Shown here in pieces: positions 1 through 52,189 of a stretch of 52,189 nucleotides of DNA. How positions within the stretch are numbered: position 1 is the stretch's first letter; each line of letters starts with the position of its first letter. The translations under genes were made by a program, and so were the position numbers. Source of the stretch: Deltaproteobacteria bacterium (GTDB lineage: Bacteria; Desulfobacterota; Syntrophobacteria; Syntrophobacterales; Syntrophobacteraceae); assembly GCA_021793275.1 (NCBI GenBank), contig JAJYTC010000009.1, positions 1-52,189 on the forward strand. Reading direction: 5' to 3'. The notes beneath the pieces are model-generated. The model saw nothing but the letters and a program-made list of their open reading frames with translations, did no database searches and was not told where the DNA came from.

Positions 1-2
1 AT

Positions 3-1178
3 TTCTATGCGAAAAGGTGGTGGAACGTTCTATTATTTGTATCGCTCGTCTTATTGGCTTTTATTACGACGACCGTAGCCGCTCAAGCCGGTGACCTGAC
101 AAAGTCGAATACATCCTCTCAGGACACGCTGACTACAGACACGAGTTCTCAAGCAGGTAATCTCGCAAGACATACTGCAACGCCTCCGCCGGTTGTTGGA
201 GTCGGTATTTTTGGCGCGACTTTGCCCAAGAAAGGCAGCCTTGTCGGCCACTTCGCTGCTGCATACGGCCTGAGCGCCGGCAGCCTGATCGGTACGGATT
301 CGGTTACCGCCGCGTATGCCGTGCAGAATGTCTATACAACTTACTCCCCTGAGGGCGTAGGAGTGCCTCATCTTGTCCGTAACGATCCCAAAGATGTAAA
401 AATCTGGACCATGATCGCGGGGCTGAATTACGGGCTGACGGATAACTTTGCCGTGTCGGTGGCCACCCAATATTTCATCAAACAGCAGAATGTTAATGTT
501 TTCAGAGGCATGAGCGGGGATGACCTGCTGGGAGTGGACTCAACGCATTCGGACGGCATCGGAGACACCTTTCTCACAGGCCTTTATCATCTCTATGGCG
601 ACCGAATCAACAAGATAAACATCTTTTTCGGCATGTCCGTGCCGACCGGCAGCACGACGGTTACCTCGACGGCATTCAATAACTCCGGCGTTTATTCGAT
701 CAAACGGGCCGTCTACACTTTGCAGCTTGGAACAGGAACATTTGACGCCATGCCCGGCATCACGTATGTGGGGGTTATAGGGAGATGGACATGGGGGCTT
801 TCGTACCGTAGCCGTCTACCAATGGACACAAACAACCAGGGTTATCGCTGGGGCAATTATAATGAATTCGATGGATGGACGGGTTACCGCTTGCTGCCGG
901 GGCTCGGTACATCCCTGCGCATCGTTGGAACGCTTCAAGGAAATATCGATGGCTATGATCCGCAAATTCTTGGTTACGGACCATGCTCGAATCCACTTTG
1001 GTTTGGCGGCGACTTTGTAGATTTGCTTCCGGGTGTTAGCATCAGTGGACGCTATATCGGCGTTCCCAGGTTATCCATGTCCACCGCCGTGGACTTGCCG
1101 CTCTATCAAAACCTCAACGGCCTGCATACGGCCAGAGACTACGCTGTTATTATCAGCCTGAAGTATAAGTTCTTCTGA
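3..1178 (+). CDS. Outer-membrane beta-barrel protein, 5' end outside the window
   Basis: The frame is open from base 3 with no stop, so the start lies upstream of the window. The first visible residues form a signal peptide: a basic/aromatic stretch (AKRWWN), a hydrophobic core, then a VAAQA cleavage-like site near base 90. The roughly 390 visible residues show alternating aromatic and glycine-rich segments and end in a terminal phenylalanine (KYKFF), typical of outer-membrane barrels. Repeated short strands with NNQGYRWG- and YRLLPGLGTS-like turns recall the phenol-degradation MetA-like / 'transporter' barrel family, but that link is by general resemblance only. An internal TTG at base 54 would remove most of the signal peptide and is an unlikely start. 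A strong hairpin follows the stop. Confidence 0.7.
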   Translation, partial: FYAKRWWNVLLFVSLVLLAFITTTVAAQAGDLTKSNTSSQDTLTTDTSSQAGNLARHTATPPPVVGVGIFGATLPKKGSLVGHFAAAYGLSAGSLIGTDSVTAAYAVQNVYTTYSPEGVGVPHLVRNDPKDVKIWTMIAGLNYGLTDNFAVSVATQYFIKQQNVNVFRGMSGDDLLGVDSTHSDGIGDTFLTGLYHLYGDRINKINIFFGMSVPTGSTTVTSTAFNNSGVYSIKRAVYTLQLGTGTFDAMPGITYVGVIGRWTWGLSYRSRLPMDTNNQGYRWGNYNEFDGWTGYRLLPGLGTSLRIVGTLQGNIDGYDPQILGYGPCSNPLWFGGDFVDLLPGVSISGRYIGVPRLSMSTAVDLPLYQNLNGLHTARDYAVIISLKYKFF

Positions 1179-1192
1179 AGCGGCAGGAGCTT

Positions 1193-1215
1193 GGGGGCGC
1201 GATGGTCGTGCCCCC
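1193..1215 (+). terminator. Hairpin after the outer-membrane protein gene
   Basis: GGGGGCGCGA pairs with TCGTGCCCCC around a 3-base TGG loop, a 10-bp stem with one G-T pair, 14 bases after the stop. No T-run follows, so it may be a Rho-assisted terminator or an mRNA 3' stabiliser rather than a classical intrinsic terminator. Confidence 0.5.
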
Positions 1216-1324
1216 GCAATCCATGTCTCACGCCGGCAAGTTGCGCAGCCGTTTCGCTATGGAATGATGGTATGGATATTGCTCAAAACCTGCCTGAATA
1301 CACTCCTGAGCGAAGGGGATGCCA

Positions 1325-1684
1325 ATGGGACTCGTTGTGGTGTTGGACGACGAAGCGGACGCATGCCGTCTGATGCAACGCATTATCAGTGCTATGGGGC
1401 ACGAAGTCCATGCCTTCATGGATCATCATGAGGCGTTGGAGTGGGTCCGAAGCTACAAACCGGATCTGGCCGTCATAGACATCAAGCTCCATGGAGCAAG
1501 TGGATTGAGTGTTCTTCAGTCCATCCGGCAGATGCGTTTTCCGACGAAAGTCATCATGGTCACGGGATGCCCTTCCGAGGAAACCGCCGAGGAAGCGAGG
1601 GAGATCGGTGCGGAAGCTTATTTATCCAAGCCTCTTGAAATAGCCGAGGTGGAAGAACGGGTGAAAAGGGCGCTTACGCAGTAA
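1325..1684 (+). CDS. Single-domain response regulator
   Basis: A 119-residue receiver domain with no output domain. The expected residues are present: acidic pair D8-D9, phospho-acceptor D52 in the VIDIK strand, T80 in MVTG, and K102 in the LSKPL loop. Such stand-alone receivers act by protein-protein contact or as phosphate relays to a histidine kinase. The start at 1325 is preferred over the ATG six bases upstream because AAGGGG (1313-1318) lies 6 bases before it, whereas the upstream ATG abuts that site. No cognate kinase is adjacent; the PAS kinase near 11 kb and the GAF/HisKA protein near 15 kb are possible but unsupported partners. Confidence 0.85.
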   Translation: MGLVVVLDDEADACRLMQRIISAMGHEVHAFMDHHEALEWVRSYKPDLAVIDIKLHGASGLSVLQSIRQMRFPTKVIMVTGCPSEETAEEAREIGAEAYLSKPLEIAEVEERVKRALTQ

Positions 1685-1778
1685 TAGGATAGAAGAATCG
1701 GTATTCAAGCGAGCTTAAAATGAGAATACCTTGCGGCTTACATTGGACAGAGATTGTTTGGCTCCGAGGGGAGAGGTG

Positions 1779-3893
1779 ATGGCTGATTCGTCTATACAGG
1801 GGGTTTTCAGTGTTTGTTCCGGTTGCACCGTCCGTTGCCCTATTGAGGTTGAAGTTGAAAACGGGGCCGTCAGGCATATCTGGGGCAACCCCCATCTGCT
1901 GGGGGGACGGCATTCGTGCGCCAGGGGAGCGGCACAAAAGGCAACATATAGTGACAGCAATCGTGTCCAGCATCCCATGATACGGGAGGGCGAGCGCGGT
2001 TCGGGAAAATGGAGGAAAGCCGGCTGGGATGAAGCATTGGACTATATTGCGGACAGACTGAAAGTCATAATTGAAAAATACGGCGGCGAGAGCGTTGTGC
2101 TCGGCGACAGGGGCGGTCCGTTTACGGACCTGCACAAGGCTTTTATCAAGGCACTGGGTTCTCCCAACTATTTCAACCATCATGCCTCCTGTTCGAACAG
2201 TGTCCACAATGCCCACAACGCCCTTGCCGGACAGAGGCGAAATACTGTCAGCTACGACTGGAAGAACTGCAAGTACTGTATCCTCTATGCCCGCAACATA
2301 GTGGAATCGTTAGGCACCAAGGAAGCCAAGGATTTTATCGACGCCCGTCAAAACGGCATGAAAGTTGTCTATACCGATGTCCGATGGAGCTATACGGCGG
2401 CCAAGGCGGACCGTTTCTTCATACTGCGGCCCGGGACCGATTATGCCTTCAACCTGGCGCTCATCAATGTCCTTGTGAGGGAAAAGCTCTACGACGAGGA
2501 ATTTGTAAACGATTGGGTCCTGGGAATGAAGGAACTGATTGCCTTCATCGAGCCTTACACTCCCGAATGGGCGGAGGTGGAAACAGGCGTTTCCGCGAGA
2601 CAAATAAAGCAAGTGGCGCACGAACTGGCCGAGGCCGCCCCTTCGGTCATAGTGAACCAGGGCTGGATGACGGCTCGAGGCGAAGACGACTATTACTTCA
2701 GGCGCTCCATCTATATTCTGAACGCGCTGCTTGGCGCCTACGAGGCCAAGGGCGGGATTCTTTTCAACAAAAATGAAACGCATTGCGGCTATAAGCTCTT
2801 GAGGAAGTTCGCCGACTTGCCTCCCAAGGTTGACAAAAAACGCTTCGACGGAATCGGATGGAAATACAAGCATCTTTCGGCGGACTACGGATTGGCGCAG
2901 ATGCTGCCTTACGCGATTTTGAACGAAGACCCCTATCCGGTGAAGGCTTTTATTTGCTATCGATTTGATCCGCTCTCGGGCCTCCCGGATCCCGAGACGT
3001 TCAAAGCGGGCCTCATGAAACTCGACCTGCTGGTATCAGTTGATATCAACTACAGTCATACTGCATGGATTTCGGACGTAATCCTTCCCGAGTCGCTTTT
3101 TTTGGAAAGAACGGACCCGGTCATCGCCAAGGGCGGACCCAAGCCGGCGCTGTGGCTGCGCCGCCAGGCGGTCGAACCCCGGTACGACAGCAAACCGAGG
3201 TGGTGGATTTTCAAGCATCTGGCCGAGCGGCTGGGAATCGGCCGCTACTTCCCTTATGAAACGGCCGAGGAGATGATAGCGTGGCAACTTCAGGACATGG
3301 GACTTTCGCTTTCGGATTTTGATGAGAAAGGCTATGTGGCTCTTAACAAAGACCAGATTCTTTTCGACCGAAAACGGTCGCTTCCATTCAAGACACCTTC
3401 CAAAAAATTCGAAATGGTCTCCAGTATGCTGGAGGATAACGGAATACCTTCATTTCCTCCTTACGAAAGCCCCCAGCCGCCGCCTGAAGGTCATTACCGG
3501 CTCATTACCGGAAAGGTCGCCGTGCATACGCAGGGTACAAGCCTCGACAATATTTACCTCAATGAACTCCTGTCGGAAAACAGCCTGTGGATCAACAGCA
3601 AGGAGGCGCAAAAGCTCGGCCTTAAAGCCGGAGATGGTGTAGAGGTCTGTAACGGAGACGTCGTTGAACGAGGGAAGCTCGCCGTCACCGAGTTTATCCA
3701 TCCCGAAGTGGTATACACTCTGCACGGATTCGGCCGGCAGGTCCCTTTGCAAACGCGGGCCTACAAAAAGGGCATGAGGGATAACACTCTCATGAAAGGG
3801 CTTTTGAAAGTGGCTGTCGGCGGAAACTGTCCGATCGGGGATTGTTTCGTAAAGGTACGGAAGGCTTCCAAAGAAGAAAATGCGAAGGATTGA
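1779..3893 (+). CDS. Cytoplasmic molybdopterin oxidoreductase, catalytic subunit (PsrA/PhsA-like)
   Basis: A 704-residue member of the Mo/W-bisPGD (DMSO reductase) superfamily. The N-terminus carries a [4Fe-4S] motif at C13-x2-C16-x3-C20-x26-C47, followed by the molybdopterin domain and a C-terminal dinucleotide-binding domain (about residues 580-700). C138, in HHASCSNSV, sits where the metal-ligand cysteine of polysulfide/thiosulfate-type enzymes falls. There is no twin-arginine signal, so the enzyme should be cytoplasmic. The start at 1779 follows AGGGGAG by 5 bases; a TTG at 1731 has no comparable site. Five bases separate its stop from the next ATG. With the Fe-S protein and NAD(P)H-type flavoprotein downstream it probably forms a soluble complex. 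The substrate cannot be read from the sequence; sulfur-compound reduction or formate/aldehyde chemistry are options. Confidence 0.85.
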   Translation: MADSSIQGVFSVCSGCTVRCPIEVEVENGAVRHIWGNPHLLGGRHSCARGAAQKATYSDSNRVQHPMIREGERGSGKWRKAGWDEALDYIADRLKVIIEKYGGESVVLGDRGGPFTDLHKAFIKALGSPNYFNHHASCSNSVHNAHNALAGQRRNTVSYDWKNCKYCILYARNIVESLGTKEAKDFIDARQNGMKVVYTDVRWSYTAAKADRFFILRPGTDYAFNLALINVLVREKLYDEEFVNDWVLGMKELIAFIEPYTPEWAEVETGVSARQIKQVAHELAEAAPSVIVNQGWMTARGEDDYYFRRSIYILNALLGAYEAKGGILFNKNETHCGYKLLRKFADLPPKVDKKRFDGIGWKYKHLSADYGLAQMLPYAILNEDPYPVKAFICYRFDPLSGLPDPETFKAGLMKLDLLVSVDINYSHTAWISDVILPESLFLERTDPVIAKGGPKPALWLRRQAVEPRYDSKPRWWIFKHLAERLGIGRYFPYETAEEMIAWQLQDMGLSLSDFDEKGYVALNKDQILFDRKRSLPFKTPSKKFEMVSSMLEDNGIPSFPPYESPQPPPEGHYRLITGKVAVHTQGTSLDNIYLNELLSENSLWINSKEAQKLGLKAGDGVEVCNGDVVERGKLAVTEFIHPEVVYTLHGFGRQVPLQTRAYKKGMRDNTLMKGLLKVAVGGNCPIGDCFVKVRKASKEENAKD

Positions 3894-3898
3894 GCTTC

Positions 3899-4411
3899 AT
3901 GAGCTGCTACTACATTTATCAGGATCAGAATAGGTGCATCGGGTGCCAGGCATGCGAAGTTCATTGTAAGACCGCAAACGACATACCCGTCGGTCCGAGC
4001 CTGTGCAAGATCGTCGGTGTAGGGCCACGAGTGAAAAACGGCGTCCCGAGGATCAATTTCGTATTCATGCCCTGCTTTCATTGTGAAGAGCCCTGGTGCG
4101 TTTCCGCCTGCCCCACGGGCGCCATGCAAAAGCGGCCCAAAGACGGCGTTGTGTTTGTCAAAGCCGACGAATGCATCGGTTGCAAGGCCTGTATCACGGC
4201 ATGTCCGTGGGGGGCCCCCCAATGGGATCAGACCTCGGGGCGAGTAATAAAGTGCAACATGTGCAAGGACAGGCTGGATAATGGCCTGGAGCCCGCCTGT
4301 GTTACCGGGTGCACGACCGCGGCCCTCAAACTTATTTCGCCCGGTGAAGCGGACCATTTGAAGCGAACCGCATCCGCAAAGACAATGGTCGCAGACAGGA
4401 TTGGGCCTTAG
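3899..4411 (+). CDS. Ferredoxin-like electron-transfer subunit with four [4Fe-4S] clusters
   Basis: A 170-residue protein of the DmsB/PsrB/FdhB class. Sixteen cysteines form four cluster motifs: CIGCQACEVHC, CFHCEEPWCVSAC, CIGCKACITAC and a fourth with an 11-residue spacer (CNMC...CVTGC). It should wire electrons between the molybdenum subunit upstream and the flavoprotein downstream. The start at 3899 is supported by AAGGA (3885-3889) 9 bases upstream; 57 bases of upstream open frame overlap the previous gene and are unlikely to be translated. It has no membrane anchor or signal peptide, unlike complexes that use a PsrC/NrfD membrane subunit; none is present nearby. Confidence 0.9.
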   Translation: MSCYYIYQDQNRCIGCQACEVHCKTANDIPVGPSLCKIVGVGPRVKNGVPRINFVFMPCFHCEEPWCVSACPTGAMQKRPKDGVVFVKADECIGCKACITACPWGAPQWDQTSGRVIKCNMCKDRLDNGLEPACVTGCTTAALKLISPGEADHLKRTASAKTMVADRIGP

Positions 4412-4448
4412 ACTTCAACCTGTGAACTCGATGTTTATTTCCATGTCG

Positions 4449-4471
4449 GCGCCGGCGACGGTTGCCGGCGC
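4449..4471 (+). promoter_or_regulatory. GC-rich hairpin just before the flavoprotein ribosome site
   Basis: GCGCCGGC pairs perfectly with GCCGGCGC around a 7-base loop (GACGGTT), ending 4 bases before the GGAGG of the next gene. It could tune translation or mRNA stability between subunit genes; no function is shown. Confidence 0.35.
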
Positions 4472-4485
4472 GCTGGGAGGTGACC

Positions 4486-6417
4486 ATGACCGGCAGGCCT
4501 CTTTTTACTCCCGGGCCGGGCGCGGATAAAGATCGTAGAATATACGGCGCGGACGGCCTGAAGAGGGAATCGTCCGCACCATGCCAGTTGCACTGCCCCG
4601 CGGGAATCGATATTCCTTCGTATGTAGCTCTGATTGGCCTCGGACGATACGATGAGGCGATCGATGTCATAAGGCGGGATAACCCGTTCCCCTGGGTATG
4701 CGGCTTGATCTGTCCAAACCCTTGCGAATCATGGTGTCAGCGGCGCCACCTCGATAAACCGCTTGCGCTAAAAGACCTCAAGGGGTTTGCTGCACGGACG
4801 GCGTTTGAAAACCGGGGCGGCTACTCCAACCCCCGACCTCAAAACAACTATGGTGAGAAAGTGGCCGTGGTGGGCTCCGGCCCTGCCGGTCTTTCCGCTG
4901 CCTTTTTTCTGGCCGGGCAAGGCTATGGTGTGACTGTTTTCGAGGCCATGCACGAGCCGGGAGGGTTGCTTGTAACCGGAATTCCCGAATATCGTCTGCC
5001 GCGGGAAATCGTACGCAACGAGATAGATGCAATCAGGCAGATGGGCGTCGAAATCGTCGTCAACACTCCCGTCGGGACAGACCTTACGCTCGACCGGCTG
5101 CGAAAAGACGGCTACAGAGCCTTTTTCCTCGGCATAGGGGCCTGGGACAGCATGCGCCTGGGTATCGAGGGTGAGGAACAGTTCCCACAGGTAATCAGCG
5201 TGCTGGATTTCTTGAAAGATGTCTCCTTTGGCATGAAGATCAAGCCGGCCAACAGGGTGGCTGTGATTGGCGGGGGCAATGCGGCTATTGACGCCGCGAG
5301 GACCCTGGTACGGCTTGGGGCCGAGTCCGTCAGCATAGTATATCGAAGGACTCGTTCTGAAATGCCGGCTCATTTCGAGGAGGTCATTCAGGCGGCCGAA
5401 GAAGGGATCCACGTCCATCAGTTGACCATCCCTCTCAGGATCGGGGGCGCCTATGGCAAGGTGGACTATCTGGAATGCGCAATGGCCTCTCTGGGCGAGC
5501 CGGATGATACCGGGCGGCGAAGGCCGGTCCCGATTGCCGATTCGCAATATAAAATGCCGGTTGGCGCGGTCATTGAAGCTATCGGGCAGAGGAGCGCGAT
5601 CGGCAAATATCCGGGCCTGGGCGGCCTGGAAGTCTCCAAATGGGGCAATGTCCGGATCCATCCGCACAGCCAGCAGACCTCCGTGCCCGATGTCTTCGCC
5701 GGGGGCGATGCGGTGACCGGGCCGGCGACCGTAATTGAGGCCATTGCCGCCGGGAAAAGGGCTGCGGCCGGCATACACGCCTTTTTGAGGGGCCTGCCCG
5801 CTCCGCAGTCTACACCCCCTCGACCGCGTGGCATGATCGAACCGATTCGAATGGACTACCAGGCCAAGGCTTTTATTCAGCGACAGGAAATCCCGCTGAT
5901 CGATCTCGACCGCAGGATGCACACTTTTGACCGGGTCGAACTGGGACTCGATGAGATCGCGGCCAAACAGGAGGCCACGAGATGCATGCGGTGCGACATT
6001 TGCGAACGTTGCGGGAAATGTGAACAGGTCTGCATCGAAAGGCTCGGCGCCTCCGCCATCTCATTTTATCATTCAGGTGAAAGCTCTCTCATTCTCAAAG
6101 ACTATGTCCACGGCCTGCCCCACTGTATAGGCTGCGGGGCCTGTGCCAACATTTGCCCGACAGGGGCCCTCCAGTTGGAAGACCACGGCAACGTGCGGTT
6201 CCTTCTCATGTGCGGGACCATAATAAACAAGGTCAAAATGGAACAGTGCGAAAGGTGCGGCGCGTTCCATACGCCTGCGGTAATGGTCCGTCATCTGGAG
6301 AATCAGTTGCGGATTCCAGCGGAGATTTTTGATCGGAAGCTTTGCGCCGACTGCAGGCGGATAGTCCGAGCATCGAAGATGGTCGGACTATCCGGGGAGG
6401 CAGACTCTTCCCTTTAA
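4486..6417 (+). CDS. GltD-like NAD(P)H flavoprotein with extra ferredoxin domain
   Basis: A 643-residue fusion. The N-terminal Fe-S domain has cysteines at 33, 37, 72, 76, 80 and 84, as in the small subunit of glutamate synthase. It is followed by an FAD site GSGPAG (130-135), an NAD(P)H site GGGNAAIDAA (about 264-273) and the C-terminal FAD motif around FAGGDAVTGPATV. The last 120 residues add cysteine clusters (CMRCDICERCGKCEQVC, CIGCGACANIC) and a late C-x2-C pair. Related proteins (GltD, AegA, NfnB) move electrons between NAD(P)H and Fe-S partners. Here it probably couples the pyridine nucleotide pool to the molybdenum enzyme upstream. The start has GGAGG 5 bases upstream. Confidence 0.85.
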   Translation: MTGRPLFTPGPGADKDRRIYGADGLKRESSAPCQLHCPAGIDIPSYVALIGLGRYDEAIDVIRRDNPFPWVCGLICPNPCESWCQRRHLDKPLALKDLKGFAARTAFENRGGYSNPRPQNNYGEKVAVVGSGPAGLSAAFFLAGQGYGVTVFEAMHEPGGLLVTGIPEYRLPREIVRNEIDAIRQMGVEIVVNTPVGTDLTLDRLRKDGYRAFFLGIGAWDSMRLGIEGEEQFPQVISVLDFLKDVSFGMKIKPANRVAVIGGGNAAIDAARTLVRLGAESVSIVYRRTRSEMPAHFEEVIQAAEEGIHVHQLTIPLRIGGAYGKVDYLECAMASLGEPDDTGRRRPVPIADSQYKMPVGAVIEAIGQRSAIGKYPGLGGLEVSKWGNVRIHPHSQQTSVPDVFAGGDAVTGPATVIEAIAAGKRAAAGIHAFLRGLPAPQSTPPRPRGMIEPIRMDYQAKAFIQRQEIPLIDLDRRMHTFDRVELGLDEIAAKQEATRCMRCDICERCGKCEQVCIERLGASAISFYHSGESSLILKDYVHGLPHCIGCGACANICPTGALQLEDHGNVRFLLMCGTIINKVKMEQCERCGAFHTPAVMVRHLENQLRIPAEIFDRKLCADCRRIVRASKMVGLSGEADSSL

Positions 6418-6421
6418 AAGA

Positions 6422-7339
6422 TCAGTTTGCCTGCAGAAAGGCCGCAAGGCTCGCGTCGTCTTCGACGTTCGACACCTTGGCGTTTCGATCTATCCTTCTC
6501 ATGAGTCCGCGCAATACTTTCTTGGGGCCCACCTCGACAAAATTATCGAATCCCGCGCCGATCAGCCGCTCCATGCATTGCCGCCAGAGAACGGAACCGC
6601 AGATCTGGCGGCTCAGCTTGCCGGCTATCTCCGAACCGCTGCCGGGGATTTGAGCATCGACGTTGTTTACCACCGGGATTTGGGGATTTTTGAATACGCA
6701 TTCCCGAAGAATCGGCTCGAATTTTTTGCGCGCATACTCCATACATCGGCTGTGCCAGGGGCCGCTTACGTTCAGCTTTACGCACTTCCTGGCCCCGGCC
6801 TTTTCGCACATCGACGCCGCGTTGTTTACCTCGACTTCGGGTCCGGTGATGATGATCTGCTCGACGCAATTTATATTAGCAATCTCGGCGCCTGCCACCT
6901 TGCAAATCTCGCGTATCTTTTCCTCTTCCAAATCCATTATGGCGGCCATACCGCCAGGTTCGACAATGGCCGCCTCCTGCATGAACTTTCCCCTGTGCAA
7001 AACGAGCTTGAGAGTGTCCTCGATGCTCAGCACTCCCGCCGCATACAGGGCGCTGTACTCACCCAGGCTGTGTCCGGCCGCAGCCGCCGGGTAGATCTCG
7101 TGCATCCGCAATACGGTCAGGCACGCAAGGTTTACCACGGTCATCGCCGGCTGTACGTTTTCGGTCAAAACAAGCACGTCTTCGGGGCCTTCGAAGCACA
7201 GCTTTGTAATGTCCATTTTCAGTATATCGTTGGCTTTTTGGAACAGCTCCCGCACTTCGCTGTAGTTGTCGTGAAACTCGCGCCCCATTCCTACGTATTG
7301 GGAGCCCTGGCCCGGAAAAAGGAACACCCAGTTCTTCAT
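6422..7339 (-). CDS. fabD: Malonyl-CoA:ACP transacylase
   Basis: This enzyme loads malonyl groups onto acyl carrier protein for fatty-acid synthesis. The 305 residues match the usual size. FPGQGSQ opens the domain, S91 lies in the nucleophile elbow GHSLGE, and H196 lies in SGPWHS. The start at 7339 follows AAGGA by 6 bases; a further 14 codons upstream are open but lack a ribosome site. It lies about 100 bases downstream of tilS on the same strand and converges with the flavoprotein gene with only 4 bases between stops. Other fab genes are not present, so the usual fab cluster is broken up here. Confidence 0.95.
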   Translation of the reverse strand: MKNWVFLFPGQGSQYVGMGREFHDNYSEVRELFQKANDILKMDITKLCFEGPEDVLVLTENVQPAMTVVNLACLTVLRMHEIYPAAAAGHSLGEYSALYAAGVLSIEDTLKLVLHRGKFMQEAAIVEPGGMAAIMDLEEEKIREICKVAGAEIANINCVEQIIITGPEVEVNNAASMCEKAGARKCVKLNVSGPWHSRCMEYARKKFEPILRECVFKNPQIPVVNNVDAQIPGSGSEIAGKLSRQICGSVLWRQCMERLIGAGFDNFVEVGPKKVLRGLMRRIDRNAKVSNVEDDASLAAFLQAN

Positions 7340-7380
7340 TCCAAGTCCTTTCAGTTGATGCTGGTGGGATCGGACAAGCA

Positions 7381-7414
7381 AGAGCGGGGAAAAAAGCGCT
7401 TCCCGCTCTCTTTT
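7381..7414 (+). terminator. Hairpin between tilS and fabD
   Basis: AGAGCGGG (7381-7388) pairs with CCCGCTCT (7402-7409), followed on the + strand by CTTTT. Its T-run faces the + strand, although both flanking genes run leftward, so it may instead end antisense transcription or act as an RNA hairpin in the tilS-fabD transcript. Confidence 0.35.
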
Positions 7415-7445
7415 GACCTGGCAATGTTTTCACTTTCCGCTTCTA

Positions 7446-8912
7446 TTAATCTCCGGCGTGGAAGTCAAGAGCGGAACACAGGGGATTTCCGTCGCCTGAC
7501 AACCGGACAAGCTTCACCATGAGAATCTGCTTCGTATCGGAGTCGACCTTCACCCTGTCGTCCATTCTCATTCCGGCGATCCAGCAGATTTTTTCGCTGT
7601 CGCAAAGCAGCGGGATTGCCTGCCGCTCGTGCCTTGGGACCATGCAGTCGGTAAAAAAATCCTGGAGCTTTTTCGTACCGCTCATGCCAAGAGGGTGAAA
7701 TCGATCTCCGGGTCTTCGGAACCTCAATTGCAAAGGCCACTTGAGCTTTTCCCGGTCCATGCGGATGCTGTCGCGATCCGAATCGGGCACAAGAGAGGCT
7801 TTAGCCTCGCCCGACCGCAGCTCGAAGCTGAACCTGCCGAAAACATAGCTGCCCGGAGCACGGATAACGAGCGGTTCATGCGGCAGCTCATCGGGCCCAC
7901 CGCAACTCTTCAGACTGATGAAAAGCTTTCCTCCCCGCCCTACCGCTTCGATCCCTCCAGGAATTTCGACCGATTTTCCCCTTTTGCCCGAAAAAACCAG
8001 CTCGATCACGGGTTCGACGTGCACGAACCCGACGCCAGAAAGATTGCCTTTGACGATGCTTATGCCGAGCCGCAGGATACGGCGCGCCAGGGCGGTATGA
8101 AGGCGCCGGATCCGGTCCAAATCGAGCGCACACCGGCCTTCAGCCGTCTCCAGGCATATATCGTCCCACAGCTCCTGGACTTGCGACTTCCACCAGGACT
8201 CTTCCTCCCGCGCCAGGTCCGCGCAACGCGTAATGGTCCGGACAATTTCCGGGTTGAAGGCCTCTTTGAGGAGCGGGAAAACTTTGAGGCGTAGAAAGTT
8301 TCTCTGGCACGAGGGGACGAAATTCGTAGAATCGTTCCTGAACTCCATGCCGCTTTCCTGCAGGTATTCCAGGATGGCGGCCCGCGCAGCGAAAAGGAGC
8401 GGACGGATTATCCCCTCCTGCGTAAACGGAGACATAGCCTGAATGCCTGCCGGACCCGTCCCCCTCAAAATCCTCAGCAGCACTTCCTCCGCCTGGTCGT
8501 CTGCGGTGTGCCCCAGGGCAATTTTGTCGGCCTTGAGTTCGGAAGCGGTTTTCGAAAAAAAAGAACGCCTGCACTCCCTGGCGGCCATCTCGATCGAAAT
8601 CTTCCTCTTTCGGGCAAAACCGCTCACATCGGCCTCGGCGCAACGGAAATCAAGCCCGGCCGAACGGGCCAGCGCTCTCACGAACTCCCTGTCCTCATCG
8701 GATTCTTTCCCCCGGAGCCGGTGGTCAAAATGGACAACGGTGATGCGTTCCAGGGCCAGGGCTTCTTTTAGACCGGTCAATACGCCCAGAAGAGCGACCG
8801 AATCCGGGCCGCCGGACACTGCGGTCAGGACATGGTCGCCTTGCGCTATCAGGCCATGTTTGCTTATGTACTCGAATGCCAGTGCCGGAAGGGACTTAGC
8901 GGTAGGGTTCAT
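7446..8912 (-). CDS. tilS: tRNA(Ile)-lysidine synthetase
   Basis: This ATP-dependent enzyme converts C34 of the CAU-anticodon tRNA-Ile to lysidine so that AUA is read correctly. The N-terminal PP-loop SGGPDS spans residues 33-38, followed by the ATPase fold with HTADDQAEEVLLRI and a region (about 210-330) typical of the tRNA-recognition domain. The C-terminal part has the TilS_C motif around LRFRRPGDRFHPLGMSG. At 488 residues it is full length. Its start overlaps the stop of the upstream membrane-protein gene by 4 bases (ATGA), suggesting translational coupling. Confidence 0.93.
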   Translation of the reverse strand: MNPTAKSLPALAFEYISKHGLIAQGDHVLTAVSGGPDSVALLGVLTGLKEALALERITVVHFDHRLRGKESDEDREFVRALARSAGLDFRCAEADVSGFARKRKISIEMAARECRRSFFSKTASELKADKIALGHTADDQAEEVLLRILRGTGPAGIQAMSPFTQEGIIRPLLFAARAAILEYLQESGMEFRNDSTNFVPSCQRNFLRLKVFPLLKEAFNPEIVRTITRCADLAREEESWWKSQVQELWDDICLETAEGRCALDLDRIRRLHTALARRILRLGISIVKGNLSGVGFVHVEPVIELVFSGKRGKSVEIPGGIEAVGRGGKLFISLKSCGGPDELPHEPLVIRAPGSYVFGRFSFELRSGEAKASLVPDSDRDSIRMDREKLKWPLQLRFRRPGDRFHPLGMSGTKKLQDFFTDCMVPRHERQAIPLLCDSEKICWIAGMRMDDRVKVDSDTKQILMVKLVRLSGDGNPLCSALDFHAGD

Positions 8913-9757
8913 TTCTCCTGACCGGCGGCGCGGCCGACCGAATCGACAAAAAAGCTCACATCGGCCTCGGATTCGACCGGTTTGGTTTCACCTGACGGCT
9001 CAGGCAGGAACTGAACAGCCTTCTTGAACTTAACCCCGTTGACCAGGAGTTTGCCCGAACTGTTCATGACAGTGTTGTCTTCCAGGATCACAAGCCCGAA
9101 CTTTGCGGCCACATCTGTCTTGTACTCATATTCCATCGCTGCTTTGCGCAGTTTGTAGTTGAGAATGATCAGGACCAGTCCGAAAAGCACTCCCAGAAAC
9201 GCAACGACGCCAATCGCGATCAAAAGTATCTCTACCGATTTTCCACCAATGGTGCCCGCCAGCGATATAATGTCGTTCAGCTTGTAGAAAAACGCCACAC
9301 CTACGCCAAGCAGCAGGAGAAGCGCCAAAAAAGGAAGCCTTTGCACCCAGGAAACCATCCTGCTCAACCGCTCGATCCTGCCGGTCCCGGCTGCTTCTGC
9401 GGTCAGGCCCGTCGACTCTGCGGCCTCGTCAGTGGTTTCCGCAAAATACTTGTTGAAACCAACAACTATGGTCCCGGTCAAAAAAGTAATGGCTATGGGA
9501 GCAAGGAAGGCGATCAAAAAATAGAGGCGCCACGGGAAAGTGGTTTGCCCGTTGCCGCTTATCTGGTACAGCCAGCAGGTAATGAGAATACCCAGTTCGA
9601 TCCAGCAGAGAAAATAAAAATATTTACGGAAAATATCTTTACGTTCCCCCTCGTTGAAGAGGGCGCCTATTCCACGGAGTTGCTTCGTTTTTTGATTTGA
9701 AACGTCCATGATGTTCCCGCTTGTCGAATTGGAGTAGTCGCTATCAGTTTTCTGCAT
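8909..9757 (-). CDS. Uncharacterised four-helix membrane protein
   Basis: I do not recognise the family. The roughly 282-residue protein has a polar, Ser/Asn/Asp-rich N-terminus, four hydrophobic helices (FLCWIELGILITCW, the stretch around LIAFLAPIAITFLTG, the LALLLLLGVGVAFF region, and IAIGVVAFLGVLFGLVLII), and a soluble C-terminal tail of about 80 residues. An acidic Thr/Ala-rich loop lies between helices 2 and 3. The start is uncertain: ATG 9757 gives the longest ATG form, ATG 9709 gives a shorter one, and neither has a clear ribosome site. It overlaps tilS by 4 bases, so the two are probably co-transcribed, but nothing in the sequence links their functions. Confidence 0.6.
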   Translation of the reverse strand: MQKTDSDYSNSTSGNIMDVSNQKTKQLRGIGALFNEGERKDIFRKYFYFLCWIELGILITCWLYQISGNGQTTFPWRLYFLIAFLAPIAITFLTGTIVVGFNKYFAETTDEAAESTGLTAEAAGTGRIERLSRMVSWVQRLPFLALLLLLGVGVAFFYKLNDIISLAGTIGGKSVEILLIAIGVVAFLGVLFGLVLIILNYKLRKAAMEYEYKTDVAAKFGLVILEDNTVMNSSGKLLVNGVKFKKAVQFLPEPSGETKPVESEADVSFFVDSVGRAAGQEK

Positions 9758-9800
9758 CGAAGACGATATCAAATGACCGGGTCTTGGTCAACTAAGAACA

Positions 9801-9827
9801 GGTGAATGGGTGAGTCGGTGAATCGGT
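9801..9827. repeat. 8-bp tandem repeat, about 3.4 copies, at the HAD gene stop
   Basis: On the + strand the units read GGTGAATG, GGTGAGTC, GGTGAATC, GGT. The array touches the stop codon (9827-9829) of the leftward HAD gene. It is the reverse complement of the CACC(C/G)A(T/C)T units at 10561 and in comEC. Confidence 0.85.
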
Positions 9828-10495
9828 CAAAGGGAGGCTCTACCTTGCTCGCTTAACTCCTCGACCAGTTTCCGACAATCGTCGGCAATCCAGTCGGCCC
9901 CGGCGGCCAGCAGTTCGTTGCGTGAGGCGCTGCCGCTGCACACGCCTGCCGTCATTATTCCCGCCGCCTTGCCGGTTTGAATATCCAGGGGATGGTCTCC
10001 TATCATGATCGCCGTTCGCGGATCGGCGCCGAGGAATTCGAGCGCGCAAACCACATGCGCAGGATCGGGCTTGGGGGAGATCACGTGGTCGCGTGAGAAA
10101 AAAGCGGGACAAACCTCGCATAGGTCGGGAAAGACAACTCGGACCGCCGCTTCGCTGTTTCGGGTTATGATGGCCGTCTTGGCGCCCTTCGCCTTGAGCG
10201 TCTTCAAAAGCGGCCTGGTGAACTCAAAAAGCGCGCCGCTTTTTGCGGCTTCCATCTCCATTTCGGAGATCCGGGCCAGGGCTTGCGCACGGAAGCCCTC
10301 GGAGCGACCTCCCGATGAGCGAATTTTGTCCTCCAGCCATGCAAGCCATTCCAGAACGGGAAGAAAAGGCTGCGGGGGCGCAACCGTCAAATACCTCCCG
10401 GCCAGAGAATTCAGCTGCTGTTTCATTGCCGCAAAATCCAGCCGCAATTCGGCCAGAGTGCCGTCAAAGTCGAAGATGAAGCATTCTATTTTCAA
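9827..10495 (-). CDS. HAD-family hydrolase (phosphoglycolate-phosphatase-like)
   Basis: A 222-residue HAD-superfamily phosphatase. Motif I is FDFDGT with the nucleophile and acid at D9 and D11. Motif II is the Thr in AIITRNSEA, the lysine is in SPKPDPAHV, and motif IV is IMIGDHPLD. A helical cap lies between motifs I and II, as in Gph and related enzymes. The substrate is not determined by sequence. The start appears to be TTG at 10495, because motif I lies only 8 residues in and no ATG precedes it in frame; a good ribosome site is not visible. The gene is bounded on both sides by 8-bp repeat arrays of opposite orientation. Confidence 0.8.
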   Translation of the reverse strand: MKIECFIFDFDGTLAELRLDFAAMKQQLNSLAGRYLTVAPPQPFLPVLEWLAWLEDKIRSSGGRSEGFRAQALARISEMEMEAAKSGALFEFTRPLLKTLKAKGAKTAIITRNSEAAVRVVFPDLCEVCPAFFSRDHVISPKPDPAHVVCALEFLGADPRTAIMIGDHPLDIQTGKAAGIMTAGVCSGSASRNELLAAGADWIADDCRKLVEELSEQGRASL

Positions 10496-10560
10496 TTAGA
10501 ACCCGATCCGATTACGTTGCTCCAGTGGGAACTCGTCGCTGCCATAGCAAAAGGTAAATT

Positions 10561-10628
10561 CACCCATTCACCCATTCACCCATTCACCCATTCACCGACT
10601 CACCGCCTCACCGATTCACCGATTCATT
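10561..10628. repeat. 8-bp tandem repeat, eight copies, at the histidine kinase stop
   Basis: Eight consecutive octamers start at 10561: four CACCCATT, then CACCGACT, CACCGCCT and two CACCGATT, ending in CATT. The array overlaps the TGA (10624-10626 on the minus strand) of the kinase gene. Read in the kinase direction each unit contains TGA, so the array gives stops in all three frames. Confidence 0.95.
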
Positions 10629-11913
10629 GCTGTTTGGTCGGCAGCGTGATGGTGAAAGTCGCGCCCTTGCCGGGCACCCCCCGTGCCATGATCGAGCCTC
10701 CGTGGCGCTCGACGATTCGCCTGCAGATGGCAAGCCCCATTCCAGTGCCTTCATAGGCGCTCCTGCAGTGCAGTCGCTCGAAAAGCGAGAAAATACGTTC
10801 GGCATGGATTTCCTCGAAACCGATGCCGTTGTCTTCGACAACAATCTGTCGGTGTTCAACCTCATTTTTACAGACACCCCGGGGCATGGAAAATATTTTT
10901 ATCAGGATCGACTCTTTCCCATGAAATTTCAGCGCATTGGAAATGAGATTCTGAAAAAGCCGGCGCATCTGGTTCGGATCGGCCTCCACGGTAGGAAGGT
11001 CCTCGAGGAAAACCTTGGCGCCGTTTTTTTCTATCTGCCATTCGAGGTCCAACAAAACACTGCAAACCAACTGCTCCAGATCGACCGGTACAAAGTCGCC
11101 CCCCCTCGCAGCGACCCGTGAATACTCGAGAAGGCCCCCGATCATGTCCTGCAGCCGTTTGGTCGCCCCGCGCATCTTCTCGACGTGTTCCAGACCTTCG
11201 GCCCCCAGGGCGGGCGCGAACTTCTTTTGCAACAGATCCCCGAAGGCCTGGATTTTTCGCATGGGTTCGTTGAGATCATGGGATGCTATGAAGGCGAAGT
11301 CCTGCAACTCCTGATTGCTGCGCTCCAGTTTTTCGGCATATTCTTTCAGCTTCTCTTCGGTACTTTTTTGCTCGGATATATCCACAAACACGATTCGCAA
11401 CCCGGTCAATCCGCCACGTTCATCCCTGGAGCCGCTCAACTCCACGCGGGCGTGAAAGGCCGGGGTCTTATCGCCGAGGAGACGAATTTCTCCGGTGCGC
11501 TTTCCTCCATTCGTTTCGAACGCCTCGCGAACCAGTCCGAAATAATTCTTATGGTCCTCCGGGTGGATGAACCGGGAAAAACCGCACCCTGTCAGCTTTT
11601 CCCTCGAAAAGCCGAGTATATCGGAAGCCGTAAGGTTTGCAGTGACGATGACCCCTTCTTGGTTGAGACTCACGTACCCAACCGGCGCAAAATGATACAG
11701 GTCGCTGTAGGCTCTCCTGGATTGCTCCAGTTCACTGCGCGCCTGCCGCAGTTGCTCGTTTTGGATCTCGAGTTCAATTTCATGGACTTCCAACTCATGA
11801 ATGAGGGCCAGGATGTCATGGGCGAAAACCCGGGCCTTTTCCCCTCTCTTTTCGATGATCTCCTCGGCTTGCCTCCGAAGCTTTTCGAACCGGCGTCGAA
11901 CAGGATCATTCAT
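10624..11913 (-). CDS. PAS-domain sensor histidine kinase
   Basis: A cytoplasmic kinase of about 429 residues. An N-terminal coiled coil (about 1-75, rich in Glu/Arg/Leu) is followed by a PAS domain (about 75-190, APVGYVSLNQEGVIVTAN and VFVDISEQ). Then come a HisKA domain with the phospho-accepting His in FIASHDLNEPMRKI and a HATPase_c domain with N-box NLISNALKF, G1 DNGIGF and G2 GTGMGLAI. No transmembrane segment is seen, so it senses an internal or membrane-diffusible cue. The start is uncertain between 11937 and 11913; 11913 (MNDP) removes a Lys/Trp-rich stretch. No response regulator is adjacent. The stop codon lies in an 8-bp repeat array. Confidence 0.88.
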   Translation of the reverse strand: MNDPVRRRFEKLRRQAEEIIEKRGEKARVFAHDILALIHELEVHEIELEIQNEQLRQARSELEQSRRAYSDLYHFAPVGYVSLNQEGVIVTANLTASDILGFSREKLTGCGFSRFIHPEDHKNYFGLVREAFETNGGKRTGEIRLLGDKTPAFHARVELSGSRDERGGLTGLRIVFVDISEQKSTEEKLKEYAEKLERSNQELQDFAFIASHDLNEPMRKIQAFGDLLQKKFAPALGAEGLEHVEKMRGATKRLQDMIGGLLEYSRVAARGGDFVPVDLEQLVCSVLLDLEWQIEKNGAKVFLEDLPTVEADPNQMRRLFQNLISNALKFHGKESILIKIFSMPRGVCKNEVEHRQIVVEDNGIGFEEIHAERIFSLFERLHCRSAYEGTGMGLAICRRIVERHGGSIMARGVPGKGATFTITLPTKQQ

Positions 11914-12130
11914 CTTGCTATTTTTCCATTTTTTCATTTATTATTGAATACATCGCTTCTCCAGCAAAAATTAGTATAAGAGTAATCATCCCGCAAATAT
12001 TGCGAAATGGCGCCGGCGTGAATGATGGTCCATTCCATCATGCGCTATTGAACTTTAAGCCGGTGATATAACAACTAAATGCAGATGGAACATAATTCGG
12101 TCTTTCCTATCCATATTCTCGGAAAGCATG

Positions 12131-14758
12131 ATGCCCTCACGTCCGCTTGTCTGGCTTACGGTCTTTTTCATGCTCGGGATATCGGCCGACCGCTTTTTGG
12201 GCGATGCCCTCCCGCTGCCTGCATCCTGCCTGGCCCTTGCGGCCCTGGGCCTCATCGCTGCCATGGCGGCGCGTCTCATGAAGACAAAAGTCGCCCCCCC
12301 CGATTCACCGATTCACCAACTCACCAATTCACCCACTAACCGATTCACCCATTCACCGACTCACAGCTTCACCGCCTTTATCGCCCCTGCCTTGTTGTTC
12401 TTCGTCTTCGGCATGTGGGCTTCCAAAGCCTCCGCCCCGCACTTTCCCAAAGCGCTTCAGCCGTTTTTTGACGGGCGCCCCGCCTGTTTCCTGGCCGAAG
12501 TCTCGGGAGCGCCCGACTACTATCCCCACAAGATCAGGGTCCGGCTCCACTTTCTCCGGGCAATGACCCGCAACGGGCAAACGGGCCTGGACGGGGGTAT
12601 TCTGTTGAGCATGCCGGAAAACGACGGGGCAGCGCCGGGGCTCTTCCTGCTGCCGGGCGACCGGATGATTTTTCGGGCTGCCCTCAAGCGCTTCCACAAT
12701 TTCAATAACCCGGGCGGTTTCGACTACGTACGCTATCAGGCGGGAAAAGGTCTCTATGGCCGTTGTTACCTGAAAAAGCAGCGACTGCTCGTAAAGCTCG
12801 CGCCGAGGTCGGCAATTTCTCCCGGGTCTTTATTTAATGCGATAAGAGGCCGGATAGAACTTTTCCGGCAAAAAACGCTTCTCTGGTCTCAAAGATCGCT
12901 TGCCCCCGGACCTGCGGCCTTTTATGCGGCAATGATACTCGGCTACAAACACCTGCTGGATACCAAATGGGAGGACAGGATCCACCAGACCGGCCTCTAT
13001 CACCTCCTCTCCGTTTCAGGTCTGCACATAGGAATGGTCTGCATTTTCATCTTCTGGCTCGTCCGCCTGGGGGTTCGCCGGCTTTTTCCCTCGGTCCTGA
13101 ACCGCGTAACCGACCAGCGGATAGCCCTCCTGCCCGCCTTGCTCGCCGGTATCTTTTATGCCCTCCTCGCAGGGTTCGCAACTCCAACCATCTGGAGGTC
13201 CATTCTTACCCTGGCGGTGATTTTCGCGGCCGCCCTCCGGTATCGCTCCGTTGATTCGCTCACCGTGCTCGCCCTGGCGGCCCTTTTCATTCTCGTCCCG
13301 GACCCGGCCGGTCTTTCGCAGATCCCGTTCCAATTCACCTTTACATGCATGCTTGCCATAATAGTGATCTATCCGAAACTTCGCAGAATCAGGCTCACGG
13401 CCATATTTCCCGCCCTTGGACGGGAAAGCCTGCCCGGGAAGATAGTATCGCAGTTTGAAGACGCATTCCTGGTATCGATAGCAATCAATATTCTGCTGCT
13501 CCCGCTCATCATTTACTACTTCGACGGATTTTCCCTTTCCGGAATAGTCGCCAACATTTTCCTGCTGCCCTACGTTGGCTTCGTAGTCCTTCCCGTCGGG
13601 CTTCTGAGCGTGCTCCTGTTCGCATTGAGCAAGACGCTGGCCTGGCCCGCCATCCATGCCGTAAATTACCTGCTCTGGGTCTGTCTGCGCGTAATCAAGT
13701 TGTTTGCCGGTTTTTCCTGGAGCTTCTTCTGGACAGGCAGCTTTTCACCCGCATGGCTTGTAGTGGTTTACGCCTCTTTGGGCCTTTTATTCGCCCCTTT
13801 TCCCAAAAAGCTCAAAACCGCAGGCCTCATCGCAGCCGCCCTGCTCGTCTCTTCAGCCATAGCGATGAACGGAAGCGCGGCGCGGTTGCTGCAACCGGGC
13901 GCAATGGGCGTGCTCAAAGTCGACGTTATCGACGTGGGACAGGGGTCTTCCGCCCTTATAAGGTTTCCTGCGGGTCAGACGATGCTCGTGGATGGCGGAG
14001 GGTTCCCCGGCAGCTCCTACGACGTCGGCTGCGAAGTGCTCGCCCCGTTTCTGTGGCACGAGGGAATCCGAAGGCTCGACTACGTGGTCCTGTCACATTA
14101 TCACCCGGACCACGCGCTCGGGCTTTGCTTCATCCTTCGCAATTTCGACGTGGGCCAGTTCTGGACGAGCGAAATCTCGGGGGACGACCATGAGGCAACG
14201 GTAATTCGTCGCCGCCTGAACGAAATAGCGTTGAAGCGAAAGATCGCGATTCGCACATTCCCGAGCCTGCTAAAAGACGTGCACATCGGTCCGGCCGAAG
14301 TGCGGCTTCTGCATCCGACCACGGATTTTTTCCAACATGCGTCCCGAAAGGAGCTTAACGACCTCTCGCTCGCATTCGCAATATCTTTTGGCAAAACCAG
14401 GGTGATTCTGCCCGGCGATATAGACTCGAGAGTCGAAAAATCGATTATTCGGCGCCTTAAAGGAGGTATGCTGACGCTTCTTGTGGCGGCGCATCACGGC
14501 AGCCGCAATTCGAGTTGCGGACAGTTTCTGGACGCGCTGAACCCCGTCGCCGTGGTTTTTAGCTGCGGTTATGACAACGTGTTCCATTTCCCCGCGCCTG
14601 CCGTGCTCAAGCGTTGCGCCAGGCGTAATATCCCGGCATACAGGACGGACGTAAACGGCGACGTGCGCGCCCTATCGGACGGGAGCAACTGGAAAATAAC
14701 CTCGGAGGCCGAGGGCGACAGTTATGAGAACGTGTTCTTTCGGCGGTCTTCACCGTAA
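12131..14758 (+). CDS. comEC: ComEC/Rec2 DNA-internalisation channel
   Basis: An approximately 875-residue inner-membrane protein that carries single-stranded DNA across the cytoplasmic membrane in natural transformation. It shows the DUF4131 N-terminal region, the Competence domain with many hydrophobic helices (about 240-560, including SVSGLHIGM), and a C-terminal metallo-beta-lactamase fold (VDGGG, SHYHPDHALG, HHGSRNS) thought to be a nuclease. A 72-base run of nine 8-bp repeats lies in frame near the N-terminus and encodes a Thr/Ser/Pro/His-rich linker of about 24 residues between two hydrophobic stretches. Two adjacent ATGs exist; the second (12131) is 4 bases from GGAAAG. It is divergent from the PAS kinase gene. 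Confidence 0.92.
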   Translation: MPSRPLVWLTVFFMLGISADRFLGDALPLPASCLALAALGLIAAMAARLMKTKVAPPDSPIHQLTNSPTNRFTHSPTHSFTAFIAPALLFFVFGMWASKASAPHFPKALQPFFDGRPACFLAEVSGAPDYYPHKIRVRLHFLRAMTRNGQTGLDGGILLSMPENDGAAPGLFLLPGDRMIFRAALKRFHNFNNPGGFDYVRYQAGKGLYGRCYLKKQRLLVKLAPRSAISPGSLFNAIRGRIELFRQKTLLWSQRSLAPGPAAFYAAMILGYKHLLDTKWEDRIHQTGLYHLLSVSGLHIGMVCIFIFWLVRLGVRRLFPSVLNRVTDQRIALLPALLAGIFYALLAGFATPTIWRSILTLAVIFAAALRYRSVDSLTVLALAALFILVPDPAGLSQIPFQFTFTCMLAIIVIYPKLRRIRLTAIFPALGRESLPGKIVSQFEDAFLVSIAINILLLPLIIYYFDGFSLSGIVANIFLLPYVGFVVLPVGLLSVLLFALSKTLAWPAIHAVNYLLWVCLRVIKLFAGFSWSFFWTGSFSPAWLVVVYASLGLLFAPFPKKLKTAGLIAAALLVSSAIAMNGSAARLLQPGAMGVLKVDVIDVGQGSSALIRFPAGQTMLVDGGGFPGSSYDVGCEVLAPFLWHEGIRRLDYVVLSHYHPDHALGLCFILRNFDVGQFWTSEISGDDHEATVIRRRLNEIALKRKIAIRTFPSLLKDVHIGPAEVRLLHPTTDFFQHASRKELNDLSLAFAISFGKTRVILPGDIDSRVEKSIIRRLKGGMLTLLVAAHHGSRNSSCGQFLDALNPVAVVFSCGYDNVFHFPAPAVLKRCARRNIPAYRTDVNGDVRALSDGSNWKITSEAEGDSYENVFFRRSSP
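12306..12377. repeat. 8-bp tandem repeat, nine copies, inside comEC
   Basis: Nine degenerate octamers (CACCGATT, CACCAACT, CACCAATT, CACCCACT, AACCGATT, CACCCATT, CACCGACT, CACAGCTT, CACCGCCT) run without gaps, preceded by a partial unit. The 72 bases keep the reading frame, and in this orientation the unit carries no stop codon. Confidence 0.9.
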
Positions 14759-14789
14759 GGTGCGGTAAGCTCAGACGATTGAAATTTTA

Positions 14790-16031
14790 TCAGGAGGGAA
14801 GAGAAGCCGGATGCAACGATTGTTCGAGCATTTCGGAGAGAACTTTCTCCAGTCTTAGCGCCTCATCCATGATCGCCTTCGCATATTTGCCGGAATGAGA
14901 TTGAGGATCCAAAGAGTCAGCCAGCCTTCTGGCTAAACCGCCAACAGCGGTAAGCGGATTGCGGATCTCATGAGCGACGGCTTCAAGGGTATAGTTAACA
15001 AGCCTGTCTTTCCTGTCTATAGAGGCGAATGAAGGGTGTTCGCCCAGAAGGACCCCCTCGCGATATTGGGAGATGGTTTGGGAAATCCTCATCAGTTGCC
15101 GGTTGGCAGTTTTCAGGGTCCAGATGATGTCTTCTTGACGATCTATCAAAAGAGTTCCTATCATCTTTTGCGTGCCGGACAGGTACATGGGGCGAATTTC
15201 CTTGTGCAGGGCGGAGGACTTGTCGGCCACATAGGCTTTATACTCGGCCGGGTCGACTTCCGTATTGCTTCGGACAACATGGCCCATTCGATCCAGCACG
15301 ACAATCCTGTCAGACGGGTAACGTGTGGAATAGAACTCATACTTCTGAATCAGATTCATTCGCTCCAGTTCCAGTTGGAGCGCGATCTCGGTCGTGATGT
15401 GAGTCGCCAGCGAATAGGTAAGTCTGACAGCTTCCTCACGGTAGTCGGTAACCAATGTCGTAAGGTCGACGACGCCGATGGGTTCCCTGGTAAACGGGTT
15501 CAAAATCGGAGAAGCGGCGCATGTCCACTGATGCCAGCCCCTGCAGAAGTGCTCCGAGGCATATACATGAACGGAAGTCGCTTTCGCCAGGGCCGTTCCA
15601 ATCCCATTGGTCCCGGTAACAGACTCATTCCACCGCGACCCCTCGATAAGGTTGGAATCTTCCGCAGCCTTGGATCGCACCAGCGAATCTCCGGTAATAT
15701 AGAGGATAGTCCCCATATCGTCGGTTAAGATCAAAATTCCGGACACGCCGGTGAGAAAATGGCGGGCCTTTTCTAAAATGGGCATGGCCGTATAGAGCAG
15801 AAACTCTTTATCCTTCTTAATCTCCTCATAATCCTCTTCAGGAAGCAACAACGCTTTTTGCATGTCCAGATCGATACCCATCTTAATGCAGCGTTTCCAG
15901 TCTCTGAGGAGCATACTGCGGTAAGGATCGGCGATAGAGCCCGGAGGAATTCCGTTGGAATACACCTGCTCCCAAAGCTTGTCTATTTTCTTCCGGTCCT
16001 TCAAACCAATGTACAGGCTTCTATGACTCAT
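14790..16031 (-). CDS. AcoR-like GAF sensor with HisKA domain but no kinase ATPase domain
   Basis: A 413-residue protein. The N-terminal half resembles the sensory part of AcoR/DhaR-type activators, with GTNGIGTAL and WHQWTCAASPI as in their GAF domain (about 60-220). A second PAS-like region (about 240-310) follows. The C-terminus has a histidine kinase dimerisation motif, VAHEIRNPLTAVGGLA, and then stops. No HATPase_c domain follows: only 31 bases separate the stop from the end of the convergent comEC gene. It therefore cannot autophosphorylate alone; it may be a phosphotransfer or heterodimerising protein, or a truncated kinase. The start at 16031 follows a GGGTGG-type site; 14 more codons upstream are open. 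Confidence 0.75.
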   Translation of the reverse strand: MSHRSLYIGLKDRKKIDKLWEQVYSNGIPPGSIADPYRSMLLRDWKRCIKMGIDLDMQKALLLPEEDYEEIKKDKEFLLYTAMPILEKARHFLTGVSGILILTDDMGTILYITGDSLVRSKAAEDSNLIEGSRWNESVTGTNGIGTALAKATSVHVYASEHFCRGWHQWTCAASPILNPFTREPIGVVDLTTLVTDYREEAVRLTYSLATHITTEIALQLELERMNLIQKYEFYSTRYPSDRIVVLDRMGHVVRSNTEVDPAEYKAYVADKSSALHKEIRPMYLSGTQKMIGTLLIDRQEDIIWTLKTANRQLMRISQTISQYREGVLLGEHPSFASIDRKDRLVNYTLEAVAHEIRNPLTAVGGLARRLADSLDPQSHSGKYAKAIMDEALRLEKVLSEMLEQSLHPASLPS

Positions 16032-16279
16032 GGTTCCACCCGCCATGCCCCTGCGTTTTAGAAACACTGACAATTGAGGAGCTTGTTCCCTCTATACCGG
16101 TCAAATACGATTGGGAGCATTGAAACGGGTGCAGACAGTTAAGAAACGCCAGATGGTGCGGGTATAATTGCGATGAGCAGGGAGAGCCTCCCCAAACCGG
16201 TACAACTCCTCGTATGACAACCTGAGATCTTTTATTAAGTATAATTATCAGATCGTGCCGAAGTCAATAGAACCGTGAA

Positions 16280-17059
16280 TTACCGATTCCCGGCCCCCCC
16301 GGATTTCACACCCCTCACAAACGTGCGGACGCAAGCGATCCGTATCCTCCCATCCGGTTGCAGCGAAGCATCAAAGCCGCGTGCCGCCTGGCCTGATAGA
16401 ATCCGGTGACGCACATTTTCCTTGGAGTCGGCGGGAGTGCCGCGATCGAACCACTCGTCAAAATCAAGGACAAAGGATTCTTCCTGCAAGTCGATATCGT
16501 CCAACCCGACTGCTGCGAACAGGTCGGCCAACTCGCCCGAAGTCAGGTTTCGCGTATGTGTTTTGTCGCGGGCTACCTCTATCGCCCGATGAAAAGCGGC
16601 ACGGCTGCTGTCTGTATCCGTAATGTGGTCGCAAGCGACCATTACGCCGCCCGGCCTTAACAGTGCAAACTGGCGCGCAAGGAATTGCCTCGGTTCGATT
16701 ATGTGGTGCAAAACATAGCGGGAAATAGTCGCATCAAAGGGAGCCAGCGCATCCAGGGATGCATCAAAGACAGATGCCTGAAAAAATTGTGCTGCGTTCC
16801 CTTTATCAGCACAACGCCGACGCGCACGTTCGATCATTTGCCGGGAAAGGTCTACGCCAACCACACGAAATCCCGCATCAAGCAGTCCCCTGCTGACCAG
16901 TCCTGGCCCACACCCGGCATCCAGCACATATGCACCCTCAGGAAAGTCTGCATTCTGAATTAACCGGCCAATCGCCGCAGGATCGGACTGTACGGGCGCA
17001 CGTTCAAATTGGGCTGCCTGCCCATCAAATGCTTCAGCCAGATTGTGCTCGTGGCTCAT
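16280..17059 (-). CDS. Class I SAM-dependent methyltransferase
   Basis: A 259-residue methyltransferase of the UbiE/type-11 kind. The SAM-binding glycine motif VLDAGCGPGLVS lies near residue 45, followed by the acidic strand end VVGVDLS and the post-motif LRPGG. The substrate is not apparent. The start at 17059 has AAGGAGAG 5 bases upstream; the TTG one codon earlier is not needed. It lies downstream of the hemerythrin gene on the same strand with about 30 bases between them, so co-transcription is plausible. Confidence 0.85.
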   Translation of the reverse strand: MSHEHNLAEAFDGQAAQFERAPVQSDPAAIGRLIQNADFPEGAYVLDAGCGPGLVSRGLLDAGFRVVGVDLSRQMIERARRRCADKGNAAQFFQASVFDASLDALAPFDATISRYVLHHIIEPRQFLARQFALLRPGGVMVACDHITDTDSSRAAFHRAIEVARDKTHTRNLTSGELADLFAAVGLDDIDLQEESFVLDFDEWFDRGTPADSKENVRHRILSGQAARGFDASLQPDGRIRIACVRTFVRGVKSGGAGNR

Positions 17060-17090
17060 CAATACTCTCCTTGAACAATATTGAGAAATC

Positions 17091-17645
17091 CTAGCCCGAC
17101 AGGTACTCAGAACTAAGCTCGTCTATCAGCCGATGGAAAGCTTCGTGCCTCCCGACGCCGATCTTTTCCTGTTCCATTATTTCAAAACTGTCAAACAGTC
17201 GTGTCTGTTCCTCCTGAGAGAGATTTCTCTCGCCCATCACGAAGAGCACATTGTTCTCCTTCATGATATGGCTCCTCAGAAGTTCGATATAGCCGCTTGC
17301 AGCCCGGACAAACTCGCCGCTCCCGTCCCGTCCTTCCTTTAACTCTTCCAGCGCCTCCCCCATGGCTCGGATGTATTTGCGGCCTTGCTCATGATCGCTC
17401 AACATAACTCCGATAGGGCCGCCCTCTCGGGGAATTCCAACCTTTTCCAGGGCAGGAAAAAGGATATCCTCCTCTTTCCCGTGGTGGCACTTGTCCGCAA
17501 AAACTTGCAGGAATTCGACGATTTGATCCAGGTGATCCAGGTTGGCCCGTTTTCCGGAATTCATCTGTTCACAGATCCGCTCCAATATTTGGAGCATGGT
17601 CAGGATACCTTCATGTTCAGCCCTCAGTTGATCCGTTGCGTTCAT
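17091..17645 (-). CDS. Hemerythrin-like HHE-domain protein
   Basis: A 184-residue four-helix protein with the histidines and carboxylates of a non-haem di-iron site: RAEHEGIL, KCHHGKEEDILFP, LSDHEQG and LRSHIMKENNVLF. Such proteins bind oxygen or nitric oxide or handle iron, which suits an anaerobe facing oxidative stress. The start at 17645 has AGGAG 7-8 bases upstream; 21 upstream codons are open but lack such a site. Its neighbours are the methyltransferase downstream and the dehydratase-like pair upstream, all on the same strand; whether one transcript covers them is not known. Confidence 0.88.
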   Translation of the reverse strand: MNATDQLRAEHEGILTMLQILERICEQMNSGKRANLDHLDQIVEFLQVFADKCHHGKEEDILFPALEKVGIPREGGPIGVMLSDHEQGRKYIRAMGEALEELKEGRDGSGEFVRAASGYIELLRSHIMKENNVLFVMGERNLSQEEQTRLFDSFEIMEQEKIGVGRHEAFHRLIDELSSEYLSG

Positions 17646-17802
17646 CGGTTTACTCCTGAATAATAGAAATATGTAGCCATCTGCGAAAGAAAGATAACCA
17701 TTCGACACCGCACAGCGCAGGGACCTTTTGGATTGAAATGTCCTTCATTCTCAGGAACAAGCCCCCGGGCAGTCTTCCGGTCGAATCTGTCCTGTGTCTT
17801 TT

Positions 17803-18990
17803 TTACGGCCGAGGTTTTGCGATCATTTCCGCAAACGCCTGGATCCTGGTCTTCAACGCCGGCAATGCCGCATTTGAATAATCGCTTTCAAGGTAGATAT
17901 TCGGAATCCCGATTTCGTTCAGAAAAGCCCGCAGGGCGGGGACCTCGAATCCATAAGGGTCGCAAAACCGAACCAGAAGGAGGACTATACCGTCCACCTT
18001 CCACTCTTTGACATAGCCCTCGAGGTATGAAAATCTGTCCTCGAGTTGCGACATGCGAGCTTTCCCGGTCTCACCGGCCCTGTTTTCTCTAAAAGTCCTC
18101 GGAAAGTTCGTCTGCACCAGGTAGCGATGCGCCAGTCCATCAAAAGGGTCCGGCGTCGCTTCAACTTCGGCAAAATAATTTCCTGCGCCCAAACCTGTAT
18201 CATCCATTACCAGGTCGACATACTCCTCCATTGCCTCCGTGAGGCAGACGTTATCGACGGCATCCCCCCAGACCAAAATCCTCGCCGGTTTGGGGGCAGG
18301 CAGCACGGTTCGCGCCTTGATCTCGTCCAATACCTCCCTCAGCAGGACATTTCCTTCGGCAACGGGAACGCTGGAAAGGGCGATCAGGACCTTTAGAGTT
18401 TCCGTTCCTGAAATGAGGGGCGGGTCATTCTTTCTAAGCTCATAAAGCTCCTTTACGAGCCTCCTCTGCTGATTGTGCCATTCAATGGACTGCCTGAGAT
18501 TTTCAACGGAAAGAGATCGTCCCTGGTAAGATTCGAGTTGTTTTCCGAAAGCGACCAGCATCGACTTGAAGTATTTCTCAGCCCAGGGATGGGTAGTGTG
18601 GGGCATGTCCAGGTAGGGGAAAAAGCGGAAGCTCTCCATGGATTTCCAGATATGGGAAGCCTTTTCCTGGGCGTCGCAATAATGAGAGCCTATATATCCG
18701 TCCAGGAAATCGTACCTGCCTTTGCAGGCAAGGTCGAAACAACTGCGCACGCAGGGACACATCGTAACCGGGAAAGCTTTATCCGCACGGCTGATAGGTT
18801 CCTCCATGTCGCCTAAAATCCGGAAAGGGATGATGTCAACGGCGGACAGGATTTCCAGTGGAATCGAAGGTCCCATGTAACCGAGGACTTTCTTCCCGGC
18901 TTTCTGCAGCCGCCGCACTATAAGCTGACGGTCGCCGTGGATCTCTTTTGCCAGATTCATTCCTCCAACCGCTTTTGCTGTTTCGCCCAT
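17803..18990 (-). CDS. 2-hydroxyacyl-CoA dehydratase / benzoyl-CoA reductase-like subunit (HgdB/BcrC type)
   Basis: A 395-residue protein of the HgdB/FldC/BcrC family, whose members hold a [4Fe-4S] cluster used in radical dehydration or ring reduction. Family-like cysteines are seen in VTMCPCVRSC, SHYCDAQ and VRFCDPYGFE. The last motif plus the C-terminal ESDYSNAALPALKTRIQAF stretch resembles the family's conserved end. It follows the larger subunit by about 50 bases on the same strand. The required ATP-driven activator (HgdC/BcrAD-like) and a CoA transferase are absent from the window, so the reaction is unassigned: it could be a dehydratase, a reductase or a member of the uncharacterised YjiM-like subgroup. 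Confidence 0.8.
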   Translation of the reverse strand: MGETAKAVGGMNLAKEIHGDRQLIVRRLQKAGKKVLGYMGPSIPLEILSAVDIIPFRILGDMEEPISRADKAFPVTMCPCVRSCFDLACKGRYDFLDGYIGSHYCDAQEKASHIWKSMESFRFFPYLDMPHTTHPWAEKYFKSMLVAFGKQLESYQGRSLSVENLRQSIEWHNQQRRLVKELYELRKNDPPLISGTETLKVLIALSSVPVAEGNVLLREVLDEIKARTVLPAPKPARILVWGDAVDNVCLTEAMEEYVDLVMDDTGLGAGNYFAEVEATPDPFDGLAHRYLVQTNFPRTFRENRAGETGKARMSQLEDRFSYLEGYVKEWKVDGIVLLLVRFCDPYGFEVPALRAFLNEIGIPNIYLESDYSNAALPALKTRIQAFAEMIAKPRP

Positions 18991-19041
18991 TTTTTCTCCT
19001 CGCAGGCATTTCCGGTTGCCGGGTTATCCTTTTGCCGCTGT

Positions 19042-20382
19042 TCACGACTCGCGCCTTTTACTCGCCCTGATCTCTCTATGATGCAGCATCACCTCTTCGA
19101 AGGCTTCAGCTTTTCTCATGGCCTCCTCGGGATTAAAGAGCCTGAGATCCACAATGTCTCCTTCCAGCAGAAGCGAGGGCACATCGGCCTTTTCAGCGAG
19201 CAGGTTTCTGAGATAAGGATGGTGCAACGAGGTGCTGCGGCAGGTCAGAATGGGATGTAAAACCACTCCGTCACACCTGTAGTCCCGGACCATCGCAAGG
19301 TAAGGATATCCCATATAGCCGAAGTACTCTTTGTCCGCTCTTGCCACCTGGTATCGACTGGTAAGAAAGTTCAGATGGAATACCGCATGGCGCCTGAGCG
19401 GATCGCTGATCCGCTCAATTTCGGGAATAGGAAGCGGCGGCATATATCCCCAGGATTCAACGACAAAATTCCAGCCCCGTTCGGCCAGCCTGTCAAAAAA
19501 ACCCAGACTGTGCCAGGGAGGTATCTCTGCGAAAGCAAGGCGAAATTTCTCCGGCGCGACAGCGCCGATCCGGCTTTCCACCCGCTGCTTGACTTCATCG
19601 AAAAGGTCCTGAAAAAGTGCTATCGATTCTTTGAGGTCTCCCAGCAGGAGAAGATAGGAAGGCATGACGCTCCAGAAATCGCGCGAATGCATGGGACAGG
19701 GTTCGGCCTTCCTCATCTCGAAGGTCAAGTGGGCGATCCGGCATAACTCGGTCATATCGTTTACAACTTCAGCATACCTGTCCCAATCCATTTTTTTCCC
19801 GAGGAGCTTCTCCAGAAAGCCGATAAATTCCCTGAGCTCATTCATGATGAATTCCACGGCCGCTTCAAAAGCCCCCTCGGCGCCAAACTCCTCAACTCCC
19901 GGAGTAGGTGTGTCCATCATCCATACAGGGGCGTCGAGGTATTCCCCCAATGCCTGAAACCATTTCACTCTGGCATCACAAATATGACCGCTGCTCAAAA
20001 GAAGCACCGGCTTTGGCAGTCCGCCCATAGGCGGTTTGTCCCCGGGATCGTGAACCATCTTCGAGGCGTAACCGAAATTGACCCGCGCATAGCCGCAAAG
20101 GTGTGTCGGAAAACCCTCCTGATCGGCTGCATCCAGGTACTTTTCGGCGACTCCCGAAGCGGCTGTCAAGGCGCCGTAATTTTCGGGGGAAACGGATTCG
20201 AGACCCATGGCCTTAATGATCGGGTCGGCCTGATACCAGTTGACCATTGACCAGACGGCGCCTCTGCCTTCCCTGGCGGCCTCAATGCTGCTTAGATAGG
20301 ACTTGTCGATCTTCGCCCTGAGCGGATGCATCGAGCGCAGCCGATTGATTGCTCTGCCTTTTTCTTTTTTCACTTCTTCCAT
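19042..20382 (-). CDS. 2-hydroxyacyl-CoA dehydratase / benzoyl-CoA reductase-like subunit (HgdA/BcrB type)
   Basis: A 446-residue partner subunit in the same family. Cysteines in HLCGYARVNFGY, SSGHICDARVKW and HPILTCRSTSLHH occupy the usual cluster-ligand regions. The C-terminal LLLEGDIVDLRLFNPEEA stretch is the family's LEGD-x-VD motif. The start at 20382 follows GGGAG by about 6 bases; 21 upstream codons are open without a ribosome site. It is the first gene of the leftward pair and lies back-to-back with the RiPP locus, leaving about 370 bases for divergent promoters. This pair without an activator in cis is common in syntrophs and sulfate reducers, where one activator may serve several pairs. 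Confidence 0.8.
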   Translation of the reverse strand: MEEVKKEKGRAINRLRSMHPLRAKIDKSYLSSIEAAREGRGAVWSMVNWYQADPIIKAMGLESVSPENYGALTAASGVAEKYLDAADQEGFPTHLCGYARVNFGYASKMVHDPGDKPPMGGLPKPVLLLSSGHICDARVKWFQALGEYLDAPVWMMDTPTPGVEEFGAEGAFEAAVEFIMNELREFIGFLEKLLGKKMDWDRYAEVVNDMTELCRIAHLTFEMRKAEPCPMHSRDFWSVMPSYLLLLGDLKESIALFQDLFDEVKQRVESRIGAVAPEKFRLAFAEIPPWHSLGFFDRLAERGWNFVVESWGYMPPLPIPEIERISDPLRRHAVFHLNFLTSRYQVARADKEYFGYMGYPYLAMVRDYRCDGVVLHPILTCRSTSLHHPYLRNLLAEKADVPSLLLEGDIVDLRLFNPEEAMRKAEAFEEVMLHHREIRASKRRES

Positions 20383-20678
20383 TTTTATCTCCCGGGTCGG
20401 CGATTTCCATTGCCTTTTTAAAAATTGGCAAAAACTTAACTGCATTTATATAGGTTACCACGTCGAAACAGTTTCCGTAGAGATTTTCACGCGAAGCAGC
20501 GAAAAAGAGATGGCAAAAGACGCGCCGCCGTCGAGTCCTTGGAAGCCTTCAAACCCCACAAGCCACAACGCCTGTTGTTTTCTGTTTGAGCTCCCCGGGA
20601 AAATGCGCTAGACTTTCGATACTCCTACCGTAACGACAGAAAATACCGGATTTCAGACCGTAAAGACACAGACTTAAG
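20383..20678. other. Divergent intergenic region before RiPP locus 1
   Basis: No gene is supported here. A 33-codon open frame at 20510-20611 lacks a convincing ribosome site and shows no family features. The region should hold the promoter of the leftward dehydratase pair, but I see no clear -35/-10 pair for it. Confidence 0.4.
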
Positions 20679-20695
20679 TTGGCATCAGGATTGCT
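20679..20695 (+). promoter_or_regulatory. Candidate sigma-54 promoter for RiPP locus 1
   Basis: TTGGCATCAGGATTGCT matches the sigma-54 consensus TTGGCACRNNNNTTGCW with the invariant GG (20681-20682) and GC (20693-20694) at the correct spacing; it deviates at the C after GGCA and at the R position. The predicted start near 20706 would give a leader of about 43 bases with an AGGAGG site before the precursor ATG. An enhancer-binding activator would be needed; none is encoded nearby. Confidence 0.6.
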
Positions 20696-20748
20696 TCTAC
20701 AGCGTGAACGCACGCCGCGTAAATTGCACAGAAAGGAGGTGGAAACAA

Positions 20749-20883
20749 ATGAAAGGCTTGAAGCGAGTCACGGAGATAAGTACAGAAAGCGCCAAGTCGA
20801 TCAAAGGCGGTAAGAGCTGCACCTGCTCGTGCCAGACTAAAAATGAACAAGCTGCAACAGAACTTAAGACTTTCACTGCGTAA
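20749..20883 (+). CDS. RiPP precursor peptide with Gly-Gly leader and CTCSC core
   Basis: A 44-residue peptide. A charged leader (residues 1-19, with ISTESAKSIK) ends in G20-G21, the double-glycine site cut by C39 peptidase exporters. The core begins KSCTCSCQ, with cysteines at 24, 26 and 28, then continues in a polar Thr/Glu/Gln-rich tail. A near-perfect ribosome site, AGGAGG at 20734-20739, lies 9 bases upstream. It is followed by a hairpin, a radical SAM maturase and a C39-ABC exporter. The three alternating cysteines suggest thioether cross-links as in sactipeptides or ranthipeptides, but other radical SAM products are possible. I do not recognise a named precursor family. Confidence 0.8.
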   Translation: MKGLKRVTEISTESAKSIKGGKSCTCSCQTKNEQAATELKTFTA

Positions 20884-20913
20884 TCGCCGCCGGTATTAAG
20901 GATTTCCCTCTGT

Positions 20914-20945
20914 CAATATCCCTGCACAAACGTGCGGGGATATTG
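20914..20945 (+). terminator. Intercistronic hairpin between precursor and maturase
   Basis: CAATATCCCTGCAC pairs over 14 bp (one T-G pair) with GTGCGGGGATATTG around a 4-base AAAC loop. A T-rich but interrupted stretch (TTTTCC) follows about 10 bases later. It probably ends most transcripts after the precursor or protects its 3' end, giving more peptide than enzyme. Confidence 0.75.
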
Positions 20946-21001
20946 GCGCCAGATGGTTTTCCTTTCTATTCGTTACTCCATGATCGCGGAGTTATCCTAT
21001 A

Positions 21002-22630
21002 ATGAATGTCTCAAAAGAGTTTAACTCTATCAATATTAATCATATATCGTTTTTTAAAAACGACTATCCTTTAATTAAACTTTTCCCTTTTGGACACGAT
21101 ATTCTACTGTATGATGCAAAACCTCATTTTGCCTTCATCCTGTCAAGCTCCGAACTCGACATCCTTATCGCTTTCTTGCGCTGCAACTCTAATGATGAAG
21201 TAATACGCATTTTTTCCGACCTGTTCAGCGAGGGATACGTCACTCAGCTTGTCACCAAATTCGCCGACCTGATAAACAGTGGATTGTTTATCACGGGACC
21301 GGCTGCTGAAATATCACCTCTTAACAGGGATGAAATAAGAGAACGATTACAATATTATGATGACAGTATATTATTACGCAAATTTTGTATGGAAGTTACT
21401 GGCGATTGCAATTACAGGTGTACATATTGCAAAAGAACGATCGGACAAGGTTATAAGAAACATTCGGCTGATTATTTAAGCGAAGAAAACGCCCGCCATG
21501 GAATCAATTATTATTTCAGGAAGTACACTGAATTCTTTAATAAATTATCCGACGACAAAAGGACATTGCTCCTGGACATTCTCCCGCCAAGCTTATCATG
21601 GTATGGAGGCGAACCATTTTTGAATTTTGAGCTTATTAAAAAAAGTGCAGCCTACTTCAAGACCCTGCCTTGGAATGAATACTCCATAAGCACAGATGAT
21701 CTCAGGTTTAGCTCAAATACCAATTTGTCCATAATGAATGACGAGATTCTTGAATTCCTGACCGAGAATAGAGTTCGGTTGTTTGCGAGTCTCGACGGGC
21801 CGGCGGAAGAACATGATAAATGTCGAGTTTTTAAAAACGGCGGAGGGACATTTAAAGTAGCATATAGTAATTTATTGAAATTGCGTAATTTCAATGAGAC
21901 CTATTTCAAAGAGTTTGTCACTATATTGGGAGTATACACCGATAAGCATGATTATAATAAATGTGTCGATTTTACTCGCACTATAGGTGCATTGGGCTAT
22001 GACCATTCACCGGCCGAATACGTAGGTACTTTCGTCACCAATCCGGAATCAACATTGGCTGCTTACAGCAATTCCCTGGAAAAACGGTTGGCGGATTTCA
22101 AAAAGAAGGCGTCGTCCCAATCTTTGAATCAGGACGTCAAAATGCAAGACTTTGCCAACCTGTTTCCCTTTGCCAAGCTAAATTATGATCATCCCGCCGG
22201 AACAAATTCATTGCAGCTTCAGCTTACCTGCCCCATGGGATTTGATAATCTCATGCTTTCGGCCAAAGGCGAGTTCCTTATCTGCCATAAAGTGGATGAT
22301 GGGATGCCCATCGGCGATTGTCGCACCGGCCTGGATTTTGAAAGGCTCGTGGATCTAAATTATCAATATAATTCTGCAATAAACAACGACGAGTGCAAGA
22401 ATTGCTGGATTGTAAATTTTTGCAGGGTATGTGCAGCCACGAGGATGGCCGGTGATCGTTTCCTCAACCCCGCAAAGAAGGAATGCGATTATTTTCGTCT
22501 GCGCGTAGCCTATGATTTTTCATGCTTTGTTCACCTTAGTTTGGAGCATCCGATTCTTTTGGAAAAGATATTTGCTTACCGAAACGATAAAAAATCTTTT
22601 ATCGGAGTTATTGACATAAATGAATTTTAG
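21002..22630 (+). CDS. Radical SAM/SPASM-type peptide maturase
   Basis: A 542-residue enzyme expected to modify the upstream CTCSC peptide. The N-terminal 115 residues (FPFGHDILLYDA onward) look like a PqqD-like recognition element followed by helices. The radical SAM cluster is C136-x3-C140-x2-C143 (CNYRCTYC), with the SAM-binding GGEPF motif in WYGGEPFLN. The C-terminal auxiliary-cluster region has LTCPMG, LICHK, GDC, ECKNCWIVNFCRVCAATR and a final KECDYF cysteine, as in SPASM proteins. Codon use is clearly AT-rich compared with flanking genes, suggesting transfer. Its stop overlaps the exporter start by 11 bases. The exact bond formed is not predictable from this sequence. Confidence 0.88.
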   Translation: MNVSKEFNSININHISFFKNDYPLIKLFPFGHDILLYDAKPHFAFILSSSELDILIAFLRCNSNDEVIRIFSDLFSEGYVTQLVTKFADLINSGLFITGPAAEISPLNRDEIRERLQYYDDSILLRKFCMEVTGDCNYRCTYCKRTIGQGYKKHSADYLSEENARHGINYYFRKYTEFFNKLSDDKRTLLLDILPPSLSWYGGEPFLNFELIKKSAAYFKTLPWNEYSISTDDLRFSSNTNLSIMNDEILEFLTENRVRLFASLDGPAEEHDKCRVFKNGGGTFKVAYSNLLKLRNFNETYFKEFVTILGVYTDKHDYNKCVDFTRTIGALGYDHSPAEYVGTFVTNPESTLAAYSNSLEKRLADFKKKASSQSLNQDVKMQDFANLFPFAKLNYDHPAGTNSLQLQLTCPMGFDNLMLSAKGEFLICHKVDDGMPIGDCRTGLDFERLVDLNYQYNSAINNDECKNCWIVNFCRVCAATRMAGDRFLNPAKKECDYFRLRVAYDFSCFVHLSLEHPILLEKIFAYRNDKKSFIGVIDINEF

Positions 22631-24806
22631 AGGCTCCTTCCCTGTTTATAAACAATACGATGCAATGGATTGCGGTCCGGCTTGTTTGCGCATGATAGCC
22701 AAATATTACGGCAAGGCGTGTTCCCTTCAGTATTTAAGGGATAGGAGCCATGTAACGAAAGAGGGTGTATCATTACTCGGCCTTCGTGATGCGGCTGAAT
22801 CAACCGGCATGATCGCGAAGTGCGCTTTAGCTTCGATTGATTACCTCGTAAGCGAAGCAAAATTGCCCTGTATCGCCCATTGGGACAATGAGCATTTTGT
22901 CGTTGTCTACAGGACCAACGGGACTCATATTTATGTCGCCGACCCGGCGTACGGGAAAACCAGGTATGACAAAGATGTATTTTTATCTCACTGGGCGGCC
23001 GCCGATGACGAGGGGTACGTTCTCTTGCTGGAAGTCGGCGAAGAATTTCATTGCAGGCAAGAAGCCCCGAGATCCGGCAAAGGTTTCTTTTCTCTATTCT
23101 CGTATTGGAAATCCTATCGCCAACTCTTGGGCCAGCTTTTCATAGCTATGCTGATCGGGAGCCTAATACAACTGATATTGCCGTTTTTGACTCAGATGAT
23201 TGTAGACAAAGGAATAAGATACAATGATATTGGCTTTTTGCGTATCATTCTTATAGGGCAACTTATATTAATAACAAGCCGGACCTTCGTAAATATAATC
23301 AGAGGCTGGATTTTGTTTTATATCAGCACTCCAATAAATATCAGACTGGTATTCGATTTTCTCGTTAAACTAAGCAAACTCCCCCTGAGATATTTTGATG
23401 TAAAAAAATTCGGTGATACATTGTTGCATGTCAATGACCATCAGCGAATAGAAACATTTTTTACCGATTCTGTTGTTTCCAACTCTTTTACAATTATTAA
23501 CGTCATAGTTTTCGGTATAGTGTTGATAATCTATAGTGTGCAAATATTTCTAATTTTTGCGGCTGGAACAATACTGTACATGGCATGGCTCCAATTATTT
23601 CTTAACAAACGAAGAGAGGTCGATTTTGTTCGATTCAGGCAAACGGCAAGGAGCCATAATGTCATTATTCAGATGATCATGGGGATGCAGGAAATAAGAC
23701 TTGCCAATTATGAAAGCAGGAAAATTGCAGACTGGATAAACATACAGAATGATCTGTTTTCGACCGGGAAAAAAAGCTTATCGATGACGCAAAGTCAGCA
23801 GTCCGGCTGCACCTTCTTACAGGAATCCATGAACCTTATTATCACGTTTTTTGCGGCTCGCTCCGTTATCCATGGCGATATTACTCTGGGTATGATGCTC
23901 GCTATCCAGTTCATCATCGGGCAATTAAACGGCCCCGTCGAACAGTTGGTACACTTTGCAGCCGCTGCCCAGGATGCGAAGATAAGCTTCGAGCGGATTG
24001 AAGAAATTCACTCGATGCCGAACGAGCAGGCCCCCAATGATATGAAGGCCGGCGATATCCCGCAGGGAGCGGACATTATAATTTCCCGCTTATCTTTTCA
24101 ATACGGTGGTCCATATTCCGAAAAAGTTCTAAGCAATGTATCCCTTGTCCTGCCCAATAAGAAAACAACTGCAATCGTTGGTCCCAGCGGGAGCGGCAAG
24201 ACTACGCTGTTAAAATTACTGTTGGGAGTTTACCAACCTGTTAGCGGGAAGATAAGTATCGGCGACGTTCCAATGAAAGAAATATCGCTCGAGGCGTGGA
24301 GAAAAAAATGTGGTGTCGTCATGCAGGATGGATACATCTTTTCAGATACTATCCTCGACAACATTGCGCTAAGTGACGGGGTTGTTGATGAAACCAGATT
24401 GAAGCAGGCGGCCGGAGTGGCAAACATCAGTGAGTTCATAGAGTCTTTGGACTTAGGTTATAAAACCGTGATTGGGACCGATGGGCACGGATTGAGCCAA
24501 GGTCAAAAACAACGAATACTTATAGCAAGAACTGTATACAAGAATCCGGAATACGTGTTTTTCGACGAAGCAACCAATTCCCTGGACGCTGTCAATGAAT
24601 ATACCATAATGGACAACTTAAATCGATTTTTCAAGAACAGAACTGTTGTCATTGTTGCACATAGATTAAGTACGGTTAGGCATGCAGACCATATTGTCGT
24701 ATTGGATAAAGGAACTATTGTTGAAAGTGGCGACCACAATGACTTGATAAGTCGAAAGAGAGCATATTATGATCTCGTAAGAAATCAACTGGAATTAGGC
24801 GCATAA
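22620..24806 (+). CDS. C39-peptidase ABC exporter (PCAT) for RiPP locus 1
   Basis: A 728-residue bifunctional transporter that cuts a leader after Gly-Gly and exports the core. The N-terminal C39 peptidase has C18 (MDCGPAC), H92 (EHFVVVY) and D108 (VADPAYG). A six-helix ABC membrane domain spans about residues 160-440. The nucleotide-binding domain has Walker A GPSGSGKTTLLK, a variant signature LSQGQKQR, Walker B YVFFDEATNSLD and the H-loop VAHRLS. It fits the Gly-Gly motif of the 44-residue peptide, so cleavage after G21 is expected. It overlaps the maturase gene and is AT-rich like it. Confidence 0.93.
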   Translation: MNFRGSFPVYKQYDAMDCGPACLRMIAKYYGKACSLQYLRDRSHVTKEGVSLLGLRDAAESTGMIAKCALASIDYLVSEAKLPCIAHWDNEHFVVVYRTNGTHIYVADPAYGKTRYDKDVFLSHWAAADDEGYVLLLEVGEEFHCRQEAPRSGKGFFSLFSYWKSYRQLLGQLFIAMLIGSLIQLILPFLTQMIVDKGIRYNDIGFLRIILIGQLILITSRTFVNIIRGWILFYISTPINIRLVFDFLVKLSKLPLRYFDVKKFGDTLLHVNDHQRIETFFTDSVVSNSFTIINVIVFGIVLIIYSVQIFLIFAAGTILYMAWLQLFLNKRREVDFVRFRQTARSHNVIIQMIMGMQEIRLANYESRKIADWINIQNDLFSTGKKSLSMTQSQQSGCTFLQESMNLIITFFAARSVIHGDITLGMMLAIQFIIGQLNGPVEQLVHFAAAAQDAKISFERIEEIHSMPNEQAPNDMKAGDIPQGADIIISRLSFQYGGPYSEKVLSNVSLVLPNKKTTAIVGPSGSGKTTLLKLLLGVYQPVSGKISIGDVPMKEISLEAWRKKCGVVMQDGYIFSDTILDNIALSDGVVDETRLKQAAGVANISEFIESLDLGYKTVIGTDGHGLSQGQKQRILIARTVYKNPEYVFFDEATNSLDAVNEYTIMDNLNRFFKNRTVVIVAHRLSTVRHADHIVVLDKGTIVESGDHNDLISRKRAYYDLVRNQLELGA

Positions 24807-24808
24807 AT

Positions 24809-24979
24809 ATGAGTCAAGATCATAGAACGATAGATCAATTAAACGTAATCCTGGAAAAACGGCCTGCTTTTATTATCCGATGGGGATTAGTGGTGTTCTG
24901 TGTGATTGTTATGGCTCTATTACTTGTTACTTATTACGCAGGATATAGCGTGCTCAATATTTTAAGCATAACTCATTAA
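24809..24979 (+). CDS. 56-residue membrane stub resembling the start of an HlyD-family adaptor
   Basis: It begins 2 bases after the exporter stop. The peptide has a polar start, then EKRPAFIIRWGLVVF leading into one transmembrane helix (about residues 24-43), then 13 residues and a stop. The pattern 'short acidic N-terminus, R-P-x-F-I-I-R-W-G, single helix' resembles the N-terminus of HlyD-type membrane fusion proteins paired with C39 exporters, which normally continue for 350 or more residues. No periplasmic domain follows in any nearby frame. It may be a decayed adaptor or a genuine small accessory protein. A clear ribosome site is lacking; coupling to the exporter is likely. Confidence 0.6.
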   Translation: MSQDHRTIDQLNVILEKRPAFIIRWGLVVFCVIVMALLLVTYYAGYSVLNILSITH

Positions 24980-25380
24980 TTTTGCGCCCGACTGGCCGAT
25001 GGAAATCCCGGCCGGGAGCTGCCCTTCCGGTATCCCTTGTTACGAAACGGGTAAGAAGGCATGAGATAGGGTTCCCGGCCCGAAAATCTCTTTGCATCCA
25101 TAAAAAAAGGTCGCTAGTATTACAGTTATTGGGGTCGGTTTCTTACGAGATCGACTTTCGGACCGGTGAGCCAAGCCGGGAGAAATACCGAAGGTTTTTT
25201 CTCAGCAGTGAGAATATCGGGGAACTTTTTGGCTCCAACCTTGTCTCTATACTCAAAAACCAAACGGCTATTCCGGCTGTTTTCCGGACGCTGGGGGGGT
25301 TGTGTCCCCCATCCCGAAGCCCGCAGCTTGGGGGAAGGCGGTCCGGTGGGTACCACGTGTCAAACAAAAGGAGAAAAGTA
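24980..25380. other. Leader region before the graspetide-like precursor
   Basis: About 400 bases with no supported gene, marking the shift from AT-rich locus 1 to GC-rich locus 2. It holds a 12-base perfect palindrome TCCCGGCCGGGA at about 25007 and a hairpin GGGGGG-TTGTGT-CCCCC at 25294-25310, followed by imperfect inverted repeats around CCCGAAGC/GCTTGGGGG. The frame of the precursor is open upstream to about 24982 but has no ribosome site or family features there. A promoter for locus 2 is expected but not recognisable. Confidence 0.4.
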
Positions 25381-25566
25381 ATGAAAACGGCAAAAGATTT
25401 GGCAAGGCGCAAGATGTCTTCGGGTCCTGCAGTGGACCTGTCCGAAACCGCGGGGCCTTACAGCCACAAGGAGCAGCGTCGGTGGGTGGGGATGGATTCT
25501 TCGCTCATCGAGTGGTCCGAGAAGAGCGACACGTCTTTTGACAATGAAAGCTCGGACCCGGATTAA
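25381..25566 (+). CDS. Graspetide-like precursor peptide
   Basis: A 61-residue peptide preceded by AAGGAG 7 bases upstream. The first half is basic (KDLARRK, HKEQRRW) and the second half is acidic and hydroxylated: SLIEWSEKSDTSF, then DNESSDPD. Ser/Thr and Asp/Glu clusters are the substrate pattern for ATP-grasp ligases that form ester or amide cross-links. It lies directly upstream of such a ligase, separated by a hairpin. The microviridin leader motif PFFARFL is absent, so it belongs to another graspetide group or an unassigned one. No second precursor was found nearby. Confidence 0.7.
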   Translation: MKTAKDLARRKMSSGPAVDLSETAGPYSHKEQRRWVGMDSSLIEWSEKSDTSFDNESSDPD

Positions 25567-25586
25567 GCCGTGAATTGACCATGTTT

Positions 25587-25627
25587 CAATGCCCCCTTGT
25601 ATTTACACACACACCCTGGGGGCATTG
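25587..25627 (+). terminator. Intercistronic hairpin between precursor 2 and ligase
   Basis: CAATGCCCCC (25587-25596) pairs perfectly with GGGGGCATTG (25618-25627) across a 21-base loop rich in AC repeats. It lies between the precursor stop and the ligase start, in the same place as the hairpin in locus 1, and is a likely partial terminator or RNA stabiliser. Confidence 0.7.
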
Positions 25628-25650
25628 ATTTCCTTGCGGGATCTTCTTTA

Positions 25651-27339
25651 ATGAAACAGGGCGTTCTTCTGGTTATTTCCAATTCTTTCGACGCAACCGT
25701 CGATTTGTTGGTGTCGCGACTGGGCGCCGACAAAGTCTTTCGATTCAACTTCGACCTGTGGCATGATTACAAAATCGACATACACTCGAATCGTTTTATT
25801 CTCTCCGATCCAAGCGGGCGTGAAGTTGCGGGGGACCGTGTCGTTAAAGTCTTATGGCGCAAGCCCTGGAGTCGAAAAGCATACCGTCCTTCTTCCCGTT
25901 CGGACGAAGACCGATATTACGACGGGGAGATGCTTTACGCAATGCGCGAATTGGTAAACCTTTGCTGGCTGGACGGCAAAATTGTCCTGGTGGAACCCTT
26001 CGCCGAATTGCACGCCGGCAAATTCGTACAGCTCAAGCTCGCCCGGCGTTGTTTCCAGGTGCCGCAATACCAGTTCCGCCTGGGCGCCCGCTCCATTTTC
26101 CATGAAAAAAGCGAAACGGTAGCCAAAAGCCTCACAATGGAACCCGTGGGCGATGAACAATCCAGGGAGCTGCTTTTTACCACCAAAGTCGACGACCGCT
26201 CTCTTTCTCCGGGCTGTCCCTGGATGGTCCAGAGCTATATACCGGCCCACAAGGACATCACCATCGCTTTTGTATTCGATCGCCTTTTTGCTTTTGAGCT
26301 CGATCGAGGGGCATTCGTCGACAGGGTTGCGGACTGGCGCGAGTTGCCCTCCGACTGGAAGCGGGAGGATTGGCGGCCGCACCGGCTTCCCGATAACCTT
26401 GCTTCGGCAGTATTCGCATTCATGAAAGATATGGGCCTGCACTTTGGCCGGTTGGACTTTTTGCTGGGTCCCGAGGGCTATTTCTTTCTGGAAGTGAACA
26501 GCAACGGCGAGTGGGCCTGGCTTGACGCCGAAGGCCGGCATGGGCTTCTGTCTAAAGTGGTCGAAGAAGTTTCCCGGACACGCCTGTCCATTCCATACCG
26601 TTCGGCCGATTTGCCCGAGTTCCGTACCTTGAGCGATCGGGTGAAGGATGAATGGCGGAGCCGACTGGTTGATTTTCCGCGACTTGCTGGTCCGTGTGTG
26701 GGCAGACCGCGACACCCGGCCGGGCCTTTGCGTCGTGGTTTTTCTCCTTTTGGCATCCGCCGCCTTCCATGCGGCAGTTCCCGTATTTTACAAGGATTTG
26801 ATCGATCATTTTGTGGCTCGGCCCGCCGTCATTCCGGTCCTTTTAGCGGCGGCCTATATTGGCGCTCAAAGCATTGCCAGGGCCTGCGGAGAGTTGCGTT
26901 GGAGCTACTACGGCCGGATCGAACAGAGGATGCGGCGGCGCATGGCGTTGGAACTCTTCGATCACGTGCACGCCCTCTCGCTGCGCTATCACCTGGAGCG
27001 TCGAACCGGCGCCCTGCAGCAAATCGTCGGAAACGGGCTTCTTGGCTGCTGTATCGTCCTGCAAAATTTTTTATACGTCATAATACCGCTGGTTTTCGAA
27101 CTGGCCTTGATAGGCGCAGTGATCGTCGCCTGGGGCAAGCCCTTCTATCTGGCCATTCTTGTGTCCACGGCCTTTTTGTACATCGCTGCCACCATAAAGG
27201 TCATCGAAAAACAAAAAGTATTGCAACAGGAGGCCGCAGCAGCCCAGATCGAGGCTGCCGGCGTGGCCACCGACAGCTATCTCAACTACGAGACCATGAA
27301 ATACTTCGACGGCGGGAGCATGGTGCGGGACCGCCTTGA
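25651..27339 (+). CDS. Graspetide-type ATP-grasp peptide ligase; frame runs on into the exporter gene
   Basis: The first 330 or so residues form an ATP-grasp ligase resembling MvdD/MvdC-type graspetide enzymes: VLLVISNSFDATVD at the N-terminus, a central lysine-rich region, and the metal/ATP-binding end GRLDFLLGPEGYFFLEVNSNGEW. They would form side-chain ester or amide links in the 61-residue peptide. The recognisable protein ends near base 26640, yet this frame has no stop until 27339, so the last 230 residues are read out of frame from the exporter gene and look like non-protein sequence. Both other frames have TGA at the junction (26642-26644 and 26649-26651). A one-base error, a real frameshift or recoding should be considered. 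The ribosome site at the ATG is weak. Confidence 0.72.
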   Translation: MKQGVLLVISNSFDATVDLLVSRLGADKVFRFNFDLWHDYKIDIHSNRFILSDPSGREVAGDRVVKVLWRKPWSRKAYRPSSRSDEDRYYDGEMLYAMRELVNLCWLDGKIVLVEPFAELHAGKFVQLKLARRCFQVPQYQFRLGARSIFHEKSETVAKSLTMEPVGDEQSRELLFTTKVDDRSLSPGCPWMVQSYIPAHKDITIAFVFDRLFAFELDRGAFVDRVADWRELPSDWKREDWRPHRLPDNLASAVFAFMKDMGLHFGRLDFLLGPEGYFFLEVNSNGEWAWLDAEGRHGLLSKVVEEVSRTRLSIPYRSADLPEFRTLSDRVKDEWRSRLVDFPRLAGPCVGRPRHPAGPLRRGFSPFGIRRLPCGSSRILQGFDRSFCGSARRHSGPFSGGLYWRSKHCQGLRRVALELLRPDRTEDAAAHGVGTLRSRARPLAALSPGASNRRPAANRRKRASWLLYRPAKFFIRHNTAGFRTGLDRRSDRRLGQALLSGHSCVHGLFVHRCHHKGHRKTKSIATGGRSSPDRGCRRGHRQLSQLRDHEILRRREHGAGPP

Positions 27340-28396
27340 CCGGTCACTCAAACGAAGTGCAAACGGCTGGACCGGCTATTATGACCGCCGCGCCATAACC
27401 GGGCTTACGCAGACGCTATGCATGAGCCTCGGCTTGTCGTCCGCCCTGGTTCTTGCAATGCATGATCTGGCTAAAGGCGCACTGACCGTGGGCGGCCTGG
27501 TACTCGTCGTTTCGTGTTTTTTGCAGGTCATGCGTCCGGTTGAAAGCTTAGGCCTGGCTTATCGCGAAATCATGACAGGCATTACTTATGTCAAGCAGAT
27601 GATGGAACTGTTGCGGGAACGCTCGGAGGTTTGCTGCCTGCCGGGCGCCCAACTGCTTCCGCCGGGCGGGGGCGAAGTTTTGTTCGACCGGGTGAGTTTT
27701 TCCTACGATACCGATCTGCCCATTCTTCGGGAAGTGAGTTTCCGAATCCGTCCCGGCGGCACTTTGGCTGTCGTCGGTCCGAGTGGGGCGGGCAAATCAA
27801 CGCTGTCCCGGCTTCTTTTTCGCTTCTACGATGTCACTGGCGGCTACATCGCCGTAGACGGCCATCGGCTGGGGCATGTCACCCTGGACAGTGTGAGAGA
27901 CTCCATAGCCGTGGTGCCACAGGATACGGTCCTGTTCAATGATACACTGGCCTTCAACATAGGTATTGCCCGGCCCGGCTGCAGCCTGGAAGAAATCAGG
28001 GAGGGCGCAAGGCTTGCCGGGATTGCGGAATTTATCGACTCACTGCCGGACGGCTACAACACGATAGTAGGTGAACGAGGTCTAAAGCTTTCCGGCGGCG
28101 AGAGGCAGCGTATCGCTATTGCCCGCGCAGCGCTCAAACGCCCGAGGATCTTCATATTCGATGAAGCCACGTCGTCGCTCGACAGCGAGACGGAACGCCT
28201 CATTCAGCAGAACATCGAGCAACTCGCAAAAGGAGTAACGACCCTGCTGATCGCCCATCGCCTCTCCACTGTCGTGCGCGCCGACGAAATCCTCGTATTG
28301 GCCGAAGGCCGGGTGGCCGAACGAGGCACTCACAACGAACTGCTTTCTCAGGGCGGCCTCTACGCAAAGATGTGGGAACGGCAGACACAAGTTTGA
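26648..28396 (+). CDS. ABC exporter (ATPase-permease) of the graspetide-like locus
   Basis: A 582-residue half-transporter. A six-helix membrane domain (about 20-310) is followed by an ATPase with Walker A GPSGAGKSTLSR, Q-loop VVPQDTVLFND, signature LSGGERQR, Walker B FIFDEATSSLD and H-loop IAHRLS. It lacks a C39 peptidase, so the leader would be removed by another protease or retained. The start ATG overlaps a TGA in a third frame as ATGA, which looks like a normal coupled junction with a ligase stop that is now out of frame. Its codon use is GC-rich, like the rest of the chromosome and unlike locus 1. Confidence 0.9.
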   Translation: MNGGADWLIFRDLLVRVWADRDTRPGLCVVVFLLLASAAFHAAVPVFYKDLIDHFVARPAVIPVLLAAAYIGAQSIARACGELRWSYYGRIEQRMRRRMALELFDHVHALSLRYHLERRTGALQQIVGNGLLGCCIVLQNFLYVIIPLVFELALIGAVIVAWGKPFYLAILVSTAFLYIAATIKVIEKQKVLQQEAAAAQIEAAGVATDSYLNYETMKYFDGGSMVRDRLDRSLKRSANGWTGYYDRRAITGLTQTLCMSLGLSSALVLAMHDLAKGALTVGGLVLVVSCFLQVMRPVESLGLAYREIMTGITYVKQMMELLRERSEVCCLPGAQLLPPGGGEVLFDRVSFSYDTDLPILREVSFRIRPGGTLAVVGPSGAGKSTLSRLLFRFYDVTGGYIAVDGHRLGHVTLDSVRDSIAVVPQDTVLFNDTLAFNIGIARPGCSLEEIREGARLAGIAEFIDSLPDGYNTIVGERGLKLSGGERQRIAIARAALKRPRIFIFDEATSSLDSETERLIQQNIEQLAKGVTTLLIAHRLSTVVRADEILVLAEGRVAERGTHNELLSQGGLYAKMWERQTQV

Positions 28397-28425
28397 GCAT
28401 CATGCAAGGGGAAAGGATACTCAAT

Positions 28426-28986
28426 ATGAATCTAATATCCATTGAAGATTTTTCGCCCTTCATCTCTGCGCTGAAATTCGGTGCTCACAAACATCGATAC
28501 CAGAAGAGAAAGGACGCGGAACAAACACCATACTTCAATCACCCGATCGAAGTTGCCGAACTCCTTTGGAGAGTGGGGAATGTCAGAGATATAAGCGTTC
28601 TGACAGCCGCACTTCTCCATGACGTAATCGAAGACACTGAAACCACGCATGAAGATATCGAAACTAATTTTGGGGCAAGAGTACTCTCATTGGTACTTGA
28701 AGTGTCCGACGACAAGAGCCTTCCGAAAGAAACTCGCAAGGAACTGCAGGTAAAACATGCTTCCGGTCTCAGCCCGGGCGCCAGGTTGATCAAAATAGCC
28801 GATAAAATCTGTAACGTCAGGGACGTTACCCATTCACCTCCGCCGGAATGGTCATTCCGGAGGCGCATGGAATATCTCGATTGGGCGGAAAGGGTTGTCA
28901 AAGCCATGAATGGATGCAATGAAAATCTCGAGGAGGAGTTTTATAGAATGCTCAGGGAAGGACGACAAAGAATCAATGCCGGCTGA
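28426..28986 (+). CDS. Small alarmone hydrolase, HD domain (MESH1/SpoT hydrolase-like)
   Basis: A 186-residue stand-alone HD-domain protein. Key motifs match ppGpp hydrolases: PYFNHPIEVAELL, the HD pair in LLHDVIEDTET, and IKIADKICNVRD. No synthetase, TGS or ACT domain is present, so it should only degrade (p)ppGpp or a related nucleotide such as NADPH, as reported for MESH1-type enzymes. The start at 28426 follows AAAGGA by about 8 bases; an ATG at 28402 is an alternative. It begins 29 bases after the graspetide exporter and could share its transcript, though no functional link is evident. Confidence 0.82.
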   Translation: MNLISIEDFSPFISALKFGAHKHRYQKRKDAEQTPYFNHPIEVAELLWRVGNVRDISVLTAALLHDVIEDTETTHEDIETNFGARVLSLVLEVSDDKSLPKETRKELQVKHASGLSPGARLIKIADKICNVRDVTHSPPPEWSFRRRMEYLDWAERVVKAMNGCNENLEEEFYRMLREGRQRINAG

Positions 28987-29227
28987 TCCATGGTAGATTC
29001 TGCGTCCGGGACTCCCGTCTGCTCCCATTTCTTCAAGAGAAATTGTCCACGTTTGCCGTTACCAGGCGGCTCCTGCCTTTATCCGTTGCAGTCACCGACA
29101 CCAGCCTGACGCCGGGTCTTCCGGGAAAGGAGAGCAGGCTCGCCGCCTGGCAGCCTAATGTCAAAAGACTGCCTTAAAAAGCTGTTTAACTATTCAGATC
29201 GGAAGCTGACAAAGGAAGGACTTCTCT

Positions 29228-29420
29228 GAGGCGTCCCCGGCTTCATGGTCGGCGGAGCTTTGGCATCAGCTTCAGGGGCTGTGGCCGCATCCCTTGCCAA
29301 AAGGGGTATCGATGACCAATTTGTGGAAGGTCTGTGGAAAAATTTCAAGTCTGGCTGCTCCGCTCTGTTCGCATCGATGCGAAAAGCAGACCCCGACCGT
29401 GTGAGAATGGAGAAGGGGAT
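29228..29420 (+). pseudogene. Remnant of a DUF1269-type membrane protein gene
   Basis: The frame through 29245 encodes a glycine/alanine-rich segment ([14 protein letters not shown]) followed by KRGIDDQFVEGLW and GCSALFASMRKADPDRV. This resembles the C-terminal half of DUF1269 proteins, which have a Gly/Ala helix, a GIDD-x-F motif and a SALF strand. A TGA lies just before it in frame (about 29227), and the N-terminal half is not recognisable upstream. The frame then runs into the PHA synthase start. The 250 bases before it (28987-29227) hold no supported gene. Confidence 0.45.
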
Positions 29421-31157
29421 ATGGAAGAATACAAATCGACGGTCTATTTTAGTATGGACAGACTGATTAACTCCTTGCAGGGACGCTCCACCCTTGCTCT
29501 TTCTCCGGAATCCCTGGGGCTCGCCTATTTCGATTGGGCGACCCATATGATGAAATCGCCCGGCAAGCGAATGGAGCTTACCGAAGATGCATTCCGAAGC
29601 CTGGTAAAATGTTGCTATTATGCTCTGGAATGTTTGACAAATAAGGAGAGTTCCTCTTGCGCGACAAACTCTAATGACGACACACGCTTTGGCTCCGAAG
29701 AATGGAACAAATGGCCTTTCAACCTATACCGTCACCTCTTTCTTGCTATAGAGCGATGGTGGCAAAGCGCGACAACCGAAGTACCCGGCGTCAGCGAGCA
29801 CCATCAGGTTACCGCTGCCTTTGTGGCGCGTCAAATTCTCGATATGTTTTCGCCTTCAAATTGCATTCCGACCAATCCCGAGGTCTTGCAAACCATCCTC
29901 ATGCAGGGCGGCCATAATCTGGTTCGAGGATGGCGTAATTTTCACGAGGACCAGCAGAGGGTAATGCATCAGGAAAGACCCGTTGGAAGTGAGAATTACA
30001 AGGTCGGCAAGGACGTTGGGATCACACCCGGCAAGGTTGTATTTCGCAACCGGCTCATAGAGCTGATCCAGTACAGCCCGTCAACGGAGAATGTCTATGC
30101 TGAACCCGTCCTTATTGTTCCCGCCTGGATCATGAAATACTACATCCTCGATCTCTCCCCCAATAACTCCCTGGTTAAGTTTCTTGTGGACAAGGGGCAC
30201 ACGGTCTTCATGATATCGTGGAAAAATCCCGGACCGGAGGACCGTCATCTGGGGTTGTACGACTATCAGTTCCGGGGAGCTATGGCAGCAATCGATACCG
30301 TTTCAACCATCATCCCCGACCGCAGAATTAATGCTGTGGGATATTGCATCGGGGGGACACTGCTCGCCATTGCTGCTGCCACTATGTCACGAGATAACGA
30401 CGAGCGTCTGCGCAGCATGAGCCTGCTTGCAGCCCAAACCGACTTCACGGAAGCGGGAGAGCTTATGCTGTTTATCGACGAGAGCCAGGTGAACTACCTG
30501 GAGGACACAATGTGGGCGCAAGGCTATTTGGATACGAAACAGATGGCCGGGGCGTTCCAGATTCTGAGGTCCAACGACCTTATCTGGTCCCGAATCGTTC
30601 ACGACTACCTCCTGGGCGAACGTCAGCCGATCAATGACCTCATGGCGTGGAATTCGGATTCAACCCGCATGCCCTTTCGCATGCACAGTGAGTATCTGAG
30701 GAGGCTGTTTCTCAACAATGATCTGATGGAAGGGCGCTACATAGTAGACGGCCGACCCATCGTGTTAAGCGACATTCACGTTCCAACCTTCCTGGTGGCC
30801 ACAACAAAGGACCATGTGAGCCCCTGGCGCTCTGTTTACAAGTTTCATCTTTTCAGTGCCGCCGAGGAGACAACTTTTGTGCTCACCAGCGGCGGCCATA
30901 ATGCCGGCATTGTGAGCGAGCCGGGTCATCGACGACGCAGCTATCAAATGGCGACCCGAAGAGAGGGCGAAAAGTATATCGACGCTGAAACATGGGTTGA
31001 TGTGGCGCCTGTGCATGAGGGTTCCTGGTGGATAGCATGGCAGGACTGGCTGGCGCGGCTCTCCAGCGGACAGGCGCCGCCGCCCGAAACAGGAGCCAGG
31101 GACAAGGGCATATTTCCTCTCTATGATGCACCGGGACGTTACGTGATGGAAGAGTAG
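29421..31157 (+). CDS. phaC: Poly(3-hydroxyalkanoate) synthase
   Basis: A 578-residue alpha/beta-hydrolase that polymerises hydroxyacyl-CoA into storage polyester. The lipase-like box is GYCIGG with the catalytic cysteine at about residue 309; the acid is in TTKDHVSPW and the histidine in SGGHNAGIV. The N-terminal domain has the family's WPFNLYRHLFLAIERWW stretch. Size and organisation fit class I. The start at 29421 has GGAGAAGGGG just upstream; an earlier ATG at 29334 would add residues unlike the family. No phaA, phaB, phasin or depolymerase gene is adjacent, so monomer supply is encoded elsewhere. Confidence 0.88.
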   Translation: MEEYKSTVYFSMDRLINSLQGRSTLALSPESLGLAYFDWATHMMKSPGKRMELTEDAFRSLVKCCYYALECLTNKESSSCATNSNDDTRFGSEEWNKWPFNLYRHLFLAIERWWQSATTEVPGVSEHHQVTAAFVARQILDMFSPSNCIPTNPEVLQTILMQGGHNLVRGWRNFHEDQQRVMHQERPVGSENYKVGKDVGITPGKVVFRNRLIELIQYSPSTENVYAEPVLIVPAWIMKYYILDLSPNNSLVKFLVDKGHTVFMISWKNPGPEDRHLGLYDYQFRGAMAAIDTVSTIIPDRRINAVGYCIGGTLLAIAAATMSRDNDERLRSMSLLAAQTDFTEAGELMLFIDESQVNYLEDTMWAQGYLDTKQMAGAFQILRSNDLIWSRIVHDYLLGERQPINDLMAWNSDSTRMPFRMHSEYLRRLFLNNDLMEGRYIVDGRPIVLSDIHVPTFLVATTKDHVSPWRSVYKFHLFSAAEETTFVLTSGGHNAGIVSEPGHRRRSYQMATRREGEKYIDAETWVDVAPVHEGSWWIAWQDWLARLSSGQAPPPETGARDKGIFPLYDAPGRYVMEE

Positions 31158-31171
31158 GACTCAGCGGGATT

Positions 31172-31648
31172 TCATAGGCTTTTATTTTCCTCCAGAAATT
31201 TAGGCGAACGCAGCTTCAGCCCCTTTCCCTTGAGAGTCATCAGGGTCGAAGTGCCATGGGCGACCCGATCCCCGGAACTGTTGTATACGGTTGCCTCGGC
31301 ATAACTGATCGATTTGCCCGTATGGATAGCGGCGCCTTTGGCGATCAGCACGCCGGTTCCAACCGCTTTCAGGTAGTTCAGTTTCAAATCGACATTCACC
31401 ATGCCGTTTTCTTCGGGAATTCTCATGAAAGCCGCCCAGAAGGTCGCGGTATCGATGAGCGTGGCGAACACGCCCCCGTGGACGTTGCCGAAAGGCTGGA
31501 GATGATAGGTACCGGTTTTGAGTTCGATCACCGCTCTATCCAGCGCCAGCTCGGAAACCCGCATCGATATATGATCCGGATAGGGACTGGTGTTGACGAC
31601 CTCAATCAATTCACGAATATATTCGGGGTTGAGCTTGGGCAAATCCAT
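31172..31648 (-). CDS. PaaI-family hotdog thioesterase
   Basis: A 158-residue single hotdog-fold acyl-CoA thioesterase. The active-site region is NVHGGVFATLIDTATFWA, matching the HGG-x-(7)-D pattern of PaaI/YbgC-like enzymes. It would hydrolyse aryl- or acyl-CoA, possibly relieving CoA trapping during aromatic acid or fatty acid metabolism. A GAGGGAGA ribosome site precedes the ATG and a good sigma-70-like promoter lies about 45 bases upstream. It converges with the PHA synthase gene with 14 bases between stops. Confidence 0.85.
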   Translation of the reverse strand: MDLPKLNPEYIRELIEVVNTSPYPDHISMRVSELALDRAVIELKTGTYHLQPFGNVHGGVFATLIDTATFWAAFMRIPEENGMVNVDLKLNYLKAVGTGVLIAKGAAIHTGKSISYAEATVYNSSGDRVAHGTSTLMTLKGKGLKLRSPKFLEENKSL

Positions 31649-31695
31649 TCTCCCTCTTTCAGGTAAAAATAACAGTTTCTATGTATTGCCGGGTG

Positions 31696-31723
31696 ATTAT
31701 AGCACGGTTGACGCAGAGCGCAA
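31696..31723 (-). promoter_or_regulatory. Sigma-70-like promoter for the thioesterase
   Basis: On the minus strand TTGCGC (31723-31718) and a consensus TATAAT (31701-31696) are separated by 16 bases. The predicted start is near 31689, giving a leader of about 40 bases. Confidence 0.5.
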
Positions 31724-31930
31724 CGGCAGCGCCATTCTTGATCGACCTTTCCGAAAAATTCCGCTCCTGCCCGCTCTCTTACTCTTGCCTTCTCTGGTTT
31801 CCGTTTTGAAGCCCCCGAATACTCTGTCCTTTTTCCCCGGCCTGTGGTAACAGCACTACTTTCCGGAAAGCTTCCTTTTTGGCCGACCGGATTTTTTGCG
31901 ATTATGCCCGGGAGAGAGGAAACCACACCG

Positions 31931-32872
31931 ATGAGCGGCCCGGACTGGGATAGCGCGCAGGAGCTTTTTCTGCAATACCTCCGCCACGAGCGGAACCTGA
32001 GCGAGGAGACCTTGAGAGCCTACGCGAGTGATTTAAGCCAGTTTGCCGGATATGCGCGCGGCCTGGCAGGATCATGCGGACTGCAACCGGGGTCGATAGG
32101 CGCTGAGACCATCCGTGGATATCTGGCCTCGGTCCACAGGTCGCTTGAAAAGACGAGCCGCGCCCGCAAGCTTTCCGCGCTTCGCTCATTTTACCGCTAT
32201 CTGATCAGCTCGGGCCTTTTCGCCGAGAATCCAGCCGATTTGGTCGCCCATCCAAAGATAGAGCAAAAAGTGCCTTCCTTCCTCACGGTGGACGCCGTAT
32301 TCCACTTTCTTGACGCCCTGTCCGGCGCAGCGCTCAAGCGAGACGGTTCGTGGAGAAAGGCGCGCAACTGGGCGCTTTTCGAATCGCTCTATTCGACGGG
32401 TATCCGCGTGAGCGAACTCGTAAAGCTAAACCGCGACGAGGTGATTTTCGACGAGGGGGTCGTTCGGGTGAGAGGAAAAGGGCGCAAGGAGCGTATTGTT
32501 CCGATCGGAACTAAAGCGCTCGACGCCCTGAAGTATTATCTTTCGGCATTGGAATTTCAGTTTTCCGAAAGGAGGGCCGGGGGTTCGCAGGCCCTTTTCT
32601 TGAATTCGAGGGGAGGAAGGCTTACGGCAAGGTCCGTCAACAGGATACTCAAGGCGGAACTGATCGGATGCGGACTTTGGCAGCATCTGAGCGCGCATGG
32701 GCTAAGGCACACTTTCGCCACGCATCTTCTTAATGCCGGCGCGGATCTCAGGGCCATCCAGGAGATGCTCGGACATGAAAGCCTGTCAACGACGCAGAGA
32801 TATACGCACGTGGACATCGACCGTTTGATGAAGGTATACGATGCGTCCCACCCGAGAAGCAGAAAAAAATAA
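31931..32872 (+). CDS. xerC: Tyrosine recombinase XerC
   Basis: A 313-residue site-specific recombinase that resolves chromosome dimers at dif. The N-terminal SAM-like DNA-binding domain spans about 10-100. The catalytic residues are Arg in STGIRVSEL, Lys in RGKGRKER, His-x2-Arg in [10 protein letters not shown], His in [10 protein letters not shown] and the nucleophile Tyr in RYTHVD. The start at 31931 is chosen because upstream codons are not family-like; an ATG at 31904 is possible. The order xerC-hslV-hslU equals codV-clpQ-clpY of Bacillus, supporting a real operon. Confidence 0.88.
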
Positions 32873-32915
32873 GGGCGTCGTGATTATATTGGATAAGTTC
32901 AATTATTGTGATAAC

Positions 32916-32945
32916 TTGACCAAATTTGGCATAAAGTGCTATACC
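32916..32945 (+). promoter_or_regulatory. Sigma-70-like promoter before hslV
   Basis: TTGACC (32916-32921) and TATACC (32940-32945) are separated by 18 bases, just after xerC. It would allow hslVU expression independent of xerC. No CIRCE element is seen. Confidence 0.5.
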
Positions 32946-32964
32946 ATTTCATGGAGAGAAGAAA

Positions 32965-33510
32965 ATGCTTGTGCCTGGTTCCAGGGTGCGCAGCACAACA
33001 GTGATAGTTGTCCGCAAAAATGGCGGGGTTGTGATGGCCGGCGACGGCCAGGTCACAATGGGTGATACTATTGTAAAACAACAGGCCAAAAAGATCCGCA
33101 GGCTTTACCATGACAAGATTCTAACCGGCTTTGCGGGTTCGACCGCCGATGCGTTCACGCTGTTCGAGAGGCTGGAAGCCAAACTCGAACAATATAACGG
33201 CAACCTGAAACGGGCCGCGGTGGAACTGGCGAAGGACTGGCGAATGGACCGGGCCCTTCGCAAGCTTGAAGCGCTGCTTGTAGCCGCCGACGCCACAGAT
33301 TCTTTCATCCTGAGCGGCACGGGGGACGTGATAGAACCCGACGACGGGTTTGCGGCCGTAGGCTCGGGAGCGCCCTACGCGCTTGCCGCCGCGCGCGCCC
33401 TGGACCGCCATACGGACCTGTCGGCCCGCCGGATCGCCGAGGAAGCCATGAACATTGCCGCGTCGATCTGCATTTATACGAACAAGGAATTTGTGATCGA
33501 GGAGCTTTGA
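32965..33510 (+). CDS. hslV: HslV, proteolytic subunit of the HslUV (ClpQY) protease
   Basis: A 181-residue proteasome-like peptidase. The conserved start of mature HslV (T-T-x-V...RKNG...AGDGQVTMG) begins at residue 11, so about ten residues precede the catalytic N-terminal threonine. Cleavage before T11 is expected, as in HslV proteins with short propeptides; in the E. coli protein only Met is removed. A GGAGA site 7-8 bases upstream supports ATG 32965, though GTG at 32986 would leave a shorter extension. It lies 3 bases upstream of hslU and assembles with it. Confidence 0.93.
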
Positions 33511-33513
33511 TTG

Positions 33514-34899
33514 ATGCAACAACCCCTTACACCGGCTGAAATAGTACGTGAGCTCGACAAATATATAATCGGCCAGAAAGATGCCAAGCGAATGGTCGCC
33601 ATAGCTCTGCGCAACAGGTGGAGAAGGCAGCAGGTGCCCGAACATCTGCGCGACGAGATAGCGCCCAAAAACATCATAATGATCGGGCCTACAGGCGTAG
33701 GCAAGACCGAGATAGCGCGCCGCCTCGCCCGCCTGGCCCAGTCTCCTTTTCTCAAGATCGAGGCCAGCAAGTTCACCGAGGTCGGTTACGTTGGCCGGGA
33801 CGTCGAATCCATGATTCGCGACCTTACCGAACTGGCAGTCAGCCTGGTCCGCAACGAGGAGATGGAAATTGTAAAAGTAAGGGCGGAGGAAATCGCCGAG
33901 GAAAAACTGCTCGATATTTTGCTGCCTCCCAAACAATCGAGCCCCGAGGTGAGGGAGCACCCTTTCCCGGAGGAGTCTACGGCCTTGATCGAAGTCAGCC
34001 AGGAGGTCGAACAGGCCGATTCCACCAGGGAAAAACTAAGGAAGCTGCTTCGCAAGGGTGCTCTCGACGACCGGTACGTAGACCTCGATGTCCCCGACCG
34101 TAACATGCCGATGGTCGAAATCTTCGCCGGCGCCGGCATGGAGGAAATGGATTATAACCTCAGGGAAATGCTCGGCTCTATGCTTCCCAAACGGACCAAG
34201 CGCCGGAAGGTTAAAATCCCTGAAGCCCGTGAAATACTTGTCGCCGAAGAATCCCAGCGCCTTGTCGATATGGATAAGGTCATAAAGTCTGCGATCGAGA
34301 GGGTCGAACACTCGGGGATCATATTTTTGGATGAAATCGACAAGATTGCGGGAAGAGAAGGCGGCGGTAGGGGCCCCGACGTGTCCAGAGAGGGCGTTCA
34401 GCGGGATCTCTTGCCCATAGTCGAGGGTTCGACCGTAACGACCAAATATGGAATGGTCAAAACCGATCACATCCTTTTTATAGCATCGGGCGCTTTTCAC
34501 ATCGCCAAGCCCTCCGACCTCATTCCGGAACTTCAGGGACGTTTTCCGATCCGCGTCGAGTTGACCTCGCTTTCCAAGGAGGATTTCGTGCGCATCTTGA
34601 AGGAGCCTGAAAACGCTCTGATAGCTCAGTACAAGGCGTTGCTCGAAACGGAAGGCGTCCACCTGGTCTTCGAGTCGGAGGCCATAGATGAGCTGGCCGA
34701 GATTGCATACCAGGTAAATTCGAGGACCGAGAACATAGGCGCAAGGAGGCTGCACACGGTCATGGAAAAGCTTCTGAGCGATATTTCCTTCAATGCGCCG
34801 GACCTCAAGGGCCAGACCGTCCATATCGACCACGATTACGTTCGCAAGGGTTTGAGCGAGATCATAAAGGACGAGGATTTGAGCAGGTATATTTTATAG
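33514..34899 (+). CDS. hslU: HslU, ATPase subunit of the HslUV protease
   Basis: A 461-residue AAA+ unfoldase that feeds substrates to HslV. Walker A is [15 protein letters not shown], and the pore motif is present as GYVGRDVES. The acidic intermediate (I) domain spans about residues 110-240. Walker B is [10 protein letters not shown], and sensor regions include SGAFH and the C-terminal [13 protein letters not shown]. The start is the ATG at 33514; the TTG one codon upstream is less likely. The stop is immediately followed by a short tandem repeat and a hairpin. Confidence 0.96.
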
Positions 34900-34957
34900 T
34901 GAAGAGTGAAGAGTGAAGAGAAAAAGCTTTTCTCTGCTCACCGGTCACTGCTCACTG
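34899..34957. repeat. 7-bp tandem repeat and hairpin between hslU and queE
   Basis: Three copies of GTGAAGA start at the last base of the hslU stop (34899-34919). They are followed by an AGAAAAAGCTTTTCT palindrome that could end transcription from both sides, and by CTCACYG-like repeats up to the queE stop. Confidence 0.7.
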
Positions 34958-34960
34958 CTT

Positions 34961-35599
34961 TCACACTCCCGTTGCCTCCGGTCCCCAGATGATCTTGTGA
35001 AGCTGCAGGTTCAGGCGGACCGGAAGGCGATCTTCGAGAATCCATCCGGCAAGCAAACGGGGATCGACAGCGCCGAATACCGGCGAGAAATTGATCCTGC
35101 CTCTTGCCGCAGGAACACTTGAGATTATGCGCCGCGCGAACTCGTAATCTTCGCGGGTTCCGATGACAAATTTCAATTCGTCATGCGCTCCCAGTTTTTC
35201 CAGGTTGCGCAAATCGTTTTGCCCGGACATCCCGCTGGAAGGACATTTAATATCGACGATCCTTACACATCGTCGGTCCACCACTCCTATATCCAGGCTT
35301 CCGTTCGTTTCCAGCAGGACCGTATGCCCGGCGTTCAGCAGTCGCACGATAAGCCGGGGGGTATCAGCCTGAAGAAGGGGTTCGCCGCCGGTCACTTCGA
35401 CGAGACTGCATCGCAGTTCGCCGACCCGTTCGAGAATTTCGGGAATTTCCATGAGTGCGCCCTGCTCGTATGCATAGCTCGTGTCACAATAGGCGCATCT
35501 CAGGTTGCATCCGGTAAGCCTTATAAAAACGCACGGCTGTCCGGACCAGGAGGACTCGCCCTGGATGCTGTGGAAAATTTCGTTCACCTTGATTGCCAT
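34961..35599 (-). CDS. queE: 7-carboxy-7-deazaguanine synthase
   Basis: A 212-residue radical SAM enzyme making CDG in the queuosine/7-deazaguanine pathway. EIFHSIQGES is the typical QueE opening. The cluster motif is CNLRCAYCDT (C-x3-C-x2-C), with the SAM-binding motif VTGGEPL. Other queuosine genes are not in the window. The ATG lacks a strong ribosome site. It converges with hslU across a repeat-rich spacer. Confidence 0.9.
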   Translation of the reverse strand: MAIKVNEIFHSIQGESSWSGQPCVFIRLTGCNLRCAYCDTSYAYEQGALMEIPEILERVGELRCSLVEVTGGEPLLQADTPRLIVRLLNAGHTVLLETNGSLDIGVVDRRCVRIVDIKCPSSGMSGQNDLRNLEKLGAHDELKFVIGTREDYEFARRIISSVPAARGRINFSPVFGAVDPRLLAGWILEDRLPVRLNLQLHKIIWGPEATGV

Positions 35600-35724
35600 T
35601 TGCTCAATATAGCCCGACTCCCGCGTTTCAGTCCACGCCTATGTGCGAGGGCGATCCGCGCAGACTCATCCCCTGTGGACTTCCTCGTCGGGTTCATCGT
35701 TTCCATTCCATTCCCGGGAACCGA

Positions 35725-35976
35725 TTATCTGTAAGCTTCTCTTCTGTGCATTATCCTGTGGACTAAAATAAGGCCTTCAGCATTATCAATCTCGAACAAT
35801 ATTCGCCAGTCGCCTACACGCAGCCTCCATTGCTCTTCGCGGGTTTTTATTTTCACAACGTTGGCGGTCCCTATGCCCAGCAGCAGCCGGTCGATTGCTT
35901 CCTGGACCCTCTGCCTATCCTTCTGTTCCATGGAAAGCAAGTCTTTGTCGGCTCGTTTCGACAAGACAAGCCTCAT
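35725..35976 (-). CDS. RelE/ParE-family toxin
   Basis: An 83-residue protein with the RelE-like fold pattern: LSKRADKDLLSM at the N-terminus and WRLRVGDWRILFEID, a strand pair typical of type II mRNA-cleaving toxins, followed by LVHRIMHRREAYR with basic and histidine residues. Its start overlaps the antitoxin stop by 4 bases (ATGA), giving coupled translation. Whether it cleaves mRNA or targets gyrase cannot be decided from sequence alone. Confidence 0.85.
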   Translation of the reverse strand: MRLVLSKRADKDLLSMEQKDRQRVQEAIDRLLLGIGTANVVKIKTREEQWRLRVGDWRILFEIDNAEGLILVHRIMHRREAYR

Positions 35977-36221
35977 AAGCCGAGTTCTTTCTTGACTTGT
36001 TCCCAGGGTTTCACCTGTCCCTGTCTCACGTCTTCTCTGCCTTCTTCAATTGCCTTGCAGTCCTCCTCCGTGAGCGGTTCATCATCCTCAGGCGCGTTAC
36101 GAAGAGCCTCTATAAAAGCCTCATGCGCAAGCGCCTCAAGATACTCATTTGCCGCATCAACCTTGCTCGCCGGCAACGCGTCAACGAGTTCATGCAGTCT
36201 GGTTCTTTCAGTCTCTGACAT
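35973..36221 (-). CDS. Antitoxin partner of the RelE-like toxin
   Basis: An 82-residue acidic protein encoded just before the toxin. The N-terminal part (ETERTRLHELVDALP) resembles a helical antitoxin dimerisation region, and the C-terminal half is very acidic (APEDDEPLTEEDCKAIEEG), suited to wrap a basic toxin. The start at 36221 (MSET) has GGA 8 bases upstream; 36227 is an alternative. A start at 36251 would lie at or before the predicted transcription start. It probably represses its own promoter, as in RelBE systems. Confidence 0.75.
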   Translation of the reverse strand: MSETERTRLHELVDALPASKVDAANEYLEALAHEAFIEALRNAPEDDEPLTEEDCKAIEEGREDVRQGQVKPWEQVKKELGL

Positions 36222-36256
36222 AGCCATGGTCCTTTCAGAGAATTTCATCAAAAATA

Positions 36257-36265
36257 ATCATACCA
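36257..36265 (-). promoter_or_regulatory. Extended -10 promoter of the toxin-antitoxin operon
   Basis: On the minus strand TGGTATGAT forms an extended -10 element, with no strong -35. The start would be near 36250, about 25-30 bases before the antitoxin ATG. Confidence 0.45.
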
Positions 36266-36517
36266 TTTTATTGTCCACATTAAAGCATAATGCAAACCTC
36301 TAACCGCGCAAGCGAAATCAACACTTCAGCAGGGAGCCTGCATGCGGGGAAAAACTGCTGATCGATAACGGATATTAAGCCGAAAGACGAGTTGCGGTTT
36401 GCGCGATTGCCATTATGTTGGATATAGTCACCGGTTTATCCGGACAGGCCGGGATGTTGGACCGGCTGCCTGTGGAAAGGCCTCAGATACCGATTTCTTC
36501 CGGGGAATCGACCTGCC

Positions 36518-37408
36518 ATGCTTATAAGACTACGGTTTTTTACAAAATGTTCCGGGATAGCCGCCCTGATTCTGTTCGCCTGTATCGGGATCGTCCCCAC
36601 GAACGCTTCCGCTTTTACAGCCGAAGAGATCGCCACTATGAGAGCCTACGAGAAGGTCGCTCCGTCGGTGGTAAACATCACCACGCGCCTGTGCGAACCC
36701 GGCTACTTTTTTTGCCCCGTCCCTACAATGAAGGGGGCCGGATCGGGAGTAGTGCTGAGAGGGGACGGACTTATCATTACGAATTACCATGTCGTCTACG
36801 GGGCAAGGGACATCCAGGTCACGATTCCCGACGGCAGACGGCTAAAAGCGAGAGTTATCTCCTCGGACCCCGATTACGACCTGACCGTAATAAAGGTGAA
36901 CGCCGGCAAAAAGCCGCTAAAAGCGATCAGGCTCGGAGACTCCGATGCGTTGAAGATCGGCCAGAGAGTCCTCGCCGTCGGTAATCCTTTCGGTTTGGGT
37001 GAGACCCTCACTGCAGGCGTTGTCAGCATGACCGGAAGGACCGTCAAAGACAAGGGGAAGGTGCTAAGGGACCTTATTCAGACCGACGCGGCCATAAATC
37101 CGGGAAATTCGGGAGGAGCGCTTGTAGACCTTTCGGGAGACCTGGTGGGCATTTGCACGGCGATCCTGAGTCCGACGGGCGCGAGCGTGCGCGTCGGTTT
37201 TGCTACGCCGGTAAACCGCGTCAAGGCAGTTGCGCCCGGGCTCATGGCTCCGCGGCCACGGAACACCGGCCTGATCTTCGTTATACTGCTGACCCTCCTG
37301 GTCCTTGGTTCGATCTTCGTCAGGCGGCGCACAGATGCGGGATCGGATGATGCGCTCCAGTTATCTAGAGAGGGGGAAAAGGAACAATGCGCTACGCGAC
37401 AATCCTGA
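36518..37408 (+). CDS. HtrA-like serine protease without PDZ domain, C-terminal membrane anchor
   Basis: A 296-residue envelope protease. A signal peptide or anchor (GIAALILFACIGIV) is followed by the trypsin-like domain with H in ITNYHVV, D in DYDLTVIKV and S in GNSGGAL. Instead of a PDZ domain, it ends in a hydrophobic helix (IFVILLTLLVLGSIFV) and a short basic/acidic tail, so it is probably held at the inner membrane facing the periplasm. It overlaps the next protease gene by 22 bases. The two share SPTGASV and other segments, indicating a tandem duplication followed by domain change. Confidence 0.85.
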   Translation: MLIRLRFFTKCSGIAALILFACIGIVPTNASAFTAEEIATMRAYEKVAPSVVNITTRLCEPGYFFCPVPTMKGAGSGVVLRGDGLIITNYHVVYGARDIQVTIPDGRRLKARVISSDPDYDLTVIKVNAGKKPLKAIRLGDSDALKIGQRVLAVGNPFGLGETLTAGVVSMTGRTVKDKGKVLRDLIQTDAAINPGNSGGALVDLSGDLVGICTAILSPTGASVRVGFATPVNRVKAVAPGLMAPRPRNTGLIFVILLTLLVLGSIFVRRRTDAGSDDALQLSREGEKEQCATRQS

Positions 37409-38472
37409 GCCTGGCTCTTGCGGTCTGGTGCGTGGCATGGGCCTGCCCGGCCTTCGCCCTGACGGAGGAAGAAATAAACAATATAGAACTTTATCAGCGC
37501 CTCGCGCCCGGGGTGGTGAACATCACCAGTACGGTTACCGAGCGCGATCTTTTCATGAAGGCCGTTCCCGCCGAGGGGGAGGGATCGGGAGCGATCATCG
37601 ATCCGCGGGGCTACATCCTTACAAACAAGCATGTGATCGGCAGCGGCAAGATCGAGGTCACGATGGCCGACGGCCACAGGTACAGGGCCAGGCTGATGGG
37701 GTCTGATCCCGGCAGCGATCTTGCGGTCGTGAAGATAGACGCCCCCGAAGAAAGGCTGACCGTTATTCCCATGGGAGACTCGGCCCATCTGAGAGTGGGC
37801 CAGAAAGTCCTGTCGATCGGGGAGCCGTTCGGGCTGGGAAAGAGCCTTACGGTTGGGGTCATCAGTTCGGTGGGACGCACGATGAGGGCGGCAAACGGCT
37901 TCCTGGTTGAAAACGTCATTCAGACTGACGCTTCGATCAACCCCGGTAACTCGGGAGGCCCGCTGATCGATTCCTCCGGGAAAATGATCGGCATTACCAC
38001 GGCCATTTTCAGTCCGACGGGCGCAAGCGTCGGGATCGGCTTCGCGATCCCGGTCAACCTGGCCAGGAAGGTTTCAGCGCAGCTGATTCAAAAGGGATAC
38101 TACACTTACTCGTATTTGGGCGCTACTTTGATGAGTCTTTTTCCGGACGTCGCACAGGCGCTGAAGCTTCCTGTCAGAAACGGCGCGCTGGTAATAGAGA
38201 TAGCGCCCGGAGGACCCGCCGAAAGAGCGGGTCTAAAGAGCGGGAATCGGAAAGAGCGGATCGGAAACGACGTTGTAATATCCGGCGGAGATGTGATAGT
38301 GAGTGTGAACGGGGTCCGGGTGGATGGCGCGGATGCGGTTCTTCGCGAAATCCACAGGCTGCATCCCGGAGACAGGGTGCGGCTCGGAATTGTTCGAAGT
38401 GATGGAATATCGAAGATTGTAAGCGTAACTCTTGGTGAAAGACCCCGGGATACTAAAACAGAGCAGCCGTGA
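37387..38472 (+). CDS. HtrA/DegP-like periplasmic serine protease with one PDZ domain
   Basis: A 361-residue protease with a signal peptide ending near CPAFA. The catalytic residues are H in LTNKHVIG (Lys replaces the usual Asn before His), D in GSDLAVVKID and S in GNSGGPL. A single PDZ domain (about 235-350) contains LVIEIAPGGPAERAG and the VNGVRVDGAD region. It fits DegS/DegQ-like quality control in the periplasm. The start is supported by AAGGAACA upstream. It is translationally coupled to the PDZ-less paralogue. Confidence 0.9.
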   Translation: MRYATILSLALAVWCVAWACPAFALTEEEINNIELYQRLAPGVVNITSTVTERDLFMKAVPAEGEGSGAIIDPRGYILTNKHVIGSGKIEVTMADGHRYRARLMGSDPGSDLAVVKIDAPEERLTVIPMGDSAHLRVGQKVLSIGEPFGLGKSLTVGVISSVGRTMRAANGFLVENVIQTDASINPGNSGGPLIDSSGKMIGITTAIFSPTGASVGIGFAIPVNLARKVSAQLIQKGYYTYSYLGATLMSLFPDVAQALKLPVRNGALVIEIAPGGPAERAGLKSGNRKERIGNDVVISGGDVIVSVNGVRVDGADAVLREIHRLHPGDRVRLGIVRSDGISKIVSVTLGERPRDTKTEQP

Positions 38473-38520
38473 GCCACTCAATCGGGGCCAGGCTGTCGAT
38501 AACCGTCGGAGAATACAGCA

Positions 38521-40191
38521 ATGAAAGGCATGGTGAATTTGCTCACGCATCGCAGTCCGCGCCCGGTCACGTTAGCAATCATGGACGGCGTCGGCTGCCG
38601 TGAGGAAGCGCTGGGCAATGCGGTTTCAGCCGCCTTTACTCCAAATCTGGACTGGCTTCTCGCCAACTGCCGTTTCCGCCTGCTTCGCGCGCACGGCAAA
38701 GCGGTAGGTCTTCCTTCTGATCATGACATGGGCAACTCCGAAGTGGGGCATAACGCCTTGGGCGCGGGCCGCTTCTACCCCCAGGGGGCGAGACTGGTCA
38801 ATGAGGCTGTCGAAACCGGCGCGATTTTCGAAGGAAAATGTTGGCAGCACCTTGTTAAATACTCCTTCGAACACGAGGGCGCGATGCATTTCATCGGCCT
38901 GCTTTCGGACGGAGACGTTCACAGCCATATAAAGCACCTCGAAGCAATGCTGAGCCGGCTTGCTTTCAAAGAGAAACTGCAGCGGGCGCGAGTGCACATT
39001 TTGCTCGACGGCCGGGATGTCGGGGAGACTTCCGCTCTTGAATACGTAGACAGGCTGGAAAGCATGCTCAAAAGCCTGAGGCAGCAGGCAGGCGTCGATT
39101 ACCGGATCGCCAGCGGCGGCGGGCGCATGAAAATTACCATGGACCGCTACGAAGCGAATTGGGGCATGGTGGAACTGGGCTGGAAGACTCATGTCGCCGG
39201 AGAAGGAAGACGGTTTCCTTCGGCTGAGGCGGCCATCAGGACCTATCGGCAGGAAGAACCCGGCATAATTGACCAGGACTTGCCGCCGTTTGTAATTGCC
39301 GATGAAGCGGGCAGCGCCCTCGGACCGGTTCGCGACGGCGATTCGGTTGTGTTTTTCAACTTTCGCGGGGACAGGGCGATCGAGATAAGCCGGGCTTTCG
39401 AAGAGAAGAATTTTTCTCATTTCGAACGATCCCCGCATCCGAAAGCTCTCTATGCCGGAATGATGGAATATGATACCGAACTGCACATCCCGGGGAATTT
39501 CCTGGTCGATCCTCCTCATATCGAGCACACGCTCGGCGAGTACCTCTGTGCTCGTAATCTGCGCCAGATGGCTATCAGCGAGACACAAAAATACGGGCAC
39601 GTCACCTATTTCTGGAACGGGAACAGGTCCGGCAAGATAGACGAAAGGCTGGAAGATTATATTGAAATACCTTCCGACATGACGCCCTTCGAGCAGCGGC
39701 CGTGGATGAAGGCGGCGGAAATAACGGACAAAACCGTGGAGGCGATCCTTTCGAAACGCTACGACATGATCCGGCTCAACTACCCCAACGGCGACATGGT
39801 CGGTCACACGGGGGTCTTCCAGGCGGCCCGGATAGCGGTGGAAACCGTGGACCTGTGCCTGGGAAGACTTATAGCCGCCACCCGCAAGGCGGGCGGAATT
39901 CTACTCGTAACTGCCGACCACGGCAACGCCGAGGAGATGTACGAAATCGACTCTAAAACCAAAACGCCCAAACTCTACCCGGACGGAAAGATCAGGGCCA
40001 AAACCGCACACACGCTCAACCCCGTGTGGTTCATCGTCTATGACCCCACCGGGGACGACTGTATCGCGTTCAACCCCGAAATCGGCGAACCGGGCCTGAC
40101 AAACGTGGCCCCGACAATCATGCAACTGCTCGGCATCGAGCCGCCTGAAATCTACGATCCGCCTTTGCTGCTGTTCAAGGAACAGTGCTGA
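38521..40191 (+). CDS. gpmI: 2,3-bisphosphoglycerate-independent phosphoglycerate mutase
   Basis: A 556-residue glycolytic/gluconeogenic enzyme that interconverts 3- and 2-phosphoglycerate using two Mn ions. The phosphatase-domain opening is IMDGVGCREEALGNAV, the catalytic serine is in DMGNSEVGHNALG, DGRDVGETSAL is in the transferase domain, and metal ligands are in YPNGDMVGHTGVF and TADHGNAEEM. The length is slightly above the usual 510-550. GGAG lies 9 bases before the start. It follows the HtrA pair by about 50 bases on the same strand. Confidence 0.95.
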   Translation: MKGMVNLLTHRSPRPVTLAIMDGVGCREEALGNAVSAAFTPNLDWLLANCRFRLLRAHGKAVGLPSDHDMGNSEVGHNALGAGRFYPQGARLVNEAVETGAIFEGKCWQHLVKYSFEHEGAMHFIGLLSDGDVHSHIKHLEAMLSRLAFKEKLQRARVHILLDGRDVGETSALEYVDRLESMLKSLRQQAGVDYRIASGGGRMKITMDRYEANWGMVELGWKTHVAGEGRRFPSAEAAIRTYRQEEPGIIDQDLPPFVIADEAGSALGPVRDGDSVVFFNFRGDRAIEISRAFEEKNFSHFERSPHPKALYAGMMEYDTELHIPGNFLVDPPHIEHTLGEYLCARNLRQMAISETQKYGHVTYFWNGNRSGKIDERLEDYIEIPSDMTPFEQRPWMKAAEITDKTVEAILSKRYDMIRLNYPNGDMVGHTGVFQAARIAVETVDLCLGRLIAATRKAGGILLVTADHGNAEEMYEIDSKTKTPKLYPDGKIRAKTAHTLNPVWFIVYDPTGDDCIAFNPEIGEPGLTNVAPTIMQLLGIEPPEIYDPPLLLFKEQC

Positions 40192-40209
40192 TCCCGGGGC
40201 CGCGCAGTA

Positions 40210-40752
40210 TTAGAATTTTTCCTGATGCACGAATTCAGCAAGTTCTCGGCGATTGGGCGCCGCTGTGCCCCTCGAGGGATAGCCGAGAGGAATGAGTGTT
40301 ACAAGCTCGTAACCTTCGGGTACCTCCAGGACTTCCTTGGCTCTCTCATGATCGAACAGACCGGCGATCACCGTCCCGAGGCCTTCGTTTTGCGCGGCAA
40401 GGCAAAGAGTCTGCGTCGCAAGTCCGAGATCGAACATGAACCAGTCTCCGAATTTTGTTGAGACCTGCCCTTTATAGAATCCCGAAGATTGAAGTTTGCC
40501 GCATACTGCAAGAACGATCGGGGCTTCGACCATGGCGCGGGTTGCCGGATTGCCTTTCCCCAGGGTCTGCTGAAGCCTTGCTTTAGCGTCCTCGTTCGTA
40601 ACCACGACGATTTCCCAGCACTGGGTATTCGCCCAGGACGGCGACCACCGCACCGCTTCGAGCACACGATTGAGCACCTCTTCGGGGACCTTCGTGTCCT
40701 GATAGTTTCGAATACTGCGACGATTTTCAATTACAGCCGACAGATCAGCCAT
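40210..40752 (-). CDS. Nitroreductase-family flavoprotein
   Basis: A 180-residue FMN-dependent oxidoreductase. NRRSIRNYQDTKVPEE is the FMN-phosphate-binding opening of the family, SPSWANTQCWEIVV is the usual SPS-x-N-x-Q-W variant, and the C-terminal IPLGYPS motif is present. The physiological substrate is unknown; such enzymes reduce quinones, nitro compounds or flavins. A GGGAGG ribosome site precedes the ATG. It converges with gpmI with 18 bases between stops. Confidence 0.87.
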   Translation of the reverse strand: MADLSAVIENRRSIRNYQDTKVPEEVLNRVLEAVRWSPSWANTQCWEIVVVTNEDAKARLQQTLGKGNPATRAMVEAPIVLAVCGKLQSSGFYKGQVSTKFGDWFMFDLGLATQTLCLAAQNEGLGTVIAGLFDHERAKEVLEVPEGYELVTLIPLGYPSRGTAAPNRRELAEFVHQEKF

Positions 40753-40908
40753 GGTTTTCCCTCCCTTTATTATGAGGCTGGATTCTTCGTCCTTTGGAGT
40801 GCATTAAATTATTGCAGCCGCTTCTTTCCGTCAAGGCTTTTACATGACTGAAATAATCGTTAGCCGTTCGGCAGGCATGAGCTATATTGGCTCGAAGCAT
40901 ACCTCACA

Positions 40909-40942
40909 TAAGATGCTGGAGAGCCGTACGTCCGGTTCGATG
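40909..40942 (+). other. Possible relic of a group II intron domain V
   Basis: GAGAGCCGTACGTCCGGTTCG carries both ends of a bacterial group II intron domain V (GAGCCG... and ...ACGTCCGGTTC), but the internal 16 or so bases of the hairpin are missing. No reverse transcriptase or intron body is visible around it. It may be a deletion remnant or chance similarity. Confidence 0.25.
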
Positions 40943-40967
40943 GGCGTGATGGGGAACAGGAGGTTGG

Positions 40968-42422
40968 GTGAAGCTTTACCCTGAAGTGTCCGAGGATAAA
41001 TCAACCGCGGGTGCGGCCCGCTCCTGCCGCCAGTTGAAGCTCCCCGGAGCAATGGGCCTTGCGGGCGATAAAAACCGAAGGCGGTGTTGCAGGGACAATA
41101 AGGCGCTCCTGATCTTTCTGCGATACCCGGCCCCCGGCAAAGTGAAAAGCCGCCTTTCGGCGGAAGTGGGTGCAGAAAAGGCAGTCGAAATTTATGAAAA
41201 GCTGCTCCGCAGGACGCTTGGCATAGCGTGTGATGTGAAGCGGAAATCGCCGGAGATCGGAATAACCCTTTTCTATACGCCGCAGGACCCGCTTGAAAAA
41301 CTGATGAATAAATTCCGGGGGCCATGGAAATTTCGCCCGCAGGAAGGCGATCACCTCGGTGAGCGAATGGCGAAAGGTTTGCGGTCGGCATTCGCAGAGG
41401 GCGCCGGCAGGGCGGTTCTCATCGGGAGCGACCTTGCCGATGTCGAACCGGGTGACATAGAGGAAGCATTCCGAAATTCGGGAGAAAAGGTCGCCGTTCT
41501 CGGCCCTGCCGCCGACGGCGGTTTCTATCTTGTCGGGACCGACCGTCCGATCGACTCGCCCTTTGGTTTCAGCACGTGGGGCACAAATGAGATTTTCAAT
41601 AGGACCGCCGGGCAGTTCGAAGCCGAAGGATTCCGCGTTCACCCTGCCCCACAAAGAAATGATGTGGATTGCAAGTCCGACTTGGAGCGGCTGGATCGCG
41701 ACCCGCTTTTCAGCGAGTCCATCTCCATAATAATCCCCACTCTGAGCGAAGCGGAAAAGTTGTCGCCTTTGCTGCACTACCTCGAAGATGCAATCTGGCC
41801 GGGAGACGAAATAGTGGTCGTAGAGGGAGGGGCTTGCGAAAAAACGTCTTTTCGGCGCATCTCGCCCGTGCTGACGGTCATAAAAACGATTAAAGGGCGG
41901 GGAATACAGCAAAACATCGGGGCCATGCTTTCCAGGGGAAATATCCTGTTCTTTCTGCATGACGATACTATTCCCCCGCCGGAATTTGCTTACCTCATCC
42001 GCAGGACTTGCAGAGATAAGCCTTCGGCCCCCGGTTGTTTCAGGCTGCGCTTTCTGCCCTCGAGCCGGGCACTTGACCTTATTTCCAAATGGGCCAATCT
42101 CAGGACCGCGCTCTTTAAGCTTCCCTACGGCGATCAGGGGTATTTTTTGAGAAAAGAACTCTTTGAGGGGGCAGGAGGTTTCAGGCGAACATATCTGATG
42201 GAAGATGTAGAGATAGTTCGCAATCTTCGAAAAATCAGCGGCGCCGGGAGTGCTGTCTCGATCATGCCTGCGGATGTATATACCTCGCCTGATAGATATC
42301 TGCGAAAAGGAATCCTCAAAGCTTCCCTTCAGAATCATTTACTCTTTCTTCTTTCTCTTCTCGGCCGCGATGAACGGGAGCTATACCGAAAATATTACCG
42401 ACCGGAAATTCCCATGCAATGA
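40968..42422 (+). CDS. Fusion of a DUF2064 nucleotidyl/glycosyltransferase-like domain with a family 2 glycosyltransferase
   Basis: A protein of up to 484 residues with two sugar-nucleotide domains. The first (about 45-240) resembles DUF2064/TIGR04282 proteins: FLRYPAPGKVKSRL, LIGSDLADVEPGDI and GPAADGGFYLVG. The second (about 245-470) resembles TIGR04283 family 2 glycosyltransferases: SIIIPTLSEAE, VVVEGG, HDDT and PYGDQGYF. In many bacteria these are neighbouring separate genes, so the fusion fits one pathway, perhaps sugar addition to a lipid or carotenoid-like acceptor. The start is uncertain: GTG 40968 has AGGAGG 4 bases upstream, while ATG 41052 starts nearer the conserved domain. Its end overlaps the convergent membrane-protein gene by 107 bases. 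Confidence 0.82.
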   Translation: MKLYPEVSEDKSTAGAARSCRQLKLPGAMGLAGDKNRRRCCRDNKALLIFLRYPAPGKVKSRLSAEVGAEKAVEIYEKLLRRTLGIACDVKRKSPEIGITLFYTPQDPLEKLMNKFRGPWKFRPQEGDHLGERMAKGLRSAFAEGAGRAVLIGSDLADVEPGDIEEAFRNSGEKVAVLGPAADGGFYLVGTDRPIDSPFGFSTWGTNEIFNRTAGQFEAEGFRVHPAPQRNDVDCKSDLERLDRDPLFSESISIIIPTLSEAEKLSPLLHYLEDAIWPGDEIVVVEGGACEKTSFRRISPVLTVIKTIKGRGIQQNIGAMLSRGNILFFLHDDTIPPPEFAYLIRRTCRDKPSAPGCFRLRFLPSSRALDLISKWANLRTALFKLPYGDQGYFLRKELFEGAGGFRRTYLMEDVEIVRNLRKISGAGSAVSIMPADVYTSPDRYLRKGILKASLQNHLLFLLSLLGRDERELYRKYYRPEIPMQ

Positions 42423-43074
42423 AAAACGAGAATACGAAGAGCGCCAGTGAAATGAAAACCTTCGGGGTCAGCAATTGTCCCCATTGTCCCGACCACCAGA
42501 CATTTCGAAGAGTTCCTATAAAAAAGGTGAAAACAAAAGTGCCTATTACAATCCCGAGAGCGGTTCCGAGCAGATAATCACGGAAGCGCACCCTGGTCAG
42601 GCCCATTCCGTAATTCATCGCCGTAAAAGGAAAATAGACGAGCCGAAGGTAGAGCACTGTCGCAAAACCGTTGCGCTCGATGGCTTCATCATACTTCTTG
42701 AGCCTTTCTCCGATAAGAGAGACCGCAAAATCTCTGCCGAGCGTCCGGCCTATCAGAAATGCTCCGACTGCGCCTGCCATGGCGCCGATCCATACATAGG
42801 CAAAGCCCGGCCAGGGTCCGAATATCGCCGCCCCAAGTCCGGTTAGCAGCGTGCCGGGGATCAGGATGCAAACTCCGATTGCGTAGATAACAATAAATAA
42901 AACGGGCGCCCATAGTCCTGCTCGATGCAGGAGCCGACCAAGTGTTGCCGCCCTAAGATCATGAGATACGGGAGTGAAATGTACCAGGGCAATGGCCGCA
43001 AGAAAAAAGCAGGCCAAAAAAAATACTTTTATCAATGCGTTCCGGCTTGTCGAGCCTGGAGAAATTTCCTTCAT
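42316..43074 (-). CDS. TVP38/TMEM64 (DedA-superfamily) membrane protein
   Basis: A 252-residue inner-membrane protein of the VTT/SNARE-associated family. Hydrophobic helices surround the conserved central part: VCILIPGTLLTGLGAAIFGP, GAMAGAVGAFLIGRTLGRD and LRLVYFPFTAMNYGMGLT. Family members are thought to move lipids or small ions; here the neighbour is a mercuric-reductase-like flavoprotein, a frequent pairing. The start at 43074 has an AAGGA-rich stretch just before it. The poorly conserved charged C-terminal tail overlaps the end of the glycosyltransferase gene in antisense. Confidence 0.85.
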   Translation of the reverse strand: MKEISPGSTSRNALIKVFFLACFFLAAIALVHFTPVSHDLRAATLGRLLHRAGLWAPVLFIVIYAIGVCILIPGTLLTGLGAAIFGPWPGFAYVWIGAMAGAVGAFLIGRTLGRDFAVSLIGERLKKYDEAIERNGFATVLYLRLVYFPFTAMNYGMGLTRVRFRDYLLGTALGIVIGTFVFTFFIGTLRNVWWSGQWGQLLTPKVFISLALFVFSFFIAWEFPVGNIFGIAPVHRGREEKEERVNDSEGKL

Positions 43075-43120
43075 TTCCTTTTCCCTTGTCAAGGGATCGA
43101 TTCGCCGGGAAAAAGCTCCA

Positions 43121-44668
43121 TTAGCAAAAACCTGCAAACGTCCAGCGCCGAAGTTTCAACCACAATGAGAAAATGCTCTCGATAAATGGGGTAAGGCGCG
43201 TTCGGTTGTACATATCCGCAACCTGCCTTATGGCTTCCGCCCGGGTCGGGTATGGGTGGATGACACTGGCTATGCTTTTGAGGCCAACGCCGTTGACCAT
43301 GGCAAGGCCAATTTCACCGATCATATCCCCGGCGTGGCGCGCTACGATTGTTGCCCCTAAAATTTTATCGCTGCCTCGCTTCACGTGGATTTTGACAAAC
43401 CCGCTGTCTTCACCGTCTACAATCGCGCGGTCAACATCGCCAAAAGATTTCGTGAAAGTATCAACCTCGATGCCCCGCTCTTTTGCCTGCCATTCGTACA
43501 TTCCCACGTGAGCAACTTCAGGGTCGGTGTAAGTTGTCCAGGGAATGGTAAGTCCGCTCAGTCTCTTGCGCCCCATGAAAAGGGCGTTTTGAATCACGAT
43601 TCGCGCCGAACCGTCTGCCATGTGCGTGAACTTGTGTGGAAGGCAAACGTCTCCTGCCGCATAAATCCTCGGGTTGCTTGTCTGAAGGAAATCGTTCACC
43701 TTGACCCCGGTCTTTACGTCGTAGGCGACTCCGGCAGCTTCGAGATCAAGTCCCTCCACATTCGGGGCTCGCCCCACTCCAAGGAGGATCTCGTCAACAA
43801 CCAAACGGACCTTCCCGCCTTTATTTTCGTAGAAGACTATCTTTCCTTCATCGGTTTTGGTGATCTTCTCCGGTCTTGCATCGAGCAGCAGCTGAACGCC
43901 TTCTTTTAAAAAAGTCTCCTGGATAATCCTTGCCGCATCGCTATCTTCTCTTCCGAGGAGATGTTCACCGGTGTGGATGACGGTCACTTTGGCGCCAAGC
44001 CTTTGAAAAGCCTGGGCAAGCTCGCAACCAAGCGGGCCGCCCCCTATGACTGCGAACCGCTGCGGACGCTCGGTCAGTGAGAAAACCGTTTCGTTGGTAA
44101 GATAGCCTGCCTGCCGGAGCCCTTCTATCGGAGGTTCGACAGCCCGTGCTCCTGTGGCGATCACGGCCTTACTGAATCTAAGCTTTTTGCCGCCCACTTC
44201 CAGGGAATCTTTCCCCGTGAACCGGGCTTCTCCAAAAAAGAGAGCCACTCCGAGATCCCGGAAGCGTTTTGCCGAATCGTGGAAACTGATCTTTGATCGC
44301 AGTCTGCGCATCCGTTCCATAACCGCCGAAAAATCGACCGCAACCCCCTCTGGAATGCGTATGCCGAAGTCTCCCGCCATCCGTACATCCTCGGCCATCC
44401 TGGCGGAACGGATAACGGCCTTGGAGGGCACACACCCGTGGTTGAGGCAGTCTCCTCCCAAAAAATGGTTTTCGACAAGAGCAACCTTGGCGCCAAGGGC
44501 TGCGGCGCCTGCCGCAGTTACAAGACCGGCCGTGCCTGCTCCTACAACCACAAGGTTGTACCTGCCCGAAGGCTCGGGGTTGCTCCAGTCGGGCGGGGAA
44601 ACGTTGGAAACAAGTACCTTATCGTAACGGTCCTCCGGGAAAACTCCTTGAGACCCGTCCGTATTCAT
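43121..44668 (-). CDS. Mercuric-reductase/dihydrolipoamide-dehydrogenase-like flavoprotein
   Basis: A 515-residue pyridine nucleotide-disulfide oxidoreductase. FAD binding is at VVVGAGTAGLVTAAGAA, the redox-active pair is in CLNHGCVPSKA, NAD(P)H binding is at VIGGGPLGCELAQAF, and the second FAD motif is IYAAGDVC. The dimer-interface end HPYPTRAEAIRQVAD is present. The N-terminal metal-binding domain and the C-terminal Cys pair of true MerA are missing, so mercury reduction is doubtful; the last residues are WTFAGFC, with one terminal cysteine. AAGGA lies 7 bases before ATG 44668. It follows the ArsS-like gene by about 50 bases on the same strand. Confidence 0.85.
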   Translation of the reverse strand: MNTDGSQGVFPEDRYDKVLVSNVSPPDWSNPEPSGRYNLVVVGAGTAGLVTAAGAAALGAKVALVENHFLGGDCLNHGCVPSKAVIRSARMAEDVRMAGDFGIRIPEGVAVDFSAVMERMRRLRSKISFHDSAKRFRDLGVALFFGEARFTGKDSLEVGGKKLRFSKAVIATGARAVEPPIEGLRQAGYLTNETVFSLTERPQRFAVIGGGPLGCELAQAFQRLGAKVTVIHTGEHLLGREDSDAARIIQETFLKEGVQLLLDARPEKITKTDEGKIVFYENKGGKVRLVVDEILLGVGRAPNVEGLDLEAAGVAYDVKTGVKVNDFLQTSNPRIYAAGDVCLPHKFTHMADGSARIVIQNALFMGRKRLSGLTIPWTTYTDPEVAHVGMYEWQAKERGIEVDTFTKSFGDVDRAIVDGEDSGFVKIHVKRGSDKILGATIVARHAGDMIGEIGLAMVNGVGLKSIASVIHPYPTRAEAIRQVADMYNRTRLTPFIESIFSLWLKLRRWTFAGFC

Positions 44669-44716
44669 GTTGTTATCCTTGAGAAGAAACAAATCAATAC
44701 AATAGGGGCACTGAAC

Positions 44717-45778
44717 TCAGGCTCCGATGGCCCCGCCTCAGGTGAACCCCGCACCTGCCGTACACGCATAGCAGTGTTCCCCCACCGCAATCGGCGTTCC
44801 CGGTTGCGGGGCGCCTTCAACCCGAGAGACATGGATCGCCCGTCCGCCCAGGGGAAGACCTTGTGCCAGATTGAAATCACAGTCATACAGGTATCCGTCC
44901 CACGAGACGGAAACAAGCGTTCGGCACATGAGTCCCGGTAACGTGCAGGGGTTGAAGCTTTCGGTGAGCCTTCGCATGTAGGGTTCGAAATTCCCCGACT
45001 CTATCAGCCATTTTTGAAATCTTCCCAGGGGGGCATTGCCGAATGTATAAAGATGGTTGAACACTATTCCCCACCTGGTCCAGAGGTCTTTTCGAAACTT
45101 TCTTTCGGTCGCCTCCTGAGAAGCGGGAAGAAAAGCACCGGCGGGATTGGAGACGATGTTAAGCTCCAAGCCTGAACCCGGTTCGCCGTATCCTATGGCA
45201 TTAAGTTCTTTCAGGGCGGCAATGCTTTTCTCCCAGATTCCTCTCCCGCGTTGTGAATCAGACTGTGCCCGGTTGAGGGAAGGCAGGGAGGCAACCAGCA
45301 CCACTCTATATTCCTTGCAAAGTTCCACCAGGTATCTGCGGCTATCCTCGGTCAAGGCCGTGAGGTTGGAACGAAGCATGATTCTTGGGGCAAAAACAGC
45401 CAGGTTTTCGATAAAGACAGCGAGGTTGCCGTTCATTTCAGGCGCCCCGCCTGTGATATCGATTGTCTGAAAACGACTGCGTTCGGCGAACGCAATGATT
45501 TCAGCCGCCGTTTTGGCATCCATCATTTCGACGCGGCCGGGACCGGCTTCCAGATGGCAGTGGCGACACATTTGATTGCAAAGAAGCCCCATGTTGATCT
45601 GCAAAACCGTCGTTTGCCCGCGAACCAGCTCCAATCCATTGAGTGCAAGCATCGAAGCAAATGATTCGGCAAGAAGGGTTTCCTTCGAAACATCCGTTGC
45701 GGCGCCGGGTTTTGACAGGCGTCCGTTTGTTGTCTTTTCCATAAGCGTCCAGGTCATACCTCCATGAACATCCCTCAT
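44717..45778 (-). CDS. arsS: ArsS-like radical SAM protein, probable selenoprotein (in-frame TGA)
   Basis: A radical SAM protein of the arsenosugar-biosynthesis ArsS family. The cluster is C67-x3-C71-x2-C74 (CNQMCRHC), with DITGGAPEMN for SAM binding and the C-terminal cysteine region CTLPGLMCRTLVSVSWDG, YDCDFN and HCYACTAGAG. A TGA at 44740-44738 follows GFT. Reading it as selenocysteine (residue 347) gives F-T-U-G-G-A-I-G-A and a second TGA at 44719-44717. In this family the motif is CTAGAG-S-S-(C/U)-G-G, so the TGA sits exactly at the Cys/Sec position. A stem GGGGC (44734-44730) / GCCCC (44709-44705) just after it may be the bacterial SECIS. Starts at 45757 or 45742 are also possible. Confidence 0.8.
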
Positions 45779-46127
45779 CCGTCTGGAGATCTCAATCCTC
45801 CAAGGGACCGGATAACAATTTTCTTTCCATGTTAACGTATTTCTGCGCTGAATGAAAATATGAGCTTGCCCTGGCTCTCCTCACCCCTGCCTGAGCGGCC
45901 CGGGTCGATAATCAGGAGTCTATGGCAGCCCATCTTGCGAATAAGAAAGAATGGCTTGTAAACTAATTCGCGATTTCATCCGTTATTCAGATGAAAGGCT
46001 TTTCGTGATTTTGGCCGAGTTTCGGGATGGGGCCGAATAGATATTGATATCGCGAGGAAATTGTTAATAATGAACAGAACACAAGGGGGATAAAATCACA
46101 TAGACGACAGGGTGTGTTCTTCTCAGG
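45779..46127. other. Divergent intergenic region between arsS and the sigma factor gene
   Basis: About 350 bases without a supported gene, between divergent operons. It contains an AT-rich stretch and a GATATTGATATC palindrome-like segment near 46040. Promoters for both sides are expected; I cannot assign any with confidence. Confidence 0.35.
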
Positions 46128-46772
46128 ATGAATCTGACCGAAGATCTTGAACTGAAAGTCCCCCCCACAGGCGCGCAACTTTCCACACTCGTGGAGAAGG
46201 CCAGGGAGGGGGACAGGGATGCCTTCGAAAAACTGATGGCTCTCCATCAGGACGAGATTTTTCGGCTGGTATTTTTCCGCACCAGGTCCAGGATCGATTC
46301 CGAGGACTTGACGCAGGACATCTTCATGTCTGCGTTCAAATACCTGCCCCAGCTCAAGGACTCGGACAGGTTTCGCCCCTGGCTTTACAGAATAGCGCTC
46401 AACCGGGTAAATGATTTTCACCGGAAAAACAACTTTCTCGCTTATTTAGGGATTACAGAGTCAAGGGAGGACGCAGATGTGGCGGACATCGAACCGCACC
46501 TCGACCCCGACGCGCTTGACACCGTGATCCGCAAAGAATTCTGGTTGCATGTCAGGCAGTTGGCCAAACGATTTTCGCGTATGGAAAAAGAGGTGTTTTT
46601 TCTAAGGTTCGTCGATGATCTCAATTTGAGGGAAATAGCTCAGACGCTCCACAAGAGCGAAAGCGCAGTCAAGACCCACCTTTACCGCGCGATCCGGAAA
46701 TTTAAAGAGGACACGACCTTAAGTGATTTTATACAGGGAGAATGGCAAGGTGAAAAAGATAAGCCATCTTGA
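46128..46772 (+). CDS. ECF-type RNA polymerase sigma factor
   Basis: A 214-residue sigma-70-family factor with only regions 2 and 4. Region 2 includes GDRDAFEKLMALHQDEIFRL, SEDLTQDIFMSAFKYL and FRPWLYRIALNRVNDFHRK. Region 4 includes LREIAQTLHKSESAVKTHLYRAI, a helix-turn-helix. The next gene encodes a zinc-type anti-sigma factor and overlaps it by about 23 bases, followed by a periplasmic Spy-like protein. The module therefore probably responds to envelope or metal stress and may drive its own operon. Confidence 0.9.
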   Translation: MNLTEDLELKVPPTGAQLSTLVEKAREGDRDAFEKLMALHQDEIFRLVFFRTRSRIDSEDLTQDIFMSAFKYLPQLKDSDRFRPWLYRIALNRVNDFHRKNNFLAYLGITESREDADVADIEPHLDPDALDTVIRKEFWLHVRQLAKRFSRMEKEVFFLRFVDDLNLREIAQTLHKSESAVKTHLYRAIRKFKEDTTLSDFIQGEWQGEKDKPS

Positions 46773-47277
46773 CGACAACCAGATTATCGAGGCCGTAATC
46801 GATGAAAAAGGCCTGAACGGATTGCTGCGCCGTCATTTGTCCGAGTGTCCCGCCTGCCGTGCCCAAAAAGAGATGCTGCAAGCCAGACTTGCGCGATTCG
46901 GAGAAATTTCACGCGGCAAAATACCCCTCGGCTACAGAAAACCGAAGTTGATCGAAATCAACGCAGGAGAAATGGCAAAGGCATGGACAATTCATCCCGC
47001 GCTGGCAATTTGCGCGGCTTTGGCCGTCCTGGCGCTTTTTCTGACTCCCATAGTCATTAACAGAGACAATCTCTTTACGAAGTCGGTTGTTTACCGGGAG
47101 ATGCTCCAGGACGAGAAGTTCATGGCCGAGGTTCGAAGCCTCGAGGAAAATCCTCTGCCCAGCTTCTCTGTGGATATTTCGGGTCCCGGCTCAAACGGGC
47201 CGAACATCGCGTCTCCCGGGCACAGCGCGAAAAATGACGTCAGCCCGGCCCTCAAGCATGGATCGCGAAATGCATAA
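46750..47277 (+). CDS. Zinc-binding anti-sigma factor with one transmembrane helix
   Basis: A 175-residue protein. The N-terminus carries the ZAS motif H-x3-C-x2-C in RRHLSECPACRAQ. A single helix (about 85-105, LAICAALAVLALFLTPIVI) then leads to a periplasmic tail of about 70 residues. It should hold the ECF sigma factor inactive at the membrane until a redox or envelope signal. The start is taken as GTG at 46750, which overlaps the sigma gene; an ATT-type earlier codon at 46723 is unlikely. The C-terminal tail (GPGSNGPN) is low complexity. Confidence 0.75.
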   Translation: MKKISHLDDNQIIEAVIDEKGLNGLLRRHLSECPACRAQKEMLQARLARFGEISRGKIPLGYRKPKLIEINAGEMAKAWTIHPALAICAALAVLALFLTPIVINRDNLFTKSVVYREMLQDEKFMAEVRSLEENPLPSFSVDISGPGSNGPNIASPGHSAKNDVSPALKHGSRNA

Positions 47278-47890
47278 CAACTCGCTTGCAATAGTGGTGG
47301 GAGCTCTCATTCTACTTGCGTTTCCAGTTGCGTGCAGAGCACAGCAGGCCGCGCCGGGCAAGTGGATAAACCGCACGCTTGCCGACACCGCTGCCAACGA
47401 GGCCTCCCAAAGAGCCAAAGAGATCCCGCCCGGAAGGTGGTGGCACCTGCCCTACTTTGCAAACCGGTTGAATATCACCGACCAGGAGAAGGCGCAACTG
47501 GACCAGCTTTTCGATTACAACCGCAACAAGCTCGAACAGCTAAAGATGCAGGTCGAGGATCAAAGAGACAAACTGTTGGACGCGATCAACCGGCAGCACC
47601 TCAATGAAACAGCCGCGATCGCCATGATGAAAACACTGGAGAGCAGCCGGACCCTGCTGGCCTCAACACGATTCACCTACTCGCTGGAAGTAAGAAAATT
47701 GCTCGGATACGAGCGCTTCGAGCGTCTAAAGACGCTTTTTCGAAACTGGCACGGCTTGCAGGAGTATTTCTCGAACGCAGGAACGAAAAACCCGGGTGTG
47801 AGGCAGGCCGGCGGCCCGCAACCTTCCGTCGGGGCGCAGCCGGCCGGCAATCCGGGCCCGCCAGGAGGCCGCGAGACCCCGCGAGAGTAA
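47258..47890 (+). CDS. Periplasmic Spy/CpxP-like (heavy-metal sensor-like) protein
   Basis: A 210-residue secreted protein. A signal peptide (AIVVGALILLAFPVACRA) is followed by a helical domain with NRLNITDQEKAQLDQLF, an LT-x-x-Q-like motif of Spy/CpxP/zinc resistance-associated proteins, and RDKLLDAINR. It ends with a Pro/Gly-rich tail. Such proteins act as periplasmic chaperones or metal sensors upstream of ECF sigma systems. Two starts, 47258 and 47270, are close; 47270 has GGA 7 bases upstream. It overlaps the anti-sigma gene and completes the three-gene operon. Confidence 0.7.
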   Translation: MDREMHNNSLAIVVGALILLAFPVACRAQQAAPGKWINRTLADTAANEASQRAKEIPPGRWWHLPYFANRLNITDQEKAQLDQLFDYNRNKLEQLKMQVEDQRDKLLDAINRQHLNETAAIAMMKTLESSRTLLASTRFTYSLEVRKLLGYERFERLKTLFRNWHGLQEYFSNAGTKNPGVRQAGGPQPSVGAQPAGNPGPPGGRETPRE

Positions 47891-47905
47891 TCCGGCCCCG
47901 CGCAC

Positions 47906-48592
47906 TCAATGTTCGCCGGGCCTGCCGAGGCAGATTTCGTTTGCTCCACGGCGCATGTTTTCCTCTGCCTGCCTGTGCCGGAGCCAGTGGAGCACTTTTT
48001 CGAACTCTCTTTTGAGTTCTCGCAACGCGAGTCCTCTGTGAGAAACGTTCAGTTTCTGCTCCATGCTCATTTCGGCGAAAGTTTTCCCGCTCGGCGGATA
48101 TAAGAAAAGCGGATCATAGCCAAACCCGTTTTCGCCTCTGGGTGAATCGAGAATCACCCCTTCGCAGAAAGCTTCATAGGTAAGGGCGGGGCCGGAGGGA
48201 ACGGCCAGGGACAAAACGCAGCAAAACCGGGCCTTCCGGTTTGTCTTGCCTGAAAGGGCCTTAAGAAGCTTTTCGTTGTTTTCGAGATCGGATGCCTGAG
48301 GTCCCGCATAGCGGGCGGAATAGACGCCGGGGGCGCCGTCCAGCGCATCGACCGAAAGCCCCGAATCGTCGGCCAGAGCAGGTAGACCGAGGACTCTGGC
48401 CGTAAAGCTCGCCTTCTTGTAAGCATTCTCTTCAAAGGTCTCGCCATCTTCGACCGGCTGCGGAATCGGGCCGAAATCGTTTAAATCCTTAACCAGAATC
48501 GGAAAATCGGCGAGCATTTTCCTTATCTCCGCAGACTTTCCCCTGTTCTTTGTGGCGATTACCAGAATTTGATCTGCAACATTTACGGTCAT
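47906..48592 (-). CDS. rdgB: XTP/dITP pyrophosphatase (RdgB/HAM1)
   Basis: A 228-residue house-cleaning enzyme removing ITP, XTP and dITP from nucleotide pools. Motifs are VIATKNRGKSAEI, ETFEENAYKKA, LADDSGLSVDAL, GVYSARYAG and GENGFGYDPLF, ending in SHRGLALREL. The C-terminus is extended by about 25 residues beyond the usual end. It is the last gene of the leftward Tat/Res operon, starting 3 bases after the tatC stop. Confidence 0.94.
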   Translation of the reverse strand: MTVNVADQILVIATKNRGKSAEIRKMLADFPILVKDLNDFGPIPQPVEDGETFEENAYKKASFTARVLGLPALADDSGLSVDALDGAPGVYSARYAGPQASDLENNEKLLKALSGKTNRKARFCCVLSLAVPSGPALTYEAFCEGVILDSPRGENGFGYDPLFLYPPSGKTFAEMSMEQKLNVSHRGLALRELKREFEKVLHWLRHRQAEENMRRGANEICLGRPGEH

Positions 48593-48595
48593 CGG

Positions 48596-49357
48596 CTATT
48601 CACCTGTTTCTTCAGCAACTTCAGCGGATTTTCCCCCGAAGAAATAAACAATCCAAACGCTCAATTCATAAAGAACCAGCAGAGGAAGGGCCATCAAAAG
48701 CTGCGATACGATGTCGGGACTTGGAGTAAGCACCGCAGCCAGGATAAAAATCAGCACTATCGCCCACTTGCGCTTTCGTCTCAAAAAGTCCGCACTGAGA
48801 ATGCCAAGTTTTGCAAGAAAAAAGGCGAATACGGGAAGCTCGAATACGAGACCGAAGCACAACAGCATTTTTTCGGCAAATGACAGATACTTATCGATGC
48901 TCATCATGGGGGTGATGTAGGGAGAAGAGGGCGATGCGAAGAATTTAAAGGCTACCGGAACAACGACGAAATACCCGAACAGAACGCCGGAAACGAAGAA
49001 CAAACTGGAAAAAAATATAACCGGCAGTATATACTTTTTCTCGTTCTCATAGAGGCCGGGAGCTATAAATCTCCATATCTGCCACAAAACGACCGGGGAG
49101 GCGAGGATCGTGCCCGCGATGAAGGACACCTCCATCTCGGCCAAAAAAGCCTCATAGGGGACCGTATAGATAAGCTTGTAAGGCTGCCCTGCGGGTAATG
49201 CCTTGACCCAGGGCATTATAAATATATCGAAAATCCTATCTTTGAAGCAATAACACAGGACGAAGCCAACACCTATGGCGAGGCCGCAAAGCAGTATCCT
49301 GCTTCGCAACTCCTCCAGGTGCTGAAACAGGGGCATTTTGTTTTCTTCGTCCGACAT
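48596..49357 (-). CDS. tatC: Twin-arginine translocase subunit TatC
   Basis: A 253-residue six-helix membrane protein that binds twin-arginine signal peptides. HLEELRSRI is the conserved N-terminal motif and F-x-A-E region follows as EAFLAEMEV. PVVLWQIWRFIAPGLYENEKK is the conserved loop. The start at 49357 (MSDEENK) has AGGA 6 bases upstream; the ATG two codons earlier is less favoured. It follows tatB with about 60 bases between, occupied by a short tandem repeat. Confidence 0.94.
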   Translation of the reverse strand: MSDEENKMPLFQHLEELRSRILLCGLAIGVGFVLCYCFKDRIFDIFIMPWVKALPAGQPYKLIYTVPYEAFLAEMEVSFIAGTILASPVVLWQIWRFIAPGLYENEKKYILPVIFFSSLFFVSGVLFGYFVVVPVAFKFFASPSSPYITPMMSIDKYLSFAEKMLLCFGLVFELPVFAFFLAKLGILSADFLRRKRKWAIVLIFILAAVLTPSPDIVSQLLMALPLLVLYELSVWIVYFFGGKSAEVAEETGE

Positions 49358-49390
49358 CTCCATTCCTGCTTACATGGAAAAAAAGGCTCC

Positions 49391-49420
49391 CTATAAGACC
49401 TATAAGACATATAGGACCTA
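49391..49420. repeat. 9-bp tandem repeat at the tatB stop
   Basis: CTATAAGAC occurs twice in tandem (49391-49408), followed by a variant ATATAGGAC and CTATA. The array ends within the tatB stop codon (49418-49420 on the minus strand). Confidence 0.75.
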
Positions 49421-49837
49421 TACTTTCTCTATCGGCTCTTCAGGTGTACGCTCCACAGATCGAGTCTCTTCGGCCGGCCGTGCGCCGGCAGTTTCCGCTG
49501 CCGTGCCCTGGACCAGGGACTTCGACTCAGCCAGCGCGGTTTCGAGCGCTTCTTTGGGCTCATCATAAACGGCCGACTTGATGGCGCTCCCCTCGTCCGA
49601 GACGATACTGTTCATGAGGTGCCTTTTGAGGCTGACTTCCCTCTGGGCCGAACGAAATTCCTCCTTGAGTCCGCGAACGGTTTCGTCCTGGTCCATCGCG
49701 CTTTTCAGCTCATCCATCGTCCGTTTGAACTCGGCGTAACCGCGCCCGAGCGCCCTCGCCACATCCGGCAGCTTCTTGGGTCCCACCACCAGCAAAACGA
49801 CGATCATAATCACAAGAAGGTGTTCAAAGCCGAACAT
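49418..49837 (-). CDS. tatB: Sec-independent translocase subunit TatB
   Basis: A 139-residue TatA/B-family protein: an N-terminal helix ([21 protein letters not shown]), an amphipathic helix ([20 protein letters not shown]) and a long charged C-terminal tail. Its length and the FGFEHLLVI opening favour TatB over TatA. It lies between tatA and tatC. The 3' end abuts a short tandem repeat. Confidence 0.85.
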
Positions 49838-49880
49838 GGATCACCCCCCGTTGGCGCCGCAAACCCTGTGCAGCTTTTTT

Positions 49881-50087
49881 CTATTCATTGGGCTTTGTGT
49901 CTGCGGCTTTGGCTTCGGCTTCGGGGGCCGGCTTGGTTTCTTCCTGCTGTTTAACGTCGGCGCCCAGCGCCTTTTTGAATTCGCTGATCCCTTTTCCCAG
50001 GCCGCTTCCCAACTCGGGCAATTTTTTGCCGCCTGCAATGATCATCACAATCGCCAGTAAAGCCGCCCATTCCAGTCCGTCCAGCAT
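49881..50087 (-). CDS. tatA: Sec-independent translocase subunit TatA
   Basis: A 68-residue protein with one N-terminal helix ([23 protein letters not shown]), the conserved FG-like hinge replaced by [16 protein letters not shown], and a short Ala/Glu/Lys-rich tail. It forms the pore with TatC. It lies 40 bases upstream of tatB and 16 bases downstream of the resC-like gene, within one leftward operon. Confidence 0.88.
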
Positions 50088-50103
50088 GGCTCATCCTCCA
50101 ATG

Positions 50104-50958
50104 CTATTGTCTTGCATAGCTGTGTAATCCGCTCAAAAGGAAGTTTACCCCAAAATAGGTAAAGAGAACACACCCAAAACCGATCATTGACAGCCAGGCG
50201 ACTTTTTCCCCTTTCCAGCCTTTGATATTACGCGAGTGCAGCACCGAGGCATAAATCAGCCAGGTTATCAGAGACCAGGTTTCCTTGGGGTCCCAGCTCC
50301 AGTATGAGCCCCAGGCCGAGTTGGCCCACACCGCCCCCGTTATTATTCCCACCGAAAGCCACAGAAACCCGAACAACACCATCTGGTAGTTGAACCACTC
50401 AAGCTGGGAAGCGCTTGGCAAAAGGCCCAGGACACCGCTTTGAGGATCGGGGTTGCCGCGATATTTTTTTTTCAGCAGGTATAGTGCGCTCAGCCCGAAA
50501 GACACGGCGAAAGCCGAATAGCCCAGAAAACAGGTTACTACATGAGCAATCAGCCAGTTGCTCTTGAGCGCCGGGACGAGCGGCTGAATTTTTGAACTGA
50601 GGTCTTTCGAAAAGGAGGCATACGCCATAGCCAGAAACGAAAAAAGCGCCGGCAATACCCCCAGGGCGCGTTGCCTGACGCGCCATTCAAATATCAGGTA
50701 GATAAGCATTATTGTCCAGGAAGCAAAGACCAGCGACTCGTACATATCGGCAAGCGGTATATGTCCGTAGCCCATACGGTAGGATTCCGCCCAGCGCAGT
50801 CCTATGCCGGCGGCCTGAATGAGCAGTGCGGCCCAGCCCGTAATCGTGCCTGCTTTGAGCAAAGGCCGGCAGCGAAAAATCGTACCGGACAGATAGAGGA
50901 CCGTGCAAAAAAAGTATACGAAAGTAGTCAGACTGAGCAAAAGAGAACTAGTCATCAA
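50104..50958 (-). CDS. resC: System II cytochrome c maturation protein ResC/CcsA
   Basis: A 284-residue multi-helix membrane protein of the haem-handling CcmC/CcsA family. The tryptophan-rich haem motif is WGSYWSWDPKETWSLITW near residue 215, with flanking histidines in LIAHVVTCFLGYSAF and YASVLHSRNIKGW. With ResB it delivers haem to apocytochromes c outside the membrane. Its start overlaps the resB stop by 4 bases (ATGA), indicating coupling. Confidence 0.92.
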   Translation of the reverse strand: MMTSSLLLSLTTFVYFFCTVLYLSGTIFRCRPLLKAGTITGWAALLIQAAGIGLRWAESYRMGYGHIPLADMYESLVFASWTIMLIYLIFEWRVRQRALGVLPALFSFLAMAYASFSKDLSSKIQPLVPALKSNWLIAHVVTCFLGYSAFAVSFGLSALYLLKKKYRGNPDPQSGVLGLLPSASQLEWFNYQMVLFGFLWLSVGIITGAVWANSAWGSYWSWDPKETWSLITWLIYASVLHSRNIKGWKGEKVAWLSMIGFGCVLFTYFGVNFLLSGLHSYARQ

Positions 50959-52189
50959 AGCACCTTATCATCTGTATTCGCTACGCCCTTTTCCGGGCCG
51001 GGAAGGTCTTTTAGCCCCTGCTCGAGCCTCGTGCGCAGTTCGCCGAATTTTTCCTCGAAAACCTGCGGATTGCGGCTCGCTCTGCCTGCAAAGGTGACGA
51101 TGGTTTTTTTCTTCTTTCCATCCGGTTCGATGCAGACCCACAGTTTCTTATGGCTCGAATAGAACGCCAAACCTATCGAAAGCGTGAGCAGAGTGAAACC
51201 GACCCATACTAGCCAGACTCCCGGGTCTTTTTTGACTTCGATCCCCGTATATGTGGTGCTTACGGCCTCGTTTACATGCACCAGGTAGTTTCCGATCACG
51301 TTTCCGTGGTACGGCCGGTCGACCAGGATCCAGTTGGCGGTAAAGTCCGTTTGCTGCCCGAGTTTGCCGTAGGCCAGTTCGATCGCGCGGCCGAACCCCA
51401 AAAGGTCCTCCTGGAAGCCGGCTATAAAGAGCATATGGTGGGTGCCGGGGATAGTCACCGGCTGTTGATACGGCAGCACCATGGAGATCTTTTTGCCCGA
51501 TTTCCGGTCGGTCAGTTCGATTACGGCCTTTTTTAGAATGGTCCCGTAGGTAGCCTGGTAAAAGGTGATGCCTTTGTATATCAACGGGTGGTTGACAAGG
51601 ATCGATTTGCTCAAGATTTTTTTGCCGTTCTCGATTATCTCCAGCTCGCTTTTATACTTTTTGGGCATACCTGTTTTGTAGAAAGAAACTTTGAATTTGT
51701 CGCAGCGAACGGAGAACGGAAGTTTCAAAGCGTTTTCGCCACCGGCCAGAAAGACGGTGTTGGAGGTTTCACCCTGGCTCAGATCCATGGCGCCCTTAAA
51801 TCCCAGGATTGATCCCACCAGGGCCCCGGCGAGGATTACCAGCACGCTCAGGTGGGCCACATGGACCATAAGCCTGCTCCATCGCCCGGTTTCATTGAAG
51901 GCGCAATAGACGCCTTCGCACTTCACGGGCGACATCGGGCCGAAAGTTTCGCCTGCGACGCTTTCCACTACATCCCGAGTTCTTTCGAAGGAAAGGGTTG
52001 TGGCGATGGAGCCGCTAAGAGCAAATTGGGACAGTTTGCGCGAACTGAAAGGAGCTTCGGGCTTTCGAAGCATACGGATGGTCTTGGGAAGCCTGTCGAT
52101 GGTGCATGCGACAAGATTTACGCATAGCAATACGAGCAAACCGCTGAACCATGTGGAGTGGAAAATGTCGTTCAGGCTCAGTAAATGGA
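50955..52189 (-). CDS. resB: System II cytochrome c maturation protein ResB/CcsB, 5' end outside the window
   Basis: The frame is open to the window's last base, so the N-terminus is missing. The visible 411 or so residues begin LSLNDIFHSTWFSGLL, the end of the first ResB loop. Next come helix VLLCVNLVACTIDRLP and a second helix (VAHLSVLVILAGALVGSILG). A large periplasmic domain is followed by the final helix (VWLVWVGFTLLTLSIGLAF) and a cytoplasmic tail. Internal TTG codons near 52139 are not the true start. It is the first visible gene of the resB-resC-tatABC-rdgB operon; secretion and haem insertion genes thus share a transcript. Confidence 0.9.
   Translation of the reverse strand, partial: HLLSLNDIFHSTWFSGLLVLLCVNLVACTIDRLPKTIRMLRKPEAPFSSRKLSQFALSGSIATTLSFERTRDVVESVAGETFGPMSPVKCEGVYCAFNETGRWSRLMVHVAHLSVLVILAGALVGSILGFKGAMDLSQGETSNTVFLAGGENALKLPFSVRCDKFKVSFYKTGMPKKYKSELEIIENGKKILSKSILVNHPLIYKGITFYQATYGTILKKAVIELTDRKSGKKISMVLPYQQPVTIPGTHHMLFIAGFQEDLLGFGRAIELAYGKLGQQTDFTANWILVDRPYHGNVIGNYLVHVNEAVSTTYTGIEVKKDPGVWLVWVGFTLLTLSIGLAFYSSHKKLWVCIEPDGKKKKTIVTFAGRASRNPQVFEEKFGELRTRLEQGLKDLPGPEKGVANTDDKVL

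Follow-up and report, generated by a model that had tools for sequence, protein, structure and literature searches.

Predicted selenocysteine decoding in an arsS radical SAM gene whose stop codon lies within the putative SECIS hairpin

The window studied here (the whole stretch of DNA that was analysed, 52,189 nucleotides) carries on its minus strand a gene, arsS (44717 to 45778), that very probably encodes the selenocysteine (Sec) form of the radical SAM enzyme ArsS, with the UGA at 44740-44738 decoded as Sec in the motif CYACTAGAGFT-U-GG. We base this reading, made by comparison with homologues, on the match to the family profile TIGR04167, the alternation of UGA and Cys codons at this place, a covarying hairpin behind it, and the Sec machinery genes of the genome. 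With translation table 11, the open reading frame 45778-44738 (minus strand) has 346 codons and its product ends in ...GEHCYACTAGAGFT, after which come the TGA, the residues GGAIGA, and another TGA at 44719-44717. When the first TGA is read through, the product has 353 residues, of which Sec is residue 347. The sequence-only reading had predicted that annotation would cut the protein at residue 346 and that translation would resume with GGAIGA and stop 18 bases later; the truncation, the coordinates, and the spacing were all correct. Standard gene calling thus ends the protein one residue short of the conserved C-terminal Cys/Sec, and the true C-terminus is lost. The putative start, ATG 45778, was taken from the list of open reading frames; the profile match begins only at residue 53.

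The earlier assignment to an ArsS-like radical SAM gene was confirmed by TIGR04167, the NCBIfam model named "arsenosugar biosynthesis radical SAM (seleno)protein ArsS", which the product matches with 380 bits against a curated cut-off of 300. In the read-through product, the match pairs residues 53-351 with positions 4-303 of the 303 in the profile, hence spanning the Sec site and reaching the last profile position. The Pfam domains DUF3641 (PF12345, 165 bits) and Radical_SAM (PF04055, 38 bits) were also found, and the CxxxCxxC cluster motif of radical SAM enzymes can be read in the sequence as CNQMCRHC. TIGR04167 is listed as a predicted selenoprotein family in PMC13188914 (pattern GxxU) and PMC9312934, and PMC13188914 credits Zhang and Gladyshev 2005 for this selenoprotein. 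For ArsS, PMC12159101 cites Cheng et al. 2021 as reporting that it adenosylates arsenic by radical SAM chemistry. The window's gene resembles the known family in its full-length match, the DUF3641 domain, the motif CxxCTAGxGxx(C/U)GG, and a TGA at the known Sec place; the protein shows no difference, but the 3′ arm of the window's SECIS stem has a bulged U. It shares the family and the Sec pattern (GxxU, here G-F-T-U) with AAR34688.1, a radical SAM selenoprotein of TIGR04167 (PMC13188914, PMC9312934) that comes from another species. The window's arsS is therefore an ordinary new member of an already known selenoprotein family.

The TGA had been placed at the conserved Cys/Sec of CTAGAG-x-x-(C/U)-GG, and the homologues bear this out. 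Among 95 distinct readable C-termini, drawn from two homologue sets, the homologous codon is TGA in 74 and TGC or TGT (Cys) in 21, counts that overstate the number of evolutionary events, as homologues are non-independent samples. None of the aligned ArsS homologues ends before the site: each has Cys or TGA there and then a few more codons. The motif is mostly CxxCTAGxGFT-(U/C)-GG in the clade of the window and CxxCTAGAGSS-C-GG in Bacteroidota. On a protein tree built with the Sec/Cys residue masked to one letter in all rows, the pattern takes five switches between Sec and Cys, at least four of them forced by well-supported branches, and a Cys-type arsS occurs within the window's own genus (L031). 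Since 74 of the 95 distinct homologues have TGA there, neither its conservation nor its place in the motif is, judged from these alignments, due to chance. Cys-type ArsS proteins, from Bacteroidota and others, are homologous to that of the window and have Cys at the same codon, but they lack the UGA and mostly lack such a hairpin after the site. The Cys-type genes of L031 and of L016 retain apparent decayed SECIS arms 3′ of the site (GACCTAGGGTATGGTC; CCTGAGTTAGG), which suggests a past change from Sec to Cys, or the reverse.

The putative SECIS element is a hairpin at 44722-44708 (minus strand), recognized by covariation in the 74 homologues with TGA. It consists of GCCUG (44722-44718), the loop AGUU (44717-44714), and CAG(U)GC (44713-44708), with the bulged U at 44710 in the 3′ arm and an apical loop beginning 20 nt past the UGA. 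Three contiguous base pairs are followed by two past the bulge, or the stem may be counted as 7 bp with a second bulge, while the typical form among homologues is (A/G)CCUG-AGUU-CAGG(U/C), enclosing the stop codon. Because the MAFFT alignment failed to place changes in the length of the hairpin loop, covariation was assessed by exchanging the 5′ parts among homologues in 1000 trials: the mean contiguous stem was 5.81 bp in the 74 homologues versus 4.62 ± 0.11 bp with arms swapped, and the highest mean in the 1000 swaps was 4.96 bp. Both arms change together in L029 (GCCUA/UAGGU, with a TAA stop), in L026 (GGCCUA/UAGGCC, with a TAG stop), and in L033 (GCCCC/GGGGC, with the stop absent at that codon). 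The consensus 11-mer CCTGAGTTCAG is kept exactly in the window, where it occurs once in 52 kb versus 0.01 occurrences expected.

The sequence-only reading had seen the SECIS-like element in a GGGGC/GCCCC stem instead. Both words are indeed present after the TGA (44705 to 44734, minus strand; GGGGC 44734-44730 and GCCCC 44709-44705), but the conserved element is the hairpin at 44722-44708, and the GGGGC/GCCCC stem was rejected as SECIS, being present in only 1-2 of the 74 Sec homologues. It is the most stable fold of the naked window RNA (−13.4 versus −6.9 kcal/mol, with a base-pair probability of about 0.98 for four G-C pairs in the window copy), which counts against the SECIS reading of the conserved hairpin. 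However, the GGGGC arm falls within the first 8 nt after the UGA. The first nucleotides behind a decoded UGA would be inside the ribosome, in the mRNA entry channel, and this arm would probably be held there during decoding. With 9-12 nt directly behind the UGA omitted, the minimum fold was the conserved hairpin, at about −7.4 kcal/mol with its lower pairs included; with the first 12 nt omitted, such a hairpin was found in 68 of the 74 homologues versus 22.7% of all TGAs of the window.

The two structures were also compared with the bSECIS model of PMC13188914, in which the UGA is followed after 16-37 nt by an apical loop that is 3-9 nt long and has a G in the first two positions, on a stem of 4-16 bp, and the minimum free energy is at most −7.5 kcal/mol. 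The hairpin at 44722-44708 fits in loop (AGUU), distance (20 nt), and stem (5 bp with one bulge), and its energy of −7.4 kcal/mol lies beside the limit. The GGGGC/GCCCC fold reaches −13.4 kcal/mol, but its loop, CUGA, has no G in the first two places. Of the TGA triplets in the window, 25.6% are followed by a hairpin that passes loose bSECIS-like criteria; a hairpin by itself is therefore weak evidence and was not used. Bacterial SECIS elements vary gene by gene, and, as that would lead one to expect, scanning against Rfam gave nothing useful at either the gathering or the permissive thresholds.

An absence of Sec machinery had been named as grounds for abandoning the Sec reading, but tRNA-SeC with the anticodon tca (UCA), SelA (618 bits), and SelD (379 bits) are encoded in the genome, all three scoring above their cut-offs. 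The selD gene has an in-frame TGA of its own (AG-U-AAKIGPGDL; L013/L132, contig C115:14356-15276), making this SelD a selenoprotein candidate. The selB gene is present only in its C-terminal part: contig C90 opens with about the last 160 residues, and the N-terminal part could not be located among the 278 contigs of the draft genome. In the search of relatives, 54 of 59 genomes had a SelB scoring above the cut-off, and selB is whole in most relatives, near ones among them; the missing part is therefore most simply explained by a contig break. Genes on contigs C166, C226, and C235 appeared SelB-like at first and were rejected on reading as tuf (EF-Tu) genes. Contigs C226 and C235 both start with the same 127 bases in an EF-Tu gene, and an identical 127 bases end C166, marking where duplicated tuf genes broke the assembly.

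The UGA at 44740-44738 could be an ordinary stop, giving a protein of 346 residues that stops one short of the conserved Cys/Sec. The table-11 frame does terminate there, and the next stop follows after only six codons, but TGA and Cys alternate at exactly that codon in the 95 homologues, and the covarying hairpin, the Sec machinery, and a conserved GGxI past the site also argue against such a stop, which we regard as very improbable. Still harder to credit, at a negligible probability, is that TGC or TGT was misread in sequencing or assembly. The window does come from a draft assembly, but the TGA recurs in independently assembled near relatives (L028, L030/L046, and others), and the SECIS 11-mer is intact.

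With Sec at the first UGA, the second (44719-44717, minus strand) is, from the codon comparison, a true stop, seven codons past the Sec and within the SECIS hairpin. Both UGAs could instead encode Sec, the protein continuing as ...U-GGAIGA-U-VQC..., and in favour of this, UGA outnumbers all other codons at the second place (57 of the 74 Sec homologues) and the short stretch after it (GTTCAGG, VQV) is similar in many homologues. Nevertheless, the second place is TAG in seven Sec homologues and TAA in one, and nine carry a sense codon instead and terminate at codons 9-13. The loop length of the hairpin varies among homologues, and one-base changes shift the frame behind the second UGA (VQV versus GSG), so that the likeness is one of RNA and not of protein. 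Moreover, the closest relative (L030/L046) diverges directly after GTTCAG, and the following gene in L046 begins about 500 bases on. A second Sec thus seems highly unlikely, and the TAG and TAA codons, together with the frame shifts, mark the second UGA as a stop whose letters also belong to the SECIS.

Under the Sec reading with a stop at the second UGA, a ribosome would reach the UGA at 44740-44738, SelB with Sec-tRNA-Sec would bind the hairpin at 44722-44708, and Sec would be inserted as residue 347. The six residues GGAIGA would then be added, and translation would terminate at the UGA at 44719-44717, itself part of the hairpin. The chances appear evenly balanced that the stop is built into the SECIS of Sec-type ArsS, one element having the first UGA read as Sec and the second, 21 nt on, as stop. 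If so, the identity of the stop codon would be set by base pairing, the TAG and TAA variants keeping the paired arm, and arsS would offer a natural setting, with two UGAs, in which to test how SelB discriminates between them. A pair of UGAs at a single hairpin could also be used as a compact natural test of Sec versus stop decoding. A limited literature search found no paper on this arrangement, and owing to that limited scope we do not claim it as new.

In arsenosugar synthesis, the enzyme would add a 5′-deoxyadenosyl group to methylated arsenic, and its C-terminal Cys/Sec may act in arsenic binding or in redox turnover. The substrate, methylated arsenic, would be supplied by ArsM, which was not found over the cut-off in the genome (best 93.7 bits versus 263); that best score belongs to a weakly ArsM-like methyltransferase (L145, G000:C68:1295-1906). 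The gene context is in keeping with adenosylation of methylated arsenic, and the case suggests that this lineage, whose nearest named relative belongs to Syntrophobacteraceae, uses selenium in arsenic-sugar synthesis. Downstream of arsS on the same strand lie genes for an FAD-containing pyridine nucleotide-disulphide oxidoreductase (43121 to 44668; NF004991, 826 bits) and a VTT-domain (TVP38/DedA-type) membrane protein (42316 to 43137; PF09335, 90 bits). A convergent gene on the plus strand (40968 to 42422) encodes a 484-residue fusion of two arsenosugar glycosyltransferases, TIGR04282 (161 bits, cut-off 134) and TIGR04283 (181.2 bits, just under its cut-off of 182). The closest named relative, a Syntrophobacteraceae MAG (L046, 76% identity), has the same gene order and a protein of the same TIGR04282 and TIGR04283 layout.
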